The notes below the pieces were generated by a model. It worked only from the letters and a program-made list of their open reading frames with translations, was not told the DNA's origin and searched no databases. Shown here one piece after another: positions 1 through 64,000 of a DNA stretch of 64,000 nt. The DNA lies in NCBI GenBank assembly GCA_963971285.1, contig OZ020248.1:15686001-15750000 (forward strand). The letters are read 5' to 3'. The stretch is from Astropecten irregularis. Its lineage: Eukaryota; Echinodermata; Asteroidea; Paxillosida; Astropectinidae. A program made the translations under genes and the position numbers. Each line of letters begins with the position of its first letter. The first letter of the stretch is position 1.

Positions 1-409
1 CACCCCTAAATGCGCTGATGATTCTTCAGTTCGCGAACGTGTTGCTCACAAACAGGAACTGTCACGAAAAGCCACTGATCGTCGACGTGGAGCTCAAATG
101 CCAAGCTTCCGCGTTGGTGATTACGTTCGCGTCAAAACACCAAATCTCCAGTCCAAGTGTACCAGGAAATTCTCTGATCCTCAGCTCATTGTGAAAACTA
201 AGGGACGGTTCACATACATGCTCCAGGATGGTCGGGTGTGGAATGCATCCAAGTTGAGTGCATGTCCAGCTACACTCATGACTCCTACTGCTCAGACTGC
301 AGCTGCTCACAAACCACAATCTCCAGTTGTGAGTCAGTCTGCTACCACACGCCATTCAACCAGGACACGTATTCCACCAGTTTGGACTAAGGACTATCAC
401 ATTGGCTAA
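1..409 (+). mobile_element. Ty3/gypsy-type retroelement fossil, pol 3' end (integrase C-terminal region), cut by the window edge
   Basis: An open frame runs in from the left edge and ends at 409. It carries a basic stretch, then a segment like the chromo/SH3-like C-terminal part of gypsy-group integrases (FRVGDYVRVKTP, later RFTYMLQDGRVWNASKL), then a Pro/Thr/Ser-rich tail ending in PPVWTKDYHIG. In the family this region binds DNA during integration. Only the 3' end of the element is in the window, so it is a partial fossil. It lies on the opposite strand to GSPT1, inside the intron after the last visible GSPT1 exon. Family call is by motif memory; intactness of the missing part cannot be judged. 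Confidence 0.6.
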
Positions 410-740
410 GATTATTCATTTTGCATCAAACCGTATTTTGGCTTCCAATTATTCACTTTAATTTACACAACTTCAGGCATTTTGCACAACGGACTCTTAA
501 AACTTTCCTGGACTGAGAGAACTTTATTTTGCTTTGAACATTATTTTCTTAAAGCGATCAGTATTTTTTTTTTTTTGCTTATGATTGTAGTAGTTTTGCT
601 TCCCCCATATACAATTTCTGCATTATACATCGTATTACAATTATCCAAGTTACAAGGTCTCACCACATCCGAACAAGGTTTTATTTTAAAGCATTATAAC
701 TTTTGTTGTGAGAAATTTTCTACTATGCACTCATTTAAGA

Positions 741-868
741 TGGGGGAGATGTTGTGTCGTTATAGCGCCCTCTTGGGGCTGTGGTGGTAAGGCTCCGCCA
801 TGTTGGTTTGATTAAATTAGTATTGGTTGTTGATACACTTGCGTCCATCCGTGCTCACTACAGTTTTC
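741..868 (+). mobile_element. Possible polypurine tract and LTR start of the gypsy-type fossil
   Basis: A purine-rich run (TGGGGGAGA) at 741-749 is followed by TGTTGTGTCG from 750, the usual arrangement of a polypurine tract before a 3' LTR. A dispersed DNA-transposon copy begins near 863, so the right end of any LTR is unclear. No second LTR is in the window to compare with. This is inference from position only. Confidence 0.25.
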
Positions 869-999
869 CATTTCAAACCAGAGAATATACCGGTACTTCT
901 GAGCCGCAGCCAAAAGCCTCTATTTTGATACGTTATTCTTGAATGGATTCACGAAATAGAGCAGGAGATGGAGCCGGAGCCTCCGTTTCATAAACCCTC
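863..999. mobile_element. Hexamer-ended MITE (family D), partial copy
   Basis: It shares the core CAAACCAGAGAAT ... AAAAGCCTCTATTTTGAT with copies at 3756, 5694, 28112 and 44745. It ends in GGAGCCTCCGTTTCATAAAC like the others. Only one terminal region is present, so this copy is truncated at its left side, next to the gypsy-type fossil. Confidence 0.6.
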
Positions 1000-1162
1000 A
1001 CAGTAACACTACCAAGTCAGGCAACACAGACACACACCGTGCTCCAGGGACAATGTTTATTGCGAGGGACCTTAAGACCTTCCCTTGTCCCAAGAGAAAT
1101 TTACCCTCCACAAACCAACGGTCGTTATATGGGGACAATAAAATCAACAGACATGAACCTAC

Positions 1163-4100
1163 CTGTGCATCAAAGACCTTGCATGTGTGACATGGACTGT
1201 TGACATCACACAGGACAAATCCCGGCGACACATCCTGAAAAGAAAGAACAAAAAAACACAAAAATGCATTCAAAATTTGTCAGCAGGGAGCAGGCAAAGT
1301 TTTAAAGGGTCGGACTGCTTGACCAATATTTGCCCCGACACCATGAAGGTTCATGAAAATTAAAGGTAGTATCATACTTTGGTAGCATACCAAAACAAAA
1401 ATCTTCACAGATTTATCGATAACTTACAGGGTATAAAGATGGTGATGGTAGAAACATACTGTTAAAATTCTTCTGCCTGAACTGCTATATTTATCCAGAA
1501 AAGAGTTAAACCAGTGACCAAAATGTTTGATCTTTTAAAGATTTAAAATAAAAGAGAAAAGACTTTAAGAAATACTGTGGCCGTTTTTCACAGTTTTCTC
1601 AAAAAGTGGGCACAGTATGGGACGGACATTTTTACAGATGACTGTTACTGTATCTTTCTTCATATTTTTGCCCATGAATCTGTATTTCTTTGACACCAAC
1701 CAAAGTATGATATTACCTTTAAGTTCCAAGAGAATCTTCGGAAGTCCAGCCTTATCTTTGTCAGCAGTTGGAATCCTTGCTCAATATTTGGCCTACTACT
1801 ACTATTAGGGTCCCAAACAAATTAACAAAAAGTTCCCAGAGAATCTCTGGAGTACTCCTAGCATACCTCCTCCTCAACTCCCCGAACTTTTAACTTGACG
1901 TTCTCGCCAGCTTTAGCTTCCGTCGTATCGTCTTCATCTGATAAAATCTGTAATATTTCAACGTTCATCTAAAAAGAAAACAAACAATAAAACAATCAGG
2001 AATGCATTATAATCATTCTTGGGAAAAGTTGGAAGATACAGTCCAATGTTTTAACTGCGAAGGAGGCAACTGGGTGTACCGACAGACATTTTGTCACGGC
2101 TTGAAAAAGCAACAAGCTTCCCTTTATAACCAGTGGCCAATTTCATAAAACTGTTAAGCACAAACATTTGCTAAACATGACATTTCTGTCTTGATAAAAA
2201 CAGGGTTAACAACCAAATTTCCATGTGTTGTGTATCACTTATGATTGTTTTTTGGCTGTTGTTCGCTGACAATGAATATCAAATGGAATTTTCAATGGTG
2301 GTTTGTTTTATTGGGCGAAACATTTTTGTGGTAAGCAAATTTTTGTGCTTAAAAGTTTTATGAAATTGGCCCCAGAACAACTCTTCCTAAAACTTTCTAA
2401 TTCTTCATTTTGCCTTGTTGCACCACTCGGAAGATTAGTGCACCTTTTCTGCAGTACTTTCACTTCAGAGCAGGTCAACTCATATGCCGACCAACTTCCA
2501 ACTTGTATGCTGTTTGGTTGACTCATACGCCGCTTAACTCGTACGCCCACCAACTCGTAAGCTAACCAATGCCAATCAAGTAAGTGATCGGCGTTTTTTC
2601 GAAGGGTTGGTCATTTTTTAATAGGATTTTTTTCACGAGATTTCGTTTGAGGGATTGGTATTTCTCAGGATTGTAAAATAAAATCTTTTGGGCTTCCCTT
2701 TTTAGGAGACCGTGAGATTTCTTTTCAAGGGATCATGCTTTTTTCTTTCTAGGGATAATTTTTTCAGGGGATTGGTATGTTTAAGGAAAAAAAACTTGAA
2801 AAACCTCCCACATTCCTGTTTATCCTTCAACAATTCAGAAACCATGAAATTCTGAAAAAAGTCATTTCATTGGGAATGGTGTATGAGTGGTCGGAGTACA
2901 AGTTGGTCTGTCTACGAGTTTGACAGCGTACAAGTTGGATAGCATACAAGTTGGTCGGTGTACGAGTTGACCAGCATTTTTTCACTTGAGCAGTGCTGAG
3001 ACATAAAAACTGCACAGAAAACACAAAATTGGATGTTAAACAGCTCTTAGAAATTGGCTCCCGAAGTTTAGAAGAAGAAACATTTTCAAACAAGTTTCTA
3101 CACGGATCCTAAAACTCAAGAGAGAGAGATTTCCTAAACAGTCTGAGGGCAGATCAATCAGCTATCGGCTTCTATCATGTCAATGTCTCTATTCCATCAA
3201 GCTGGGACCAATTTCATAGAGCTGCTTAAGCACAAATTTGCTTAAGCAAGAAAAGTCTTCCTAAACAGGATTACCAACCAAATTTTAATGTGATGTTTAC
3301 TGCTTTTGACTTGTATTCGGCCATTGTTTGCTGATTATAATCATTCACAAGAAGTTCTGGCTGGCATACTGATTCATTTACCAAGGTTCTTGGTGCTTAA
3401 GCAGCTCTATGAAATTGAGCCCGGGTGGTTACAAAAAGAACTGAAGTTTGTTTTGACCTTTGACCTTTAAACCATAATCCTGTACCTTGTTTGGCATCAT
3501 CATGACCGTTTCACCCTTGGCGATGTTACCGCTTTCAATTTTGCCGAGTAAAATGGTTCCCATGTCCTGAAGAAAAGAGCAAACAAATAATAATAAAAAG
3601 CACATTCCAGGGTTTAATAATGATATCGGACATTTATATTGTGCAGTTACTACATGAATATACTTTACAGTGCATTACAATTTATTATCCCTGGTCATCG
3701 GGCCATAATTTACATTCCTGAAACCATCTCAGATCCCTGTAAATTGCTGTATAATAGGGGGTTGTGGTTTTTCATTAAAGCTGGATTTCTGTTTTCCTTT
3801 TCAAACCAGAGAATCTACTTCCGAACTGCAGCTAAAAGCCTCTATTTTGATACCCGTTATTTTATAATGGATTCATGAAAATGGAGCCGGAGCCTGAGCC
3901 TCCGTTTCGTAAACGCCCTATGGCTTGGATTCAAAATAGTCTGGTACCCGTTTTCCCTTTAGAATTGTTGTTATCTTTTCCACTGGGTATACAAGGAAGG
4001 TGACAAGACTGATGCACTGTGAATAAAGGCGAATGGTAAGGAATGAGGCATACCTTGTATCTGTCTGTGACGGGCAATCTCAAAGGTCCATTCTGCTCTC

Positions 4101-7100
4101 GGCCAAGGGACGGCAAACCATCTATGTAGGGAATAAAGGCTGGTCCACTAGGTAAAGAGGGGAGCAGAACAAGATCATATTTATAAAGATTCAGTAGAAC
4201 AGAGAAGGCATGTTAAAGGTACAATACATGATTGGTAAAGGTCACAGAAAAAGATCAAAAAGATTTTCGGTCCTTGTTTCACTTATTTCTGGTTAAATAC
4301 ACAATTTCAGGCGGAAACATTTTCATAGTATGTTTCTACCACCACCATCTTCATACCCTGTAAGTTATACGTAAATCTGTGAACATTTCTCTTTTGGTTT
4401 CTTACCAAAGTATGATACTACCTTTAAAACAATTCTGCCTGAAATGGTGTATTCATCCAGAAATGAGTAAATAGTGGAAGCTGGGAAACCAAACAATGAG
4501 TAGAAGCAAGACTACTTACGTGTACCAGGGACAGCAGTCATCGGTTCGCTCTTTCAGGTTGGCTCCGGTGATTCCAGAGGCAGGAATGAAGAAGATATCC
4601 TTCTTGGGATTGAAGCCCACTTTCTTGAGGAAGGGAACCAGCTTCATCTTGCATTCTTCGTACCTGGACACAAAACACTCAATGGATTAATGACTGGGAA
4701 TTCATGATTTGTGTCTTGATTTCTTTTGTTTTGGTTTATCTGTTCTCTCTGTTTACATTTTGATAGGAGTTAGGAGGGCCTGACACGTTTCATTCCTAGC
4801 AGGATCTTCATCGAAGGCTAAAATAAGGCTTTAGCCATCGATAAAGATCCTGCTAGGATCAAAATGCGTCAGGCCCTCCTAATTCCAAGCATTTTATAAT
4901 TCTCAGGTCATTATTTTGGCTGATGAGCAGTTAGAAGCAGTTTATTACTTGTATTTTTTTTTTTACATTTTGGCCAAAATAGATCTCGAACAAGAGTTGC
5001 TTTTCAGTTTGTCATGTCTTTCTGGTTTTTAAAAGTAGTTTTTGCAGTAAGAAGTCTCCTTTAGACATTGCAAAAAAACTACAGATTTTGCAGTATATAT
5101 CAAATTTGGCACACTCAAATCTGGTTTGAGCAGAGCACGAGTCCGAGACCAAGTCCGACAAAATCGATCTCGAGTCCAGTCTCGAGTTCAAGACTGGACT
5201 CGAGTCTCACAGCAATGCCAAAGTCCTCTGGGCTGGGTGGGGTGCAAGACTATCAGCCAAAGGGATATCTCCACCACATCCTTTGGCCACCATTCTTAAT
5301 ACTGTTTCTCGGCTGGATTTCATCAAACACTAAGATTAATCTTAAGTATCAACATAAAGATTTGTGAATTTGTGATATCACACTTTGCTTAGCAATAGCG
5401 TTCCGCACTAATGACGTCACACCACGCGCGACGAGCACAAATATACTTCCACTCACCACACATTTGCATGGCCACGTTGCAATGTTTGTCTGAGGTTCGG
5501 TGCTATTTTTAGCGCAAGTGCGCAGCGCTATTGGGATGAATTCACACTTCGTGAAATCGGCCCCCAGTCAACCTGTTTTATTTGCATCTTGAGATGTACA
5601 CATTCCATAGCTAAACATTCCTTCACAATCCTGCCCAAGTCCTTTCGTCATCTTTCTTCAGACTCTCAAAAAATCCTTCAAGATGCATACACAGGGGGTT
5701 TACAAAATGGTGGCTCAGGCTCCATTTTGTGAATCTATTCTGAATAACGGGTATCAAAATAGAGGCTTTTGGCTGCAGTTCTGAAATAGATTCTCTGGTT
5801 TGAAAAGGAAAACAGAGCTTCAGCTTCAATAACACTGCAACCTATATTTTCAGCATATGGATGTCAGAGCCAGAGCCAGAGCCTGCGCCAGAGCCAGCGC
5901 CAGAGCCAGCGCCAGAGTCAGAGCCAGAGTCAGAGCCAGAGCCAGAGCTTGAGCCTGAGCCTGAGCCTAAGCCTGAGCCTAAGCCTGAGCCTGAGCCTGT
6001 GCCTGAGCCTGTGCCTGAGCCTGAGCCCGAGCCTCCGTTTCACAAACCCCCATAGCCCAGAAGACTTTTGGAGGTATTCAACACACTGTTTTGACATACC
6101 TTTCTTCAGCCCACTGTACGGTAGGATCGTCCATCTTGTTGATGAGGACTACCAGGTGCTTGACGCCGGCCGTCTTGGCCAACATGGCGTGCTCTCGCGT
6201 CTGGCCTCCCCTTTCAAAGCCCGTCTCAAACTCGCCCTTTCGCGCCGAAATGACCTGGACACGACAGCAGAAATTATGAAAGATGTGAAATTTGTCAAAA
6301 AAGGCAGGAATTAGTAAGGTGGAACGCCGCTATAAACAAACATGGTGGGATGCTCAGATAGTCCATTATAGTGGCCGTTCGTTATAGTGATTTAAAGAAC
6401 AATATTCAGTATGTATTGTAATTGTACACAAAAATTGGAAGCCAGGGATGATGTTCGATATATAGCCAAATGTTTGATATAGCGGTGTTTGTTATATGGG
6501 TGTTCCACATAGTGCTGTGTAAAATAGGGTAATTTGATATTCGTTTACGGAATGAAAAAAAAAAAACGGATCCGTGTTATACGATTTAATCGACTTTTAA
6601 ATGACAGCGCTAGCGGGCCGCGATCGTGCGTGTTCAGTGAAGAAGAAAAGTGCCTGAATAAAAGCAGTGTTGACAGACGGTATGGACATTAAGCTTGTTT
6701 GATAATGACGATATTTATCGATATCGCGATATTTTTTTCATATGAAAAATCATATCGGGCCCCGGAAAAAAAATCGAAATATTAAATATCGTGATATTTT
6801 AATGTTGGCGCAACTTCATACAAAAAAATCAGAGTAGCTCATGAGCTAACCGAGCCACTTTTTGCACTTTTCGCGACAACCAAAACAAACAGATTACTGC
6901 AAATTTTGTAGCTGGTTGCGATGTTAAAAGCAGATTTCTTACCGCAAAATCTGCACCGAAGCCGACAGTTATCCATGCCGCCCATGATCAGAGCGCTACT
7001 TGACAGCACAAGTCATGTCCATGTACATGTACGTACGCTGCACTTCCGGTCTTCATGACTGAAGCCTACACGTGCGCTGGCCGTGCTGACTTCACTGTGC

Positions 7101-10100
7101 TGTGAGCACATGCATGCGATGCCGCGTTGCACACAATTACATGTACATTGTGCAATGACTATGCTTACCGCTTCTGGCCAACATGACTGAAGCTAGCAGC
7201 GTACTGGGCTCATGGATTGGGTGCAATAATTCCAGACTACATGGAGTAAGATCTGATATACATTTGCTAAGTGCACGTTAATTATCGTGGCTATTACGTT
7301 GGGCTTGGGTACTAGTTATGGAAATTTCCAGACAGCGTGCTGACTGTTTACGTCTTCTCCAAAGTGATCGTCGCTTTCGGATGGTTTTTGCACGATATGT
7401 TTTCAGATTAAGTTCGTAAAAGTGTGTTTCTAGTACCTGGACATATGGACAAAGTAACCAACTGAAATTCAAGTAAGATTTATTTGGTCAGGAAAATGCA
7501 ACTGACGCGTCATGACCGTAAGCCTAACGTTACTTTGGAACATCTTCAACATGCATGGAGGTAGAAGGACAGTCAGAATATTTTACGGGGATCCCGATCA
7601 CGATCGGAAGGCTTTTTACGATGTTTTTTTAGATCAAATATATGAACAGTGTGTTTCTACTTGGCGGAATGGACAAAATAAACGACTTATTATTGTTATT
7701 TTTTTTTTAGCATGAACCAAACGTGAGCTACGGTGAGTCCATATTTTTTTGGTGTTGGTTTCGGTTAATCTTTTTTGAAAATTGGTAAACGGAAACGTTC
7801 AATCCGTGTGGGTTACTCTATATCCGAATAAAAAGCACAGCACTAGTTCCACAGTATTGTCATAAACCCCATGAAGGTTGAAGTTGGCAATCAATCGTGA
7901 GAACCTATAGACCCACTGCATCGGACAAATTTCAACCAGCTAGCAGAGCAATCGAAAGGTCATAACAAGTATTACCAATCATACAGCCAAACTCCTCCCA
8001 GCTTATAAATATTCATGATTCCACAATGCAGTTGGGCCTTCTCATTGGCTAATTGATTTAAACGGTCAATCTCATATGAATTATTAAATACTCAATAGAC
8101 CGATTAAGTGACCAATGTTTACATGCCATCACGTGACTTAAAGTGGGTACTTTGTCATCTCATTTGGTGCAGAACAGCAGTGGAAACGAGCTATTATTTT
8201 GACCACATTCTTCTGTGCACATTTTCACTGCTGCTCAGTGCCAAATGAGATGGCACAATACTCACTATACATCACATGATGGTTCTGATCTTACCCCGAG
8301 ATCAAAACTGATTTTGGTCTTGGTTTTACTTAATAAATACACCATTTCAGGTGCAAATATTTTAACGGTTTGTTTCTAGCAGCACGATCTTTATACTCTG
8401 AAAGTTAAATGTAAATCTGTGAACATTTCTGTTTGGGTATGTTAACAATCCGGTACTGCACCTTTAAGAAAAGCACTGATGGAATTGATTCAGCATCTTC
8501 ACTTACCAATACGGCCAGGTCGGCCTGCGCTGCCCCACCAATCATGTTGGGCACAAAGCTCCGATGGCCGGGGGCGTCAAGGATCGTGAAATGCTTCTTT
8601 TCCGTCTCAAAGTTTGCTCGCCCAACCTCTACTGTCTTCCCTTTTTCTCGCTCCTCCAGGTTTGTGTCGAGCGCCCACGACAAATACCTAGGGAGCACAA
8701 AAAAATACACAACAACAGTAAAAACTTTAATGCTGGATGCGTCATAAGGTTGTTCCCCCTCAATGTAAAAAGACCATTTGGCAATGTCTTAAAGTCCTTT
8801 CAGAAAACGATATGAAGCCATTTTGGTCACAACTTTAAGTGTATTTAGGACCAACTCAAAGATCCTTTTGTACCAACTTGAAGCCCTATTGGTTCCAACT
8901 TGAAGCCCTTTTGGTTCCAACTTGAAGCCCTTTTGGTTCCAACTTGAAGCCCTTTAGGGACCAACTTGAAACCCTTTTGGTTCCAACTTGAAGCCGTATT
9001 GGTTCCAACTTGAAGCCCTTTTGGTTCCAACTTGAAGCCTTTTTGGTTCCAACTTGAAGCCGTATTGGTTCCAACTTAAAGCCGTACTGGTTCCAACTTG
9101 AAGCCCTTTTGGTTCCAACTTGAAGCCCTTTTGGTGCCAACTTGAAGCCCTATTGGTTCCAACTTGAAGCCCTTTTGGTAACAACTTGAAGCCCTTTTGG
9201 TAACAACTTGAAGCCCTATTGGTACCAACTTGAAGCCCTTTTGGTTCCAACTTGAAGCCATATTGGTTCCAAATTGAAGCCCTATTGGTTCCAACTTGAA
9301 GCCCTTTTGGTTCCAACTTGAAGCCGTATTGGTTCCAACTTGAAGCCCTTTCAATCCCAACTTGGAACCTCTACAAACCCAACTTGTATCCCTATTAGAA
9401 CCAACTCAAAGCCTTGGATCCCCTTTTGGTAACACCTTGGTCTACTCACCAACTCTCTCGGTTCTTCTCCTTGGCTTCCCGTTCGTACTTCTCCAGCGTC
9501 CTCTTGTCCACCTGTCCCGTCAAGAACCTAGCCAAGCCAAGACAAGATGGGTTAATGTCTGCTTTAATAAGGTCTTTTTTTTTAATTAAACGAAGTTGGA
9601 CAAACCTGCTTTTTTTTTCAGAGCAAGGAAAAATTTAGACCAATTCATCACCGATTAAAGAAAAAAGAAACGACCACTGGCTATTATTCATTTATTTATT
9701 TTTTTGCAATAAACAAGACTGAAGGTCATACAGGGTATCAGACTAAAATGATTCTGAAAAAGCTTCTTGGTGGAATAATTGGGGAAATAGGTCACAGGCT
9801 TGAGGGAAACCCTCATCAAGTAAAGAGATCCGGAAACAAAGATGGAACAAAAGATGAAAGCTATTACAATAGGATTTTGTATCATGCTCAAGAATAGCTT
9901 GCTATTCTTGAGCGTGATATTGGTTTATAAAACTGATAACTAATAGCTGGTGGCTTGCAAACCTAAGACCTGTGATCTTAAAGGGAGCATATAGGATTTG
10001 CAAGGCCTCCAAAAAAAATTATTGTATTTCTAGACAGAAAATGGACTCAACAGTTCATAAATAGTGCAAACAGTCACCATGGGAAATCTTGGTTCATCAG

Positions 10101-13100
10101 ATGCTGGGTTTTTCAAGGAAATCAAGATTTAGTGGGTTTTTTTCCAAAGAATGTTTGTCCGAATGATTTTTGAAACAAACATAAAGGACACCCTTGCTTG
10201 AGTTGTTCTAGTTATCCCCTTTCACTCAAGGTATGAAGATGGTGCTGGTAGAAACATACCGTTAAAATATTTCCACCTAAAATGTTGTATTTATCCAGAA
10301 ATTAGTCAAACAAAGACCGAAAACAGTTTTGATCTCGAGGTAAGATCAAATCCATTCTTCATGTTTTATAAGAAAAATTGAGTCGGGTTTTCGCTATTTT
10401 TTTGTGACTCAGATGTCCGATTGCGCAATACCTTTTAACAGGTTTATCATTTCATGTACATGTTTAAGTGCTGTCCTGTGACCTTAGCCAATCATGTATT
10501 GAACCTTGTATTGTAAGGCCTCGACAAAGTACCTAGATACCAAAATACCTTTATCTGAAATCTTTATCTGAAACTTACATGATGTGACCACCGATAGTTG
10601 ATTTGCCAGCATCTGCAGAAAGGAAACCAAAATGAATATTTGTTTTAACTTGGTTATAACAAATATTTGAAAAATTCAAACTTAGCGTGATCTTGTTCTG
10701 ACAAAGAGCACCAACATCAAACATACGATCTAAGTTTGTATCGTTGCTAGATCCCCGTGATCATGGTAAAAATACCACACTCGGTCTCAAAAGAGTCTAA
10801 AGGCCTTTTCACACGATGCTATAAAAAACTCTCAACCATTGAAAAATGTCCTCATGGTTACGAAATCTTACAAAACGGTTTTACGCTAACCGCTTTAGCA
10901 TCCATTTACACGACACAGTGTAACATTTCGCTTCCTTGAGACGGAGCGCGGGTAATCAATAAACTATGCATTTTATGAATGTTAACACTGCAGTGTTAAC
11001 ATTCATAAAATGCATAGTTAGTGCATTCATAGTGCACTGCTAGTACCATCACGATGCCGAGGTTGCGTGTGAAGCGCGTAGGAGTGCGCGTAGTCTGCAT
11101 AGGCAATGTAACACATAGAAAACACACGCATGCGCATTGCGAAGCACTTAGCCTTGAGCAATTTTGTCGTAGGTCTGGACCTCGGTCAAAATCTCTCAAG
11201 GATTCACCAGGGATGTCAGTCACTCTCAAGCATTGGTGTCCTTTCACACGAAGACACTTTTGTAAGATTTCGCAACCATGAGAGAATTTCTCAATGGTTG
11301 AGAGTTTTTTTGGCGTCGTGTGAAAAGACCTTAATACATGATGTCACGGCTCTGGCTCTTACCAACGTGTCCGATGAAGATGACGTTGACATGTTCTTTC
11401 TGGTCTTTATCCCCGGTATCCATCACTTCCGCCGCCTTCTTGTTTTTCTTGGAAGATGATGACTTGGCTCCTGATGCTGCCCCGGCTGCTGCTGCCGTTG
11501 AATCCTCTTCGCTGGAAGGCCCACTGTCTGAGAGCGCGAGAAAAAGTGAAGAAAAAGATCCCTTCAGAAAGTTGCTCAGAACAGGGCCCAATATCATGGA
11601 ACCTGTCACTGTTAGCAAAAATTCTTCGCTTATGATAGCAGATTTCTTTGCCTACGGTTTAGGGAGAGCTGTCTCTTTCGCTAATGCTAAGCAAGGACTT
11701 TCTGCACAATGCATATATGCATATGACAGCGTGTTAGAAAAAAATAATCACGGTTACCCTAGAAATTTTTCGTTAACCGAAGTCTTGATTACAGATTCCA
11801 TGAAATACATTTCACACATAGTAGCGCCCTTAAAGGTAGTATCATACTTTGGTAAGAAACCAAAACAGAAATGTTCACATATTTACATATAACTAACAGG
11901 GTATGAAGATGGTGACGGTAGAAACATACCGTTAAAATGTTTCCGCCTGAAATGGTGTATTTATCCAGAAATTAGTAAAACAGCGACCGAAAATGTTTTT
12001 GATCTTTTAAAAGTTCAAAAATAAAAGAGAAAAGACTTCAGAAATACTGTGGCTGTTTTTCACTGTTTTCTCAAAAAGTGGGCAACGTATGAGACTGAAA
12101 ATTTCACAGATGACTGTTACTGTATCTGTCTTGATACTTTTGCCCATGAATCTGCATTTCTTTGATAAAAACCAAAGTATGATACTACCTTTAAGCACAA
12201 AAAAGGCCGTAATGGATTCCATGAAATTTGACCCTGGTGAGGGGCCATTAAACTGATTAAACTGAAAAGGTGGTATTTCTCGACAAATGTTGGATTTTCT
12301 TAATCCAGTGGAAGGAGGGATGGGGAGGAAGATGAAGGTAGTGGGTTTGAGATGGCTTACTTGATTCCTCCAACTCTTCCTCTTCTGGAGCCTCCCTGCC
12401 ATCAACCTCTGGGGGAGGTGAGGGTTCCTCGGGGTCTGGCACAGGATGCTGGGGTGTGGTCTCATCTTCTGCATCTGAACAATACAAGGACAAGATCAGT
12501 CACGTTGATTGAGAGATTCAAGTTGAGCCGATAAGTAGAAGCTCTTTACTTAAACAAAACGATGAATGGTGAGTAATCAAAGAAAACTGACGGCAGCGTG
12601 ATGCAAACCTGCAACCTCTGGGATATTGTACTGTTGCTCCAACAACTGGGGCAAGTTCGATCAGGGACTATTTGACAACCACTGGTCGATTGTGCCTGGT
12701 ACCCCTGGAATATTTTGTGTACAGGTTACCAGGCACAATCGACCAGTAGTTGACAGATAGTCGCTGATTGAACTTGCTCATGGGTATACATGTTGGCAGT
12801 GTCCAAATTTTGGACTACACAATGCGTGACTTTTTGAGCGGGCTGTTGATAGAGGGCAGCAGACTACCGCTCTCCTGAAAACTTGTGTACATGCTTTAAG
12901 TACAGCAAAAACCTCTCCAAAAAGACACAGGAAAATGCTGTGAACATTAAATTCAGGCAATTTACAAGCAATTGTTCAATTGTTAGATTGACATTGCCGC
13001 CTACCCCACTTTTAATGCCAGAAAACACAAAGTGAGGTGAAATGTTTATGTTTGGCGAGGAATAATGTGAAAGTCTCACTTGCCAAAGTTAAAACTTTGT

Positions 13101-16100
13101 GCACAAAACACTATGCTGTTAGCTGTCAGCCACCATGATCGTTTGTAACTTGCCCTTTTGAAGGCCAATCTCCACAGATTCTGCATTTGTTTGTTCTTGT
13201 GGAACTCGTGTCCTCCTCTGCCACCACAACTGGGCACTGCACAGTATTTACTTGCCATTTTCATGCGCTTATTTTACGCCAGTTGTGTTGAAAAACGAAT
13301 ATTTGTGCACAAAAGCAATGACAACACAACAAAATTAACACACTTTTCCCAAAAATTGGTGAAGCGTGCCCTCTTGAGATTAACAATGGTGAGTCACAAG
13401 TCACCCATTGTTGATTATAATCTTTGTTTGTTTTGATGAGAGACGAAGCCAAAGCCAAAGTTTAATACAGTGCCTGGGCTACAACTGCAGCAATCCAAAT
13501 GCCTGCACAGACAGCATTGCTATCAAGGCAATATATGGATTCAGCCTATGGCTATGTTAAAACTACATGTTATATGGGAAGCGGCTCCACCATAGACAAC
13601 TAAGACACGTGTGTACATTCAAGCCGTAGCCTTACCCGCTATGCCCGAGTCTTGGGCTGGTGATTCCTCTCCCGATGGATCATCTGAAGGAAGAAACATT
13701 GCAGACCATGAAATAAAGAAACAAACAAACATTTAGAAATATTACACAGCATGTTCATTTTAGCAACACCCTCATAGGCCAATTCCTGCAAAGATTCTTT
13801 AATCCACCATCAAGTGTTCAAAACCTAGTGTGGTTAGATATGGCATGGTCAAGTCTGGCTACGACTTAAATTTAAACACGTGCCTATGGCTGTGGCTGCT
13901 ACCCCTTACCATAGACTCATGTGTAATTCCAAGCCGTAGCCGTGCATCAATTTTGACACAGGCTTTATGATGCAACTTCAGCAAACCACTGAGGTCATGC
14001 CACACTAAACAAATGGCAAAGATCGGACTTTGCTTTATTAATTAATATGACATTACAATGTGTGTGACCTAGATTGACCCCTAATGCTTATATGTTTTCA
14101 CATTATAATCGCCCAGGTTTCCTTTGCCATGTGGAATATCAGCTCTAAGGTAGTTTTTGTTCAAGCTTGCTTTATCTTAAAGGTACAGTACATTGGTAAC
14201 ATACCCAAACAGAAATGTTCACAGATTTACGTATAACTCTCCGGATATGAAGATGGAGCTGGTAGAAACATACTTTTAAAATATATCCGCCTGAAATGGT
14301 GTATTCATCCAAAAATTTGTCAAACAACGACCGAAAACAGTTCTGATCTCGGAGTGAGATAAAAACTCCTGTAAATAGATTTTAAAATACCTTGAGTGTT
14401 TTTCACTGTTTTTCTAGTTACCGACGATAACATGAAAATTTCACAGGTTTGTTTTTACCAAATTATGAACAGTCTGCAGCTGTTCTATCACCTTAACCAA
14501 TCCTGTATTATGCCCTCAGCCTAGCCTAATACATGACTTCTATTTTACTTAAATAGGCCCTATTTACATAACTCATATTTATCATTTATCAAGAAGTATA
14601 ACGGATGTATGAGGATCAAGAAAAAAAATAATTCAGGGGGAATTCACGATCTAGTAGTCGCGGTAGGTGCTGCAATGTTTCACCAAAATTTCATCTATCA
14701 ATTGTTGTTTTCAAAACCCATAGGGTTACAGCACGCCGAAAAGTAACAGTGCTAGAAGGCTCACGGAGCACAGCATAAAATCCCTTACACGAATTGGCAC
14801 GAAACAGCCGCAAGAGGGCGTCAACATCATCTCATTAAGTGATGTCATCGCGTTGACCAAAAATGGAAGTTTTGAATGAAACTGACGCGCATGGGCACAT
14901 ACTCAGCAACGCCCACTCGAATCATTGACACTTCGCTAGACCTCGCCATGATCTTTCCAATGGTACCATAATTGTACAAATTTGTAGATTTCTTCGACCT
15001 TTTGACCATTTTTTGTGGTGTCACCCGAAATTTTAGAACTCAGGATCCACGGTTGTATTTGAACTTTGGTCAGCTGTATTTTTCTTGCCATTTTACTGCG
15101 ATATCGCGCCACCGTCCGAGTGTGATTCTTAGGTCGTTGAATATTCATAGCAACGTGTGTTGGGTCTGTTGGTCGTGTATACTGAGAACACCACATAAAT
15201 ATGCATAGAATTGCATGGTCGCCAGAGTTGTTGTACGGCTGACCGTTGGTCGTTGCGTAGTCCTACACCATGTGTGTTTGCATAGGCACATCGCATGATG
15301 CATGTTTCGTACGTGCCTGCAACGTCCCTGCGTGCATGCGTATCAAGTTGGGCCAGCACATGGTTTCTGTGACATCACAAGCACTGCCTTGCGCGTTGAC
15401 CAATCAGCGCGGAGCTTGTCACACACGGCACTGTTCCCATCCGTGTAACAGTACATATGGGGAATTTTTCGCTGTGAGGAGCAGCCTTCTAAAATCTAGA
15501 AGTACACAAATTTAACCTTGCTAATATAAATAATGTAGAAGAGGACACAACGGACATATATTTAGGTAAGTAACTTTCCAAAAAGTAGTTTTCCTATCCT
15601 TTATAGTTTTGGGACCCATCTTATCACAATCCCCTCGTTATTGATGATGTGCCATAAACATGCACTTTTTCACAACATCATTGACATCGATTGCGCAACC
15701 CAAACCAGGTAAACAGACCCTAGGCCTATTCACAAACTGAACAGATAGAGAATTCTCCAATGTGATGTGAATTCAACTTTCTAATAAATTACTTAAAATC
15801 AGAAGACAACATAAATTGACAAATCATATGTTTGTTGCCTCTTTCAGTTTAACCTTTAAATTTAATGATTCATTCATTCGTCATGCAAACAATGACAAGT
15901 GAATGAGTGACTGCACAAACTGTCGTGTAGGGGATGTATCAAGTTGATGCGATCCTGGCTCCAAAACGGAACAAGCTGCTCAACATCCTGGATTGGAAAC
16001 CAGAAAACTGCCTACCAACCACCACTCACCGGTGTCTTTGTTGCTACTCGGTACAGTTTTAGGGGTAAAATTCCCGAAAGTGGGAACAAACGCCGGTGCA

Positions 16101-16249
16101 TTCACGTTGGGCACGAAGGGTTTGGCATTAACATTCAGCGCCGTAAATTGTTCGCCGATGTCCACCGTATCGCCGTGGTTTCCTGGGCCGGGATCGGCCT
16201 GCTCTTCCCAGCTGTCGAGGGCAGCACCTTCACTTTGGTCAGGGTCCAT
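1163..16249 (-). CDS. GSPT1: Eukaryotic peptide chain release factor GTP-binding subunit eRF3 (GSPT1-like), 3' end outside the window
   Basis: eRF3 is the GTPase partner of eRF1 in stop-codon termination in the cytosol. Coding exons on the minus strand: 16249-16030, 13683-13636, 12474-12361, 11527-11363, 10612-10579, 9527-9450, 8687-8507, 6254-6100, 4663-4520, 4147-4054, 3566-3486, 1968-1867 and 1234-1163. All junctions are GT-AG and keep phase, giving 496 residues. The start was set at [12 protein letters not shown] because it matches vertebrate eRF3; an in-frame ATG at 16306 is an alternative. Two overlapping PAM2 motifs ([19 protein letters not shown]) should bind poly(A)-binding protein. 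An acidic, alanine- and lysine-rich linker follows, then the GTPase with GHVDAGKST, DAPGH and NKMD, then beta-barrel domain 2 and part of domain 3, stopping at FDAQ. About 100 C-terminal residues (eRF1 binding) must lie left of position 1. PAM2 motifs argue against HBS1L or EF-1alpha. Confidence 0.96.
1360..1722. mobile_element. TTAA-flanked MITE (family A), GSPT1 intron
   Basis: TTAA occurs at both ends (1360-1363 and 1719-1722). Inverted termini read AGGTAGTATCATACTTTGGT and its reverse complement. The interior holds the family markers GAAACATAC, TTTATCCAGAAA and GGGCACAGTATGGGAC. TTAA target duplication and length suggest a non-autonomous DNA transposon; the superfamily is not settled. Confidence 0.75.
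2134..2373. mobile_element. Hairpin MITE (family C), GSPT1 intron
   Basis: It begins TGGCCAATTTCATAAAACTG and ends with the inverse, CAGTTTTATGAAATTGGCCCC-like sequence, around a shared interior (GACATTTCTGTCTTGATAAAA, AATATCAAATGGAATTTT). The same interior occurs at 34564-34742 and, inverted, at 44418-44743. Confidence 0.65.
2473..2978. repeat. Inverted-repeat element built of ~18-bp CAACTYGTAYGCCGACC units
   Basis: The left arm (about 2473-2570) repeats units such as CAACTCGTACGCCCACC; the right arm (about 2885-2978) holds their reverse complements (ACAAGTTGGTCGGTGTACG). The two arms are roughly complementary over about 90 bases, with AT-rich sequence between. It lies in the GSPT1 intron between exons 11 and 12 and looks like a non-autonomous element with internally repetitive arms. 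Confidence 0.5.
3204..3423. mobile_element. Hairpin MITE (family C)
   Basis: Near-complete copy: left end CCAATTTCATAGAGCTGCTT, right end AAGCAGCTCTATGAAATTGAG. The interior (GGATTACCAACCAAATTTTA, TGGCTGGCATACTGATT) is shared with 23102, 34825 and 60551. It ends about 60 bp from GSPT1 exon 11 on the genome. Confidence 0.75.
3756..3919. mobile_element. Hexamer-ended MITE (family D)
   Basis: It runs from GGGGGTTGTGG to GGAGCCTGAGCCTCCGTTTC plus GTAAACGCCC, with the family core TTTTCAAACCAGAGAATC. The left hexamer arm is missing, so only the right end has the GAGCCT hexamers. Confidence 0.6.
4213..4427. mobile_element. TTAA-flanked chimeric MITE (family B left end, family A right end)
   Basis: TTAA bounds both ends (4213-4216 and 4424-4427). 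The left terminus is AAAGGTACAATACATGATTG, typical of family B; the right terminus is ACCAAAGTATGATACTACCT, typical of family A. It lies 93 bp from GSPT1 exon 9. Confidence 0.6.
4773..4886. repeat. Palindromic element, ~50-bp arms
   Basis: The left arm starts TTAGGAGGGCCTGACACGTT and contains CTAGCAGGATCTTCATCG; the right arm contains CGATAAAGATCCTGCTAGGA and GCGTCAGGCCCTCCTAA. Arms are near-complementary around a short centre (AAATAAGGCTTTA). It resembles a foldback MITE; no family is assigned. It lies in a GSPT1 intron. Confidence 0.6.
5394..5532. mobile_element. Short MITE (family F), AATAGCG ends
   Basis: Ends are AATAGCGTTCCGCACTAATG and GTGCGCAGCGCTATT. Interior motifs GACGTCAC and TGTTTGTCTGA recur in copies at 21677 and 35580. 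Confidence 0.6.
5694..6051. mobile_element. Hexamer-expanded MITE (family D), inverted ends with (GAGCCN)n arm
   Basis: The left end GGGGGTTTACAAAATGG is the inverse of the right end CCGTTTCACAAACCCCC. The right arm holds about 185 bases of imperfect GAGCCA/GCGCCA/GAGTCA/GAGCCT hexamers (5868-6035), compared with only a few in the left arm. The core CAAAATAGAGGCTTTTGGCT is shared with the other copies. It sits about 50 bp from GSPT1 exon 8. The acidic repeat peptide readable at 5861-6055 is a by-product of the hexamers. Confidence 0.75.
6317..6513. mobile_element. Pogo/Tigger-like MITE, unexpanded relative of the 17-bp minisatellite element
   Basis: The left end GGAACGCCGCTATAAAC and right end TTATATGGGTGTTCCAC are inverted relatives, in the style of pogo-like ends with GTGGAAC and TATA. 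The interior ACACAAAAATTGGAAGCCAG followed by GATGTTCG and ATAGCCAAATGTTTG matches the left flank of the array at 23687. The superfamily guess rests on end style only. Confidence 0.5.
6514..8148. other. Intronic stretch with no recognised gene
   Basis: This belongs to the GSPT1 intron between exons 7 and 8. It contains an A-run, a palindromic AT patch near 6705-6800, and two loosely similar segments at about 7290-7450 and 7515-7690 (shared GTGTGTTTCTA and ATGGACAAA) that look like an old duplication. No exon-like frame was found. Confidence 0.5.
8149..8262. repeat. Foldback repeat in GSPT1 intron
   Basis: The left arm contains GTCATCTCATTTGGTGCAGA and GCAGTG; the right arm contains CACTGCTGCTCAGTGCC and AAATGAGATGGCAC. 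Arms are near-complementary around TTATTTTGACC. Confidence 0.5.
8297..8467. mobile_element. TTAA MITE relative (family B), truncated
   Basis: It contains the family markers GATCAAAACTG, AATAAATACACCATTTCAGG and TTTTAACGGT, and ends CACCTTTAA at 8467. Its right end lies 39 bp from the splice donor of GSPT1 exon 7. Confidence 0.55.
8851..9412. repeat. Minisatellite, 22-bp unit, ~25 copies
   Basis: The unit is CTTGAAGCCC plus TTTTGGTTCCAA. Common variants change the middle to CTATTGG, CGTATTGG or GGTAACAA. It fills most of the GSPT1 intron between exons 6 and 7, ending about 40 bp from exon 6. Because 22 is not a multiple of three, repetitive peptides appear in all minus-strand frames; none is taken as coding. 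Confidence 0.9.
9978..10515. mobile_element. Long TTAA MITE relative (family B)
   Basis: It starts at TTAAAGGGAGCATATAGG. The segment CAAGATTTAGTGGG / CTTGGTTCATCAGATGCTGG is also found inverted at 22730-22900, followed by the common part (ACTCAAGGTATGAAGATGG, GAAACATACCG, TTTATCCAGAAATTAG). It ends near CCAATCATGTATTGAACC. It shows family B to be longer than family A. Confidence 0.6.
10799..11333. mobile_element. MITE with ~75-bp inverted ends, AAGGCCTTTTCACACGAT
   Basis: The left end AAAGGCCTTTTCACACGATG leads to ACTCTCAACCATTG and ATTTCGTAACC-like sequence. The right end carries the inverses, CAATGGTTGAGAGTTTTTTT and CGTGTGAAAAGACCTTAA. Middle parts are unrelated to the flanks. It inserted in the short GSPT1 intron between exons 4 and 5, 30 bp from exon 4. 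Confidence 0.7.
10962..11019. repeat. Perfect 58-bp palindrome without spacer
   Basis: Two 29-base arms are exactly complementary, with the centre between 10990 and 10991 (ACACTG|CAGTGT). It sits inside the MITE at 10799-11333. Confidence 0.95.
11830..12194. mobile_element. TTAA-flanked MITE (family A), near full length
   Basis: TTAA lies at 11830-11833 and 12191-12194. Termini are AGGTAGTATCATACTTTGGT and the inverse. It is one of the best preserved copies, with a central palindrome around TTTTGATCTTTTAAAAG. It lies in the GSPT1 intron between exons 3 and 4. Confidence 0.8.
12645..12782. repeat. Foldback element, ~60-bp arms
   Basis: The left arm GGGGCAAGTTCGATCAGGGA ... ACTGGTCGATTGTGCCTGGT pairs with the right arm ACCAGGCACAATCGACCAGT ... 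GATTGAACTTGCTC. It lies in a GSPT1 intron. Confidence 0.65.
13076..13264 (-). pseudogene. Orphan THAP-type zinc-finger exon, degenerate
   Basis: The frame begins [15 protein letters not shown] and continues [24 protein letters not shown] and SIVFCAQSF. This follows the THAP pattern: C-x4-C near the start, FH, a tryptophan, then a C-x2-[H]-F end. The last zinc ligand reads Ser instead of His (CAQSF), so metal binding is doubtful. A splice-donor-like GTGAGA follows at 13079. It lies inside a GSPT1 intron on the same strand and does not fit the GSPT1 reading frame. THAP domains are DNA-binding modules of P-element transposases and of host factors. A P-element-type remnant is the likely source. 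Confidence 0.55.
14177..14518. mobile_element. TTAA MITE relative (family B)
   Basis: It starts TTAAAGGTACAGTACATTGG and ends near ACCAATCCTGTATTATGCC, its inverse. Interior family markers GAAACATAC and GGTGTATTCATCC are present. A similar copy is at 32485-32805. Confidence 0.65.
14769..15476. mobile_element. 708-bp MITE with CACAGC ends (family E), copy 1
   Basis: The left end is CACAGCATAAAATCCCTTAC; the right end is GGGGAATTTTTCGCTGTG. Flanks CGGAG (14764-14768) and AGGAG (15477-15481) match at four of five bases, consistent with an aged 5-bp target duplication. It is similar along its length to 45845-46524. No transposase frame was seen; short frames inside are not supported as genes. 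It lies in GSPT1 intron 1. Confidence 0.75.
15550..15636 (-). mobile_element. Fragment of TTAA element (family I)
   Basis: Reverse complement of the left end of the element at 18988: it contains AACTACTTTTTGGAAAGT-type sequence and ends at TTATCACAATCCCC. Confidence 0.5.
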
Positions 16250-16373
16250 CCTGGGCCGGTTCTCCTGCTGTTCTGTGGACAATTTTTGGCAGGAATCTGG
16301 AATCAAATTTGCTGTCGTAAATGGAAAGTGTATTGTGCTGTAGTCGTCGTACCGCGTGTGTGAGAATTCATAA

Positions 16374-16381
16374 TGACGTCA
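16374..16381. promoter_or_regulatory. CRE-like site upstream of GSPT1
   Basis: The exact palindrome TGACGTCA lies 125 bp upstream of the chosen GSPT1 start codon. CREB/ATF factors bind this sequence in animals. Promoter function is inferred from position. Confidence 0.4.
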
Positions 16382-16524
16382 GCAAACAGCAGAGGGCGCC
16401 TTTGTATTGCGCAATCAAGGGCAAACTGAGTTCGACACGTTTATTAAAAATAATAATCATCACGAGTACGAGTGTCATAATATTCATTTAAACAAAAAAC
16501 TTGCGGGCTAATTTCATGAAGAAG

Positions 16525-16961
16525 CTTAGAAGAATCCTCGCAAATTGTTCCTGTTACGTTCCGTGATCTGTATATTCAGCTTTAAATATTGTCCCATTGA
16601 GTAATTTGTCACTAAGAAATGCAGATTCATGGGCAAAAATATCAAGACAGAGAAACAGTCATCATACAGTTCCGTGAAAATGTCACTGTCCCATGTCTGA
16701 CGAGTGCCCACTTAAGTTTTTGAGAAAACGTTGAAAAACGGCCACAGTGTTTCTTAAGTCTTTTCTCTTTTATTTTTGATCTTTTAAAAGATAAAAAAAA
16801 AATTCGGACGTTGTTTTACTCTTTTCTGGATAAATACAACATCATTTGGAGGCGGAAAAATTTTAACGGCATGTTTCTACCAGCACCATCTTCATACCCG
16901 CAAGTAATATGTAAATCTGTGGAAATTTGTGCTTCTTACCAAAGTATGATACTACCTTTAA
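16525..16961. mobile_element. TTAA MITE (family A), left end eroded
   Basis: Reverse-oriented copy with GCAGATTCATGGGCAAAAAT, TAAGTCTTTTCTCTTTTATT and the right end ACCAAAGTATGATACTACCT then TTAA at 16958-16961. The left terminal repeat is not recognisable. Confidence 0.6.
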
Positions 16962-17250
16962 GGGTACTCATACTTTGGCCGCATACCGAAACTCACTGAA
17001 ATCTTCACAGATTTTTAAAGGTGGTGATGGTAAAAACATGACGACTTGTTCTGTTAAAAATGCTGTATTTATCCAGAAAAAGAGCTAGTAAAATCAATGA
17101 CCAAAAACAATTTTAAAGTTATGAGATCAAAAATAACGGTGAAAAGATTTTTAAATAATGAATACTACGTACGGCGTTTGTCACTGTTTTCTCAAAAAGT
17201 AGGCACCGCCTTTGGGGCTGAAAATGCGCCATTAGCCTACTTCCAACTTC
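16958..17250. mobile_element. Second TTAA MITE abutting the first
   Basis: It starts directly from the TTAA that closes the previous copy (TTAAGGGTACTCATACTTTGG). It continues with the family order CAGATTT, GGTGATGGTA, TTTATCCAGAAAA and TTTTCTCAAAAAGTAGGCACC. The right terminus is lost. Confidence 0.5.
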
Positions 17251-17634
17251 TGATGTCAATGACAAAAAGGAAAATCAAACACTTTGAATTTGAAAATGTC
17301 TCAGTTTTCTGCTAAAAATTTGGGGGCGCTGCAGCGCCGCATGGGGGGATGATGGGTATAATGGCGGGAGGCTCGGGAAAGGTTGGATACAACGTGCGTT
17401 TGTATTTCTCCAGGATTTGAATTTACAAAACGTGTATAATTAATAACCCCAACTCAAGACAATAAAACCTCATATCTAAGATCCAGGCTATTTTACGCAC
17501 CGTAAAACATTTTCAGCCAATGTTGTACAAACGATTGAGTGGCAATGCATCAATTATTATGTGGATCGGTTTGCGGAAACACCATGTAATAATCGTTCGT
17601 ACTTTTCGCACTTCTATATCGCCGTTCGCAATTA

Positions 17635-17680
17635 GGTCTCAATGTTTCGACTAGTCTGCTCTACTAGTAGTCCTCATCAG
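17635..17680 (-). ncRNA. Hammerhead-ribozyme-like core in a dispersed repeat
   Basis: The minus strand reads CTGATGA, then a stem-loop-like region (GACTA ... TAGTC), then GAAAC followed by ATTGAGACC. These are the two conserved halves of a hammerhead core (CUGANGA and GAAA) in the right order and spacing. Related cores lie at 21909, 51514 and 59371. Hammerheads of this compact kind are known in Penelope-like elements and retrozymes of animals. Activity is not shown. Confidence 0.4.
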
Positions 17681-17741
17681 TAGATCTAGTCCGCATCAAT
17701 AATTGTTCAATAATTGAACCCGGCCCCAAAATTTTGTTGAC

Positions 17742-17760
17742 CCCCCCCCCCCCCCCCCCC
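17742..17760. repeat. Poly-C tract
   Basis: Mononucleotide C run of about 19 bases between the GSPT1 and coilin starts. Confidence 0.9.
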
Positions 17761-18607
17761 AATGCAATTGAAAAAAAAAATCTGGAAAATATGATACTGG
17801 ATCTTTTCTGTTATTAGCTCCAATAACATAAAAAACGCGTTGTGTAAGCTTTGGATGCATGTTTTTCTTCTCATTTTCTACTCAAAAACTCATACAGATT
17901 TCTTGATTTCGCTGTTGCAGATGCCCCACAGTCAGGAAAACAACATTTAAACCAGCCGGCGAGAGGCATTCTTGTAGGCCTATATGAAAAAGAGAAACAT
18001 TATTCATTCTTGAAATTTATAAACTTGAAACTATTAAAGGTAATACATGTAACATATTTGGGTTTTTATCAAAGAAATACAGATTCATGGGGAAACAATA
18101 TCAAGGAAGATACAGCGACAGTCCCATACTGATTTCAGTCCCACACGGTGCACACTTTCTGAGAAAACAGTGTTCCATTGACTTTTGTGTAAAATACCTC
18201 AACTTCACAGTTCAAAATATCTCATCCAGAAGTCTCTCAGTGTTTGGTTCAATATTGCAAAACATAGTTTGAACCCTCATCTACATGATTCTTTACAATT
18301 TTTGGATAGGTAACCGATCAGATTGTTTGCTAATTGCCCCAAGACAAAAACACCCCCAAAATGCCCATTTTTCCCAAACCAACTTGCAGCCGGTTTTCAT
18401 GAAGCAACCCTCCACGTTCAAAACAATGTAGGGCCACATTTTAAGCCTAAATTTCTCAAGTCTCCACAACAGGCTGAAGCACTGAACCCTAGGTTGTGAT
18501 AACCCGTCATAATTACACAATATATTTATTGCAAGACCCCCCAAATTGCTAACATTTGAGGGTACACAGAATATCATGATAATCAGCTCGGCGCATTTCT
18601 GTTTCGG

Positions 18608-18615
18608 TATATATA
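18608..18615 (+). promoter_or_regulatory. TATA-box-like site before coilin
   Basis: TATATATA lies 38 bp upstream of the coilin ATG, inside the palindrome GGTATATATACC. If it works as a TATA box, the 5' UTR would be only about 10-20 bases. A chance AT patch is equally possible. Confidence 0.3.
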
Positions 18616-18652
18616 CCGCCCTCATGCGGCGTGAATATACGATCAAACAAAT

Positions 18653-21600
18653 ATGGCGACCTCCATGAGATTGCGACTGCACTTTGACGGGACCGTGTGT
18701 ACGCACATTTCCCCGAGGAAATGTTGGTTTCTGGTGAATGTAGACAATTGCAATGTTGTGGCAGACCTTGAGTATTTGATAAGGGAGCGATTTGAGCTAG
18801 ATAAAGGTATAAAACTTAGTTTGTACATTGACGATTTCCTATTGCCGTCAATGGAGAACATTCACGTGGTGCGAGATAACGATACGCTATGGTAAGAACG
18901 TTTCCATAACTTTGCCGGCCGGTGAAATTGTAGATAGTATTAAAGCGAGTAGAGGGCATTAGTGTCTTTTACGCCACATTATTTTAAGGGGGATTGTGGG
19001 TTGACGGGTCCTAAAACTATAAAGGAAAGGAAACTACTTTTTGAAAAGTAACTTACCTAGGGCCTACATATACTTTGCTAGGCCTAGTCTCCTCCTCTAT
19101 ATAACCAAGGTTAATTTTTTGGAAAGAGGGGAGGGTTTTGATTTTTGAGGGAAATTATGGGGTAAAAACGGTAACCAAGATTGTAACATTTCACCGCCGC
19201 ACGGACGGCCGCAAACGAGAATAGTCTGGTTTCCACTCTGACATTTTGTGGACTCTTGATCTGTTGGGTCTGGGCACTAGACTAACCAGACCTGACAAAA
19301 TGGCCTCACGCAATCAGACGGTCTGTTTTAAAGTTTAAAAGAAGCGCGTAAGAAAATTTAATTTTAACCCTGAAATGTTTAACAAATTTCTTCAATCTAG
19401 GCTTTTAAGGACCGAGGAACATTTTCTGAAAGTCAAAAGTATCATTTTTGAGGAGTAGAAGTTAGTTCAGAGCCAAAAAATTCAATGTGTTTTGGGATCC
19501 CGTCAACCCACAATCGCCATTTTAAGTATTTATTTGGGTAAGAACCTGTTGTTTTTTTCACTGAAATATTGCCGAAATATGTTCATTTGGGGGTTGACAG
19601 GACCCAGGTTTGCTTTAAAGTAACAAATCTCATTTTGGAACAGTAAAAGCTAGTCATTGATTACTGAAAATAATATGGGTGACGTAAAAGCCATGGTATT
19701 TTTCTTTTCTGGTTTCAGGATTAAGCTCACAGAAGCTGAAGACCATGTCCTTCATAGCCGTGAGGAGGAGTCACCCAAACTGCCCACTGAATGTAGCCCT
19801 GAAAGAATGGAAGTTTCTCAACGAGAAGAAAAGTTAGAAGAGAGGCGGAAGAGCAAAAACAGGAAGAGAACACTCTGTGGCACGAGTCCAGAACCCAGTC
19901 CAAGAAAGCAGAAGCGTAACAAAGACAAACCTCTGGATTCCCTAAACCATCCCACAAAAGGCAAAAATGGCACTTCTGGCAGTGACTCAACAAGAAAACA
20001 GAAAAAGCAGCGTCGGAAAGACAAGCATTCTGATGAAATCATTCAAAAAGTTCCATCAGTTAAAATAAGTGAAAGCCCTTCTGTCAGTAATGCAAATACT
20101 CAAAGTAAACAGGCACGTTCAAAGAAAAAGTCTTTGAGTGTTGGAGATCATGGAAAAAATGCTGAGAAACTACTGTCAGGTCAAGAAACAATGCTGGAAG
20201 GAAGAAGAGACCGGACTGAGAGCAGTGATCAAGCTGAAAGCCAGAGCAGCTCTACCAGGAAAGCACAACATGATATGGGTCTCGGTGTTGCATCAGACTC
20301 TTCCAAGGTTGGCTGGAAAACCAGCTCCAAGCAGTCTTGTGGTTCAAGAGATGACAAAGTGGTTAAGGAGCAGAGAGGGGATGTTTCGTCTGAACCATCA
20401 GCCAATGTTAATACATTGCCAAACAGGGTCCCTCAAACTGCAAACACCCTAAGTCCAAGTGATGGTGTCATCAGGGGGACTGCATTGTCAAGCGCTTTGG
20501 AAAGCAGTAGAGACCTTCCTGCTAAGGCCAAGGGAAAGAAACTATCCAGGACTGTCCTGTCTTCGAGTCACATTCGCTTCGGGTCATCATCATCTGAGTC
20601 AGAGTCAGAGCCAGAGGACTCTCCTACCTCCAAGGTTTCTGGTGAAACCAACAATGAAACAATCAATAAGAAGGCAGATCCAGAGCAAACTAACAGAGAA
20701 ATATCAGTGAAAAGCACGTTAGGCGACACCATCTTGACAGCAGGTCAATCTCTGGATAACACCAGGTCAGCATACATACCGTCAACCTGCCCATCACAAG
20801 ACATTGGCTCCAAACTGCAAGCACTGTCTAATGGCCACGTGTCTCCAGACAGAAGACTGTCCCAAATGAACGGCAGTCCATCTATGCTAAGGACATCTAA
20901 TGATAGTAGAGAGAACAGATTGAATGTGGCCACGGGAAATGAAATGGATGACAACAACCAGCTGACAAGCAGCCAGAGCAACACGTCTATCATCACTAAG
21001 GTGTGCTGGAGTCAGGGTTTTGCTAGATAGGATGAGCCTTTCATAAGTTGAAACACTGAATGGGAGACTTTGGAGAACCGATCTTCAAGTCAACAGTCAC
21101 GCACAACAGCACAGGCGCAAAACAACGCACACACGCTCACGCTGTCACGCGTGCGCTGTTGACTTGAAGACCGGTTCTCCAAAGTCTCCCATTCTTTCAC
21201 TATACGTAAACATCAAAACCTGAATTCTCTAGACTATAGGCGCTGTTGCTATATCACATGATTCAGGACAAGCTTCTGCTTAGTTACATCTTGCACCAAT
21301 GCACTGTTCATAATGGCACAAAGGAGCCATTCCGTTCCATAGACGGGTGCAAAAGCATGTATTCTGTTTGACATAGCTTACTGGTAGTCATCCACATCTT
21401 GCCAAAAGTTCAGTTTTTATCCCAATTGAGATTTTTACAATACAGGGTCGACAGTGATACATGGCAGAAGTACATAAAGTAATAGGTTTGCGCGGTGGAA
21501 ACAGGGACACGTGCCCGGGTGCCACTTTTTAGGTGGCGCAAAGATTGCAAAGGCAAACAAAAAAAGTATCTGTACTATTGAAATTATTGGAAATTTAATC

Positions 21601-24600
21601 TGATGAAGTTTGAACAAAGAAAGAAAGAATCCATTTTCAAATTGTCTGATTTTTTTTTATTGGCATCAGAAGTTGGAATAGCGCTCCGCACTAATGACGT
21701 CACAAAATCCCCGGATGTCAGACAAACATTGTCTCACACACGTAGTTTGTATGAAATCGGGTGCTATTTTTAGCGCAAGTGCGAAGCGCTATTGGGGGAG
21801 CAATTTTAGCGCTTGCCACATGCGCCTTTTTCCCTAGTTACACTGTGTTTGCGGTAACACCATATGACATGTATACACTTTTGTTAGCATGGGGTGGCTC
21901 TGAAAAGATGTTCTGGCCAGTATGCTCTGGCCATCGTCAGGAGAATACTGCAGGTACCTGTGAGGTAGAAACTGGACTAGTAGTTCTGTTGCATACCTGG
22001 TGCAAACCGCTGATGGATATAATTTTTGTGGTTGAAAAAGTTCAATCCTGGGGCCGCTTTCACTAACACTTTGCGATCATCTCTAAAGCCCAAATCCATC
22101 GCTAAACAGAAAATTGCTGTGCTAAGTAGTTATCAATTTTCCTTTTATGGATGGATTTGGGCTCTAGCGATGATTGCAAAACGTTTAATCAGCCCCTCGT
22201 CCAATCTGAGATGAATGTGAATAGGTCAGAATTTTAAACTTTTTGGGGGGTTTTCCTTTTCCAGACTCCTCATCAGGAACCGGAGCTGCCTCCCAAGGAT
22301 TATGCCTCTTTCCCTGCTTTGGTTGGCCCTCCAAGACAGGGAGATGTTATTGCATACAGAGTAAGTGTGGCAGTTATTGATGCAGTGCTTAAAGGTATAA
22401 TACATGATTGGTAAAGGTCACAGGACAGCAGTCATACTTTGTCTGATCAAACATATACATGCAATGATAAACCTGTGAAAATTTGAGCTTAATCGGACAT
22501 CTGAGTCACGAGAAAATAGTGAAAACCCGACTCAGTTGTTCTTATAAAACATGAAGAATGGTTTTGATCTTATCCCGAGATCAAAACTGGTTTTAGTCTT
22601 TGTTTGACTAATTTCTGGATAAATACAGCATTTCAGGTGGAAATATTTTAACGGTGTGTTTCTAGCATCTTCATACCTTGAGTGAAATGGGATATTAAAC
22701 TAAAACAACTCAAGTGAGGGTGTCCTCTATGTTTGTTCCTATTTCCAAAAATCGTTCAAACGAACAATCTTTGGAAAAGACACTAAATCTTGATTTCCTT
22801 GAAAAACCCAGCATCTGATGAACCAAGATTTACCATGATGACCGTTTGCACTGTTTACAAACTGTTCTTGAGTCCTATTGCTCTTGAGTCCATCCGAATC
22901 TGGAAACTTCTGTAGAAAAGTACTGTGGCTATTTACTCCTTTAAAAAAACTGAAAGAGTTTTGTAGCTGATCCTACATGGATGTTTCTTCTGATATGGGG
23001 TAATATCTCATGAGTGACTGACTACTGCCATGTTTTGTATATTATAGGTCCTTGAGTTGTCAGAGAGCTACTGCCCAGAGCTATCCGCCTACAAGGTGAG
23101 CAGGAGCCAATTTCATAGAGCTGCTTAAGCACCTTGGTAACCGTGGTAAACCTTGGTAAAATAAAATAAGTATGCCAGCCAAAACTCCTTGTGAATGTTA
23201 TGCTTGGCAAACAATACCTAAATACCAGTAAAAAGTGCTCAGTAAACATCACATGAAAATTGGTTGTTATCAGGAAAGGTTTGCGGAGACACGATGTATA
23301 ATCTCTTTATAGATGTGTAGTTCTGAAAAGAGCCGGTGAGAAGTTGATGTTTCTTTTCTGAACCACACTTCTATAAAGAGATTATACATGGTGTCTCCGC
23401 AAACCTTTCCTTATTACGTGGTTGGTAATCCTGTTTGATCATGGAAGACTTTTCATGCTTAAGCAACTTTTGTGTTTTTAAAAGTAGCTCTATGAAATTG
23501 ACCCCAGATCTTTGAATGAAATGGTAGATCAATTTATGCTAACTGCAGCTTTACGTTGAATAACTCTTAACTCAGACCCCTTTTGATAAGATTGCAACCT
23601 CAATTTACATTTGAGTTTAATACATTGTTACATGTACGTCATTCAGTATGATTTGCACACAAAAATTAGGAACCAAGGATGATGTTCGGTATAGCCAAAT
23701 GTTTGGTATAGCCAAATGTTCGGTATAGCCAAATGTTCGGTATAGCCAAATGTTCGGTATAGCCAAATGTTCGGTATAGCCAAATGTTCGGTAAAGCCAA
23801 ATGTTTGGTATAGCCAAATGTTTGGTATAGCCAAATGTTCGGTATAGCCAAATGTTCGGTATAGCCAAATGTTCGGTATAGCCAAATGTTCGGTATAGCC
23901 AAATGTTTGGTATAGCCAAATGTTTGGTATAGCCAAATGTTCGGTATAGCCAAATGTTTGGTATAGCTAAATGTTCGGTATAGCCAAATGTTCGGTATAG
24001 CCAAATGTTCGGTATAGCCAAATGTTTGGTATAGCCAAATGTTTGGTATAGCCAAATGTTCGGTATAGCCAAATGTTCGGTATAGCCAAATGTTTGGTAT
24101 AGCCAAATGTTTGGTATAGCCAAATGTTTGGTATAGCCAAATGTTTGGTATAGCCAAATGTTTGGTATAGCCAAATGTTCGATATAGCCAAATGTTCAGT
24201 AAAGCCAAATGTTTGGTAAAGCCAAATGTTTGGTAAAGCCAAATGTTCGGTATAGCCAAATGTTCGGTATAGCCAAATGTTAGGTATAGCCAAATGTTCG
24301 GTATAGCCAAATGTTCGGTATGGGCGAATGTTCGGTATGGGCGAATGTTCGGTATGGCCAAATGTTTGGTAAAGCCAAATGTTTGGTAAAGCCAAATGTT
24401 TGGTAAAGCCAAATATTTGGTAAAGCCAAATGTTTGGTAAAGCCGTGTCTGGTATAGTGGTCGTTCCATTGTATTTGTTATCAATGCCAGTTTTCTACCC
24501 TTATACTGCCCTGCAGGAGGCCAAAGTGCTGAGTGTGGATGCTTCAACTGGCCACATAGAGGTTGAGCTAGACTCTGTCTGTGTAGCATCTAGGCAGTTT

Positions 24601-25078
24601 AAACCTGGCAAGTTTGACCTGCTGTGGGGAGAGGAGGAAGAGGATCATGAAGACAACGTCTACATCGGTGGGTCAAGCACAGACACTGTGGTAAGTATTG
24701 AATTGGTGGCGTATGGGGCTCCGGCTACAGCTCCAGGCACAGGGATGTAAGAGTTCCAGAAATGTCTGGATTTCCGGAAATGGCGTAATTAAAAATCATT
24801 TTCCGGAAATGACAAAATGGTGTTTTCCACGGTGCTGCAATAATTTGCTGTGCCCGCTCGCTGTGCTTGTTCATTTTGAGAATAAAAAAACAATAATAAA
24901 GCATATTCATTTTTGAAGAATCTCATCCCTGTATAAAGTAATCAGTCAGATTTATCAATCATTTCACTTTCACTCATCATTACGCAATAACATTTGATTC
25001 ATCCATTATCTCTTTCAGGTCTGTCTGCAGTTACAGAATCTGGTGGAGCCCAGGCTCGTGCCATTAACATCTCATTGA
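18653..25078 (+). CDS. COIL: Coilin (p80), Cajal-body scaffold protein
   Basis: Coilin organises Cajal bodies in the nucleus, where snRNPs mature. Coding exons: 18653-18891, 19719-21000, 22265-22360, 23048-23095, 24517-24690 and 25019-25078 (stop TGA). Junctions are GT-AG and in phase, giving 632 residues. The N-terminal self-association domain (MATSMRLRLHFDG to RDNDTLWIKL) aligns with vertebrate coilin, including LIRERF and the VRDND motif. Exon 2 codes a long disordered Ser/Lys-rich middle with basic nuclear-signal-like clusters (RKQKRNKDK, RKQKKQRRKDK) and an acidic SSSSESESEPED stretch. Exons 3-6 code the C-terminal tudor-like domain (KDYASFPALVG, GDVIAYRVLEL, FKPGKFDLLW, LVEPRL). No RG-rich box was found. 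The gene is divergent from GSPT1; a family C transposon lies 6 bp past the exon 4 donor and a 17-bp minisatellite fills much of intron 4. Confidence 0.95.
18988..19521. mobile_element. TTAA-flanked element (family I) in coilin intron 1
   Basis: TTAA lies at 18984-18987 and 19522-19525. The left end GGATTGTGGGTTGACGGG is the inverse of the right end CCCGTCAACCCACAATCGCC. The interior (GACTAACCAGACC, CCTCACGCAATCAGAC) is shared with 42085-42360. No coding frame was seen. Confidence 0.65.
21057..21197. repeat. Foldback element next to coilin exon 2
   Basis: The left arm ATGGGAGACTTTGGAGAACC ... CTTCAAGTCAACAG pairs with the right arm CTGTTGACTTGAAGACCGG ... CTCCAAAGTCTCCCAT. The centre is rich in ACGCACAC. 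It starts about 57 bp past the exon 2 donor. The right arm is also present at 59325-59365. Confidence 0.7.
21677..21793. mobile_element. Short MITE (family F)
   Basis: It runs AATAGCGCTCCGCACTAATG to GCGAAGCGCTATT, with GACGTCAC and GACAAACATTG inside, as in the copies at 5394 and 35580. Confidence 0.65.
21909..21940 (-). ncRNA. Hammerhead-ribozyme-like core with perfect stem II
   Basis: The minus strand reads CTGACGA, TGGCCAG, AGCATA, CTGGCCA, GAAC. The 7-bp stem is perfect and joins a CUGANGA half to a GAA-starting half. The plus-strand flank at 21849-21870 (TTTGCGGTAACACCATATG) is the companion sequence also seen near the other cores. The second half ends GAAC rather than GAAA, so activity is doubtful. 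Confidence 0.35.
22068..22200. repeat. Foldback MITE, GGGGCCGCTTTCACTAAC ends
   Basis: The left arm GCGATCATCTCTAAAGCCCA and AATCCATC are mirrored by ATGGATTTGGGCTCTAGCGA and TTGCAAAACG. It ends CAGCCCC. It lies in coilin intron 2, shortly before exon 3. Confidence 0.55.
22389..22900. mobile_element. Long TTAA MITE relative (family B) in coilin intron 3
   Basis: It starts TTAAAGGTATAATACATGAT, includes GATCAAAACTGG and AACGGTGTGTTTCTAG, then the extended part GTGTCCTCTATGTTTG and TGAACCAAGATTTACC. That order is the reverse of 9978-10515. Confidence 0.6.
23102..23505. mobile_element. Hairpin MITE (family C) interrupted by a second foldback element
   Basis: Outer ends are GAGCCAATTTCATAGAGCTG and AGCTCTATGAAATTGACCCC. 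The left end lies 6 bp past coilin exon 4, so the intron keeps only GTGAGC plus a base or two of its original donor context. The element at 23272-23411 is inserted in it. Confidence 0.75.
23272..23411. mobile_element. Foldback element nested in the family C MITE
   Basis: Ends are AGGAAAGGTTTGCGGAGACA and the exact inverse. Arms continue through TATAATCTCTTTATAGA and its inverse. It carries the motif TTTGCGG...ACACC..GTATAA that accompanies the hammerhead-like cores elsewhere. Confidence 0.7.
23687..24453. repeat. Minisatellite, 17-bp unit, ~45 copies
   Basis: The unit is GGTATAGCCAAATGTTC, with TTT/TTC and TATAG/TAAAG variants and two GGGCGAATG variants near 24330. It ends about 60 bp before coilin exon 5. 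Left flank ACACAAAAATTAGGAACC and right flank TATAGTGGTCGTTCCATTG match the ends of the element at 6317-6513, so the array grew inside such a copy. Long repetitive frames on the minus strand are artefacts of the 17-bp period. Confidence 0.92.
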
Positions 25079-25231
25079 CAATTAGCCATTAAGCCAGCCG
25101 CACAAACCAAGTTAGTAACAAGCAAATGCACCTTTACATGGGTAGAAAGACTCGCACATCCCAAATTGATATATTATTACCATTGAAATGAAGGTCTGTT
25201 CCATTCCATCTGTGGCTTGAACATAGAGTTA

Positions 25232-25237
25232 AATAAA
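25232..25237 (+). terminator. Polyadenylation signal candidate for coilin
   Basis: AATAAA lies 154 bp after the coilin stop codon; it is the first one downstream. Confidence 0.45.
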
Positions 25238-25345
25238 AGAAAATAGAGTGTGCACTCTACGCGTGATACCTTCAACCATGGCCAGTGCCATTGCTTAAGA
25301 AAACCAAACAAGGGCAAATGCGCCGGTCCCATTTCAAATTGTGTG

Positions 25346-25850
25346 TATACAGGGTGTCCCAGAAAAAAACCGATACCGAGATTCATCTATATTTAATCCT
25401 ATTTTAATTTCAGTTTTGAATACTAAGTGACACATATCTGGAAAGCTTATTTCCTCAGCTTTTATTTGATACCATTCATAATATACATACTTCACGCATG
25501 GGTGAGTAAAGACAATGTGAATCAAGGCTATCAAAAAGTAATTTGCACAGAGATAATTTTATTTGAAAGAATCAATCACATTTCTAGAAACTACATTTCT
25601 TTGCCTTTCAAATGATGCCTCAGTCAGGAAAAATGAGCATGATGAGCGGATGTTACATCCGAGTTTTTGGACTCTACAGTCACACCAGGAAAAATGGCGG
25701 CTGCTCGTCCACTCCGGATTGAGTGCAGACAAAGCATTCGTTGAATACGAAGTGCGTACTCTAGTTTCATATTTTAACTCTATTGGTTTGAGTCACTGTC
25801 TCCCTCTGATACCCAAGAAACATCAAGAGATTTCAATGGGATAAATGGAG
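25346..25850 (+). other. Possible DNA-transposon left end, low confidence
   Basis: ACAGGGTGTCCCAGAAAAA at 25350 has the look of a Tc1/mariner-type terminal repeat. A degraded inverse (TTTTTTTGGGGACACACTGT) occurs far away at 33652. A short frame at 25563-25844 (RMLHPSFWTLQSHQEKW, LVSYFNSIGLSHCLP) is unrecognised. Confidence 0.25.
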
Positions 25851-25888
25851 TCCTCACTTCCAAGTGCTATATCAAACCATGTTTTTAT

Positions 25889-26248
25889 AACCATAGATAT
25901 CAGAAAAATAAAACACTAGATGGGAAACGCATGCGCGTGAGCCATTACTTGTGCAGAAAACTTTCTTGCTGCTCATGGACGCGCTTAAAGGTCACGTGAA
26001 TGAGGCAACGCGCAAGGGTAAAATGGAATAAACAACATCAAATTAGCAGAGTAAAAAGGCTAATGTCTTTATATCCATATTAAGTTGCTCAAGGTAAATT
26101 CCCATTCGGACTTGAATAGCCACTGGAACTTTACTCATATTTTAAATTTGTGTAGCCTCATTCACGTGACTAATGGCAGCCCCCAGACTGAATGCGCGTC
26201 TGATACTCGTTTCCCATCTAGTGTTTTATTCTTCTGATATCTATGGTT
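25889..26248. mobile_element. MITE with ~45-bp inverted ends, AACCATAGATATCAGAA
   Basis: The left end AACCATAGATATCAGAAAAA then ACACTAGATGGGAAACG is mirrored by CGTTTCCCATCTAGTGTTTT and TTCTGATATCTATGGTT. The interior has CACGTGAATGAGGC and its inverse GCCTCATTCACGTGAC, so the arms are longer but interrupted. Confidence 0.7.
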
Positions 26249-26559
26249 TTAACAGCTGTGTTCAGGTGTTAGGGAAACATTGGAATATTGAGCTGTTTAT
26301 TGTTGGTATATAATTAATTGATAACACATAACTAGCAAAAATGGCAAATTCTTCTTTCAGTTTCAGTTTTGGCAAGTATCTTATGATGTCCTGAATATGA
26401 ATTGCACGCATATTAAAAGAAAAATGAAATTAGCTGAACGATGCGTCGTGTCTTTCTTTTTTTTTTTACTGTGAAACTTGCACCCTATTCGAAAACTACC
26501 AAAATTAGTGGGAAATATTGATAGGATCTAAAGAATGCCCAAGTTTCATGTCCATGTTC

Positions 26560-26822
26560 ACTGAGGGGTGCCATGGCCTTGTGATCTTGCATGTCGAACT
26601 CAGGTCTTGTGGTCAGGTCTTGTTGCTCCCCTTCACCCAGGTGTAAATGGGTACCTGCGAGGGTAGAAATGGCTTTGCGGTTTGATTAGCCTCTGTACAA
26701 ATTACAATAGCAGGGGCTGTATACATGTACTCCCCATGGCATGCATGGACTTAAGAAGGTTTCAGGAATGTAAATTACGGCCTGATGACCAGGGATGATA
26801 ATAAATTTGTAATGCGCATAGT
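26560..26822 (+). mobile_element. SINE-like sequence
   Basis: It contains CACCCAGGTGTAAATGGGTA, GGGCTGTATACATGTACTCC and ends GACCAGGGATGATAATAAATT, a layout I associate with tRNA-derived SINEs of marine deuterostomes. Only one copy is in the window, so this rests on memory of the motif. Confidence 0.35.
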
Positions 26823-26825
26823 ATA

Positions 26826-27182
26826 TTTAAGGTAGTATCATACTTTTGTAGCGTACACATGTACAGAAACAGATATCTTCACAGATTTACCTATAACTTG
26901 CTTGGTATAAAGATAATGATGGTACAAACATACTGTTAACATTGTTCTGCCTGAAAAGTGAAATGCTGATATTTATCCAGTGACCAAAATTATTTTTGAT
27001 CTTTTAAAGATCAAAAATAAAAGAGAAAAGACTTAAGAAATACTGTGGCCGTTTTTCACTGTTTTCTACAAAAATGTGGGCACTGTATGGGATTGAAATT
27101 TTCACAGATGACTGCTATCTTCCTTGATATTTTTGCCCATGAATCTGTATTTCTTTGACAAAAAGCAAAGTATGATATAGTA
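26826..27182. mobile_element. TTAA MITE (family A)
   Basis: It begins TTAAGGTAGTATCATACTTT and ends AAAGCAAAGTATGATATAG, with the full order of family markers between. Confidence 0.7.
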
Positions 27183-27599
27183 GCTGGGCATTATAAATGT
27201 CCTATATTATTACGTTTGTGTAGATTCCTTTTCTGTTTGTTTGTTATTAAAAATGCTTGAAAATATGTTTTCAGAATGAGATTACTGAATTGAATCGAGA
27301 GCATTGTCTTGGCTCACTTTGGCACAATAAGTAAGAAATGATTTAACGCTATTTTTTTGTTAATTATATACATAATGAACCATGATGATTCTGTGGTATT
27401 AAAGTCATTTTGGCAATTGAAATAGTTGTGTTTTTAGCCGATTCATTTCATTACGTTGTATTTTGATCAGCTTTTTCTATATTATAGTGAATATAGACAT
27501 TTGTACATTGTGTCAGCCGTTGATAAAATAAGTCTATAGATGATCTGGAGTCAATTTCACCAAATTCATCGTAACTTTACTATCAATATGCAAATTAGG

Positions 27600-27780
27600 C
27601 TTGCCCTTCACCGACGTGGATGAGCACTGTATACTCGGTCCTTGTGAGTAAACATGAAAAAATCACGTGCTGGCTCAGGTGGGATTCGAACCCACGTCCT
27701 CCTGCTTATTAGTGCAAATGCCATACCGCTAGGCCACCGAGCTAGCTGGGGTCAGTGGGGTGAATCAAATCCAATATTGC
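27600..27780 (-). mobile_element. tRNA-derived SINE (S2), copy 1
   Basis: The minus strand holds GGTGGCCTAGCGGTATGGC (box A-like) and GGTTCGAATCCCACCTGAG (box B-like). A very similar copy is at 33129-33380. A true tRNA is unlikely because the arms do not close and the same flanks recur. Confidence 0.6.
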
Positions 27781-28111
27781 AGCGGGTACCACAGTACAAT
27801 GAATATTAAATTATTTTGGGTCGGGAAATAGATAATATATGCAAATTTACCGTTTGAAAACTCCCACATTGTTACTCGCAATTTGGGTGAACGTCCATGT
27901 TGAAAAAAAGGGCCTAATTTGCCAGATCGTAAAAACGGCGACAGGTTGGTGAAAAAATATATAATATATATTGTAGTGCCCCCCCCAACAATTGCTAGTG
28001 CCCCCCCTTGTGCCCCCCCAGACTCAAAAGTCTGGTGACGCCACTGCTAAGTCCCGATGTCTCCCTAAAGTCCACTTTTAGATGCTAACGTGTCTCCCTA
28101 ATACCCCATTT

Positions 28112-28361
28112 AGGGCCTTTTTGAAACGGAGGCTCAGGCTCAGGCTCAGGCTCAGGCTCCAGCTCTGACATCCATATGCTGGAAATATAGGTTGTGGTTT
28201 TTTCATTGAAGCTGAAGCTCTGTTTTCCTTTTCAAACCAGAGTATCTACTTCAGAACCTCAGCCAAAAGCCTCTATTTTGATAGCTGTTATTTAAACATG
28301 TATTCAAGAAATGGAGCCGGAGCCTGAAACGGAGCCTGAGCCTCCATTTTGAAAATGTCCT
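28112..28361. mobile_element. Hexamer-ended MITE (family D), both ends present
   Basis: The left end AGGGCCTTTTTGAAACGGAG is followed by five CAGGCT-type hexamers; the right end is GAGCCTGAGCCTCCATTTTG plus AAAATGTCCT. It contains the common core TCCTTTTCAAACCAGAGTAT. This copy shows the full inverted structure. Confidence 0.75.
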
Positions 28362-28744
28362 AAGTGTAATTATACAGTACATCATTATTTGAATTATAAT
28401 AATTATTATTACAGGGCATGCTTGCAGTACATGTGTGCTGTGAACTGTTATGTGTACAGTGCCTGAAGATGAATGTACATGTAGTCTGCAAGTGCTTTAC
28501 ATTTTATAAATGAGTTCATGATTATACCTTCACAGTTGAAATAAGAACATCCGATGTACAATACATTCAATCTCTTGCTTCGGTATGCTTTCAGTATAAT
28601 ATTTCAACATCGGAGATTATCCAATTTTCATAAAATTTGTGCAAAATTAAATATTGCACACTTTGCAGCTTTATGAAATATATTCATTAGTTTGATATTG
28701 ATTGAAAAAACATCTGTCGTTTGGATCGTTGACTCTTCAAATTT

Positions 28745-29437
28745 TAAAGGGCATATGTACAATATTGGTAACAAACCCAAACAGAAATGTTCACATATTA
28801 ATATATAACTTTCAGGGTGTGAAGATGGTGCTGGTAGAAACATATATCGTTAAAAATTTTCTGTCTGAAATGGTGTATTTATCCAGAAATAGTAAAACCA
28901 AACACCAAAAACAATTTTATCTGGGCTAGATAAAAACATCCTTCTTTATGTTATATAGAAAAATTGAATTGGGTTCGCTATTTTCTTGTGACTCAAATTT
29001 TCGCAGGTTTATTATTTCATGTACATGTTTGATCAGACAAAGTTTGAGTGCTATTCTGTGACCTTTACCAATCATGCATTACTGTAGCATTAGTACTTTG
29101 AATTTTATCAAATACAGATTCATGGGCAAAAATACCAAGACAGATACAGTAACAGTCATCTGTGAAATTTTCAGTCCCATACGTTGCCCACTTTTTGAGA
29201 AAACGGTAAAAAAAAAGCCACAGTATTTCTTAAGTCTTTTCTCTTTTATTTTTGATCTTTTATAAGATGAAAAAGATTTCCGGTCGTTGTTTTACTAATT
29301 TCTGGATAAATACACCATTTCAGGCTGAGAAATGTTAACAGTATGTTTCTATCACCACCATCTTCATACCCTGTAAGTTATACGTAAATCTGTGAACATT
29401 TTTGTTTTGAATTCTTACCAAGTGATACCTTTAAATA
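28745..29437. mobile_element. Composite of family B and family A MITEs
   Basis: Family B part: AAAGGGCATATGTACAATAT to CCTTTACCAATCATGCATTA (28745-29080). The remainder is an inverted family A part, from CAGATTCATGGGCAAAAATA to ACCAAGTGATACCTTTAA. One copy seems to have landed in, or recombined with, the other. Confidence 0.6.
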
Positions 29438-29439
29438 AA

Positions 29440-30147
29440 TTTTTCACTGTAGTATAATACAGTATGCCTGTTTGATGTACAGATTTTTTTCAAATCATTT
29501 CAGCTCTATGCTCAAGGTGTGGCTAATTTTCACTTTAATTAAATGTTCTGTTTTGAGAGTCAACACCTCTGTAGCAACACAAATATAAAAGGAATATGAT
29601 ACTCGAGACTCAAAATAGTGTGTGCATTATTAGCAGTTGCATTGATGTGTGCAAGATTGCCATTGGTCTTATTGTCAAGGGAGGTATGGGAAATTCAGAC
29701 TACAATAATAAAACTTGATTACTAGAATCTGCAGTGGGCAATAGACTCGCTTTAGGCAATGACTTCTTGATCAATGCTAATTGCATTTCTAGCTTTCAAT
29801 TATGTTAAATTGGTTGTGGATTGAACAAGTATGTGAGGTGACTGTGTCTACATTTGGCTGGCATATGGGTTGGTTGGCTGATGATGAATATATGCACTTG
29901 ATATCATAGTGTCCAGTTTGATTTCTATCTTTTTTTAAAGATATTTTGAGCCAAAATCAATTTTTAGAGGAAAATCCATTCAAGTGATAGAAAGGACATT
30001 ATTTGAAAGGGAGTAAAAAAGGCTCAAAACCTAAAGATCCTAGTAGGATCCTATTCCAAACATTTGTTCAGGTAAAAAATTATTCCCTTGATGAGCAGTT
30101 TTCTGTTATTTCTTGTACTTCTTTTCCTTTTCTTTTATTTAGTCAAC
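29440..30147. other. AT-rich intergenic stretch, nothing recognised
   Basis: No frame of note, no clear terminal repeats and no RNA gene were seen between the composite MITE and the next family B copy. Confidence 0.5.
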
Positions 30148-30393
30148 CTTAAAGGGCGTGTACAACATTGGTAAAGGTCACAGAACAGCACTCACATTTT
30201 GTCTAAATCTAGCATACATAAAAAAATAAGATCAGACAATGTTTTTGTGTTTGGTTGAACTCTTTCCGGATAAATACACCATTCCAGGTGGAAATATTTT
30301 AATGGTATGTAAATTTCTACCACCATATATCTCCATAAAGTTTTACGTACATCTGTGAACTTTTGTTCCCCAATGTTGTACATGCCCTTTAAA
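30148..30393. mobile_element. TTAA MITE relative (family B), short
   Basis: It begins CTTAAAGGGCGTGTACAACA and ends CAATGTTGTACATGCCCTTT, which is its inverse. Interior markers GGATAAATACACCATTCCAG and TTTTAATGGTATG are present. An internal deletion relative to 9978-10515 is likely. Confidence 0.65.
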
Positions 30394-30439
30394 ATCAAAA
30401 GAGAAAGAAAAATAGATATGTTGAATTAAAACAAATAAA

Positions 30440-30625
30440 AGCAAGCTTATTAAAAAGTGAACAAAGACAAATTGACTGGAGCGGGACTCGAACCGGCAAC
30501 CTCCCGAATACCGCACAGGCGCTCTACCAACTGAGCTATCCAGCCCTACGTTGGTGGTGACCCCAATAGTCAATTATCTTTGTTCGTTTGGCAGTCAGAA
30601 GCCATGAAACCACGCACACACCGTC
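30440..30625 (-). mobile_element. tRNA-derived SINE (S1), copy 1
   Basis: The minus strand reads GGCTGGATAGCTCAGTTGG (box A) and GGTTCGAGTCCCGCTCCAG (box B). The head TGACTATTGGGGTCACCACC is shared with copies at 39460-39620 and 50119-50290. The tRNA-like part is well kept, so a young copy is possible. Confidence 0.65.
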
Positions 30626-31017
30626 ATACCCTAGGGATCGTTTCAATGATACACGTAGCAATGCTGCAACCTGGGAACGGTACATGGGGGATCACTCAAA
30701 GAGGATACGGCTGTTTAATTAATAAAAGCAAGCTTAGTTAGCATTTGTCCTTGCAGTGTTGTAGGCTAAACTTGTAGCCATGGAGTGGGTGGGGATGTTC
30801 CAATTTCCTGAATCCATATATTACCGGCTCAATACACATCTAAGCTTTTAGAATATTAGACATGCCACCAGTCCTGGGGGCTTTTCAGACAACTGTACCC
30901 TTCATACGTGGCGGTGATTTTTATGTGGGTCCACCCCATATAACCTCTTCCAAATTTCAACATGGATCATTCGTGCTCTGATTTCCCACGACACTACACA
31001 AAATGTGTTTTTAGATA

Positions 31018-31367
31018 TTAAAGGTAGCATATCATACTTTGGTAAGAAACCAAAACAGAAATGTTCGAAGATTAAGGTATAATTTTCAGGGTATGAAGAT
31101 GGTGCTGGTAGAAACATACCGTTTAAATATTTCTGCCTGAAATGGTGTATTTTTCCAGAAATTAGTAAAACAACGACCGAAGATCTTTTTGATCTTTTAA
31201 AAGATCAAAAATAAAAGAGAAAAGACTTAAGAAACGCTGTTTTCTTAAAAGTGGGCACCGTATGGGACTGACATTTTCACAGATGACTGTTACTGTATCT
31301 GTCTTGATATATTTGCCCATGAATCTGTATTTCTTTGATAAAAACCAAAGTATGATATTACCTTTAA
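31018..31367. mobile_element. TTAA-flanked MITE (family A), near full length
   Basis: TTAA at 31018-31021 and 31364-31367. Termini are AGGTAGCATATCATACTTTG and CCAAAGTATGATATTACCT. Confidence 0.8.
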
Positions 31368-31369
31368 GA

Positions 31370-32480
31370 TGTTAAAACCACCACTTTCAACACATGTCGA
31401 AATTTACAACATGTGTCAGATGATGAAACCCAATGAACTGGCCTTCAAAGAAAGAAAAAAAAAAGAAGAAAAGCAAACATGCCCAGAAAAGTCCACATAC
31501 ACACGTACATGTTTTCACATACATGTACTTACTAAAAGTACACGTATACACATACTGTAAGCCGTCTCCACTCGCTGTACTTAATATTTATAAGTTCTAC
31601 ACATCATATTGTACACATACTAGAGAGCGAAAAGCAACACCTTGAGTCAATAAATGCACTGCTAAATTTATTCAGTTAAGAGTTTGGGCAATCTTTAAGC
31701 AAAGATTATGGATAACTGACCATACAGGGCGCGTGTTAATTTGTATGGAGGTTGCAATCCACCATTCTGGTGTGAAAACGGTGAGTAGTTTGTACATGGG
31801 ACATATGGGAGCTGGAAGATTGATCAAAGAAAAAGGGAGTGTTAGGCAAAATTTTGGCCCGAATTCGTTTGTAACCTATTATTGTTTAATATTGTAATTA
31901 ATAGAAATATTTGACATTGATGTGAAGCCACTGAATATGAAAACATTTGGCGATTTTTGTGTGGTTTTCTGATCCTACTTTTGCAAGTACCGCACACATT
32001 GCTGACATCATGCCATCGAAACTCAGTACACCGAGAGCCCGCCCTCACACCAGAATGGCGCCCATGGCGATTACGTGTTTCAGTGGAGAGTTCTCCATCT
32101 TGCGCGTAGCGCCATAATCTTTGGTCTTAAGGTCTTCAGTGATGGGAAGCTTTGCAGTCCACTCTATCCTGTTATTTGCATGTTGTTTGTTTCTCAAAAA
32201 CACTGGTCATCAAACCAATGGGCGTGACTCTTGAGGCAAAATACAGGCAGTGAGTTTCCTGCATCCTTCCAGAAGAAGGAAAACGTTCACCATTCTATTC
32301 GTCCACATTTTTCTTCATTGTGACTTCTTGTTTGATGACACATTGTACGACTGCTTTAAATCACATACAGTATATCTTGTATGAACTATGAAGTACCATG
32401 GTACAATACTGTATTAGGCCACCCATGAGAAATTTTATTGTAATTATTACAGACGGCAGGTTGATGAATTTATATTGAAT
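31370..32480. other. Intergenic stretch with weak inverted repeat
   Basis: ACCATTCTGGTGTGAAAACG near 31771 and TCACACCAGAATGGCGCC near 32044 are inverse to each other, so a degraded element of about 290 bp may lie between. Tandem ACATGTAC/ACACGTAC-like sequence lies at 31495-31560. No gene was recognised. Confidence 0.35.
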
Positions 32481-32484
32481 GGCC

Positions 32485-32805
32485 AGGTACAGTACAGGAT
32501 TGGTAATATGCCCAAATAGAAATGTTCACAGATTTAAGTATAATTTTAGGATGTAAAGACGGTGCTGGTAGACGGAAACATACTGTTACGTACAAATTAC
32601 AATGCTTCTGGCTGAAATGCTGTATTTATCCAGAAATTAGTATAAAAACAGGGGGGAGATCAAAACTCCTGTGAATAGATTTGAAAATACCATGCGATTG
32701 ATATGAGCTGAAAGTTTCACTTGGTTTTTTTTCATGACAAATCAAATTATGAACAGGCTGCAGCTGTTCTGTCACATTTACCAATCCTGTATCATGCCTT
32801 TAAAG
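32485..32805. mobile_element. TTAA MITE relative (family B)
   Basis: It runs AGGTACAGTACAGGATTGGT to ACCAATCCTGTATCATGCCT (inverse), with TTTATCCAGAAATTAGT inside; close to the copy at 14177. Confidence 0.65.
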
Positions 32806-33128
32806 CTGTGTTTCAAGCCTGGGGCCGCAAGGTATATAAATTTCACAGTGAACATGGTGGAAATCCACAGGAAACCAATATAGGACACCATCGTTTTTCC
32901 AGACTGTAGTGTCTACTCATGATGTCATTGACATTTATACATGTATACAGTGATCAGCACGCAATGCAAGGCATACGTACAGTATGCACAATTGTAATCT
33001 CCATTTTAACATGCGACTCATATCTACACACATGCTGGTCAATGGTCTCATTTTAGATCAAGAATATATCACACAGCTCAATATAATCTCTATATCATAT
33101 GCAACTCATATCTAATATAAGACATTTA

Positions 33129-33440
33129 TCAGTTAGAATTGATTTATTCATGGAGGAGATATAATAAAGCAAAGAATGTATTGCCCTTCAACCACGTAGA
33201 TAAGCACTTCACTATAAGTGACTTTTGAGCACACATGAAAAAATCATGCGCTGGCTTAGGTGGGATTCGAACCCACGACCTCCTGCTTAATAGTGCAGAT
33301 GACATACCTGCTAGGCCACCAAGCTAGCTGGGGTCAGCAGAGTGAATCAAATCCCTCATCGGCAGGGCACCGTAATTAATCAGTTATAATTGATTCATTC
33401 GTGGAGGAGATAATGCAAACAATTTATTGCCCTGATCTCC
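33129..33440 (-). mobile_element. tRNA-derived SINE (S2), copy 2, with duplicated flank
   Basis: The tRNA-like part at 33247-33330 contains the minus-strand box B-like GGTTCGAATCCCACC. About 60 bases (TCAGTTAGAATTGATTTATT, GGAGGAGATATAATA) before it recur at 33381-33440 (TCAGTTATAATTGATTCATT). This suggests a tandem of about 250-bp monomers or an insertion into its own kind. Confidence 0.55.
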
Positions 33441-33832
33441 CCTCGACGTGGCCGCCCACATTCACTACACACAGATCACAAATAAGATTACCACAACTGT
33501 CACTCATTTGTAATGGTAGCAAAATGGACTTTTCAAGACAATCAGTAAATTGCTTGGTGTTCCATGAATGGATGGCATTGAAATTTGTTCAGAATTTACC
33601 CAATGAAATAGACTAAAAATAAAATAGCTGAAAACATACAATTTTTTCATAGTTTTTTTGGGGACACACTGTAGAGAAAAATATCTTCGGCAATCTGTGG
33701 AAATTGTCGTTTTTTATCAGAAAGCAGACATCTTTTGCTACTGACTGAGCACGTGCCCAACCATTATGAGCATGCATGTGTTGCTACATGTATAGTGAAA
33801 CTGACCAACTACTGCCGGGCATTGCAGACTGG

Positions 33833-34085
33833 TTTAAAGGTAGTATCATACTTTGGTAATAGACCAAAACAGAAATGTTCACAGATTGACCTATAACTTA
33901 CAGGGTATGAAGATGATGGTGGTCAGGTGGTAGAAACATACCGTTAAAAATTGTTCCGCCTGAAATGGTGTATTTATCCAGAAATTAGTCAAACAACAAC
34001 CAAAAATCTTTTTGACCTTTTAAAAGATCAAAAATAAAAGAGAAAACACTTAAGAAATACTGTGGCCGTATGATACTACCTTCAA
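33833..34085. mobile_element. TTAA MITE (family A), internally deleted
   Basis: It starts TTTAAAGGTAGTATCATACT and ends CGTATGATACTACCTTCAA. The block GTGGGCACCGTATGGGACTG and its neighbours are missing. Confidence 0.7.
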
Positions 34086-34311
34086 TACACACTGTACTAT
34101 ACTGATCCCGCCCGCATGTTGAGTAATGCTTTCAGAAAACCCTGTTTGTTTTACACTGTCATGTAGTTTAATTCCCTGAAAGTAAATGCCCTGATGAAAT
34201 TTAATGCACCAAAATAAAACTTAGAATAATGTACGTATATGTAAAAGCTCAGTGTGTTTTCAAGTTTTGCACATTGTGCTGCAGTTAACAAACCCAAAGC
34301 AAGTTGAGAGT

Positions 34312-34443
34312 AAGGCCGTGTCCAAAAATCTCTGGCTGTGACCGCAAAAAACACACTGTACACAAGTCTATGGAAACAGCTGCAGTCTACTGTCATAGGG
34401 GCGTGTGCAATATGCAGCTGCAGCCAGATATTTTGGACACTGC
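34312..34443. mobile_element. Short MITE, GGCCGTGTCCAAAAAT ends
   Basis: The left end GGCCGTGTCCAAAAATCTCT is the inverse of the right end CAGATATTTTGGACACTGCC. The middle has CAGCTGCAGTC and its inverse. Confidence 0.6.
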
Positions 34444-34563
34444 CTTAGTTTGAATAATTACATATAAATATGTCTGGTACCCTGAATTAATTGAGCAAAC
34501 ATTAATGCACATCCAACATAAGTATTTAACAGACTATTAACACTGCACATTGCTTCATGATCT

Positions 34564-34742
34564 GGGGCCAATTTCACGGTGCTGCTTAGCACAAGAATTT
34601 GCTAAGCATGACATTTCTGTCTTAATGAAAACAGAGTTAACAACCAAATTTCCATGTGTTGTGTATCGCTTGTGATTAATTCTTTGGCTGTAGTTCGCTT
34701 TTGAACTGATGAATATCAAATGGAATTTTTGAAAATGGCCCA
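34564..34742. mobile_element. Hairpin MITE (family C), variant
   Basis: It runs GGGGCCAATTTCACGGTGCT to GAAAATGGCCC and shares CAACCAAATTTCCATGTGTT with 2134-2373. Confidence 0.65.
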
Positions 34743-34824
34743 TGATTTGTTACACAGGATAATAATAATAAGAGCATTTATAATGCACATAAAGAAAGTG
34801 TCATAAGGCGCAGATTATTATGGT

Positions 34825-35435
34825 AAATAAAATGTATGCCAGCCAAAACTCCTTGTGAATGTTATGCTCAGCAAACAATGGCCGAATTCAAGTCAAAAGC
34901 AGTAAACATCACATGAAAGTTTGGATGGTAATCATATTAAATCAATTCAAGGAAGACTTTTCATGCTTAACCCCTTCAGCCCGGGATTATTTTCAGCCCT
35001 GCTTGTTCCGACCTCATTATCAGCCACCGGCCACAATGAGGTCAGCTGGCCCGGCTTTGTGTGCGGGGTGCTCGGCGTAAACAATGCAGGCACGCATTGG
35101 TTGAATAGCACCGCACAAAAGATCACATTCAAGGCGCACTCTAATCCGTTCACGCCCAGATGTTCGGAACTCAGAGATTGCCGTTCTCTCGAAAATGCAG
35201 ATCTTTTCAAATGCAAATTATGGGGGTGAATGTACCACAATGAGCGTATCTTTGTAGACAATAAAGGTTCCCAGAACCTCTTGTTCCAGACAGTACCCCC
35301 ATTCAATGCATTTCAATGGAAATAACAAAGCAATCATGAATATTCTCAGGCCATGACGGGGACTGCTATGGATGTCCTCCGGGCTGAAGGGGTTAAGCAA
35401 ATTTTGTGCATAAGCAGCTCTATGAAATTGACCCC
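34825..35435. mobile_element. Hairpin MITE (family C) interrupted by a piggyBac-like MITE
   Basis: Parts at about 34825-34970 and 35393-35435 belong to one family C copy (GCCAGCCAAAACTCCTTGTG; AGCAGCTCTATGAAATTGAC). The element at 34971-35392 splits it. The left terminus is eroded. Confidence 0.7.
34971..35392. mobile_element. piggyBac-like MITE with exact TTAA duplication
   Basis: TTAA at 34967-34970 and 35393-35396 flanks exact 14-bp inverted ends (CCCCTTCAGCCCGG). TTAA targets and CCC-starting ends are typical of piggyBac. At 422 bp with no transposase frame, it is non-autonomous. The frames readable inside are not supported as genes. Confidence 0.8.
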
Positions 35436-35579
35436 TGGTCATTGGACATCAACCCATCAATGCCAGCAGACATTGGTTCCATCAAGAGGGTTGATAGCAA
35501 CAATACATTTAAGTCAATAGAATTTTAACTTCTCATGTTGGAATCAAGCCAAAAATACACATACAAATTTACATAATAG

Positions 35580-35750
35580 AATAGGGCTCCGCGCTTGTGA
35601 CGTCACATTCAGAAGTTCGGACAAACAAGTCGCACGCTGCCCCATTAACTTACACGTAAACGTTGTGATGTTTGTCTGAACATCTGGGCAACTATAGCTG
35701 TCGATAACAAAGGGCGTATTCTATCAACAGCTCGAGCGCGGAGCTCTATT
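35580..35750. mobile_element. Short MITE (family F)
   Basis: Ends AATAGGGCTCCGCGCTTGTG and CGAGCGCGGAGCTCTATT are inverse to each other. The interior has GACGTCAC and TGTTTGTCTGA. Confidence 0.65.
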
Positions 35751-35759
35751 ATGGGAATG

Positions 35760-36430
35760 TAAGCATTGTTTTTACCTTTTTTTCCTTTTTCTTTTTGAAG
35801 ACACAAATGCTCAGCAAATAATGGCCTATTGTACATCAACTGTTTGAGAATCTTCCAGATGTGATGTCACCGGGTTTAGAAAATCATAAACTCAGACCAA
35901 GCAAAAAATATCTAGGCATCAATTTTCTGATACAGTTCAAAGATTTGATATTGAGCTTATTTTGTGCCATTTTCATGGAACTTGCTGAACAAAGCACTAC
36001 TGCAAGAAATATGCTAACTTCCAAGCAGACTTAGCAGAGCTTGTTGCTAGGGAATGAAAGATGACTAATTTTAAATCTGTGACAACTGTGCAAATGCTCA
36101 AATTAAAACGGTACATTTCAGTAAAAAAAAAATTTTTTGCACAAAAATTTTGGAGAAAAAACCCAGCACTATAGAATCATGCTCAGTTTGGATCCAGCTC
36201 ACATAGCAATGGATCGCATGAAATATTAGCTGGTTGTCTTTGAGTTTGCATTTGTTACTCAATAAATTTGGCAAATATTACAGTAGGTGTGTTCTATGCA
36301 CACCTCCCCCTTTTCCCACACTACAGTGCAAGCAAATTCAACACTGATACATTGCATTGGTTATAAAGGTCCTGTTTCAATATATCACAACTAAGTGAAC
36401 TGAACTTGGGGGCAAAAAAAATGATTAGGT
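35760..36430. other. AT-rich intergenic stretch, nothing recognised
   Basis: No frame, RNA gene or clear element ends were seen. Confidence 0.5.
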
Positions 36431-36439
36431 GATCAAAAT

Positions 36440-36720
36440 CAAGCAATATCCGTCAGAAAATCATCAACGGGTTCTGGCTCCCCACTATCTGGCACCACGT
36501 CCATTGCCCTGCAGCAGATAGAACCATTGCAGGACACCGAAGCTTCATGCCACCAGCCAACCGCAGAGTGACCCATACGGCGTTCGCATGCCAGCACGGT
36601 GTACACAGACGCGGACCAACAAGATAAAACAGGGACCGCACCGCAGCACCCAGTTCTTCAGTCTTTGCCTGACAAAGGCTAGCAGTTCCAGCAGCCCAAA
36701 CGTCGCTGAGCAACACGACA
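36440..36720. other. GC-richer island of unknown nature downstream of the sulfotransferase gene
   Basis: Base composition is visibly richer in G and C than the AT-rich flanks. A minus-strand frame ends in the acidic DSGEPEPVDDFLTDIA, another (36453-36716) has CQAKTEELGAAVRSLFYLVG. Neither is recognised. It could be an exon of an unknown gene or a fragment of a mobile element. Confidence 0.3.
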
Positions 36721-36746
36721 TCGCCTGACTTTGATTACCTTTTCCT

Positions 36747-36752
36747 TTTATT
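36747..36752 (-). terminator. Polyadenylation signal candidate for the sulfotransferase gene
   Basis: AATAAA on the minus strand, about 530 bp after the stop codon. It lies past the MITE at 36886, so this 3' end is uncertain. Confidence 0.3.
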
Positions 36753-36885
36753 TGTAACTACCCTGATTTGCCTGTTTAAGAAGATTTAAGTTTATAATGA
36801 AGAAACTAATATTTGGCCCGATTGAATACATGTAATGCAAAATTTGGCACACGCACAGCTAGCACACTTACACGTAGCTAAGTGT

Positions 36886-37066
36886 ATAGAGGTTATTCAC
36901 CGCCGTCAATAAAATAACGTGATTGGCCGTCAAGCTTTTCTATGATGTCTATGTTGTCCCGTAGGACACTGTACGTTGTGTGTGCACTGAAGCGTATTGT
37001 TTCGCGTGTGCAATCATTGTGCTTGACGGCCAATGACGTCACGTGAATAACATCTATACATACATT
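36886..37066. mobile_element. Foldback MITE, TATAGAGGTTATTCAC ends
   Basis: The left end TATAGAGGTTATTCACCGCC and ACGTGATTGGCCGTCAAGC are mirrored by GCTTGACGGCCAATGACGTC and GTGAATAACATCTATA. It lies in the likely 3' UTR or flank of the sulfotransferase gene. Confidence 0.65.
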
Positions 37067-37282
37067 ATACATCAGTATAGTATATATTATAATATAGAAA
37101 TCTCTAGTACATAAAAAGGATTTAAAAACTGGAACTACATAAATGTACTTAAAAGGAAAACTATGGCTAGAATTATAATACCATTTAAGATTCTAGCCAT
37201 TTTAAAAGATTTATCGGTAATGCACAGATTTACAAGCAAGCTGATTGTAGGGAGTAAAATGTATACGTAAAAGAAAAAAAAG

Positions 37283-38695
37283 CTAGAGATTTGTCCATGA
37301 GAACTTCATTTGCGCAAGTTTTTCAAATTCTTGATTGTAGGGCCGGTAAAACTCCCTCAGTTTTTGAATGATCGCTGGGCTGGGCTCGGCCTTTGGAAGA
37401 AAGCCTGGAGTACTTTTGGCTGGGCACGGCCTGGGCTTGACGTACATACAAGGAGCATGGATTTCAGTGTTGTAATAGAACATGCTTTTCTTGTAAAATG
37501 GCTTCAGGCCCAGGAACCGTTCAATGTTTTTCATTTCAGAGTAGATGTCTTTGTTCACCAGCTCATCGCTCAGAATGTAGAACCGATCACGAGGGAAGAC
37601 TGTCAGCCAGTTACTGAAGTGTTTGGAGTAGATGCTCGTCTTGACTATATCATTGGAGGCATTCACTTGGCCACTTGCATCAAGCACTAAATTTTGAAAT
37701 ATTTTTCCTTGGGTAGCCGACGTCTCCTGGGCTGCCTCTGCTTTAACTGCGGTCTTATCTTGTCTGCCTCGACGCATCTTCAATTCAGCTTCATGCCGGA
37801 ACTCAGACCTGGCCCGCTCCACGGGATCACGGACGCAAAGGATGAACTTCACATTCTCCGGAAGATCTTTCAGGACGTGTAGGGGTGCATCAGGTGTGAC
37901 AAAGTAACGCGGTGTCTTCTCAAAGCTAAGTTGATCGGCTTTTGAGAATCCCATCCGTGACCGGTAGTACTCGATGCCCTTGTCATAGTTCCAGTCAAAG
38001 TAGTGGACTTCATTTCCAATTGAGTGCACAATTTGCGGGTGTTGCGAGATGAAGAATCCAAAGGCATTTGTGCCGCTCTTTTTGACGCCGATGTTAATGA
38101 TGGTGGGAAGGCGTTGCTCATAGCCCAGACTCTCCATGCTGTCGATAAACACAGACCACTTCTTTTGGGCTGTCATGGGTGGCCACCTGGGGTTCTTAAC
38201 CACTTTGCTCTTAACCAGGTTATTCTTCACTGCGACTGATCTGTACAGATCATCTGGCAACTTACTAATGACCTTCTGCAGAATCATCTCGGCCCTTGGG
38301 TCCCTGACCTTCACAAGGTATTGATATTTAGAAGCAGGCTTAATTACTGGAGGCTGCAGTGTCACCTGTAGGGATTTTACCACAGTATTTTTAATACCAT
38401 AATCATGTTCATTAACAATGGTTAGGTTTTCACCAATGATTGCCTTACTTTCATCATACAAGTCCAGATCTTCTTCGGATGGAAGATCTTGAGGTACAGT
38501 GACGTTCCTCCTCTCAGGTCTGGTATCCTGCCTTCTCAATCCTTTGTTTAAATGCTGTTGCAGGCTCAGGTACCCTCCTTCTCTCCCAATGACATTCCTT
38601 GTGTTTAGCTGAGTCGTCAGAATGCAGCCCATGGTGAAGGATAGCAGGCACATGAATGCCACCATTGCCTTCTTTTTCAAGGAGACGTACGACAT
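37283..38695 (-). CDS. Heparan sulfate glucosamine 3-O-sulfotransferase-like enzyme
   Basis: Golgi enzymes of this family move sulfate from PAPS to glucosamine 3-OH of heparan sulfate. The 470-residue frame has a short basic tail (SLKKK), one membrane span at residues 10-28 (type II anchor), a stem to about 195 with Asn glycosylation sites, then the sulfotransferase domain. Visible motifs: 5'-PAPS loop GVKKSGTNA (203-211), the catalytic-Glu motif NEVHYFDW (228-235, Glu229), EKTPRYFVT, 3'-phosphate site CVRDPVERARSE (287-298), and near the end two cysteines in CMYVKPRPCPAKSTPGF matching the family disulfide loop. It is longer than HS3ST1, and an insert of charged residues follows the CVRDP motif. 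Some usual residues differ (SGT for GGT, SEF for SDY). The coding part is one exon; a non-coding 5' exon is possible since TACAGCAGTCAGG precedes the ATG. Subtype is not assigned. Confidence 0.85.
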   Translation of the reverse strand: MSYVSLKKKAMVAFMCLLSFTMGCILTTQLNTRNVIGREGGYLSLQQHLNKGLRRQDTRPERRNVTVPQDLPSEEDLDLYDESKAIIGENLTIVNEHDYGIKNTVVKSLQVTLQPPVIKPASKYQYLVKVRDPRAEMILQKVISKLPDDLYRSVAVKNNLVKSKVVKNPRWPPMTAQKKWSVFIDSMESLGYEQRLPTIINIGVKKSGTNAFGFFISQHPQIVHSIGNEVHYFDWNYDKGIEYYRSRMGFSKADQLSFEKTPRYFVTPDAPLHVLKDLPENVKFILCVRDPVERARSEFRHEAELKMRRGRQDKTAVKAEAAQETSATQGKIFQNLVLDASGQVNASNDIVKTSIYSKHFSNWLTVFPRDRFYILSDELVNKDIYSEMKNIERFLGLKPFYKKSMFYYNTEIHAPCMYVKPRPCPAKSTPGFLPKAEPSPAIIQKLREFYRPYNQEFEKLAQMKFSWTNL

Positions 38696-38858
38696 CCTGA
38701 CTGCTGTATGCGTTGCGTCAACAGGCTTGGACTAGACTAACTGCCGGATCAGTTCCACTATTGAAAGATATAATACAAACATGTCCGATCAATAACCCAG
38801 TATTAAATCGACATATGACACCAACTGCATGATCAAAATAAAATAATACCATGACAAG

Positions 38859-39309
38859 TAGGCTTGGGCGATTCCACCATTATCAGAATCGATTCCGATT
38901 CCAGGCTAGAATTGCAATTCCACTTGGAATCGATTCCAATTTTCGCCGGCAAAAATAACATTGAAATAATGGCAAACTTCGGGAGGTGACGTGCAAAGTT
39001 CATATCGAAACAGCACTATTTGTGGTTTTGCAAAAACCCAAGACAAAATGCAGACAGTGCCACATGCGGTTAAGTTCTACGATGCTTAAAACTCAGCCAG
39101 GCTTTATTTCTTTGAGGAATGTCAGAATCGTTTCAGTGGCTTCAACGATCCCACAACCCAAGAATGGCTCAGTGCCTTTTGCAATAGAAACTCAAAACTC
39201 AAAATCGATCAATTCACAGAATCCATTCCTCAACAAAGTGGAATCGTGATTCCGATTCCAAATTTGGAATCGATTCTCATCGATTCCAACATGGAATCGC
39301 CCAAGCCTA
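38859..39309. mobile_element. hAT-type MITE with perfect 8-bp target duplication
   Basis: ATGACAAG at 38851-38858 and 39310-39317 flanks inverted ends TAGGCTTGGGCGATTCCA. An 8-bp duplication and TA/GG-type ends fit the hAT superfamily. The outer arms repeat GAATCGATTCC. A short frame inside has CRQCHMRL, a possible trace of a BED-type finger, but no transposase. It lies about 160 bp upstream of the sulfotransferase start codon. Confidence 0.85.
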
Positions 39310-39459
39310 ATGACAAGTGCATTTCATGGTAACCGACTGATATCTCAAAGTACAGTTCACCAAAAGAATAACTAGTCAACCTCGAAACCACCCCACTTCA
39401 CTGGGGAGTAGAAAAACTGTTAAATAGGTATATATTTTTTGATTGAGTATTTTGTTTTT

Positions 39460-39620
39460 CATTGAAAAAGTGAACAAAGAAAAATTAACTGGAATGGGAT
39501 TCGAACCAGCAACCTCCGGTTACCAGCATTCTTACCATACCAACTACGCTATCAAGCCCTACACGTATGTTGGTGGTGTCCGTAATAGTCAATTATTCAT
39601 TTGGCAGTCAAAAGCCATTG
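39460..39620 (-). mobile_element. tRNA-derived SINE (S1), copy 2
   Basis: The minus strand carries GGGCTTGATAGCGTAGTTGG and GGTTCGAATCCCATTCCAG, plus the shared head with TTGACTATTACGGACACCACC. It is more diverged than the copy at 30440. Confidence 0.6.
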
Positions 39621-40360
39621 TTCTCCCCAGATTAGTGCTGTGATTTTTATCCGGTTTTAGGTTAACCAACCAGGATTTAATTATCCAGTTACAAATTGTC
39701 ACTAACCGTTAACCAAAACTGAAAGGAAAAACAAAAGGGACAAACGTTTGGCTCATACTCAACTACCCAAAAAGTGTAAAGTGTAGAATTTCAGTCAGTT
39801 ATTTTGTAGTAGAAACACGCTTTTCACATACTGGATCTAAAACATTGTATACGTGCACTTTTAATACTTGATCTAAATGCTTGATCTAAAACATACATAG
39901 CTTTGCATGGTGACAATTCAATATATTGGTATGTGGATGTTGTCAAAAATTACTTCAATTTTGGGTTTTAAGGACTTGTTAAGTGAAAGTAATAATTTTG
40001 GAGGCTAGAAGGTAATTTAAGAACTAAAATAACCAATGTGTTTTGTGGTGTAGGTTGCCCCAAACTGCACTTAACCACAGTTTTGATTGGACAAAAAGTA
40101 CTTGCCGAGGCTGATTGCATGATGTTGTACACAGTACAGAATACACAGATCTGTATGACTAAACATTGACACTGACCCACAGTTTGACCTCTCACTATAC
40201 ATGGTCCTTCCTTCCTCCATACTCAATGGCACTAACACTACAGCCTGGCTGATGTACTATGAAATAACCAAGCAGCACGACCAGTAAAATGAGTAATGAC
40301 AATAGCCTATTAAAAATACATAGCTAGGCCTAATCACTACAGCAGCTACATGTATTATTT
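39620..40360. other. Intergenic stretch, nothing recognised
   Basis: Repeated short phrases (TTGATCTAAAACAT and relatives, 39833-39900) occur but no element ends or genes were found. Confidence 0.45.
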
Positions 40361-40363
40361 GTA

Positions 40364-40657
40364 ATGGAGGCCTCACAGCCAACTTACCAAGACGTTAAAA
40401 ATGGTCTTTGCCTTTGCTTCGATCAGTTGATCACTCCAGCTCCATTTTTAATCAAGAAGAGACTGGTTGGTGTAAACAGAATAAACAGACATGCCCAAGG
40501 CGGTTATCCTTATCTTCATGGAAGTACAGTCAGAAGCCGCGACTGGAGGAAAGAAATGGAAAGATTCGCTAAGATAATAACACCGCCACGTCTAACTAAC
40601 ATCTCGATTCTTCCCACTCTCCATATTCTTACTCAGTCATACGTCTGTGACCCCTAA
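40364..40657 (+). CDS. Candidate small protein or last exon, unrecognised
   Basis: A 97-codon frame with a fair start context (G at -3 and +4) and AATAAA 24 bp after its stop (40682). A good acceptor (ATCACTACAG) lies 26 bp before the ATG. The peptide is basic and has INRHAQGGYPYLHGSTVRSR and DWRKEMERFAKIITPPRLT, with no membrane span, signal peptide or repeat character. No family was recognised. It may be a chance frame. Confidence 0.3.
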   Translation: MEASQPTYQDVKNGLCLCFDQLITPAPFLIKKRLVGVNRINRHAQGGYPYLHGSTVRSRDWRKEMERFAKIITPPRLTNISILPTLHILTQSYVCDP

Positions 40658-41060
40658 AGCTCTGCCAATACCACAGACATAAATAAAACCATAGACTGAC
40701 AGCGCCCTATTCAAATGTATGGTGGGGTACCATCATTGCGACGGCACCAGACTATTGTCAAACTATGGGCAAAAAAGGTTACTTTTACGCACGATTGAAT
40801 AGAGAGGATTGATTCAAACAGGAAATTCTAGATGAAAACAAATTGATATCCACTTTAAACCCATTGGAGCATTTGGTTTAACTCACGTACCATTGCACAG
40901 TCATATCATGTTTCTCAAATAATGGAAAGATTGAATGAAAACTTCTGTTTGAAATTTCATCTTAATTTTATGAGAGGGAACTAGCACGAAACTACGTGCG
41001 CAACTGGCCTCTTTTGGAATCTTTGCGAGATTTCGAAATGAAATCAATGTTTACACCTAA

Positions 41061-41097
41061 TAATGTAGAAGAGGACACCGTGTCCCCTTCTACATTA
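41061..41097. repeat. Near-perfect 37-bp palindrome
   Basis: TAATGTAGAAGAGGACAC faces its inverse, one mismatch, across one base. The same half-sequence occurs at 15531. Confidence 0.75.
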
Positions 41098-41114
41098 TAA
41101 GCAAGGTATCGTCC

Positions 41115-41889
41115 GGTCATGTGTTTTCACCCGACATGTGTTTTCGCTCCCCAAATTCGACTCCCTTTTACCGCGAGATCGTGCGAGATTCTTTGTGATC
41201 AGTATCCCTAAAGTGATGACTACACTCAGGGCTATCTCCAACATTCAGGATGTTGAAAATAAAGTTTCCAGTCGTGAGTGATACTCAAAAGTTAAAAACT
41301 ATGTGTTTTTGGGTGTATATTACTAATGCATTTTAAGGCTAATGTTCAAACGTTTATAAAAGACACAATCTGTGGTCAAAAATTCCAAACTAAACTGTCG
41401 TCTGCTCAAGCAACTTTCATTCTTCCGATGTCAGATGGAAGGTCATGTGACCCTGTTGTGATCTGGGTTTTTATGGCGTGCCAACGAGACAAAAGTGTTA
41501 AAGTCTTTCTCAAATCGGAGTGACAGTGTTTTGTTTTTCTCCTTTAAATTTTAACTTTGATAAGCTGATGTATCCATGTTTAGGCCTCTCATAATGATGC
41601 CAGATATTATGAAAAATGCTGTGATAATATTTCGCATCAAGATAAACAATTAGATTTAATTTTATTTGCCTTTAAATATGTCATACATGATATTGTTGAT
41701 AAATTATCTATAATTCACAATCTTGGAATCAAGACTGTTTTAGAACCTTTTTAAAATAAACTCAATTAATCCAGTAAAAAGAATCAAGTCAGGACAATAT
41801 TCCAGCCATTTTTGAGTGACTTGGTGCGCCATAGCTACTCCGATGTCAATGAACTTTGCCACTCAGCCAAGGGGGTGAAAACACATGAC
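41115..41889. mobile_element. Possible ~775-bp element with GGTCATGTGTTTTCACCC ends
   Basis: GGTCATGTGTTTTCACCC at 41115 and GGGTGAAAACACATGAC at the right end are inverse. The interior is AT-rich, with no recognised frame. No target duplication is clear. Confidence 0.5.
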
Positions 41890-42084
41890 GTCGCGTTTAC
41901 ATAGCGGAATTGGTGTCCCTGTAAATGACGGACAATATTTTCAAAGAAAAGACTTGAACTTCAAGGATTTTTACAGATAATAATCTGGAAGTGTCCAGTT
42001 GAAAGGTGTGAGGAGTGATTTTTCTGATATTCCATTTCGTTTCCATTTTTGAGAAACTTTACTGTTATCGGAGCGAAAACCGAT

Positions 42085-42770
42085 AACTGCAGGATAAGTT
42101 TTGTGAAAAGAGGGCAGGGCTTTGATTTTTGAGGGAAATTATGGGGTAAAAACGGCAACAAAGATATGTAACATTTCACAGCCAATAGTCTGGTTTCCAC
42201 TCTGACATTTTGAAGCCTCTTTATCTGTTGGGTCTGGGCACACTAGACTAACCAGACCAGACAAAATGGCCTCACGCGATCAGACAAGCTGTTTCAAGTT
42301 TGCAAGAAGCGTGTAAGAGAATTGCATTTGTACACTTTTGCACAAATTTCTTCAATCTAACGTTAGGCTTTCTTTAATTAAGCCAAGGACATAGGCCTAC
42401 AATGAACCATGGAGAAACTGTCTTATTTCTCCATGAATGAACAATCCAATAATTTGAGCACGAACTGAACAGAACAAGAAGTTCTTCAAGAACTCGTTCT
42501 TTTCATCCACCATCATCGAGTGGAACCACCTGAGTGACACTGTTATCAACTCGCCATCATTGCATCAACAAACTCATACAAGAAGGCCATTGACAGACAG
42601 AACCCCCTCTCTCACTCACGTCACCCGATGCGTTTATGCCCAGAGCCGCGGTAATTACACAGTAAGCTACACTAACAAGTGTAGTGTAGCTGTAGGGCCC
42701 TCATTTATAATTTCAGATTCAGAAGCAATAATCAATGTGTTTTGGGGATCCCGTCTCATCACAATCCCCC
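42085..42770. mobile_element. Diverged family I element carrying a LINE fragment
   Basis: GAGGGAAATTATGGGGTAAA to CCTCACGCGATCAGACAAGC (42125-42290) matches 19135-19320, and the end TTTTGGGGATCCCGTCTCAT with CACAATCCCCC matches the 19.5-kb end. Between them lies sequence absent from the 19-kb copy, including the LINE tail at 42479. Confidence 0.5.
42479..42664 (+). mobile_element. LINE reverse-transcriptase C-terminal fragment
   Basis: The frame reads KFFKNSFFSSTIIEWNHLSD followed by TVINSPSL. NSFF..TI.EWN.L is the typical tail of LINE (CR1/L2/RTE-like) polyproteins, just before the stop. Only this end is present, as in 5'-truncated LINE insertions. Confidence 0.6.
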
Positions 42771-42927
42771 ATGTCAAAGATGAACAAGTGGTACTGAAAT
42801 GGTACTTACGTTTATTTTTGGGGTTGCGATTTCGACAAATTTGTCGCATGTCAGTTCGAACCATATGCAAAGATTTGTTGAAGACTGCGCACTCTGAAAA
42901 ACTCCTCACGCAAAATACAATGAGCCC

Positions 42928-43206
42928 ATGTATATGTACAAACCATACTACGAAGGCTGGGAACTTCGCAGGATGTCACTGACTATGCCAAACGACTGTT
43001 TACGTCACGCTTATAGACAAGCCCGTAGAGCCTGCGTGGACCAACATGAGTTGAGACATGAAACGGTTATTGATTATGTTTGGCATAGCCAGTTTCATGC
43101 GGTCAAGGTCCCAGCCTTCGTACCCGTGCATATGTTTCCATGGGTTTCCAACAATGGTTGGGACTGGCCTACATCCTACATGTTTAATAGACTTTTTGGT
43201 GATTAA
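42928..43206 (+). CDS. Candidate small protein or terminal exon, unrecognised
   Basis: A 92-codon frame: YKPYYEGWELRRMSLTMPND, RQARRACVDQHELRHETVID, then VSNNGWDWPTSYMFNRLFGD and the stop. The composition is rich in Trp, Tyr, His and Met, with no repeat or low-complexity character, unlike most chance frames here. AATAAA overlaps the stop (43205-43210). The same frame is open back to 42898, so it could be a last exon. No family was recognised. It follows repeat sequence closely, so chance or transposon origin remains possible. Confidence 0.35.
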   Translation: MYMYKPYYEGWELRRMSLTMPNDCLRHAYRQARRACVDQHELRHETVIDYVWHSQFHAVKVPAFVPVHMFPWVSNNGWDWPTSYMFNRLFGD

Positions 43207-43209
43207 TAA

Positions 43210-43700
43210 AAAATAAGGAAATTGGGAGGAAAATAAGGAAATTTGAGTTTGAGTAATTTTTATTGTGGAAACACTGGCCAGTGTGCACTAATTTTCCATA
43301 GGCTCCCACGCAACTTAAATGGCCAAGAAACACAAGTTTCGCTGGATGACCTTGAAGGCATCAATTAATGAGCTTTCGATCGGTCATCCTGCCCCAACCC
43401 TCCCAAACAGCCGGGGTTTGTACGTCAAGTTGGTACAGAACTGGTTTTTGGCAAAACCGTTGCTGACAGTGAAAGCACACTGTTGAGGTCAATCAGCCAT
43501 CATTCTTAGTCACGAGAAAAAAACCCGTTTACACATTTCAACGATTACTTAGGCCTAATTGGTCTAAAGACGGAAGAAGACTGGCCGCAGGCAGCCCAGA
43601 CCATTTTGATCAAATGAACGATTGAGGTACCAACATCTGAACACAATGAGCGTTTATGGTGTATTACGTAGATATAATTATAATAATATGTCTGCTGGGG
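43210..43700. other. Intergenic stretch, nothing recognised
   Basis: No gene frame or element ends were seen. Confidence 0.45.
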
Positions 43701-43704
43701 ACCC

Positions 43705-43848
43705 CCCTGCTGCATGTTTTCTCAAAAAGTGGGCACCGTATGGGACTGACATTTTCACAGAATAGACGTGACCGTATCTTCCTTGATATTTTTGCCCATG
43801 AATCTGTATTTCTTTAACAAAACCCACAGTATGATACTACCTTCAAAG
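43705..43848. mobile_element. TTAA MITE (family A), right-hand fragment
   Basis: TTTTCTCAAAAAGTGGGCAC to CAGTATGATACTACCTTCAA, the right third of the family. Confidence 0.65.
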
Positions 43849-43972
43849 TACTGGAAACAATTTTCAAACGAACAGGTACAGCACACAATATTTTCTGCTG
43901 CAAAGGGGCCGGCCCGGCAATTAAAGGGTCCCAGGTTCGAAACCATAGGTGTCGATTTGTTCAGTTCGTGAT

Positions 43973-43994
43973 TGGGGGGGGGGGGGGGGGGGGG
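43973..43994. repeat. Poly-G tract
   Basis: G run of about 21 bases after GTTCGTGATT. Confidence 0.9.
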
Positions 43995-44417
43995 TTGGTG
44001 ATTTGGTGTCCTATGCGAGGGAGCGAACCGGGACTAAAAAAAACAAGGATCGTGTAATATTTCTATACAATAAACTTGAATGACATCCTACCTTGAAATG
44101 TTGGGGAGGGGATGATAATACACGCCATCCCCCACCTAAAATATTGGGGGGAATATATCTCCGCCCCACCCCCCGGGATCGACACCCCGAAGCGGCAGGA
44201 TTTTTTTCCCGACTCCCGACAACAAATCAAGCCCCACCCCAGACTCGCTTGAAATACATACATCCCAGGCAGGGTTTTATACGTTAGCCAATGACTTTTA
44301 GAGAAAGATCCATCCAAATTTCTATTTTTTTCTTCCCAATTCAAACAGCTCAAAACTGAAAGTTGAAACTCAGGTGACTCCCTGCCCCCCTCCTGTCCTT
44401 GGGCGCCCTCTGTACCC

Positions 44418-44743
44418 TGGGGCCAATTTCATGGAGCTGCTAAGCACAACAGCTAATGACTTGCCCAGTAAAACAATTAAACCACCGTTAATTATTATAT
44501 TCCCTTTGTCAGACTATGGGAGGTGTGTTTTATTCCTTGTCAGTCATAAATATAGGTTACGCGATCATCGCAACTATTGACATTCATGGTCAGCAAACAA
44601 CAGCCAAAGAACAATCACAAGTGATGCACAAGTTCAGCACAACACATGACAATTTGGTTGTTAACTCTGTTTTCCTTAAGAGACAAATTTGTCATGTTTA
44701 GCAAATTTTGGTGCTAATTGAGCAGCACCGTGAAATTGGCCCC
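44418..44743. mobile_element. Hairpin MITE (family C), long copy
   Basis: It runs GGGGCCAATTTCATGGAGCT to AGCAGCACCGTGAAATTGGC plus CCC. The interior has AACAACAGCCAAAGAACAAT and GTTGTTAACTCTGTTTTCC. It directly abuts the family D element at 44745. Confidence 0.7.
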
Positions 44744-44744
44744 T

Positions 44745-44988
44745 GGGCCTTTTCCAAACCTCGGCTCCGGCTCACTCATCCGGCTTCAGCTCCATTTCGT
44801 GAATCCATTTTAATAACGGGTATCAAAATAGAGACTTTTGATTTGACTGCGGTTCGGAAGTATATTCTCTGGTTTGAAAAGGAAAACAAAGCTTTAGCTT
44901 CAATTAAAAACCACAACCTCTATTTTCAGCATATGGATGCTAGAGATGGAGCTAGTAGCCGGAGCAGCCGAGGTTTCGAAAAGGGCCC
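44745..44988. mobile_element. Hexamer-ended MITE (family D) just upstream of PSMD12
   Basis: Left end GGGCCTTTTCCAAACCTCGG, right end CCGAGGTTTCGAAAAGGGCC. Interior GGTATCAAAATAGAGACTTT and TCTCTGGTTTGAAAAGGAAA are in family order. It ends 71 bp before the PSMD12 start codon, so it must form part of the promoter or 5' UTR. Confidence 0.8.
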
Positions 44989-45059
44989 ATGGTTCATGTT
45001 AACTTTTTTTTACGTATCAATTGCAACACAGAGGGCGGGCTTTAACAAAGCTCGTCAAA

Positions 45060-48000
45060 ATGGAGGACACAGGCAGCGGCGATGGCAGACTTCAGAAAAT
45101 GGAGGTGGACTACAGCGAGGCTGTGGACAAACGGATTCCAGAATGTCAGCAACTTGTAAAGGTATGTTATGGGGAAATGTCCATGGCTTATTGTAGATCA
45201 GAGATTCACAGATTCAGTGAATAACAGCCTGGTAAAATGGTCATTTATCGACGTGAAAAAAGTGCAAGTCACATGCATTGTTGTATTGAATTTGTATTGA
45301 CCTGTTACGATATTACATGTGTCCGTTACCAATATGCTGTCACTGAACAAATACAACAATTAAAAAGAAGTAAATAATATTTGTTTCATTCACCGGAAAT
45401 GAACTTAATCTAGTTCTAGTTGATCACCTGATTCACTGTACAATATAGGTACGTTACAATCCATGCACTTTGAGTAGGCCTAGGCCAGAAATGTCCACTG
45501 TGCTTGCGCGGGCTTGTAGCCCTACTGGGGGATTGCCCTACAAAATGTGGCATTTTGATTGGTTGCCGGGGGGGAATTTGTTCCTACATCATCGATATCG
45601 TGCAGTTGGAGACTCATTCTTAATTCCTGTGAAAAAAAAAATGGGATCCGTAGCTCCTTGCGATCGTGCGATCAACTTGAATTATTGGGTCACATTCAAC
45701 CCTCTCCTATTCATAGATCATATGTTCATACCATTTTGAAAGGTATACATACTGATAAAGTGACATTTCAACTACCTTGTGGTGAAATTTGGGTGGAATC
45801 TGACGATCAGAAATGTGACTTTTTCGACCAGGAATGTCATGATGCACAGCGAAAAATCCCTTACACGAATTGGCATGAAACGGTCGCAAGAGGGCGTCAC
45901 GATCATCTCATTATGTGACGTCATCGCACTGACCAAAAATGGAAGTTTTCATGAAAGAAACTGACGCGCATGGGCACATACTCAGCGATGCCCACTCTAA
46001 CCATAGTTACTTCGACAGACCTCGCCACGATCTTTCGAATGGTACCAAAAACATACAAATTTGTACATTTCTTCGACCTTTTGACCATTTTTTGTGGTGT
46101 CACCCGACGTTCGAGAACTCACGGACACCGCGATCGTATTTGAACTTTGGTGAGCTGTATTTTTGTTGGGTCGTTGAATATTCATATAACGTGTGTTGGG
46201 TCTATTGGTTGTGTATGCTGAGAGCGCCACATGAATATGCATAGAATTGCATGGTCATCCGGAGATGTCGTACGGCCTACTGTTGATCGTTGCGTATTCG
46301 TACACCGCGTGTGTTTGAATAGGCACATCGCGTAATGCGTGCCCCGTACGTGTCTGCAACGGCCCTGCGTGCGTGCACTGCGTGCGTAACGAGTTGGGCC
46401 AGCACATGGTTTCCGTGACGTCACGAGCACGGCCTCGCGCGTTGACCAATCAGCGCGGCGCTTTTTACACACGGCACTGTTTCCATCCGTGTTACAGTGC
46501 ATATATGGGGAATTTTTCGCTGTGTGATGCTGTGCGTTGTTGTTGCATATTGGTGCCCCTGCCCATATTGAATTTATGTAATTAATCACTAGAATTATAA
46601 TTTATCTGATTAATCTTGGATAATTAATATCAATTTAAATCATGTATTTGAACCAGAATACTTCAATCTAATGTTGGAAAAGATTTCATGCATTAATTTT
46701 AATCCCAAAGATATTTATGGACATAATTGTACAAAATTAGCCCTCCTCCAGTCCTCGATCACAACTTTTTTTTCAATGTAATGCAAAACCTTAGGGACCA
46801 AATATGCAAATTTTGGATCATGAAAATGGCTGTAACTTCCTTCAAACTAATGGTATGGAAGTGAGTGAGGTATCAAATGAAAGGTATTCTCATGCTCTTT
46901 CAGATGATATACCTTGCAGGGCATATCTATGATATCTAAAAATTTTGTAACATCCCTATACAATACCGATCGGGTTTTCAGAATCTTGCTAATTCATATT
47001 CTTGTTTGTTTCCTTTCCTGATAATTTCTAGGATGGCAAGCTGACTGAAGCCATTGAGAGTCTCCTCTCACTTGAGAAACAGACAAGGACGGTAAGTTTC
47101 TCTGAAGAATAAGATGAAAAATGGCAAAAATATCTACAGATCCAAAATGTGATTAGGAATGCCCCCTTCTCAGCCTCCTTTTAATTTTAACGAGGATAGG
47201 GTAGGGTAGGGCTGGGTGGGCTGGGTGGCCAGGGCTCGAATTTCGTGAAAAAAACCCTCTGGACAGCAGGTCTAGTTACTGAAGTGTTTTACTAGACCTG
47301 GATTATTTTCACTAGACTTTTGGCATTTATTATCATGAGACAAGCAGTAATTACATGCTTTGCTACACTGTGTATTTGAGTAACAGGAATAACATTTATT
47401 TGTGTAGGGAAGTCAAAGACAAATAATTACACGAAGAATTGATTAATGATGGCAGCTTTCGGAAAATGATATTGGTCAAAAGGTGGAGGCTTTGTTATTT
47501 TGTCAATGAAGTAAGAATTAAAGCCACACTTTCATCAATTTAGGCACCATTTTCATATTGTGCAAGGAAAACAAATCACTAGACAGTCGGACTAGTGCAG
47601 TACACACTTTTCTAGACCGAAACTTAAATCACTAGACTCTGGTCTAGTGGACATTTCGAGCCCTGGTAGCTCAGTTGGTATGAGTGCCGGTACGGTATTC
47701 CGGAGGTCGCTTGTTCGAATCCCACTCCAGTCAATTTTTTTTTCCTACAAAAGGTAGATATATCCCGCTGATTTGTTTGTTTCTCATCAAATTATTTGTT
47801 ATCCCGACAGGCAGCAGACATGCACTCGACTGCACGCATCCTAGTGGCTATTGTCAGCATGTGTTACGAGGCCAAGGAGTGGGCTCTACTAAATGAGAAC
47901 ATCATGCTGCTGACAAAGAGACGAAGTCAACTCAAGCAGGTAAAGTTTGTCACATTGGTCATCCTCAAGGTAGTGGAATAATAGACACGGTTCAATCTAA

Positions 48001-51000
48001 TCCAACAAGAGAATGAGTGATTTTATGGATTTTGACCACCAACTGAATGACAGTCATCGACATCTGACCAACATCAGGCTGGATATCAGTAGGTAGAACA
48101 CAGGTATAGCATTTGGGAGGTTGCAGGTTTGAATCCTGCTGCAGTCAGTTTCCATTGCCCACTTTGGAATGTAAGAAGTAGACATAGTTTGACGGTGATG
48201 CATATTTATGATATTTTGTGCAGGCTGTTGTGAAGATGGTGCAGGAGGCTTGCACCTACGTGGAGAAGACGCCCGACTTGGAGACCAAACTGAAATTGAT
48301 TGACACATTGAGAACTGTGACTGCTGGAAAGGTAAGTTTCCTGTCCCATTTCCACAGTGAAGAAAAAGAACTGAAACTGAGGAGAAGCTGATGAAGCTCG
48401 TGTCCCAATGTGACCCTCCACCCAGGGAAACCCACTGAAAGTTGCTGAAGCCCATTTGAGATAGGCCCAATTTGACCCTCCACCCAGGGAAACCCACTGA
48501 AAGTTGCTGAAGCCCATTCTGTAGATAGGCCCAATGTGACCCTCCACCCAGGGAAACCCACTGAAAGTTGCTGAAGCCCATTCTGAAGATAGGCCCAATG
48601 TGACCCCACACCCAGGGAAACCCACTGAAAAATACTGAAGCCCATTCTGAAGATAGGCCCAATGTGACCCTCCACCCAGGGAAACCCACTGAAAAATACT
48701 GAAGCCCATTCTGAAGATAGGCCCAATTTGACCCCGCACTCAGGGAAACCCACTGAAAGTTACTGAAGCCCATTCTGAAGATAGCTCCAATGTGACCCTC
48801 CACCCAGGGAAACCCACTGAAAGTTACTGAAGCCTATTCTGAAGATAGCCCCAATATGACCCTCTACACAGGGAAACCCATTGAAAGTTGCTGAAGCCCA
48901 TTCTGAAGATAGGCCCAATGTGACCCTCCACCCAGGGAAACCCACTGAAAGTTGCTGAAGCCCATTCTGAAGATAGGCCCAATATGACCCTCTACACAGG
49001 GAAACCCATTGAAAAATGCTGAAGCCCATTCTGAAGATAGGCCCAATGTGACCCTCCACCCAGGGAAACCCATTGAAAGTTGCTGAAGCCCATTCTGAAG
49101 ATAGCCCCAATATGACCCTCTACACAGGGAAACCCATTGAAAGTTGCTGAAGCCCATTCTGAAGATAGGCCCAATGTGACCCTCCACCCAGGGAAACCCA
49201 CTGAAAGTTGCTGAAGCCCATTCTGAAGATAGGCCCAATGTGACCCTCCACCCAGGGAAACCCACTGAAAAATACTGAAGCCCATTCTGAAGATAGGCCC
49301 AATGTGACCCTCCACCCAGGGAAACCCACTGAAAAATACTGAAGCCCATTCTGAAGATAGGCCCAATTTGACCCCGCACTCAGGGAAACCCACTGAAAGT
49401 TGCTGAAGCCCATTCTGAAGATAGCCCCAATATGACCCTCTACACAGGGAAACCCACTGAAAGTTGCTGAAGCCCATTCTGAAGATAGGCCCAATGTGAC
49501 CCTCCACCCAGGGAAACCCACTGAAAGTTGCTGAAGCCTATTCTGAAGATAGGCCAAATGTGACCCTCCACCCAGGGAAACACACTGAAAGTTGCTGAAG
49601 CCCATTCTGAAGATAGGCCAAATGTGACCCTCCACCCAGGGAAACACACTGAAAGTTGCTGAAGCCTATTCTGAAGATAGGCCAAATGTGACCCTCCACC
49701 CAGGGAAACCCACTGAAAGTTGCTGAAGCCCATTCTGAAGATAGGCCAAATGTGACCCTCCACCCAGGGAAACACACTGAAAGTTGCCCATCTCATTCTG
49801 CCAATGTAACCATCAAACTCCCAACCCTTTCACATGAGCATACTGTACCTTTAGTGTTTAAAAACAACACACTTTTGTAATCAGACTGAATTTACATGTA
49901 TGCTCCCCTTTGCTTTGGAATATTTGTCAGATTTACGTGGAGATTGAGCGTGCCCGTCTCACCATGACTCTGTCTAAGATCAAAGAAGGCCAGGGTGAAG
50001 TGGCGGAGGCAGCTTCCATTCTCCAGGAACTGCAGGTCAGTACATCATTCTATTATTTGATTGTGAATATGATTTTCAGAGGGCCTTTTACAAACGGAGG
50101 TTCAGGCTCCATATAATGTGCGTGGTTTCATGGCATCTGACTGTCAAAAGAACAAAGATATTTGACTATTGGGGTCACCACCAACATAGGGCTGGATGGC
50201 TCAGTTGGTAGAGCGCCTGTACAGTATTCAGGAGGTCGCCGGTTCAAATCCCGCTCCTGTCAATTTTTCTTGTTCACTTTTCAATGGATTGAAAATAAGT
50301 TAGTCCACCTATGGCAGACTGACCTCAGTTGCACTGTTTTAGAAGATAATAACCATCCTCATTGGATCTGCTTCAGGTGGAGACGTTTGGCTCCATGGAG
50401 CGAAAAGAGAAGGTGGACTTCATTCTGGAGCAGATGCGTCTGTGTCTGACCACCAAGGACGTCATCAGAACCCAGATCATCAGCAAGAAAATCAACCCTA
50501 AGTTCTTTGAGTCTAGCGAGACTAGCGTTCAGGTATGTGACGGTAATATTCGCGGCTTAATGCAATATTATCATCATTGAATTCACAGCTTATGACAACA
50601 TTCTTCCCATTTCTTTCTCAGCTGTGACAATATTTTCCCCATTTCATTTTCAGCTTATGACAATATTCTCATCATTGAATTCACAGCTTATAATATTCTC
50701 CCCATTTCATTCTCAGCTGTGACAATATTTTCCCCATTTCATTTTCAGCTTATGACAATATTCTCATCATTGAATTCACAGCTTATAATATTCTCCCCAT
50801 TTCATTCCCAGCTGTGACAATATTTTCCCCATTGCATTCTCAGCTGTGACAATATTCTCACCATTGCATTCTCAGCTTGTGACAACATTCTCCCCATTTC
50901 ATTCTCAGCTGTGACAATATTCTCCCCATTTCATTCTCAGCTGTGACAATATTCTCACCATTGCATTCTCAGCTGTGACAATATTCTCACCATTGCATTC

Positions 51001-54000
51001 TCAGCTGTGACAATATTCTCACCATTGCATTCTCAGCTGTGACAATGTTTTCACCATTGCATTCTCAGCTTGTGACGATATTCTCCCCATTGCATTCTAA
51101 AGGCACCCCATCTCTTTCTAACTAATTCGCACTTCCAACTAAATCCTGTTTGATTCACAGGAGCAGAAGCTGAAATTCTACTACTTGATGATCGAAGTCG
51201 ATCAGCATGAGGTGGCCTACCTGGACATCTGCAGACACTACAGAGCCTTGTATGACACCACAATCATCAAAGAGGACCCAACCAAGTGGAAAGAGGTACC
51301 TTACCACCAAAACCATACAGCAATATATCTCCTGTATCTCCAATCAGCCAGTTGCCCTAAAACTTCAGTCCTTCCTCTAGAAAAATGAACGCTGAGTCAC
51401 TCATAGTAACCGGTGTATTGAAGAATGAAAATATAAAAATTGTCGGTGAAGAAGATAAAACATAATATGGATGTGTGGTTCTGAAAAGAACCGGTGAAAG
51501 GTTTGGTCTTGATGTTCCAGCCAGTGTACTCTGGCTGTCTTCAGGAGAGTGTGTGATTAGATAAAACTTAGCAATCATCATGATAGGTTTCAATAACAGC
51601 TTCACATTGGGCATAAATTTGACTCTGGTCCATTGTGCGTGTTTCAGATTTTTTTGATTTTTTAGTGCAATTTAGGGTGAGCCACTTTTGGAAACTTCAG
51701 TTTTTAGGTACTATTTCTTTTTTCACTGACTCAACAATTTGTTGAGAACCGAGAGTGGTATGATTGGCGATAAAAATGTCAGAGTTGGGAACCTGGGTGC
51801 TTTATTGGCATTCATTGTGACACATTGCCTGCATGAAACTCAAACATTCTTTATAGAATCAGGATAATCAATTTCAATTGTTGGTTAATCAATTGAATTG
51901 TTTTTGTATCGTTACTCAGATCCTTAAACATGTGATCTTGTATTTGGTCCTGGCTCCGTTTGATAACGAGCAGTCTGACCTCATCCACCGAGTTGCGGCC
52001 GACAAGCATCTTGAAGAAATACCCAAATACAGGTAAGAAGATTGTCACTCACAGTTGCTGAGCGACTGTACATTCTGTGGCAAAGTTTAGCCAGCAAGAC
52101 CTGACGTAAAGTTTTCATTTTCTGAGCTTTAGGTCCTTTGAAAAACCTGCTTTCCCTGTTGTGGATTTTGGTGGATTTAGGATGGTGAGGCTCAATTTTG
52201 GAAAATTCTCTAAATATTTTTTGTATAGAGATCTGTTGAAGTGCTTCACCACTCAAGAGCTGATGCGATGGCAGCAGGTGTGTGCCATATATGAGCAGGA
52301 GCTCAGGCACGGGTCGGCCGACAGCAAACCCACGGACGTCTTCAGCGACAACGAGCAGGGCAAGCAGCGATGGAACGACCTCAGAAACAGGGTGGTGGAA
52401 CACGTGAGTTTTTGAATTCAAAACGTTGAAGCTTTAAGGAGAGAAAATTCTTTTCGCATTTACTTTCACGTGAAGTGCGCACCAAGCTTATGTGGCTTAA
52501 TTAAGTATTTTGTACTTGCCTCACACTTGTCAACTGTATGTTATGTTTTGTTTGTCCCTTGTCCTTTGCGTCTGCGTGTTTGTTTGTTTGTTTTCATTGC
52601 TTCCTTGTTGTCTGTCTATAGGTTAGGGTACAAAAGCTGTTGCTTATCCTGATACATATTGTTGGCATTATTTCTTATCGATGTTATGTACATAATGATA
52701 AATGGTACATTAATGATATTTACAGTTATCACTAACAAATGTACGCTCTTTTTTTTTTCACTGCACAAATATTGACACCATTTGACACCATGTCCTCTTG
52801 AATTGAATTGAATTTTTGAAGTCTAGTTGGTCTTTTCCCAATAGCAAGTCTTACCAGCTTTAATAGTGTGTCTTGTCTGGTGTTTGCACGCTTGGCCTCA
52901 ATTGAGCCATGGTGTCATTTTAGGACAAATAGTTAGCACTTGTATCTGATCAAATTATATGTTTGCTTTGCAGAACATTCGGGTGATGGCGAAATACTAC
53001 GTCCGCATTACACTGTCAAGAATGGCCGAGCTCTTAGAACTGGACGAAAGTGTAAGTACAAACAAAACAATCTTAGTGCAGTATATGTGGCTTAGGCACT
53101 GAAGTAGTCAAGTACAGTACATCATTTTGTTCATGTTAATAAGTTTGGGCAGGGGTTGAACATTGTCCACGTAGCATCAGCAGACTTACACCATTCTATT
53201 ATGGGTCATTCCACCAGGTTGGGGCAGGATTTATAGGGTGTCCATGTAGCATCAGCAGACTTGTACCATTCTTATTATGGGTCATTCCACCAGGTTGGGG
53301 CAGGATTTGTATGGTGTCCATGTAGCATCAGCAGACTTGTACCATTCTATGATGGGTCATTCCACCAGGTTGGGGCAGGATTTGTATGGTGTCCATGTAG
53401 CATCAGCAGACTTGTACCATTCTATTATGGGTCATTCCACCAGGTTGGGGCAGGATTTGTACAATGTCCATGCAGCATCAGCAGACTTGTACCATTCTAT
53501 TATGGGTCATCCCACCAGGTTGGGGCAGGATTTGTATGATGTCCATGTAGCATCAGCAGACTTGTACCATTCTATTATGGGTCATCCCACCAGGTTGGGG
53601 CAGGATTTGTATGATGTCCATGTAGCATCAGCAGACTTGTACCATTCTATTATGGGTCATTCCATCAGGTTGGGGCAGGATTTGTATGATGTCCATGTAG
53701 CATCAGCAGACTTGTACCATTCTATTATGGGTCATCCCACCAGGTTGGGGCAGGATTTGTACGGTGTCCATGTAGCATCAGCAGACTTGTACCATTCTAT
53801 TATGGGTCATTCCACCAGGTTGGGGCAGGATTTGTATGATGTCCATGTAGCATCAGCAGACTTGTACCATTCTATTATGGGTCATCCCACCAGGTTGGGG
53901 CAGGATTTGTACGGTGTCCATGTAGCATCAGCAGACTTGTACCATTCTATTATGGATCATTCCACCAGGTTAGGGCAGGATTTGTATGATGTCCATGTAG

Positions 54001-56596
54001 CATCAGCAGACTTGTACCATTCTATTATGGGTCATCCCACCAGGTTGGGGCAGGATTTGTACGGTGTCCATGTAGCATCAGCAGACTTGTACCATTCTAT
54101 TATGGATCATTCCACCAGGTTAGGGCAGGATTTGTATGATGTCCATGTAGCATCAGCAGACTTGTACCATTCTATTATGGATCATTCCACCAGGTTGGGG
54201 CAGGATTTGTACGGTGTCCATGTAGCATCAGCAGACTTGTACCATTCTATTATGGATCATTCCACCAGGTTAGGGCAGGATTTGTATGATGTCCATGTAG
54301 CATCAGCAGACTTGTACCATTCTATTATGGATCATTCCACCAGGTTAGGGCAGGATTTGTACGGTGTCCATGTAGCATCAGCAGACTTGTACCATTCTAT
54401 TATGGGTCATCCCACCAGGTTGGGGCAGGATTTGTATGATGTCCATGTAGCATCAGCAGACTTGTACCATTCTATTATGGGTCATCCCACCAGGTTGGGG
54501 CAGGATTTGTATGATGTCCATGTAGCATCAGCAGACTTGTACCATTCTATTATGGGTCATTCCATCAGGTTGGGGCAGGATTTGTATGATGTCCATGTAG
54601 CATCAGCAGACTTGTACCATTCTATTATGGGTCATCCCACCAGGTTGGGGCAGGATTTGTATGATGTCCATGTAGCATCAGCAGACTTGTACCATTCTAT
54701 TATGGGTCATCCCACCAGGTTGGGGCAGGATTTGTATGATGTCCATGTAGCATCAGCAGACTTGTACCATTCTATTATGGGTCATCCCACCAGGTTGGGG
54801 CAGGATTTGTATGATGTCCATGTAGCATCAGCAGACTTGTACCATTCTATTATGGGTCATCCCACCAGGTTGGGGCAGGATTGGTATGGTGTCCATGTAG
54901 CATCAGCAGACTTGTTCCTTTCTATTATGGGTCATTCCACCAGGTTGGGGTAGGATTGGTATGGTGTCCATGTAGCATCAGCAGACTTGTACCATTCTAT
55001 TATGGGTCATTCCACCAGGTTGGGGTAGGATTTGTATGGTGTCCATGTAGCATCAGCAGACTTGTATCATTCTATCATGGGTCATTCCACCAGGTTGGGG
55101 TAGGATTTGTATGGTGTCCATGTAGCATCAGCAGACTTGTACCATTCTATTATGGGTCATCCCACCAGGTTGGGGTAGGATTTGTATGATGTCCATGTAG
55201 CATCAGCAGACTTGTACCATTCTATTATGGGTCATTCCACCAGGTTGGGGTAGGATTTGTATGGTGTCCATGTAGCATCAGCAGACTTGTACCATTCTAT
55301 TATGGGTCATTCCACCAGATTGGGGTAGGATTTGTACGGTGTCCATGTAGCATCAGCAGACTTGTACCATTCTATTATGGGTCATTCCACCAGGTTGGGG
55401 TAGGATTTGTATGGTGTCCATGTAGCATCAGCAGACTTGTACCATTCTATTATGGGTCATTCCACCAGGTTGGGGTAGGATTTGTATGGTGTCCATGTAG
55501 CATCAGCAGACTTGTATCATTCTATCATGGGTCATTCCACCAGGTTGGGGCAGGATTTGTATGGTGTCCACGTAGCATCGGCAGACTTGTACCATTCTAT
55601 TATGGGTCATTCCACCAGGTTGGGGCAGGATTTGTATGGTGTCCATGTAGCATCAGCAGACTTGTACCATTCTATTATGGGTCATTCCACCAGGTTGGGG
55701 CAGGATTTGTATGGTGTCCATGTAGCATCAGCAGACTTGTATCATTCTATTATGGGTCATTCCACCAGGTTGGGGCAGGATTTGTATGGTGTCCATGTAG
55801 CATCAGCAGACTTGTATCATTCTATTATGGGTCATTCCACCAGGTTGGGGCAGGATTTGTATGGTGTCCATGTAGCATCAGCAGACTTGTACCATTCTAT
55901 TATGGGTCATTCCACCAGGTTGGGGTAGGATTTGTACAGTGTCCATGTAGCATCAGCAGACTTGTACCATTCTATTATGGGTCATTCCACCAGGTTGGGG
56001 CAGGATTTGTAGGGTGTCCATGTAGCATCAGCAGACTTGTACCATTCTATTATGGGTCATTCCACCAGGTTGGGGCAGGATTTGTACGGCGTTCATGTAG
56101 CATCAGAGGACTTGTATCATTCTGCAATACAAATAAAGATTTTCCCTTTTCTGCTGCATTTCAACACTGTTTACTCAATTCATTTGAGGTGCTCACAAAG
56201 AATTATAAATGGGATGGATACCGATTTAAACCTACAACATCTTTACATGTGCATGGCAGACCACCAAGCTTGCTGGTGTCAGTTAGATAATGTGAATCCA
56301 ATATTTTGGAGGTGCTTCAAGAACCCAGGACTTGGCAGAATGGTTAATTTCTTTTCTTTTCTTTGTGGATTTTGGTTTTATAGGAAGCAGAAGAATTCCT
56401 GTCCAGTCTTGTCATCAAGAAGACCATCTACGCCAAGGTAGACCGCCTGGCGGGCATCGTCAACTTCTCTCCAGCCAAGGATCCCAACGAGATCCTGAAC
56501 AACTGGTCCAGCAACCTGAACGAGCTGATGCAGTTGGTGAACAAGACGACACACCTCATCAACAAGGAGGAGATGCTACACCAGTTCACCCATTAG
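45060..56596 (+). CDS. PSMD12: 26S proteasome non-ATPase regulatory subunit 12 (PSMD12 / Rpn5)
   Basis: Rpn5 is a PCI-domain subunit of the proteasome lid, needed to assemble the 19S particle that unfolds ubiquitinated proteins in cytosol and nucleus. Exons: 45060-45161, 47032-47091, 47811-47939, 48224-48331, 49931-50035, 50377-50532, 51161-51295, 51920-52032, 52229-52403, 52974-53051, 56384-56596. All are GT-AG and in phase; the product is 457 residues, against 456 in human. Near-identical stretches to vertebrates include [75 protein letters not shown] and [14 protein letters not shown]. The C-terminal winged-helix/PCI part ends [20 protein letters not shown]. Introns 4, 6 and 10 carry minisatellites; a transposon sits 71 bp before the ATG. 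The ATG context AAAATGG is good. Confidence 0.97.
45162..45839. other. First part of PSMD12 intron 1, nothing recognised
   Basis: Unique-looking AT-rich sequence between exon 1 and the family E element; no frame of note. Confidence 0.45.
45845..46524. mobile_element. 680-bp MITE with CACAGCG ends and exact 5-bp duplication (family E), copy 2
   Basis: TGATG at 45840-45844 and 46525-46529 flanks the element. The left end is CACAGCGAAAAATCCCTTAC, the right end GGGGAATTTTTCGCTGTG. It is collinear with 14769-15476 and better preserved at its ends. No transposase is encoded. The 5-bp duplication and heptamer CACAGCG recall Transib/RAG-type ends; this link is inference. Confidence 0.85.
46530..47031. 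other. Remainder of PSMD12 intron 1, nothing recognised
   Basis: AT-rich sequence up to the exon 2 acceptor (ATAATTTCTAG). No element ends were seen. Confidence 0.45.
47655..47740 (+). mobile_element. tRNA-like SINE head (S1 relative) in PSMD12 intron 2
   Basis: GGTAGCTCAGTTGGTATGAG (box A) and TTGTTCGAATCCCACTCCAG (box B) about 40 bases apart, followed by TCAATTTTTTTT. It is related to S1 copies but lacks their head. Confidence 0.5.
48085..48152 (+). mobile_element. Degraded tRNA-like SINE head in PSMD12 intron 3
   Basis: ATCAGTAGGTAGAACACAGG and GCAGGTTTGAATCCTGCTGC keep box A and B spacing. It is more diverged than the other copies and lies 70 bp before exon 4. Confidence 0.35.
48411..49789. 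repeat. Minisatellite, 64-bp unit, ~21 copies, PSMD12 intron 4
   Basis: The unit runs CTGAAGCCCATTCTGAAGAT, AGGCCCAATGTGACCCTCCA, CCCAGGGAAACCCACTGAAA, GTTG. Variants (CCCCGCACTC, CCTCTACACA, AAATACTG for AGTTGCTG) recur in ordered blocks, showing duplication of several units at once. Repetitive frames on the minus strand come from the repeat. Confidence 0.93.
49931..50035 (+). other. PSMD12: PSMD12 exon 5 between two repeat blocks
   Basis: This 35-codon exon ([20 protein letters not shown] ... ILQELQ) lies about 140 bp after the 64-bp array and about 50 bp before a family D fragment plus SINE copy. It keeps perfect splice sites, a useful anchor in an otherwise repetitive stretch. Confidence 0.9.
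50084..50117. mobile_element. End fragment of family D MITE
   Basis: GGGCCTTTTACAAACGGAGG followed by TTCAGGCTCCAT is one terminal repeat of the family without the rest. Confidence 0.5.
50119..50290 (+). mobile_element. tRNA-derived SINE (S1), copy 3, PSMD12 intron 5
   Basis: Head TTTGACTATTGGGGTCACCA, box A ATGGCTCAGTTGGTAGAGC, box B GGTTCAAATCCCGCTCCTG, tail TCTTGTTCACTTTTCAAT, collinear with 30440-30625 on the other strand. Confidence 0.65.
50576..51098. repeat. Minisatellite, 32-bp unit, ~16 copies, PSMD12 intron 6
   Basis: The unit is TTCTCAGCTGTGACAATATT plus CTCACCATTGCA. Early units vary (CCCCATTTCATT, CACAGCTTATGA). It begins about 45 bp after exon 6 and ends about 60 bp before exon 7. 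Each unit includes TTCTCAG, a splice-acceptor-like string. Confidence 0.88.
51514..51544 (-). ncRNA. Hammerhead-ribozyme-like core with perfect stem II
   Basis: The minus strand reads CTGAAGA, CAGCCAG, AGTACA, CTGGCTG, GAAC. The 7-bp stem differs from that at 21909 by two compensatory pairs, while the loop and CUGANGA half are conserved. The nearby plus-strand sequence GTGTGGTTCTGAAAAGAACC at 51474 also occurs near 23320. It lies in PSMD12 intron 7, antisense to the gene. Confidence 0.4.
53142..56123. repeat. Minisatellite, 75-bp unit, ~40 copies, PSMD12 intron 10
   Basis: The unit runs GGTGTCCATGTAGCATCAGC, AGACTTGTACCATTCTATTA, TGGGTCATTCCACCAGGTTG, GGGCAGGATTTGTAT. Subtypes differ at TATGG/TATGA/TACGG, GGGCAGG/GGGTAGG and CATTCC/CATCCC, grouped in blocks. 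The unit is a multiple of three, so frames with a 25-residue repeat ([20 protein letters not shown] plus YHSIM) stay open, one for 558 codons at 53277-54953. It lies wholly between exons 10 and 11, so coding use is not supported. Confidence 0.95.
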
Positions 56597-56599
56597 CAC

Positions 56600-57245
56600 A
56601 CCCTTGAAGTGATACTTGGCAAGGAGTCTTAGATTCTTCCTCAAGGGTCACGGTCAAATACCCTTCTTGTTTGAACAATTCCACTCTGAAGCTGTCATCG
56701 GTACCCCGCTGTACCCTGTCACAGTTTGACACAGCTTTTGATTACCAGCTCAACTACGCCCTGTAGGCTGGCTCCGAAGAGTTGACTTTCAATTCCACCA
56801 TCACTGGATAGACAGAGTCCAGGCTAAGGTATGACTGTCCGTGGTTTATCTAAAAATATTTATCTTGCACGACCCTTTTACTCAATGTTTGAGTTGGGAG
56901 AAGAATTTGCAAGAGTTTGTTTTTGTAATGTATTTACAAAGAGTTCTTGTAACAAATAGGACATATTGTATATGTTACAGTGTAGAGGCCAGTTCATGCT
57001 TCCTGCAAATTGTGATGCAAAAATTCAAACATGGTGTCTGAGCCTTTGTAAAACTCTCACAACCCCTGCTTGTAGGAAAACTATTACTATTTGATTTGTC
57101 AGATAACAACAGTCTATGGACCAAAGAAGGGCAGTTGCAAAACAAAGCAACTGCCTCTCCAAAAATAAAGAGTTGTTTAGTTTTTCTTTGGCTGGTGACA
57201 AGTCTCAGCTTGACTCTGGTTGACATTTCGGGTAGCTAAACTTGG
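56600..57245. other. PSMD12 3' UTR and flank
   Basis: Sequence after the PSMD12 stop with no repeats recognised. It probably is the 3' UTR up to the signal at 57164. Confidence 0.5.
57164..57169 (+). terminator. Polyadenylation signal candidate for PSMD12
   Basis: AATAAA 568 bp after the stop codon, in AAAAATAAAGAG. Confidence 0.5.
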
Positions 57246-57402
57246 GCCAGGGGTCGATTTTACGAAGCCCTGCGATCGATCGTAACTCAAGTTACAAAGG
57301 ATAACCCACCGTAGGTGACCTATCCTACGTAGGCCTTCAATGCATCAAAAGTCCTACGATTGATAGTAAGTTACGAAGAGTTTGGTGAAATTGACCCCAG
57401 GA
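57246..57402. mobile_element. Foldback MITE, GGGGTCGATTTTACGAAG ends
   Basis: The left end GGGGTCGATTTTACGAAGCC and the right end GGTGAAATTGACCCC are inverse relatives. The arms include CGATCGTAACTCAAGTTAC and CGATTGATAGTAAGTTACGA. It is a distant relative of family C. Confidence 0.5.
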
Positions 57403-57799
57403 CATGCAGCAGATGTGAGGTTAATGTTTCTCAGCGTCATCACAAGTTGTGATCGGAAATGCATATGTCTTGTGAACTAGCATCCATTGCTTTGCTTTTA
57501 TAGATTGTTTCTGGACCCGATTTTGTTTTGAAATTTTCCTTGATGAGGGGTCTCATCAAGTGTAATGTTTTGGCCAACAAAATGAAGCAAAGCTAAATTA
57601 AACGTCATCACAACAATTATTATTTCAAGTTCAAATTTATTCACATAATTGACATTGTTTGTTTTTGTTATAAATACACAATCAAAATTTACACTGGATC
57701 TTAACCATCTCGATGTTGATGCTAATAAATTTGTCCAAAGAAGTTTACATGGAAGCTGAATGGGTTTCTTTTATTTTAGCCTAAAGGCAGTAAGGGATA

Positions 57800-58131
57800 T
57801 TAAAAGGTACTGTTATACTTTGGTAGCATACCGAAACAGAAATCTTCACAGATTTACCTGTAACTTAAGGGTACAAAGATGGTGATGGTAGAAACATACC
57901 TTTAAAATATTTCGGCATGAAATGCTGTATTTATCCAGAAAAGAGTAAAACCAATTGACCAAAAAACAATTTTGATCTTTTAAAAGATCTAATAACAGTG
58001 AAAAGATTTGAAAATACTGTGGGCGCTGTATGGGACTGGAAATTTCACAGATAACTGTTACTGTATCTTTCTTGATTTTTTGCCCATGAATCTGAATTTC
58101 TTTGACGAAAACCAAAGTATGAAATTGCCTT
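57800..58131. mobile_element. TTAA MITE (family A), diverged
   Basis: It starts TTAAAAGGTACTGTTATACT and ends ACCAAAGTATGAAATTGCCT, with the family interior and an inner deletion. It lies between the 3' ends of PSMD12 and the metalloproteinase. Confidence 0.65.
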
Positions 58132-58374
58132 ATCTTATAAATCATTTATCTGTATTGTTTGACAAAGAAAGAAAGTGTCCGGACTCCAACTCGACATCTG
58201 TCTGTTGTTTGCTTCCCAAAATCAGGTGACAGTCACTAGCTGCCAAGTTCTAAACTCTGCTTAGCAATCAAACTGTGTTTTACAAATTGTCAAAAGGTAC
58301 AACGTGCTTGCAAGAAGGTTCTCCGGTTTTCCACTCTCCACAAAAATCAAACACTTTCGATCTCAAGTTGGTCT

Positions 58375-58725
58375 CTGTGATTATATATGGGTTGATGTGG
58401 CTGGCAGCCAAGGGCACCCATGAATGCCGGCAACTCGATCACATTGTAGCTGCATCCTTCACAATTCAGCACCTTAGCTGAAAGTAAGGATGTGCTTCGT
58501 GATCATATATGGGTTGATGTGACTGGCAGCCAAGGGCGCTGCTGTCAACTCGATCACATTGTAGCTGCATCCTTCACAATTCAGCACCTTAGCTGAAAGT
58601 AAGGATGTGCTTCATGATCATATATGGGTTGATGTGGCTGGCAGCCAAGGGCGCTGCTGTCAACTCGATCTCATTGTAGCCGCATCCTTCGCATTTCAGC
58701 ACCCCAGCTGCCAGTAAGGATGATT
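58375..58725. repeat. Tandem repeat, ~116-122-bp unit, 3 copies
   Basis: ATATATGGGTTGATGTGGCT, GGCAGCCAAGGGC, AACTCGATCACATTGTAGCT and AGCACCTTAGCTGAAAGTAA recur three times from about 58379, 58501 and 58617. It lies in the 3' flank of the metalloproteinase gene. Confidence 0.8.
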
Positions 58726-58956
58726 AGCCTCCGAAATTATTATCATTATTATTAGATTCAAATGGATTAGGGATAGGTTGTTCCATAGACCAGGGCAGAA
58801 GTGGAAATTGCTTTAGCTCCGTAATCCTTAGAATGTTTTGGTTTTCAATGATAGTCTTCTTACTGCCTATTGATAGCCATTGTGTGCTTCCTTGCATGGA
58901 CATAGCAGCCACGGATGTTATAAAGGTCCCTTGCTCCACGGTGGAAGGCTTTGCCC

Positions 58957-61900
58957 TCATGGTTGAGGTGGAGGACATCCAAGGAAATCCACGCTGAAGA
59001 GTCTGGACTGCCTTCCACGGGGAGACATCACCCGGTTACCGGTGTCCACCTGGAAGTATCGGTTGCCTTTCAGGAACAGCAAAGAGCCTGTTAGCAAAAG
59101 GGTAGAATCATGACTGTCACATTGCACATTATTGCATACATTGTCATCTCTTATCACAGAAAGGAATGGGAAGTTGGAAAGGATAGCATTTGCGGTCAAT
59201 AGGAGCTTGATAATAGGAATGGTTTGCATTGACACCATGTATAACTCTTTTGTGAGTGTGTAGTTTTGAGGAGAAACAGCGCACACATACGCAATTCTGA
59301 GCATGTGCGCGTTGTTTTGTGCATGCGCTGTTGACTTGAAGACCAATTCTCCAAAGTCTCCCATTGATTGGACTCAACGTTTTGGAGCAGCATACTTTGT
59401 CCATCATCAGGAGAGACTATCTAGGAGCTTAATATTGGACATTGGGTATAGAGGACCCATTGGTCTGGTTGGGTAGAACCACACACACATGCACCCACAC
59501 ACACTCTACACACCAACAAGAGTACTTGTATACATTATCAGAGACGTCTAAGCTAGCTTCTTATTGTCCATTACAGTGGTGACAGCATCTTAATTTCTGA
59601 TCTAAGACAGACGTCTTAATCTGATTGTAATTGTGCCTGTGAGCAAAATTTTTCATATCATTCTGCTGAAGTTCTTGGTTCTACAGGCTTTGATGTTGTG
59701 AGGAAATCCTTGATTCAGCTCCTATTTGACATTCTTTAAGACGAATGAGACGGCCTTCTGGACCTCGGACCTACCGTCATCGAGCATCTCGCCTCCAGTT
59801 ATGCCTGATGGGAGACCACTCCACACCTCGCTCACCGCTCGTGGATAACCCGGATCAACTCGGCCGGTGTCTTCATCAAAGAGCCACACCTCATCACCTC
59901 GCATCAGATACACCTTACTTGGTGCTGGACCGTTAGCCCTAACAGCAGCCATGGGCGGTCTCTCTACTCCCATTCTGCTGATTCTGCGCTGTCGACCAAC
60001 TCTTCGTCTGCCTCTGTAGACGTAGTACTTGTCACCTTTCAAAAGAGCAAAAAGTAGTATCCATGCCAGAGAGGTTGTTTGGAGATCCTAGCAGGATCTT
60101 TATCATATACTCCGATGAGAAGGCCTACTTTGACCATTGGTTTTTGGTATAAGGTAGATCAAGATGTATAACTTGGATGTGTGTAGCTAGTAGGCTCTGG
60201 CAATCGCCAAGAGAATGAAGTAGCTCGATTCCCAAAAGAGTCATCCACGCAGGCGAGCTCCGGCGTGACCACAGATCTCCCTTAGCTGCAGCAAGTGAAC
60301 TGTCCTTTTGTACCTCAATACATCACTAGTAGGACACCACTCAACACAATCCCAAAGACTCACGAGGCAATTTACAGGCAATCAGTTCCAGGTATACTTC
60401 AAGAAAAACTAACATTCATCTCTCAATTTTACATAAGTTTTTCTGAGATATTAAGTCACTACTGTACTGAAAAACAAATGTCTCCACTGCTACAGAAGTT
60501 GCAAAATGTTCTTGGTTACCTGCTAGTTGCCTGATTGACTGGCATGGCCTGGGGCCAATTCCATAGGTGAGCTGCTTAAACACAAAATGTGCTCCTTGAT
60601 CAAACAGGATTACCAACCAAATATTGATTTGATGTTGACTGCTAGTGACTTTTATTCAGCTATTGTTTGCTAAGCGTAACATTTACAAGGAGATTTGACT
60701 GGCATACTGATTTTATTACCAAGGATTCCGGTGCTTAAGCAAAACAAAATTGGCCCCTGGCCCTTATTATTAGATAGGTGCAAGCAATGGCTTACCCTTG
60801 AAGAGGACTACATCTCCACCTTGACGACGATAGGCGCCGTTTATTCCATCCGGTATCCCTTTCCAGTATCGTCTGGCCGGCTCACCTTCTGTGGGTGATA
60901 TCAGTCGTCTGTCATCCACGCGAATCCGCCAGACCCTGTCATCCTGAAAGTGACGGTATGAAAGAGGTAGAGAATGTCATTGAGCCAAATTCCACAAGGC
61001 TTAATAGCCTCAAACAGCTAGTAATTGAAGGGAGAATCGCAAGTCAAAATGTAATAGCCAACTTAGATTAAATAGGTCGTTTTCACTTGAAGTGTGTGAT
61101 TCATTTGCAATTTGCAGTATATTGTTGAGCTTATAAGCCCAGTAGTAACACTAACAGGCTTTGCCAACTGCCAACTCAAAATGACAGCTTTGTGAAAACA
61201 ACCCACTTCTCGCCCTGGGGGGAAAATGCGCCAAACTATTTTTTTTTTCTAGACAAAGAGCGGATCTGCATGCCGTCGGAAGTTTTCGATAATCCTCCTA
61301 TGATCAGCATAAAACAGTTTTTGCTGGCACATGGATCAAATTTTGAACTAAGGCAATAATTCGATAGGGGTTTACTGGAAAATGAAGACTGGCCAACAGC
61401 TTACCCGGAAAGCGAAGAGTTCGTCATTAACTTTCAGCAGGGCAGTAACCGGCTCATCGCACATCGACCGCAGTGCGTCAGGGAGGACCACGGGTACCTG
61501 ACTCGTCTGCCCCGACTCTCCCCGCGCTGGGATCACGTCCGGTGCCGGTCCTTCAAGCCGCGGAACCAAGGTCTCATCAGGTTTCCCTTTGAATTACGCC
61601 AGTGACATACCAAAGGAGTCAGTGGAAGAGTCGTAAGTTTACAAGAATACCTTCTCTACATTGAGAGTATGAAAGTTCGACCCACATCAACTAGGCCTAT
61701 TATAAACTTCGGACGCGAAGTTCACATTGGATGGTGAGGGGCTCCAGTCGCTGGGTGGATTTCACGGGAAGTCATTTGATCATGTTCCCCAAAACCTAAA
61801 GCTATTCTTACCACAACATTTACGAACAATCCTGGAGGAGGCTTGCTGACCATAGTCTTTGAGCTTACCATAAATAGCCTGGATTCCCCGGACGTCGTCT

Positions 61901-63522
61901 TTTGGGAGGACGTAGCCTTCTGTTGGGACGTACTTGTAGATTGGCCACATCAGACTGTTTGGGTCATTGGAGTGAGCCAAGCCCAAACTATGACCTATCT
62001 CGTGGGCGGCTACCAGTAACAAATCATAACCTGTCATTCGTTCAACATAATAGAGAAAAACAACTGGCGGATAAGTCTAGGAAGTATAATTGCCACATCA
62101 TCGCAGTATCGAGAATCTACATCCATAAAGCAGAGTCCAGTATTTCACTCGGGCCGCCTGCTTTGTAAATTGGGCCATGTGATTTTAGACACTGTATCGC
62201 CGTAGGCCCTACATCACATGTATTTTGAGTTTCCCGCGTCCATTTTCATGGTATACATTAATTTTTACCAATCACAGTATTTTTCAGATGTCAAAAATAT
62301 ATGGGTATCGCACGGCATTAATTTTTCCAAACAGTTCGTCTTCAAGGCGCTGACAACAGGGGCATCGCTTTCTCAGTGCGCCAAAAACCCTCCACGGATG
62401 ATGGCAGCTTAGTGAGCATTAATTCCTCTCTATTTTAAAGTGTGGTAGGCCTATCCCAAAACTCTTGCCTTCCTCACCTTTACGGCCGCCAACCGTGAAC
62501 AAGTCGTCATCATCGAAGTGGATGTCCCCTTCCAGGTCGCCCCAGAAGCTGTTGGGCGCGAAGGCGTGTGCCAGCTCACCATCCTTCCCGTCAAAGTCCG
62601 TCAGGCTGGGCTCGTCCGGGTGATGGTTCCTCCGCCCGAACTTGATCTTGATGTCTGCGGCTTCGCCATGCCTGGAGGCGACTCCATCTTCCACCACCTG
62701 CCGGAAGGTCAGGGGCGTGACGTCGCTCCACAGCTGGAAGGCTTTCTGGATGTTTTTTTGCACTGCTGCTGGACTCAGAGCTCGTTTTCCCGAAGGGTAA
62801 TTCAGGTATCTGCAATTATTATCGTATGGATCATACCTGTTAAAAGGTCCCTACAAAATGTCCGCATCAATATGAAAAATCTGCATACAGGCGCCGTTTG
62901 AGATTGATTATTCTTGACAACCTATAATGTTTTAGTTAACTTAAACGGTAGGCCTACACAAACATTCGGCACAGACTCTGTTACAAACATTCGTTAGCCT
63001 TCTTTAAAAAGTTCAGTGAAAGCATTCCAGCAATTATGCTTGGCAATTTCAAAATGACGAACCGTTTCTTTCCAGTTGTTGTAGAAAAATGCTGATCTTA
63101 ACTGATAGGCCTATCAGAATGTGCCATTTTAGGCCTGGTGCTCAAAACCCGAAGAGTAAATTCAGGGACGTCATTCCGTCTATTGTGCTGCAATTATGGA
63201 TTTTATTTGATCAGACTCACTGGTAGCTGAGTTCCGTCCGTCTCCATTTGAACCTCCTACCAGCGCGACTGTATTCCAGTGGCAGTTCGAAGTTCAACAC
63301 GGCCGTCATATTGTCGTCATTCCCGTCAACTACATCGGGACAACCACACCGGGGTCGCTTCATGAGCTTGCCCAGTTCTCGGTCCGGTCTTCCAGTGGCG
63401 GGTAGGTGAAAGTACCCCTGCATCCTCTCCACTGCAACCGCCAGGCGCGGGTCGTCCTCTGAGGTGATGGGATAGCCGAAATCCGTATTGGTGTTCATAT
63501 AGCCGTATTTCTTCAAGTATCT
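58957..63522 (-). CDS. Matrix metalloproteinase (M10A), 5' exon outside the window
   Basis: MMPs are secreted zinc endopeptidases that cut extracellular matrix. Exons on the minus strand: 63522-63221, 62809-62478, 62030-61812, 61586-61405, 60943-60796, 60035-59775, 59087-58957 (stop TGA). All are GT-AG and in phase, giving 524 residues without the signal peptide, whose exon must lie beyond 63522. Prodomain: [24 protein letters not shown], then cysteine switch PRCGCPDV (family usually PRCGVPD). No clear furin site (RXKR) is seen. Catalytic domain: [28 protein letters not shown], zinc site [11 protein letters not shown], Met-turn LMWP. A linker leads to a four-blade hemopexin domain from [12 protein letters not shown] to VDFLGC, whose two cysteines should pair. 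Exon 4's acceptor (TTCAAAG) is the weakest junction. An MMP19/MMP28-like relationship is possible but not shown. Confidence 0.93.
59325..59410 (-). ncRNA. Hammerhead-like core joined to half of the foldback element
   Basis: The minus strand from 59410 reads CTGATGA, a loop region with AAGTATGC, then CGTTGAGTC ending at 59371. Next to it is CTCCAAAGTCTCCCAT-type sequence (59350-59363), the arm of the foldback element at 21057. The flank GACACCATGTATAACTCTTT at 59235 is the usual companion. It lies in the MMP intron between its last two coding exons. Confidence 0.3.
60140..60225. repeat. Degraded member of the hammerhead-bearing repeat
   Basis: AAGATGTATAACTTGGATGT, then GGCTCTGGCAATCGCCAAGA. 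It follows the layout of the other copies but the core is not kept. In an MMP intron. Confidence 0.3.
60551..60757. mobile_element. Hairpin MITE (family C), MMP intron
   Basis: GGGGCCAATTCCATAGGTGA to GCTTAAGCAAAACAAAATTG plus GCCCC, with CAGGATTACCAACCAAATAT inside. It ends 39 bp from an MMP exon (60796). Confidence 0.7.
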
Positions 63523-64000
63523 CTGAAGTTTATGCATAATATCAAAACAATTATGAGCATTTTTATTTCGTCTGAATTCATACAAACCAATTCCTTCAGT
63601 CTTAGGTTGAGTGTTTTCTATTTCTCGTCGGATTATAAAATACTTTCCTCGGGTTTCTTAAGGCTAACAAGCGGCGATGCTATGCTGCACTACGGAGGAG
63701 TGCCATGGGTTCCATTAACAATACCATAATTAACGAAAAGCCTATAAATTATAAGAAAGCTCGAAAACAAGGACGAACTTCCAACCAAAATAGGTATAAC
63801 ATAGAGTTTAAATCAACCACCGGAAGCGAAGTTACCAAACAGAATGATATTATCCAAAATAAGTCTGCCGCCAATTAGGCCCATAATTGTCAAAACAGAA
63901 AGAAATCTTTATCAGTTTATGGAATTGACCGAAACAGAAACGAAATCCCAAGATTTAGGCCTATAATGCACGAAAATCGAAGGAAAAATGGAAACAAGTC
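63523..64000. other. Right edge: MMP intron or 5' region, nothing recognised
   Basis: No signal-peptide exon could be identified here. Either it lies further right or it is too short to see. Confidence 0.5.

Follow-up and report, generated by a model that had tools for sequence, protein, structure and literature searches.

Hammerhead-like hairpins and a histone-type stem-loop in the terminal repeats of a Penelope-like element of Astropecten irregularis

Hairpins of the window and their surroundings

The stretch analysed here, referred to as the window, comprises 64,000 nt of the Astropecten irregularis genome (C11:15686001-15750000), and searches were extended to 475.7 Mb of genome sequence. 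Two hairpins on its minus strand had been described, in a sequence-only reading, as hammerhead-ribozyme-like cores with perfect 7-bp stems that differ by two base pairs, each changed on both sides. When the sequences were read again, CTGAAGA-CAGCCAG-AGTACA-CTGGCTG-GAAC was found at 51544-51514 and CTGACGA-TGGCCAG-AGCATA-CTGGCCA-GAAC at 21940-21910, and the position, pairing and paired changes were all confirmed. The first hairpin lies in a copy of the terminal repeat (pLTR) of a Penelope-like element (PLE) of family B, located at 51466-51555 on the minus strand, with its 5′ break 11 nt before CTGA and its likeness to other B copies stopping near 51466. This copy includes the hammerhead-like unit with a degenerate core (51511-51544, minus strand), which ends in CTGGCTGGAACATC, followed by an intact histone-type 3′ stem-loop, GGTTCTTTTCAGAACC (51477-51492, minus strand), which scores 30.8 bits with the Rfam Histone3 model, under the gathering score of 34. 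The purine element that follows this stem-loop elsewhere has been lost here. The second hairpin belongs to a pLTR copy of family A (21850-22016, minus strand), the limits of which were set by the query used and may extend further. Its hammerhead-like unit (21907-21940, minus strand) is accompanied by a stem-loop remnant (21896-21911, minus strand) whose 5′ arm is gone while the 3′ part, TTTTCAGAGCC, is retained, and by a box, ATATGGTGTTACCGCAAAC (21847-21865, minus strand), similar versions of which occur in all three families, A, B and C.

Two further remnants were recognised. A head-to-head pair of family B at 23279-23415 carries degenerate stem-loops at 23319-23334 (minus strand) and 23349-23364 (plus strand), each followed by an intact AAAGAGATTA (23299-23308, minus strand; 23375-23384, plus strand) and then by the box, so that both purine elements are retained in this pair, unlike in the degraded main copies of the window. 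A copy of family C (17569-17680, minus strand) has CTGATGA, a stem II with an insertion, a GAAACATT core and the box at 17569-17587; this copy is without a histone-type stem-loop. The flank TTTGCGG..ACACCATGTATAA, which the sequence-only reading had proposed as a marker of the repeat, corresponds to the reverse complement of the family B box, TTATACATGGTGTCTCCGCAAAC, downstream of the unit, but a search of the window for it as an ungapped 20-mer, allowing three mismatches, found nothing. The motif CTGANGA by itself is uninformative: it occurs 56 times in the window against 30.3 expected, and most of the excess is due to a 64-bp tandem array at 48404-49787 (plus strand; 21.7 copies, 93% match), which holds 19 of the 56 as CTGAAGA in register. 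Other repeats are also present. A long inverted repeat (about 22068-22172) adjoins the A copy, gives weak miRNA-precursor scores and is possibly a foldback element. Furthermore, tRNA-like repeats at 27671-27743, 30473-30545, 33252-33325 and 50190-50262, with similar stretches at three loci elsewhere (L004, L020, L063), suggest a tRNA-derived SINE.

Repeat families, stem changes and hammerhead character

The whole hairpin unit is far above chance in the genome, the 34-nt core giving 1,380 matches with at most three mismatches and the reversed-pattern control giving 0. Family A, of which 28 units were aligned, includes the copy at 21909; family B, with 38 aligned units, includes that at 51514. 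In both families the majority sequence is CTGA(A/G)GA-CGGCCAG-AG.A.A-CTGGCCG-GAACGTCGAG, in which the outer two pairs of stem II are a CpG facing a CpG. The stem ends of the two window copies, CA/TG at 51514 and TG/CA at 21909, each correspond to two CpG transitions. Copies with 5′ TG (n = 57) have CG on the 3′ side in 36 cases, CA in 11, TG in nine and TA in one, while those with 5′ CA (n = 51) have CG in 30, TG in 13, CA in seven and TA in one. The 40 double CpG mutants thus divide into 24 compensated and 16 uncompensated copies (Fisher odds ratio 2.27, p = 0.34), or 22 and 16 when the two window copies are removed. Among the first 100 core matches listed, all with zero mismatches, two double mutants are compensated and seven are not; among 70 units from fetched loci, a non-random sample chosen by likeness to the window copies, the counts are five and one. 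The paired changes had been taken as a sign of selection on RNA structure. Since the double CpG mutants do not differ from independence, the two chosen copies are uninformative on selection, and CpG decay suffices to explain them; compensation as evidence of selection was therefore rejected. A modest lean towards compensation may be present at the level of these 40 copies.

The hammerhead-like layout itself was rightly recognised, and it can be observed in family C, which gives 4,540 matches with at most three mismatches (control 0) and combines CTGATGA, stem II and GAAACGTT. One example (L006) reads GGTCTC-CTGATGA-N-GACTAG-AGCAGG-CTAGTC-(G/A)AAACGTT-GAGACC, with a stem I of six pairs, shorter in some other C copies. 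GAAAC (A after G) is found in 97 of the 100 zero-mismatch C matches listed out of the 4,540. Stem II reads GGCCAG:CTGGCC in A and B and GACTAG:CTAGTC in C, and because these forms differ by two pairs changed on both sides, the stem II structure appears to have been kept between families. Ribozyme activity of C is not assured, since an additional base separates CUGANGA from stem II. C units with canonical cores lie in tandem, 163 bp apart, at G000:C1:3251206-3251891, as in retrozyme arrays.

Minimal hammerheads of PLEs were reportedly first described in a 2014 study. Regarding families A and B, the units depart from the type I plan (CUGANGA, stem II, GAAA core, stem I over the cleavage site): among 75 units of the fetched loci, detected by a search that left the core letters free, 48 have GGAAC and three have GAAAC. 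A change of GAAAC to GGAAC is expected to impair hammerhead catalysis. All five units of the four loci that bear an open reading frame (ORF) have a GGAAC core, so this core does not merely reflect the decay of old copies. The earlier expectation that the two window copies probably cannot cleave seems sound as a prediction from sequence, and the anticipated abundance of GAAA copies with covarying stems holds for family C but not for A and B.

Families A, B and C have the box in common, and also the 3′ end where C copies reach it (L011, L030). Within the fetched loci none of the eight C-type units has a stem-loop of its own. The scan gave ten rows, three of them with a stem-loop nearby; two of these, L031 and L034, proved to be A units and were left out, and at L040 the stem-loop is part of a B copy inserted next to the C unit. 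Most simply, the A/B lineage acquired the module of stem-loop and purine element, or C lost it, and it is the module-bearing lineage in which the core changed. Across three families, this association of stem-loop with core change amounts to a correlation over one or two events.

The histone-type 3′ signal and its place in the element

Directly downstream of the A and B units lie a histone-type stem-loop and a purine-rich element, which the sequence-only reading did not mention. The stem-loop is GGCTCTTTTCAGAGCC in A and GGTTCTTTTCAGAACC in B, followed by an AC-rich tail and then by AAAGAGAT; across this region family A reads GGCTCTTTTCAGAGCC-ACCCCATACTCAC-AAAAGAGAT. Four host histone gene ends were read, three of H4 and one beside H3, with the plan GGCTCT(T/A)TTCAGAGCC-ACCAC..-AAAGAG. 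The H4 end at L081 is GGCTCTTTTCAGAGCC-ACCACATTTTC-AAAAAAGAGAT; those at L080 and L082 are alike, apart from one changed loop base in L080, and the H3 end at L081 follows the same plan. Host H4 genes give 66 matches, mostly in a tandem array on C18 with repeats of roughly 4.7 kb. With the Rfam Histone3 model, six of 11 PLE loci reach the gathering score (eight hits, 34.5-39.5 bits), as do all three histone loci (four hits, 36.4-41.3 bits), the five PLE loci below it being L011, L051, L062, L067 and L084; a stem-loop-like site at L038 was not counted as PLE. The stem-loop, allowing up to three changes, is present in 65 of 73 A/B units, and in 54 of these 65 it is followed, no more than 32 nt on, by AAAGAG or by AAAGAGAT with one change or none. 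The purine element lies 14 nt after the stem in 19 of the 54, as at the H4 ends, and 10-11 nt after it in 28. At stem pair 3 (n = 65), C-G is found in 23 copies, T-A in 37, T-G in three and a mispair in two. Both the Histone3-family stem-loop and the host-like purine element thus occur at the A/B PLE loci.

A possible partner for the purine element was sought through the Rfam U7 model. No match reaches the gathering level in the genome, and the best candidate, C23:12825010-12825067, scores 27.4 bits against a gathering score of 34 (E 0.13); it reads UUUUAAUCUCUUUUAAAUUUCUCAAG, followed by a foldable hairpin. This score alone proves nothing, since the same search gives sub-threshold matches (E up to 10) in 12 of 14 prokaryotic control genomes. 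Pairing of the candidate's 5′ end amounts to -9.8, -9.4 and -8.2 kcal/mol with host histone ends, -9.5 with A, -10.3 with B and -4.5 with the C control, and out of 500 shuffles one, one and five pair as well for the host histones, one for A, one for B and 333 for the C control. The window copies themselves are degraded in this respect (A, -1.8 kcal/mol; B, +0.5 kcal/mol). The Rfam U7 model favours CUCUUUU, and the pairing is partly circular because the model partly selects the candidate's 5′ end. The likeness of the PLE purine element to the host histone ends does not depend on the U7 candidate.

A 781-base stretch taken from the region upstream of a B unit (L049) matches at 43 places in the genome. 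At all four ORF-bearing loci fetched (L083-L086), the unit lies 199-205 nt past the open frame. L084 has an open frame of 717 aa with an RVT_1 match (5.7e-10), its sister copy L085 has a GIY-YIG domain (6.4e-6), and YVDDTF and, in the GIY-YIG region, GVYRIPCECGKVYIGETGRN are readable in the ORF-bearing loci. The earlier guess of a Penelope-like element is thereby borne out: family B has the single ORF with reverse transcriptase and GIY-YIG that characterises PLEs, so that by its predicted protein it is a PLE, while A is linked by shared pLTR sequence alone, having unit, stem-loop, box and 3′ end in common with B; an ORF of family A was not found. The units arranged head-to-head, together with a partial left copy in inverted orientation, agree with PLE terminal repeats, which are often partly inverted at the left. 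The B pLTR runs from the ORF stop through about 200 nt with a TATA box to the hammerhead-like unit with its degenerate GGAAC core, then to the histone-type stem-loop, the host-histone-like purine element, the conserved box and the element end. This order, the match to host histone ends and the place after the PLE ORF can be read directly from the copies.

The point at which B copies break also carries information. Seventeen of 40 B units lose similarity 7-11 nt before CTGA, that is, 28-32 nt after the TATAA of longer copies, and several of these breaks are head-to-head junctions. The remainder comprise 12 that continue through the TATA box (two of them, at L049, scored short owing to a 2-nt gap), five that stop between and six that stop within 5 nt. 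Because of the breaks 28-32 nt after TATAA, this distribution suggests a transcription start about 10 nt before the hammerhead unit. A U5 snRNA match (90.6 bits) was also observed at L084:1666-1785 (plus strand), about 360 nt ahead of this coding copy's open frame. Searches elsewhere were less productive. No PLE coding sequence was recognised in the upstream stretches of L075 and L076, and neither a Pfam search of two L049 fragments nor a PDB search was informative. The 60 GIY-YIG matches of the genome were considered as partners of A/B and rejected, flanks at five (L069, L070, L072-L074) having no A/B unit or stem-loop. The best of these matches was ruled out by its position on L071 (G000:C94), a 24-kb contig with bacterial-looking coding and a 954-aa open frame that has a GIY-YIG start and looks uvrC-like by eye; it is likely a contaminant or symbiont contig. 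A different GIY-YIG PLE, with two GIY-YIG matches in tandem, 3.27 kb apart, is represented at L069 (G000:C17:11034200-11035300), where its own motif, TTTGAGAAAGATCCTGCTAGGATCGAAACGCGTC, at about 432-465, is a possible diverged hammerhead.

Proposed RNA-end formation and comparison with known systems

Judging from these arrangements, it is probable that the window hairpins are decayed pLTR copies of a PLE lineage that uses host histone-type 3′ processing, either together with the ribozyme or in its place. The accessible parts of PMC5706932 and PMC5881035 describe SLBP, U7 and CPSF73 as factors of histone mRNA ends. A PLE transcript would start about 10 nt before a hammerhead unit and, on running past the ORF into the pLTR, would be cut a few nucleotides after the stem-loop by SLBP, the U7 snRNP and CPSF73. 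The product would be a non-polyadenylated PLE mRNA, probably linked to S phase. Self-cleavage by the A/B core would have been lost or weakened as histone-type processing joined or replaced the ribozyme, while the sister family C, without the stem-loop, keeps a canonical core. The stronger form, that the lineage captured or evolved an SLBP stem-loop and U7 site as a substitute for its hammerhead and so coupled its mRNA to the replication phase, is put forward tentatively, as a proposal that could well fail. Should a pLTR also lie 5′ of the ORF, its copy of the signal would lead to premature cutting of the transcript; LTR elements have the same 5′-copy problem with poly(A) signals.

Other explanations were weighed against this one. 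That the element is a conventional PLE with a functional minimal hammerhead, and that its downstream stem-loop is unrelated (for example, a hairpin for reverse-transcriptase binding or priming) and histone-like by mere resemblance, is unlikely. This view draws on the Anolis PLE, in which reverse transcription begins in an AC-rich stem-loop and the hammerhead cleaves only with the element's protein (PMC11167929), and on the presence of the hammerhead unit in all four coding loci. Nevertheless, the coding copies have GGAAC rather than GAAAC, and resemblance would have to extend jointly to the stem, the loop, the ACC-type tail, the purine element and the spacing in A. The very closeness of family A to the host H4 ends across these parts could instead point to a functionless relic of a histone 3′ end, captured once in the A/B ancestor and spread passively by copying. 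We regard such a relic as rather improbable: the spacers of A and B differ, yet a fully paired stem, with its both-sided change at pair 3, and AAAGAGAT have been kept, in coding copies too.

The notion that the hairpins are chance or generic palindromes of no hammerhead origin is scarcely credible. It has in its favour the silence of the Rfam hammerhead models, which give no score in the window, none in two 501-base stretches around the copies even at E up to 10 and, for Hammerhead_1, no match in the genome; the latter model is equally silent in its 14 controls. It is already contradicted by family C, which has the box and element end in common with A/B, numbers thousands of matches with the CTGATGA, stem II and GAAACGTT layout, forms a stem I that reaches six pairs and covaries with A/B in stem II.

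Histone-type processing of a PLE bears on the question of how the RNA ends of PLEs arise and which purpose their hammerheads serve, and a degenerate-core PLE with a host-matched histone signal beside a canonical-core sister without it makes this question testable. In the Anolis element, the ribozyme was dispensable for insertion in vitro (PMC11167929). The SLBP and U7 machinery is widely held to serve histone genes almost exclusively. If the proposal is true, a mobile element would depend on SLBP and U7, and its sites in this genome could outnumber those of the histone genes. The titles and opening lines of abstracts searched, which missed most subscription journals, contained no description of a retroelement that carries a histone stem-loop or a U7 site, nor do the accessible parts of PMC5706932 and PMC5881035 mention one; a PLE with a histone-type 3′ signal is likely, though not certainly, new.

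Three known systems come closest to these elements. According to the accessible parts of PMC6155905 and PMC7229834, and also PMC11167929, PLEs carry minimal type I hammerheads that lack helix III. The present families resemble them in the PLE terminal repeat, the order CUGANGA, stem II and G(A)AAC, the lack of a real helix III and the many copies. As far as those descriptions go, A and B differ in having mostly GGAAC, with A13 replaced or the register shifted so that a seventh pair is added to stem II, and in bearing the histone-type signal directly downstream, while C differs by the additional base that separates CUGANGA from stem II. The animal non-LTR retrozymes, as described in the same parts of PMC7229834, likewise consist of type I hammerhead repeats, some in tandem as in C (163 bp apart), whereas the A and B copies observed stand alone or head-to-head, and family B includes coding PLEs. 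With the 3′ end of the host replication-dependent H4 histone genes, finally, the elements share the stem-loop sequence, the ACC-type tail, AAAGAGAT, the spacing in A and the predicted complementarity to the same sub-threshold U7 candidate; the difference is that this signal stands in a retrotransposon terminal repeat after a PLE ORF and not after a histone gene.
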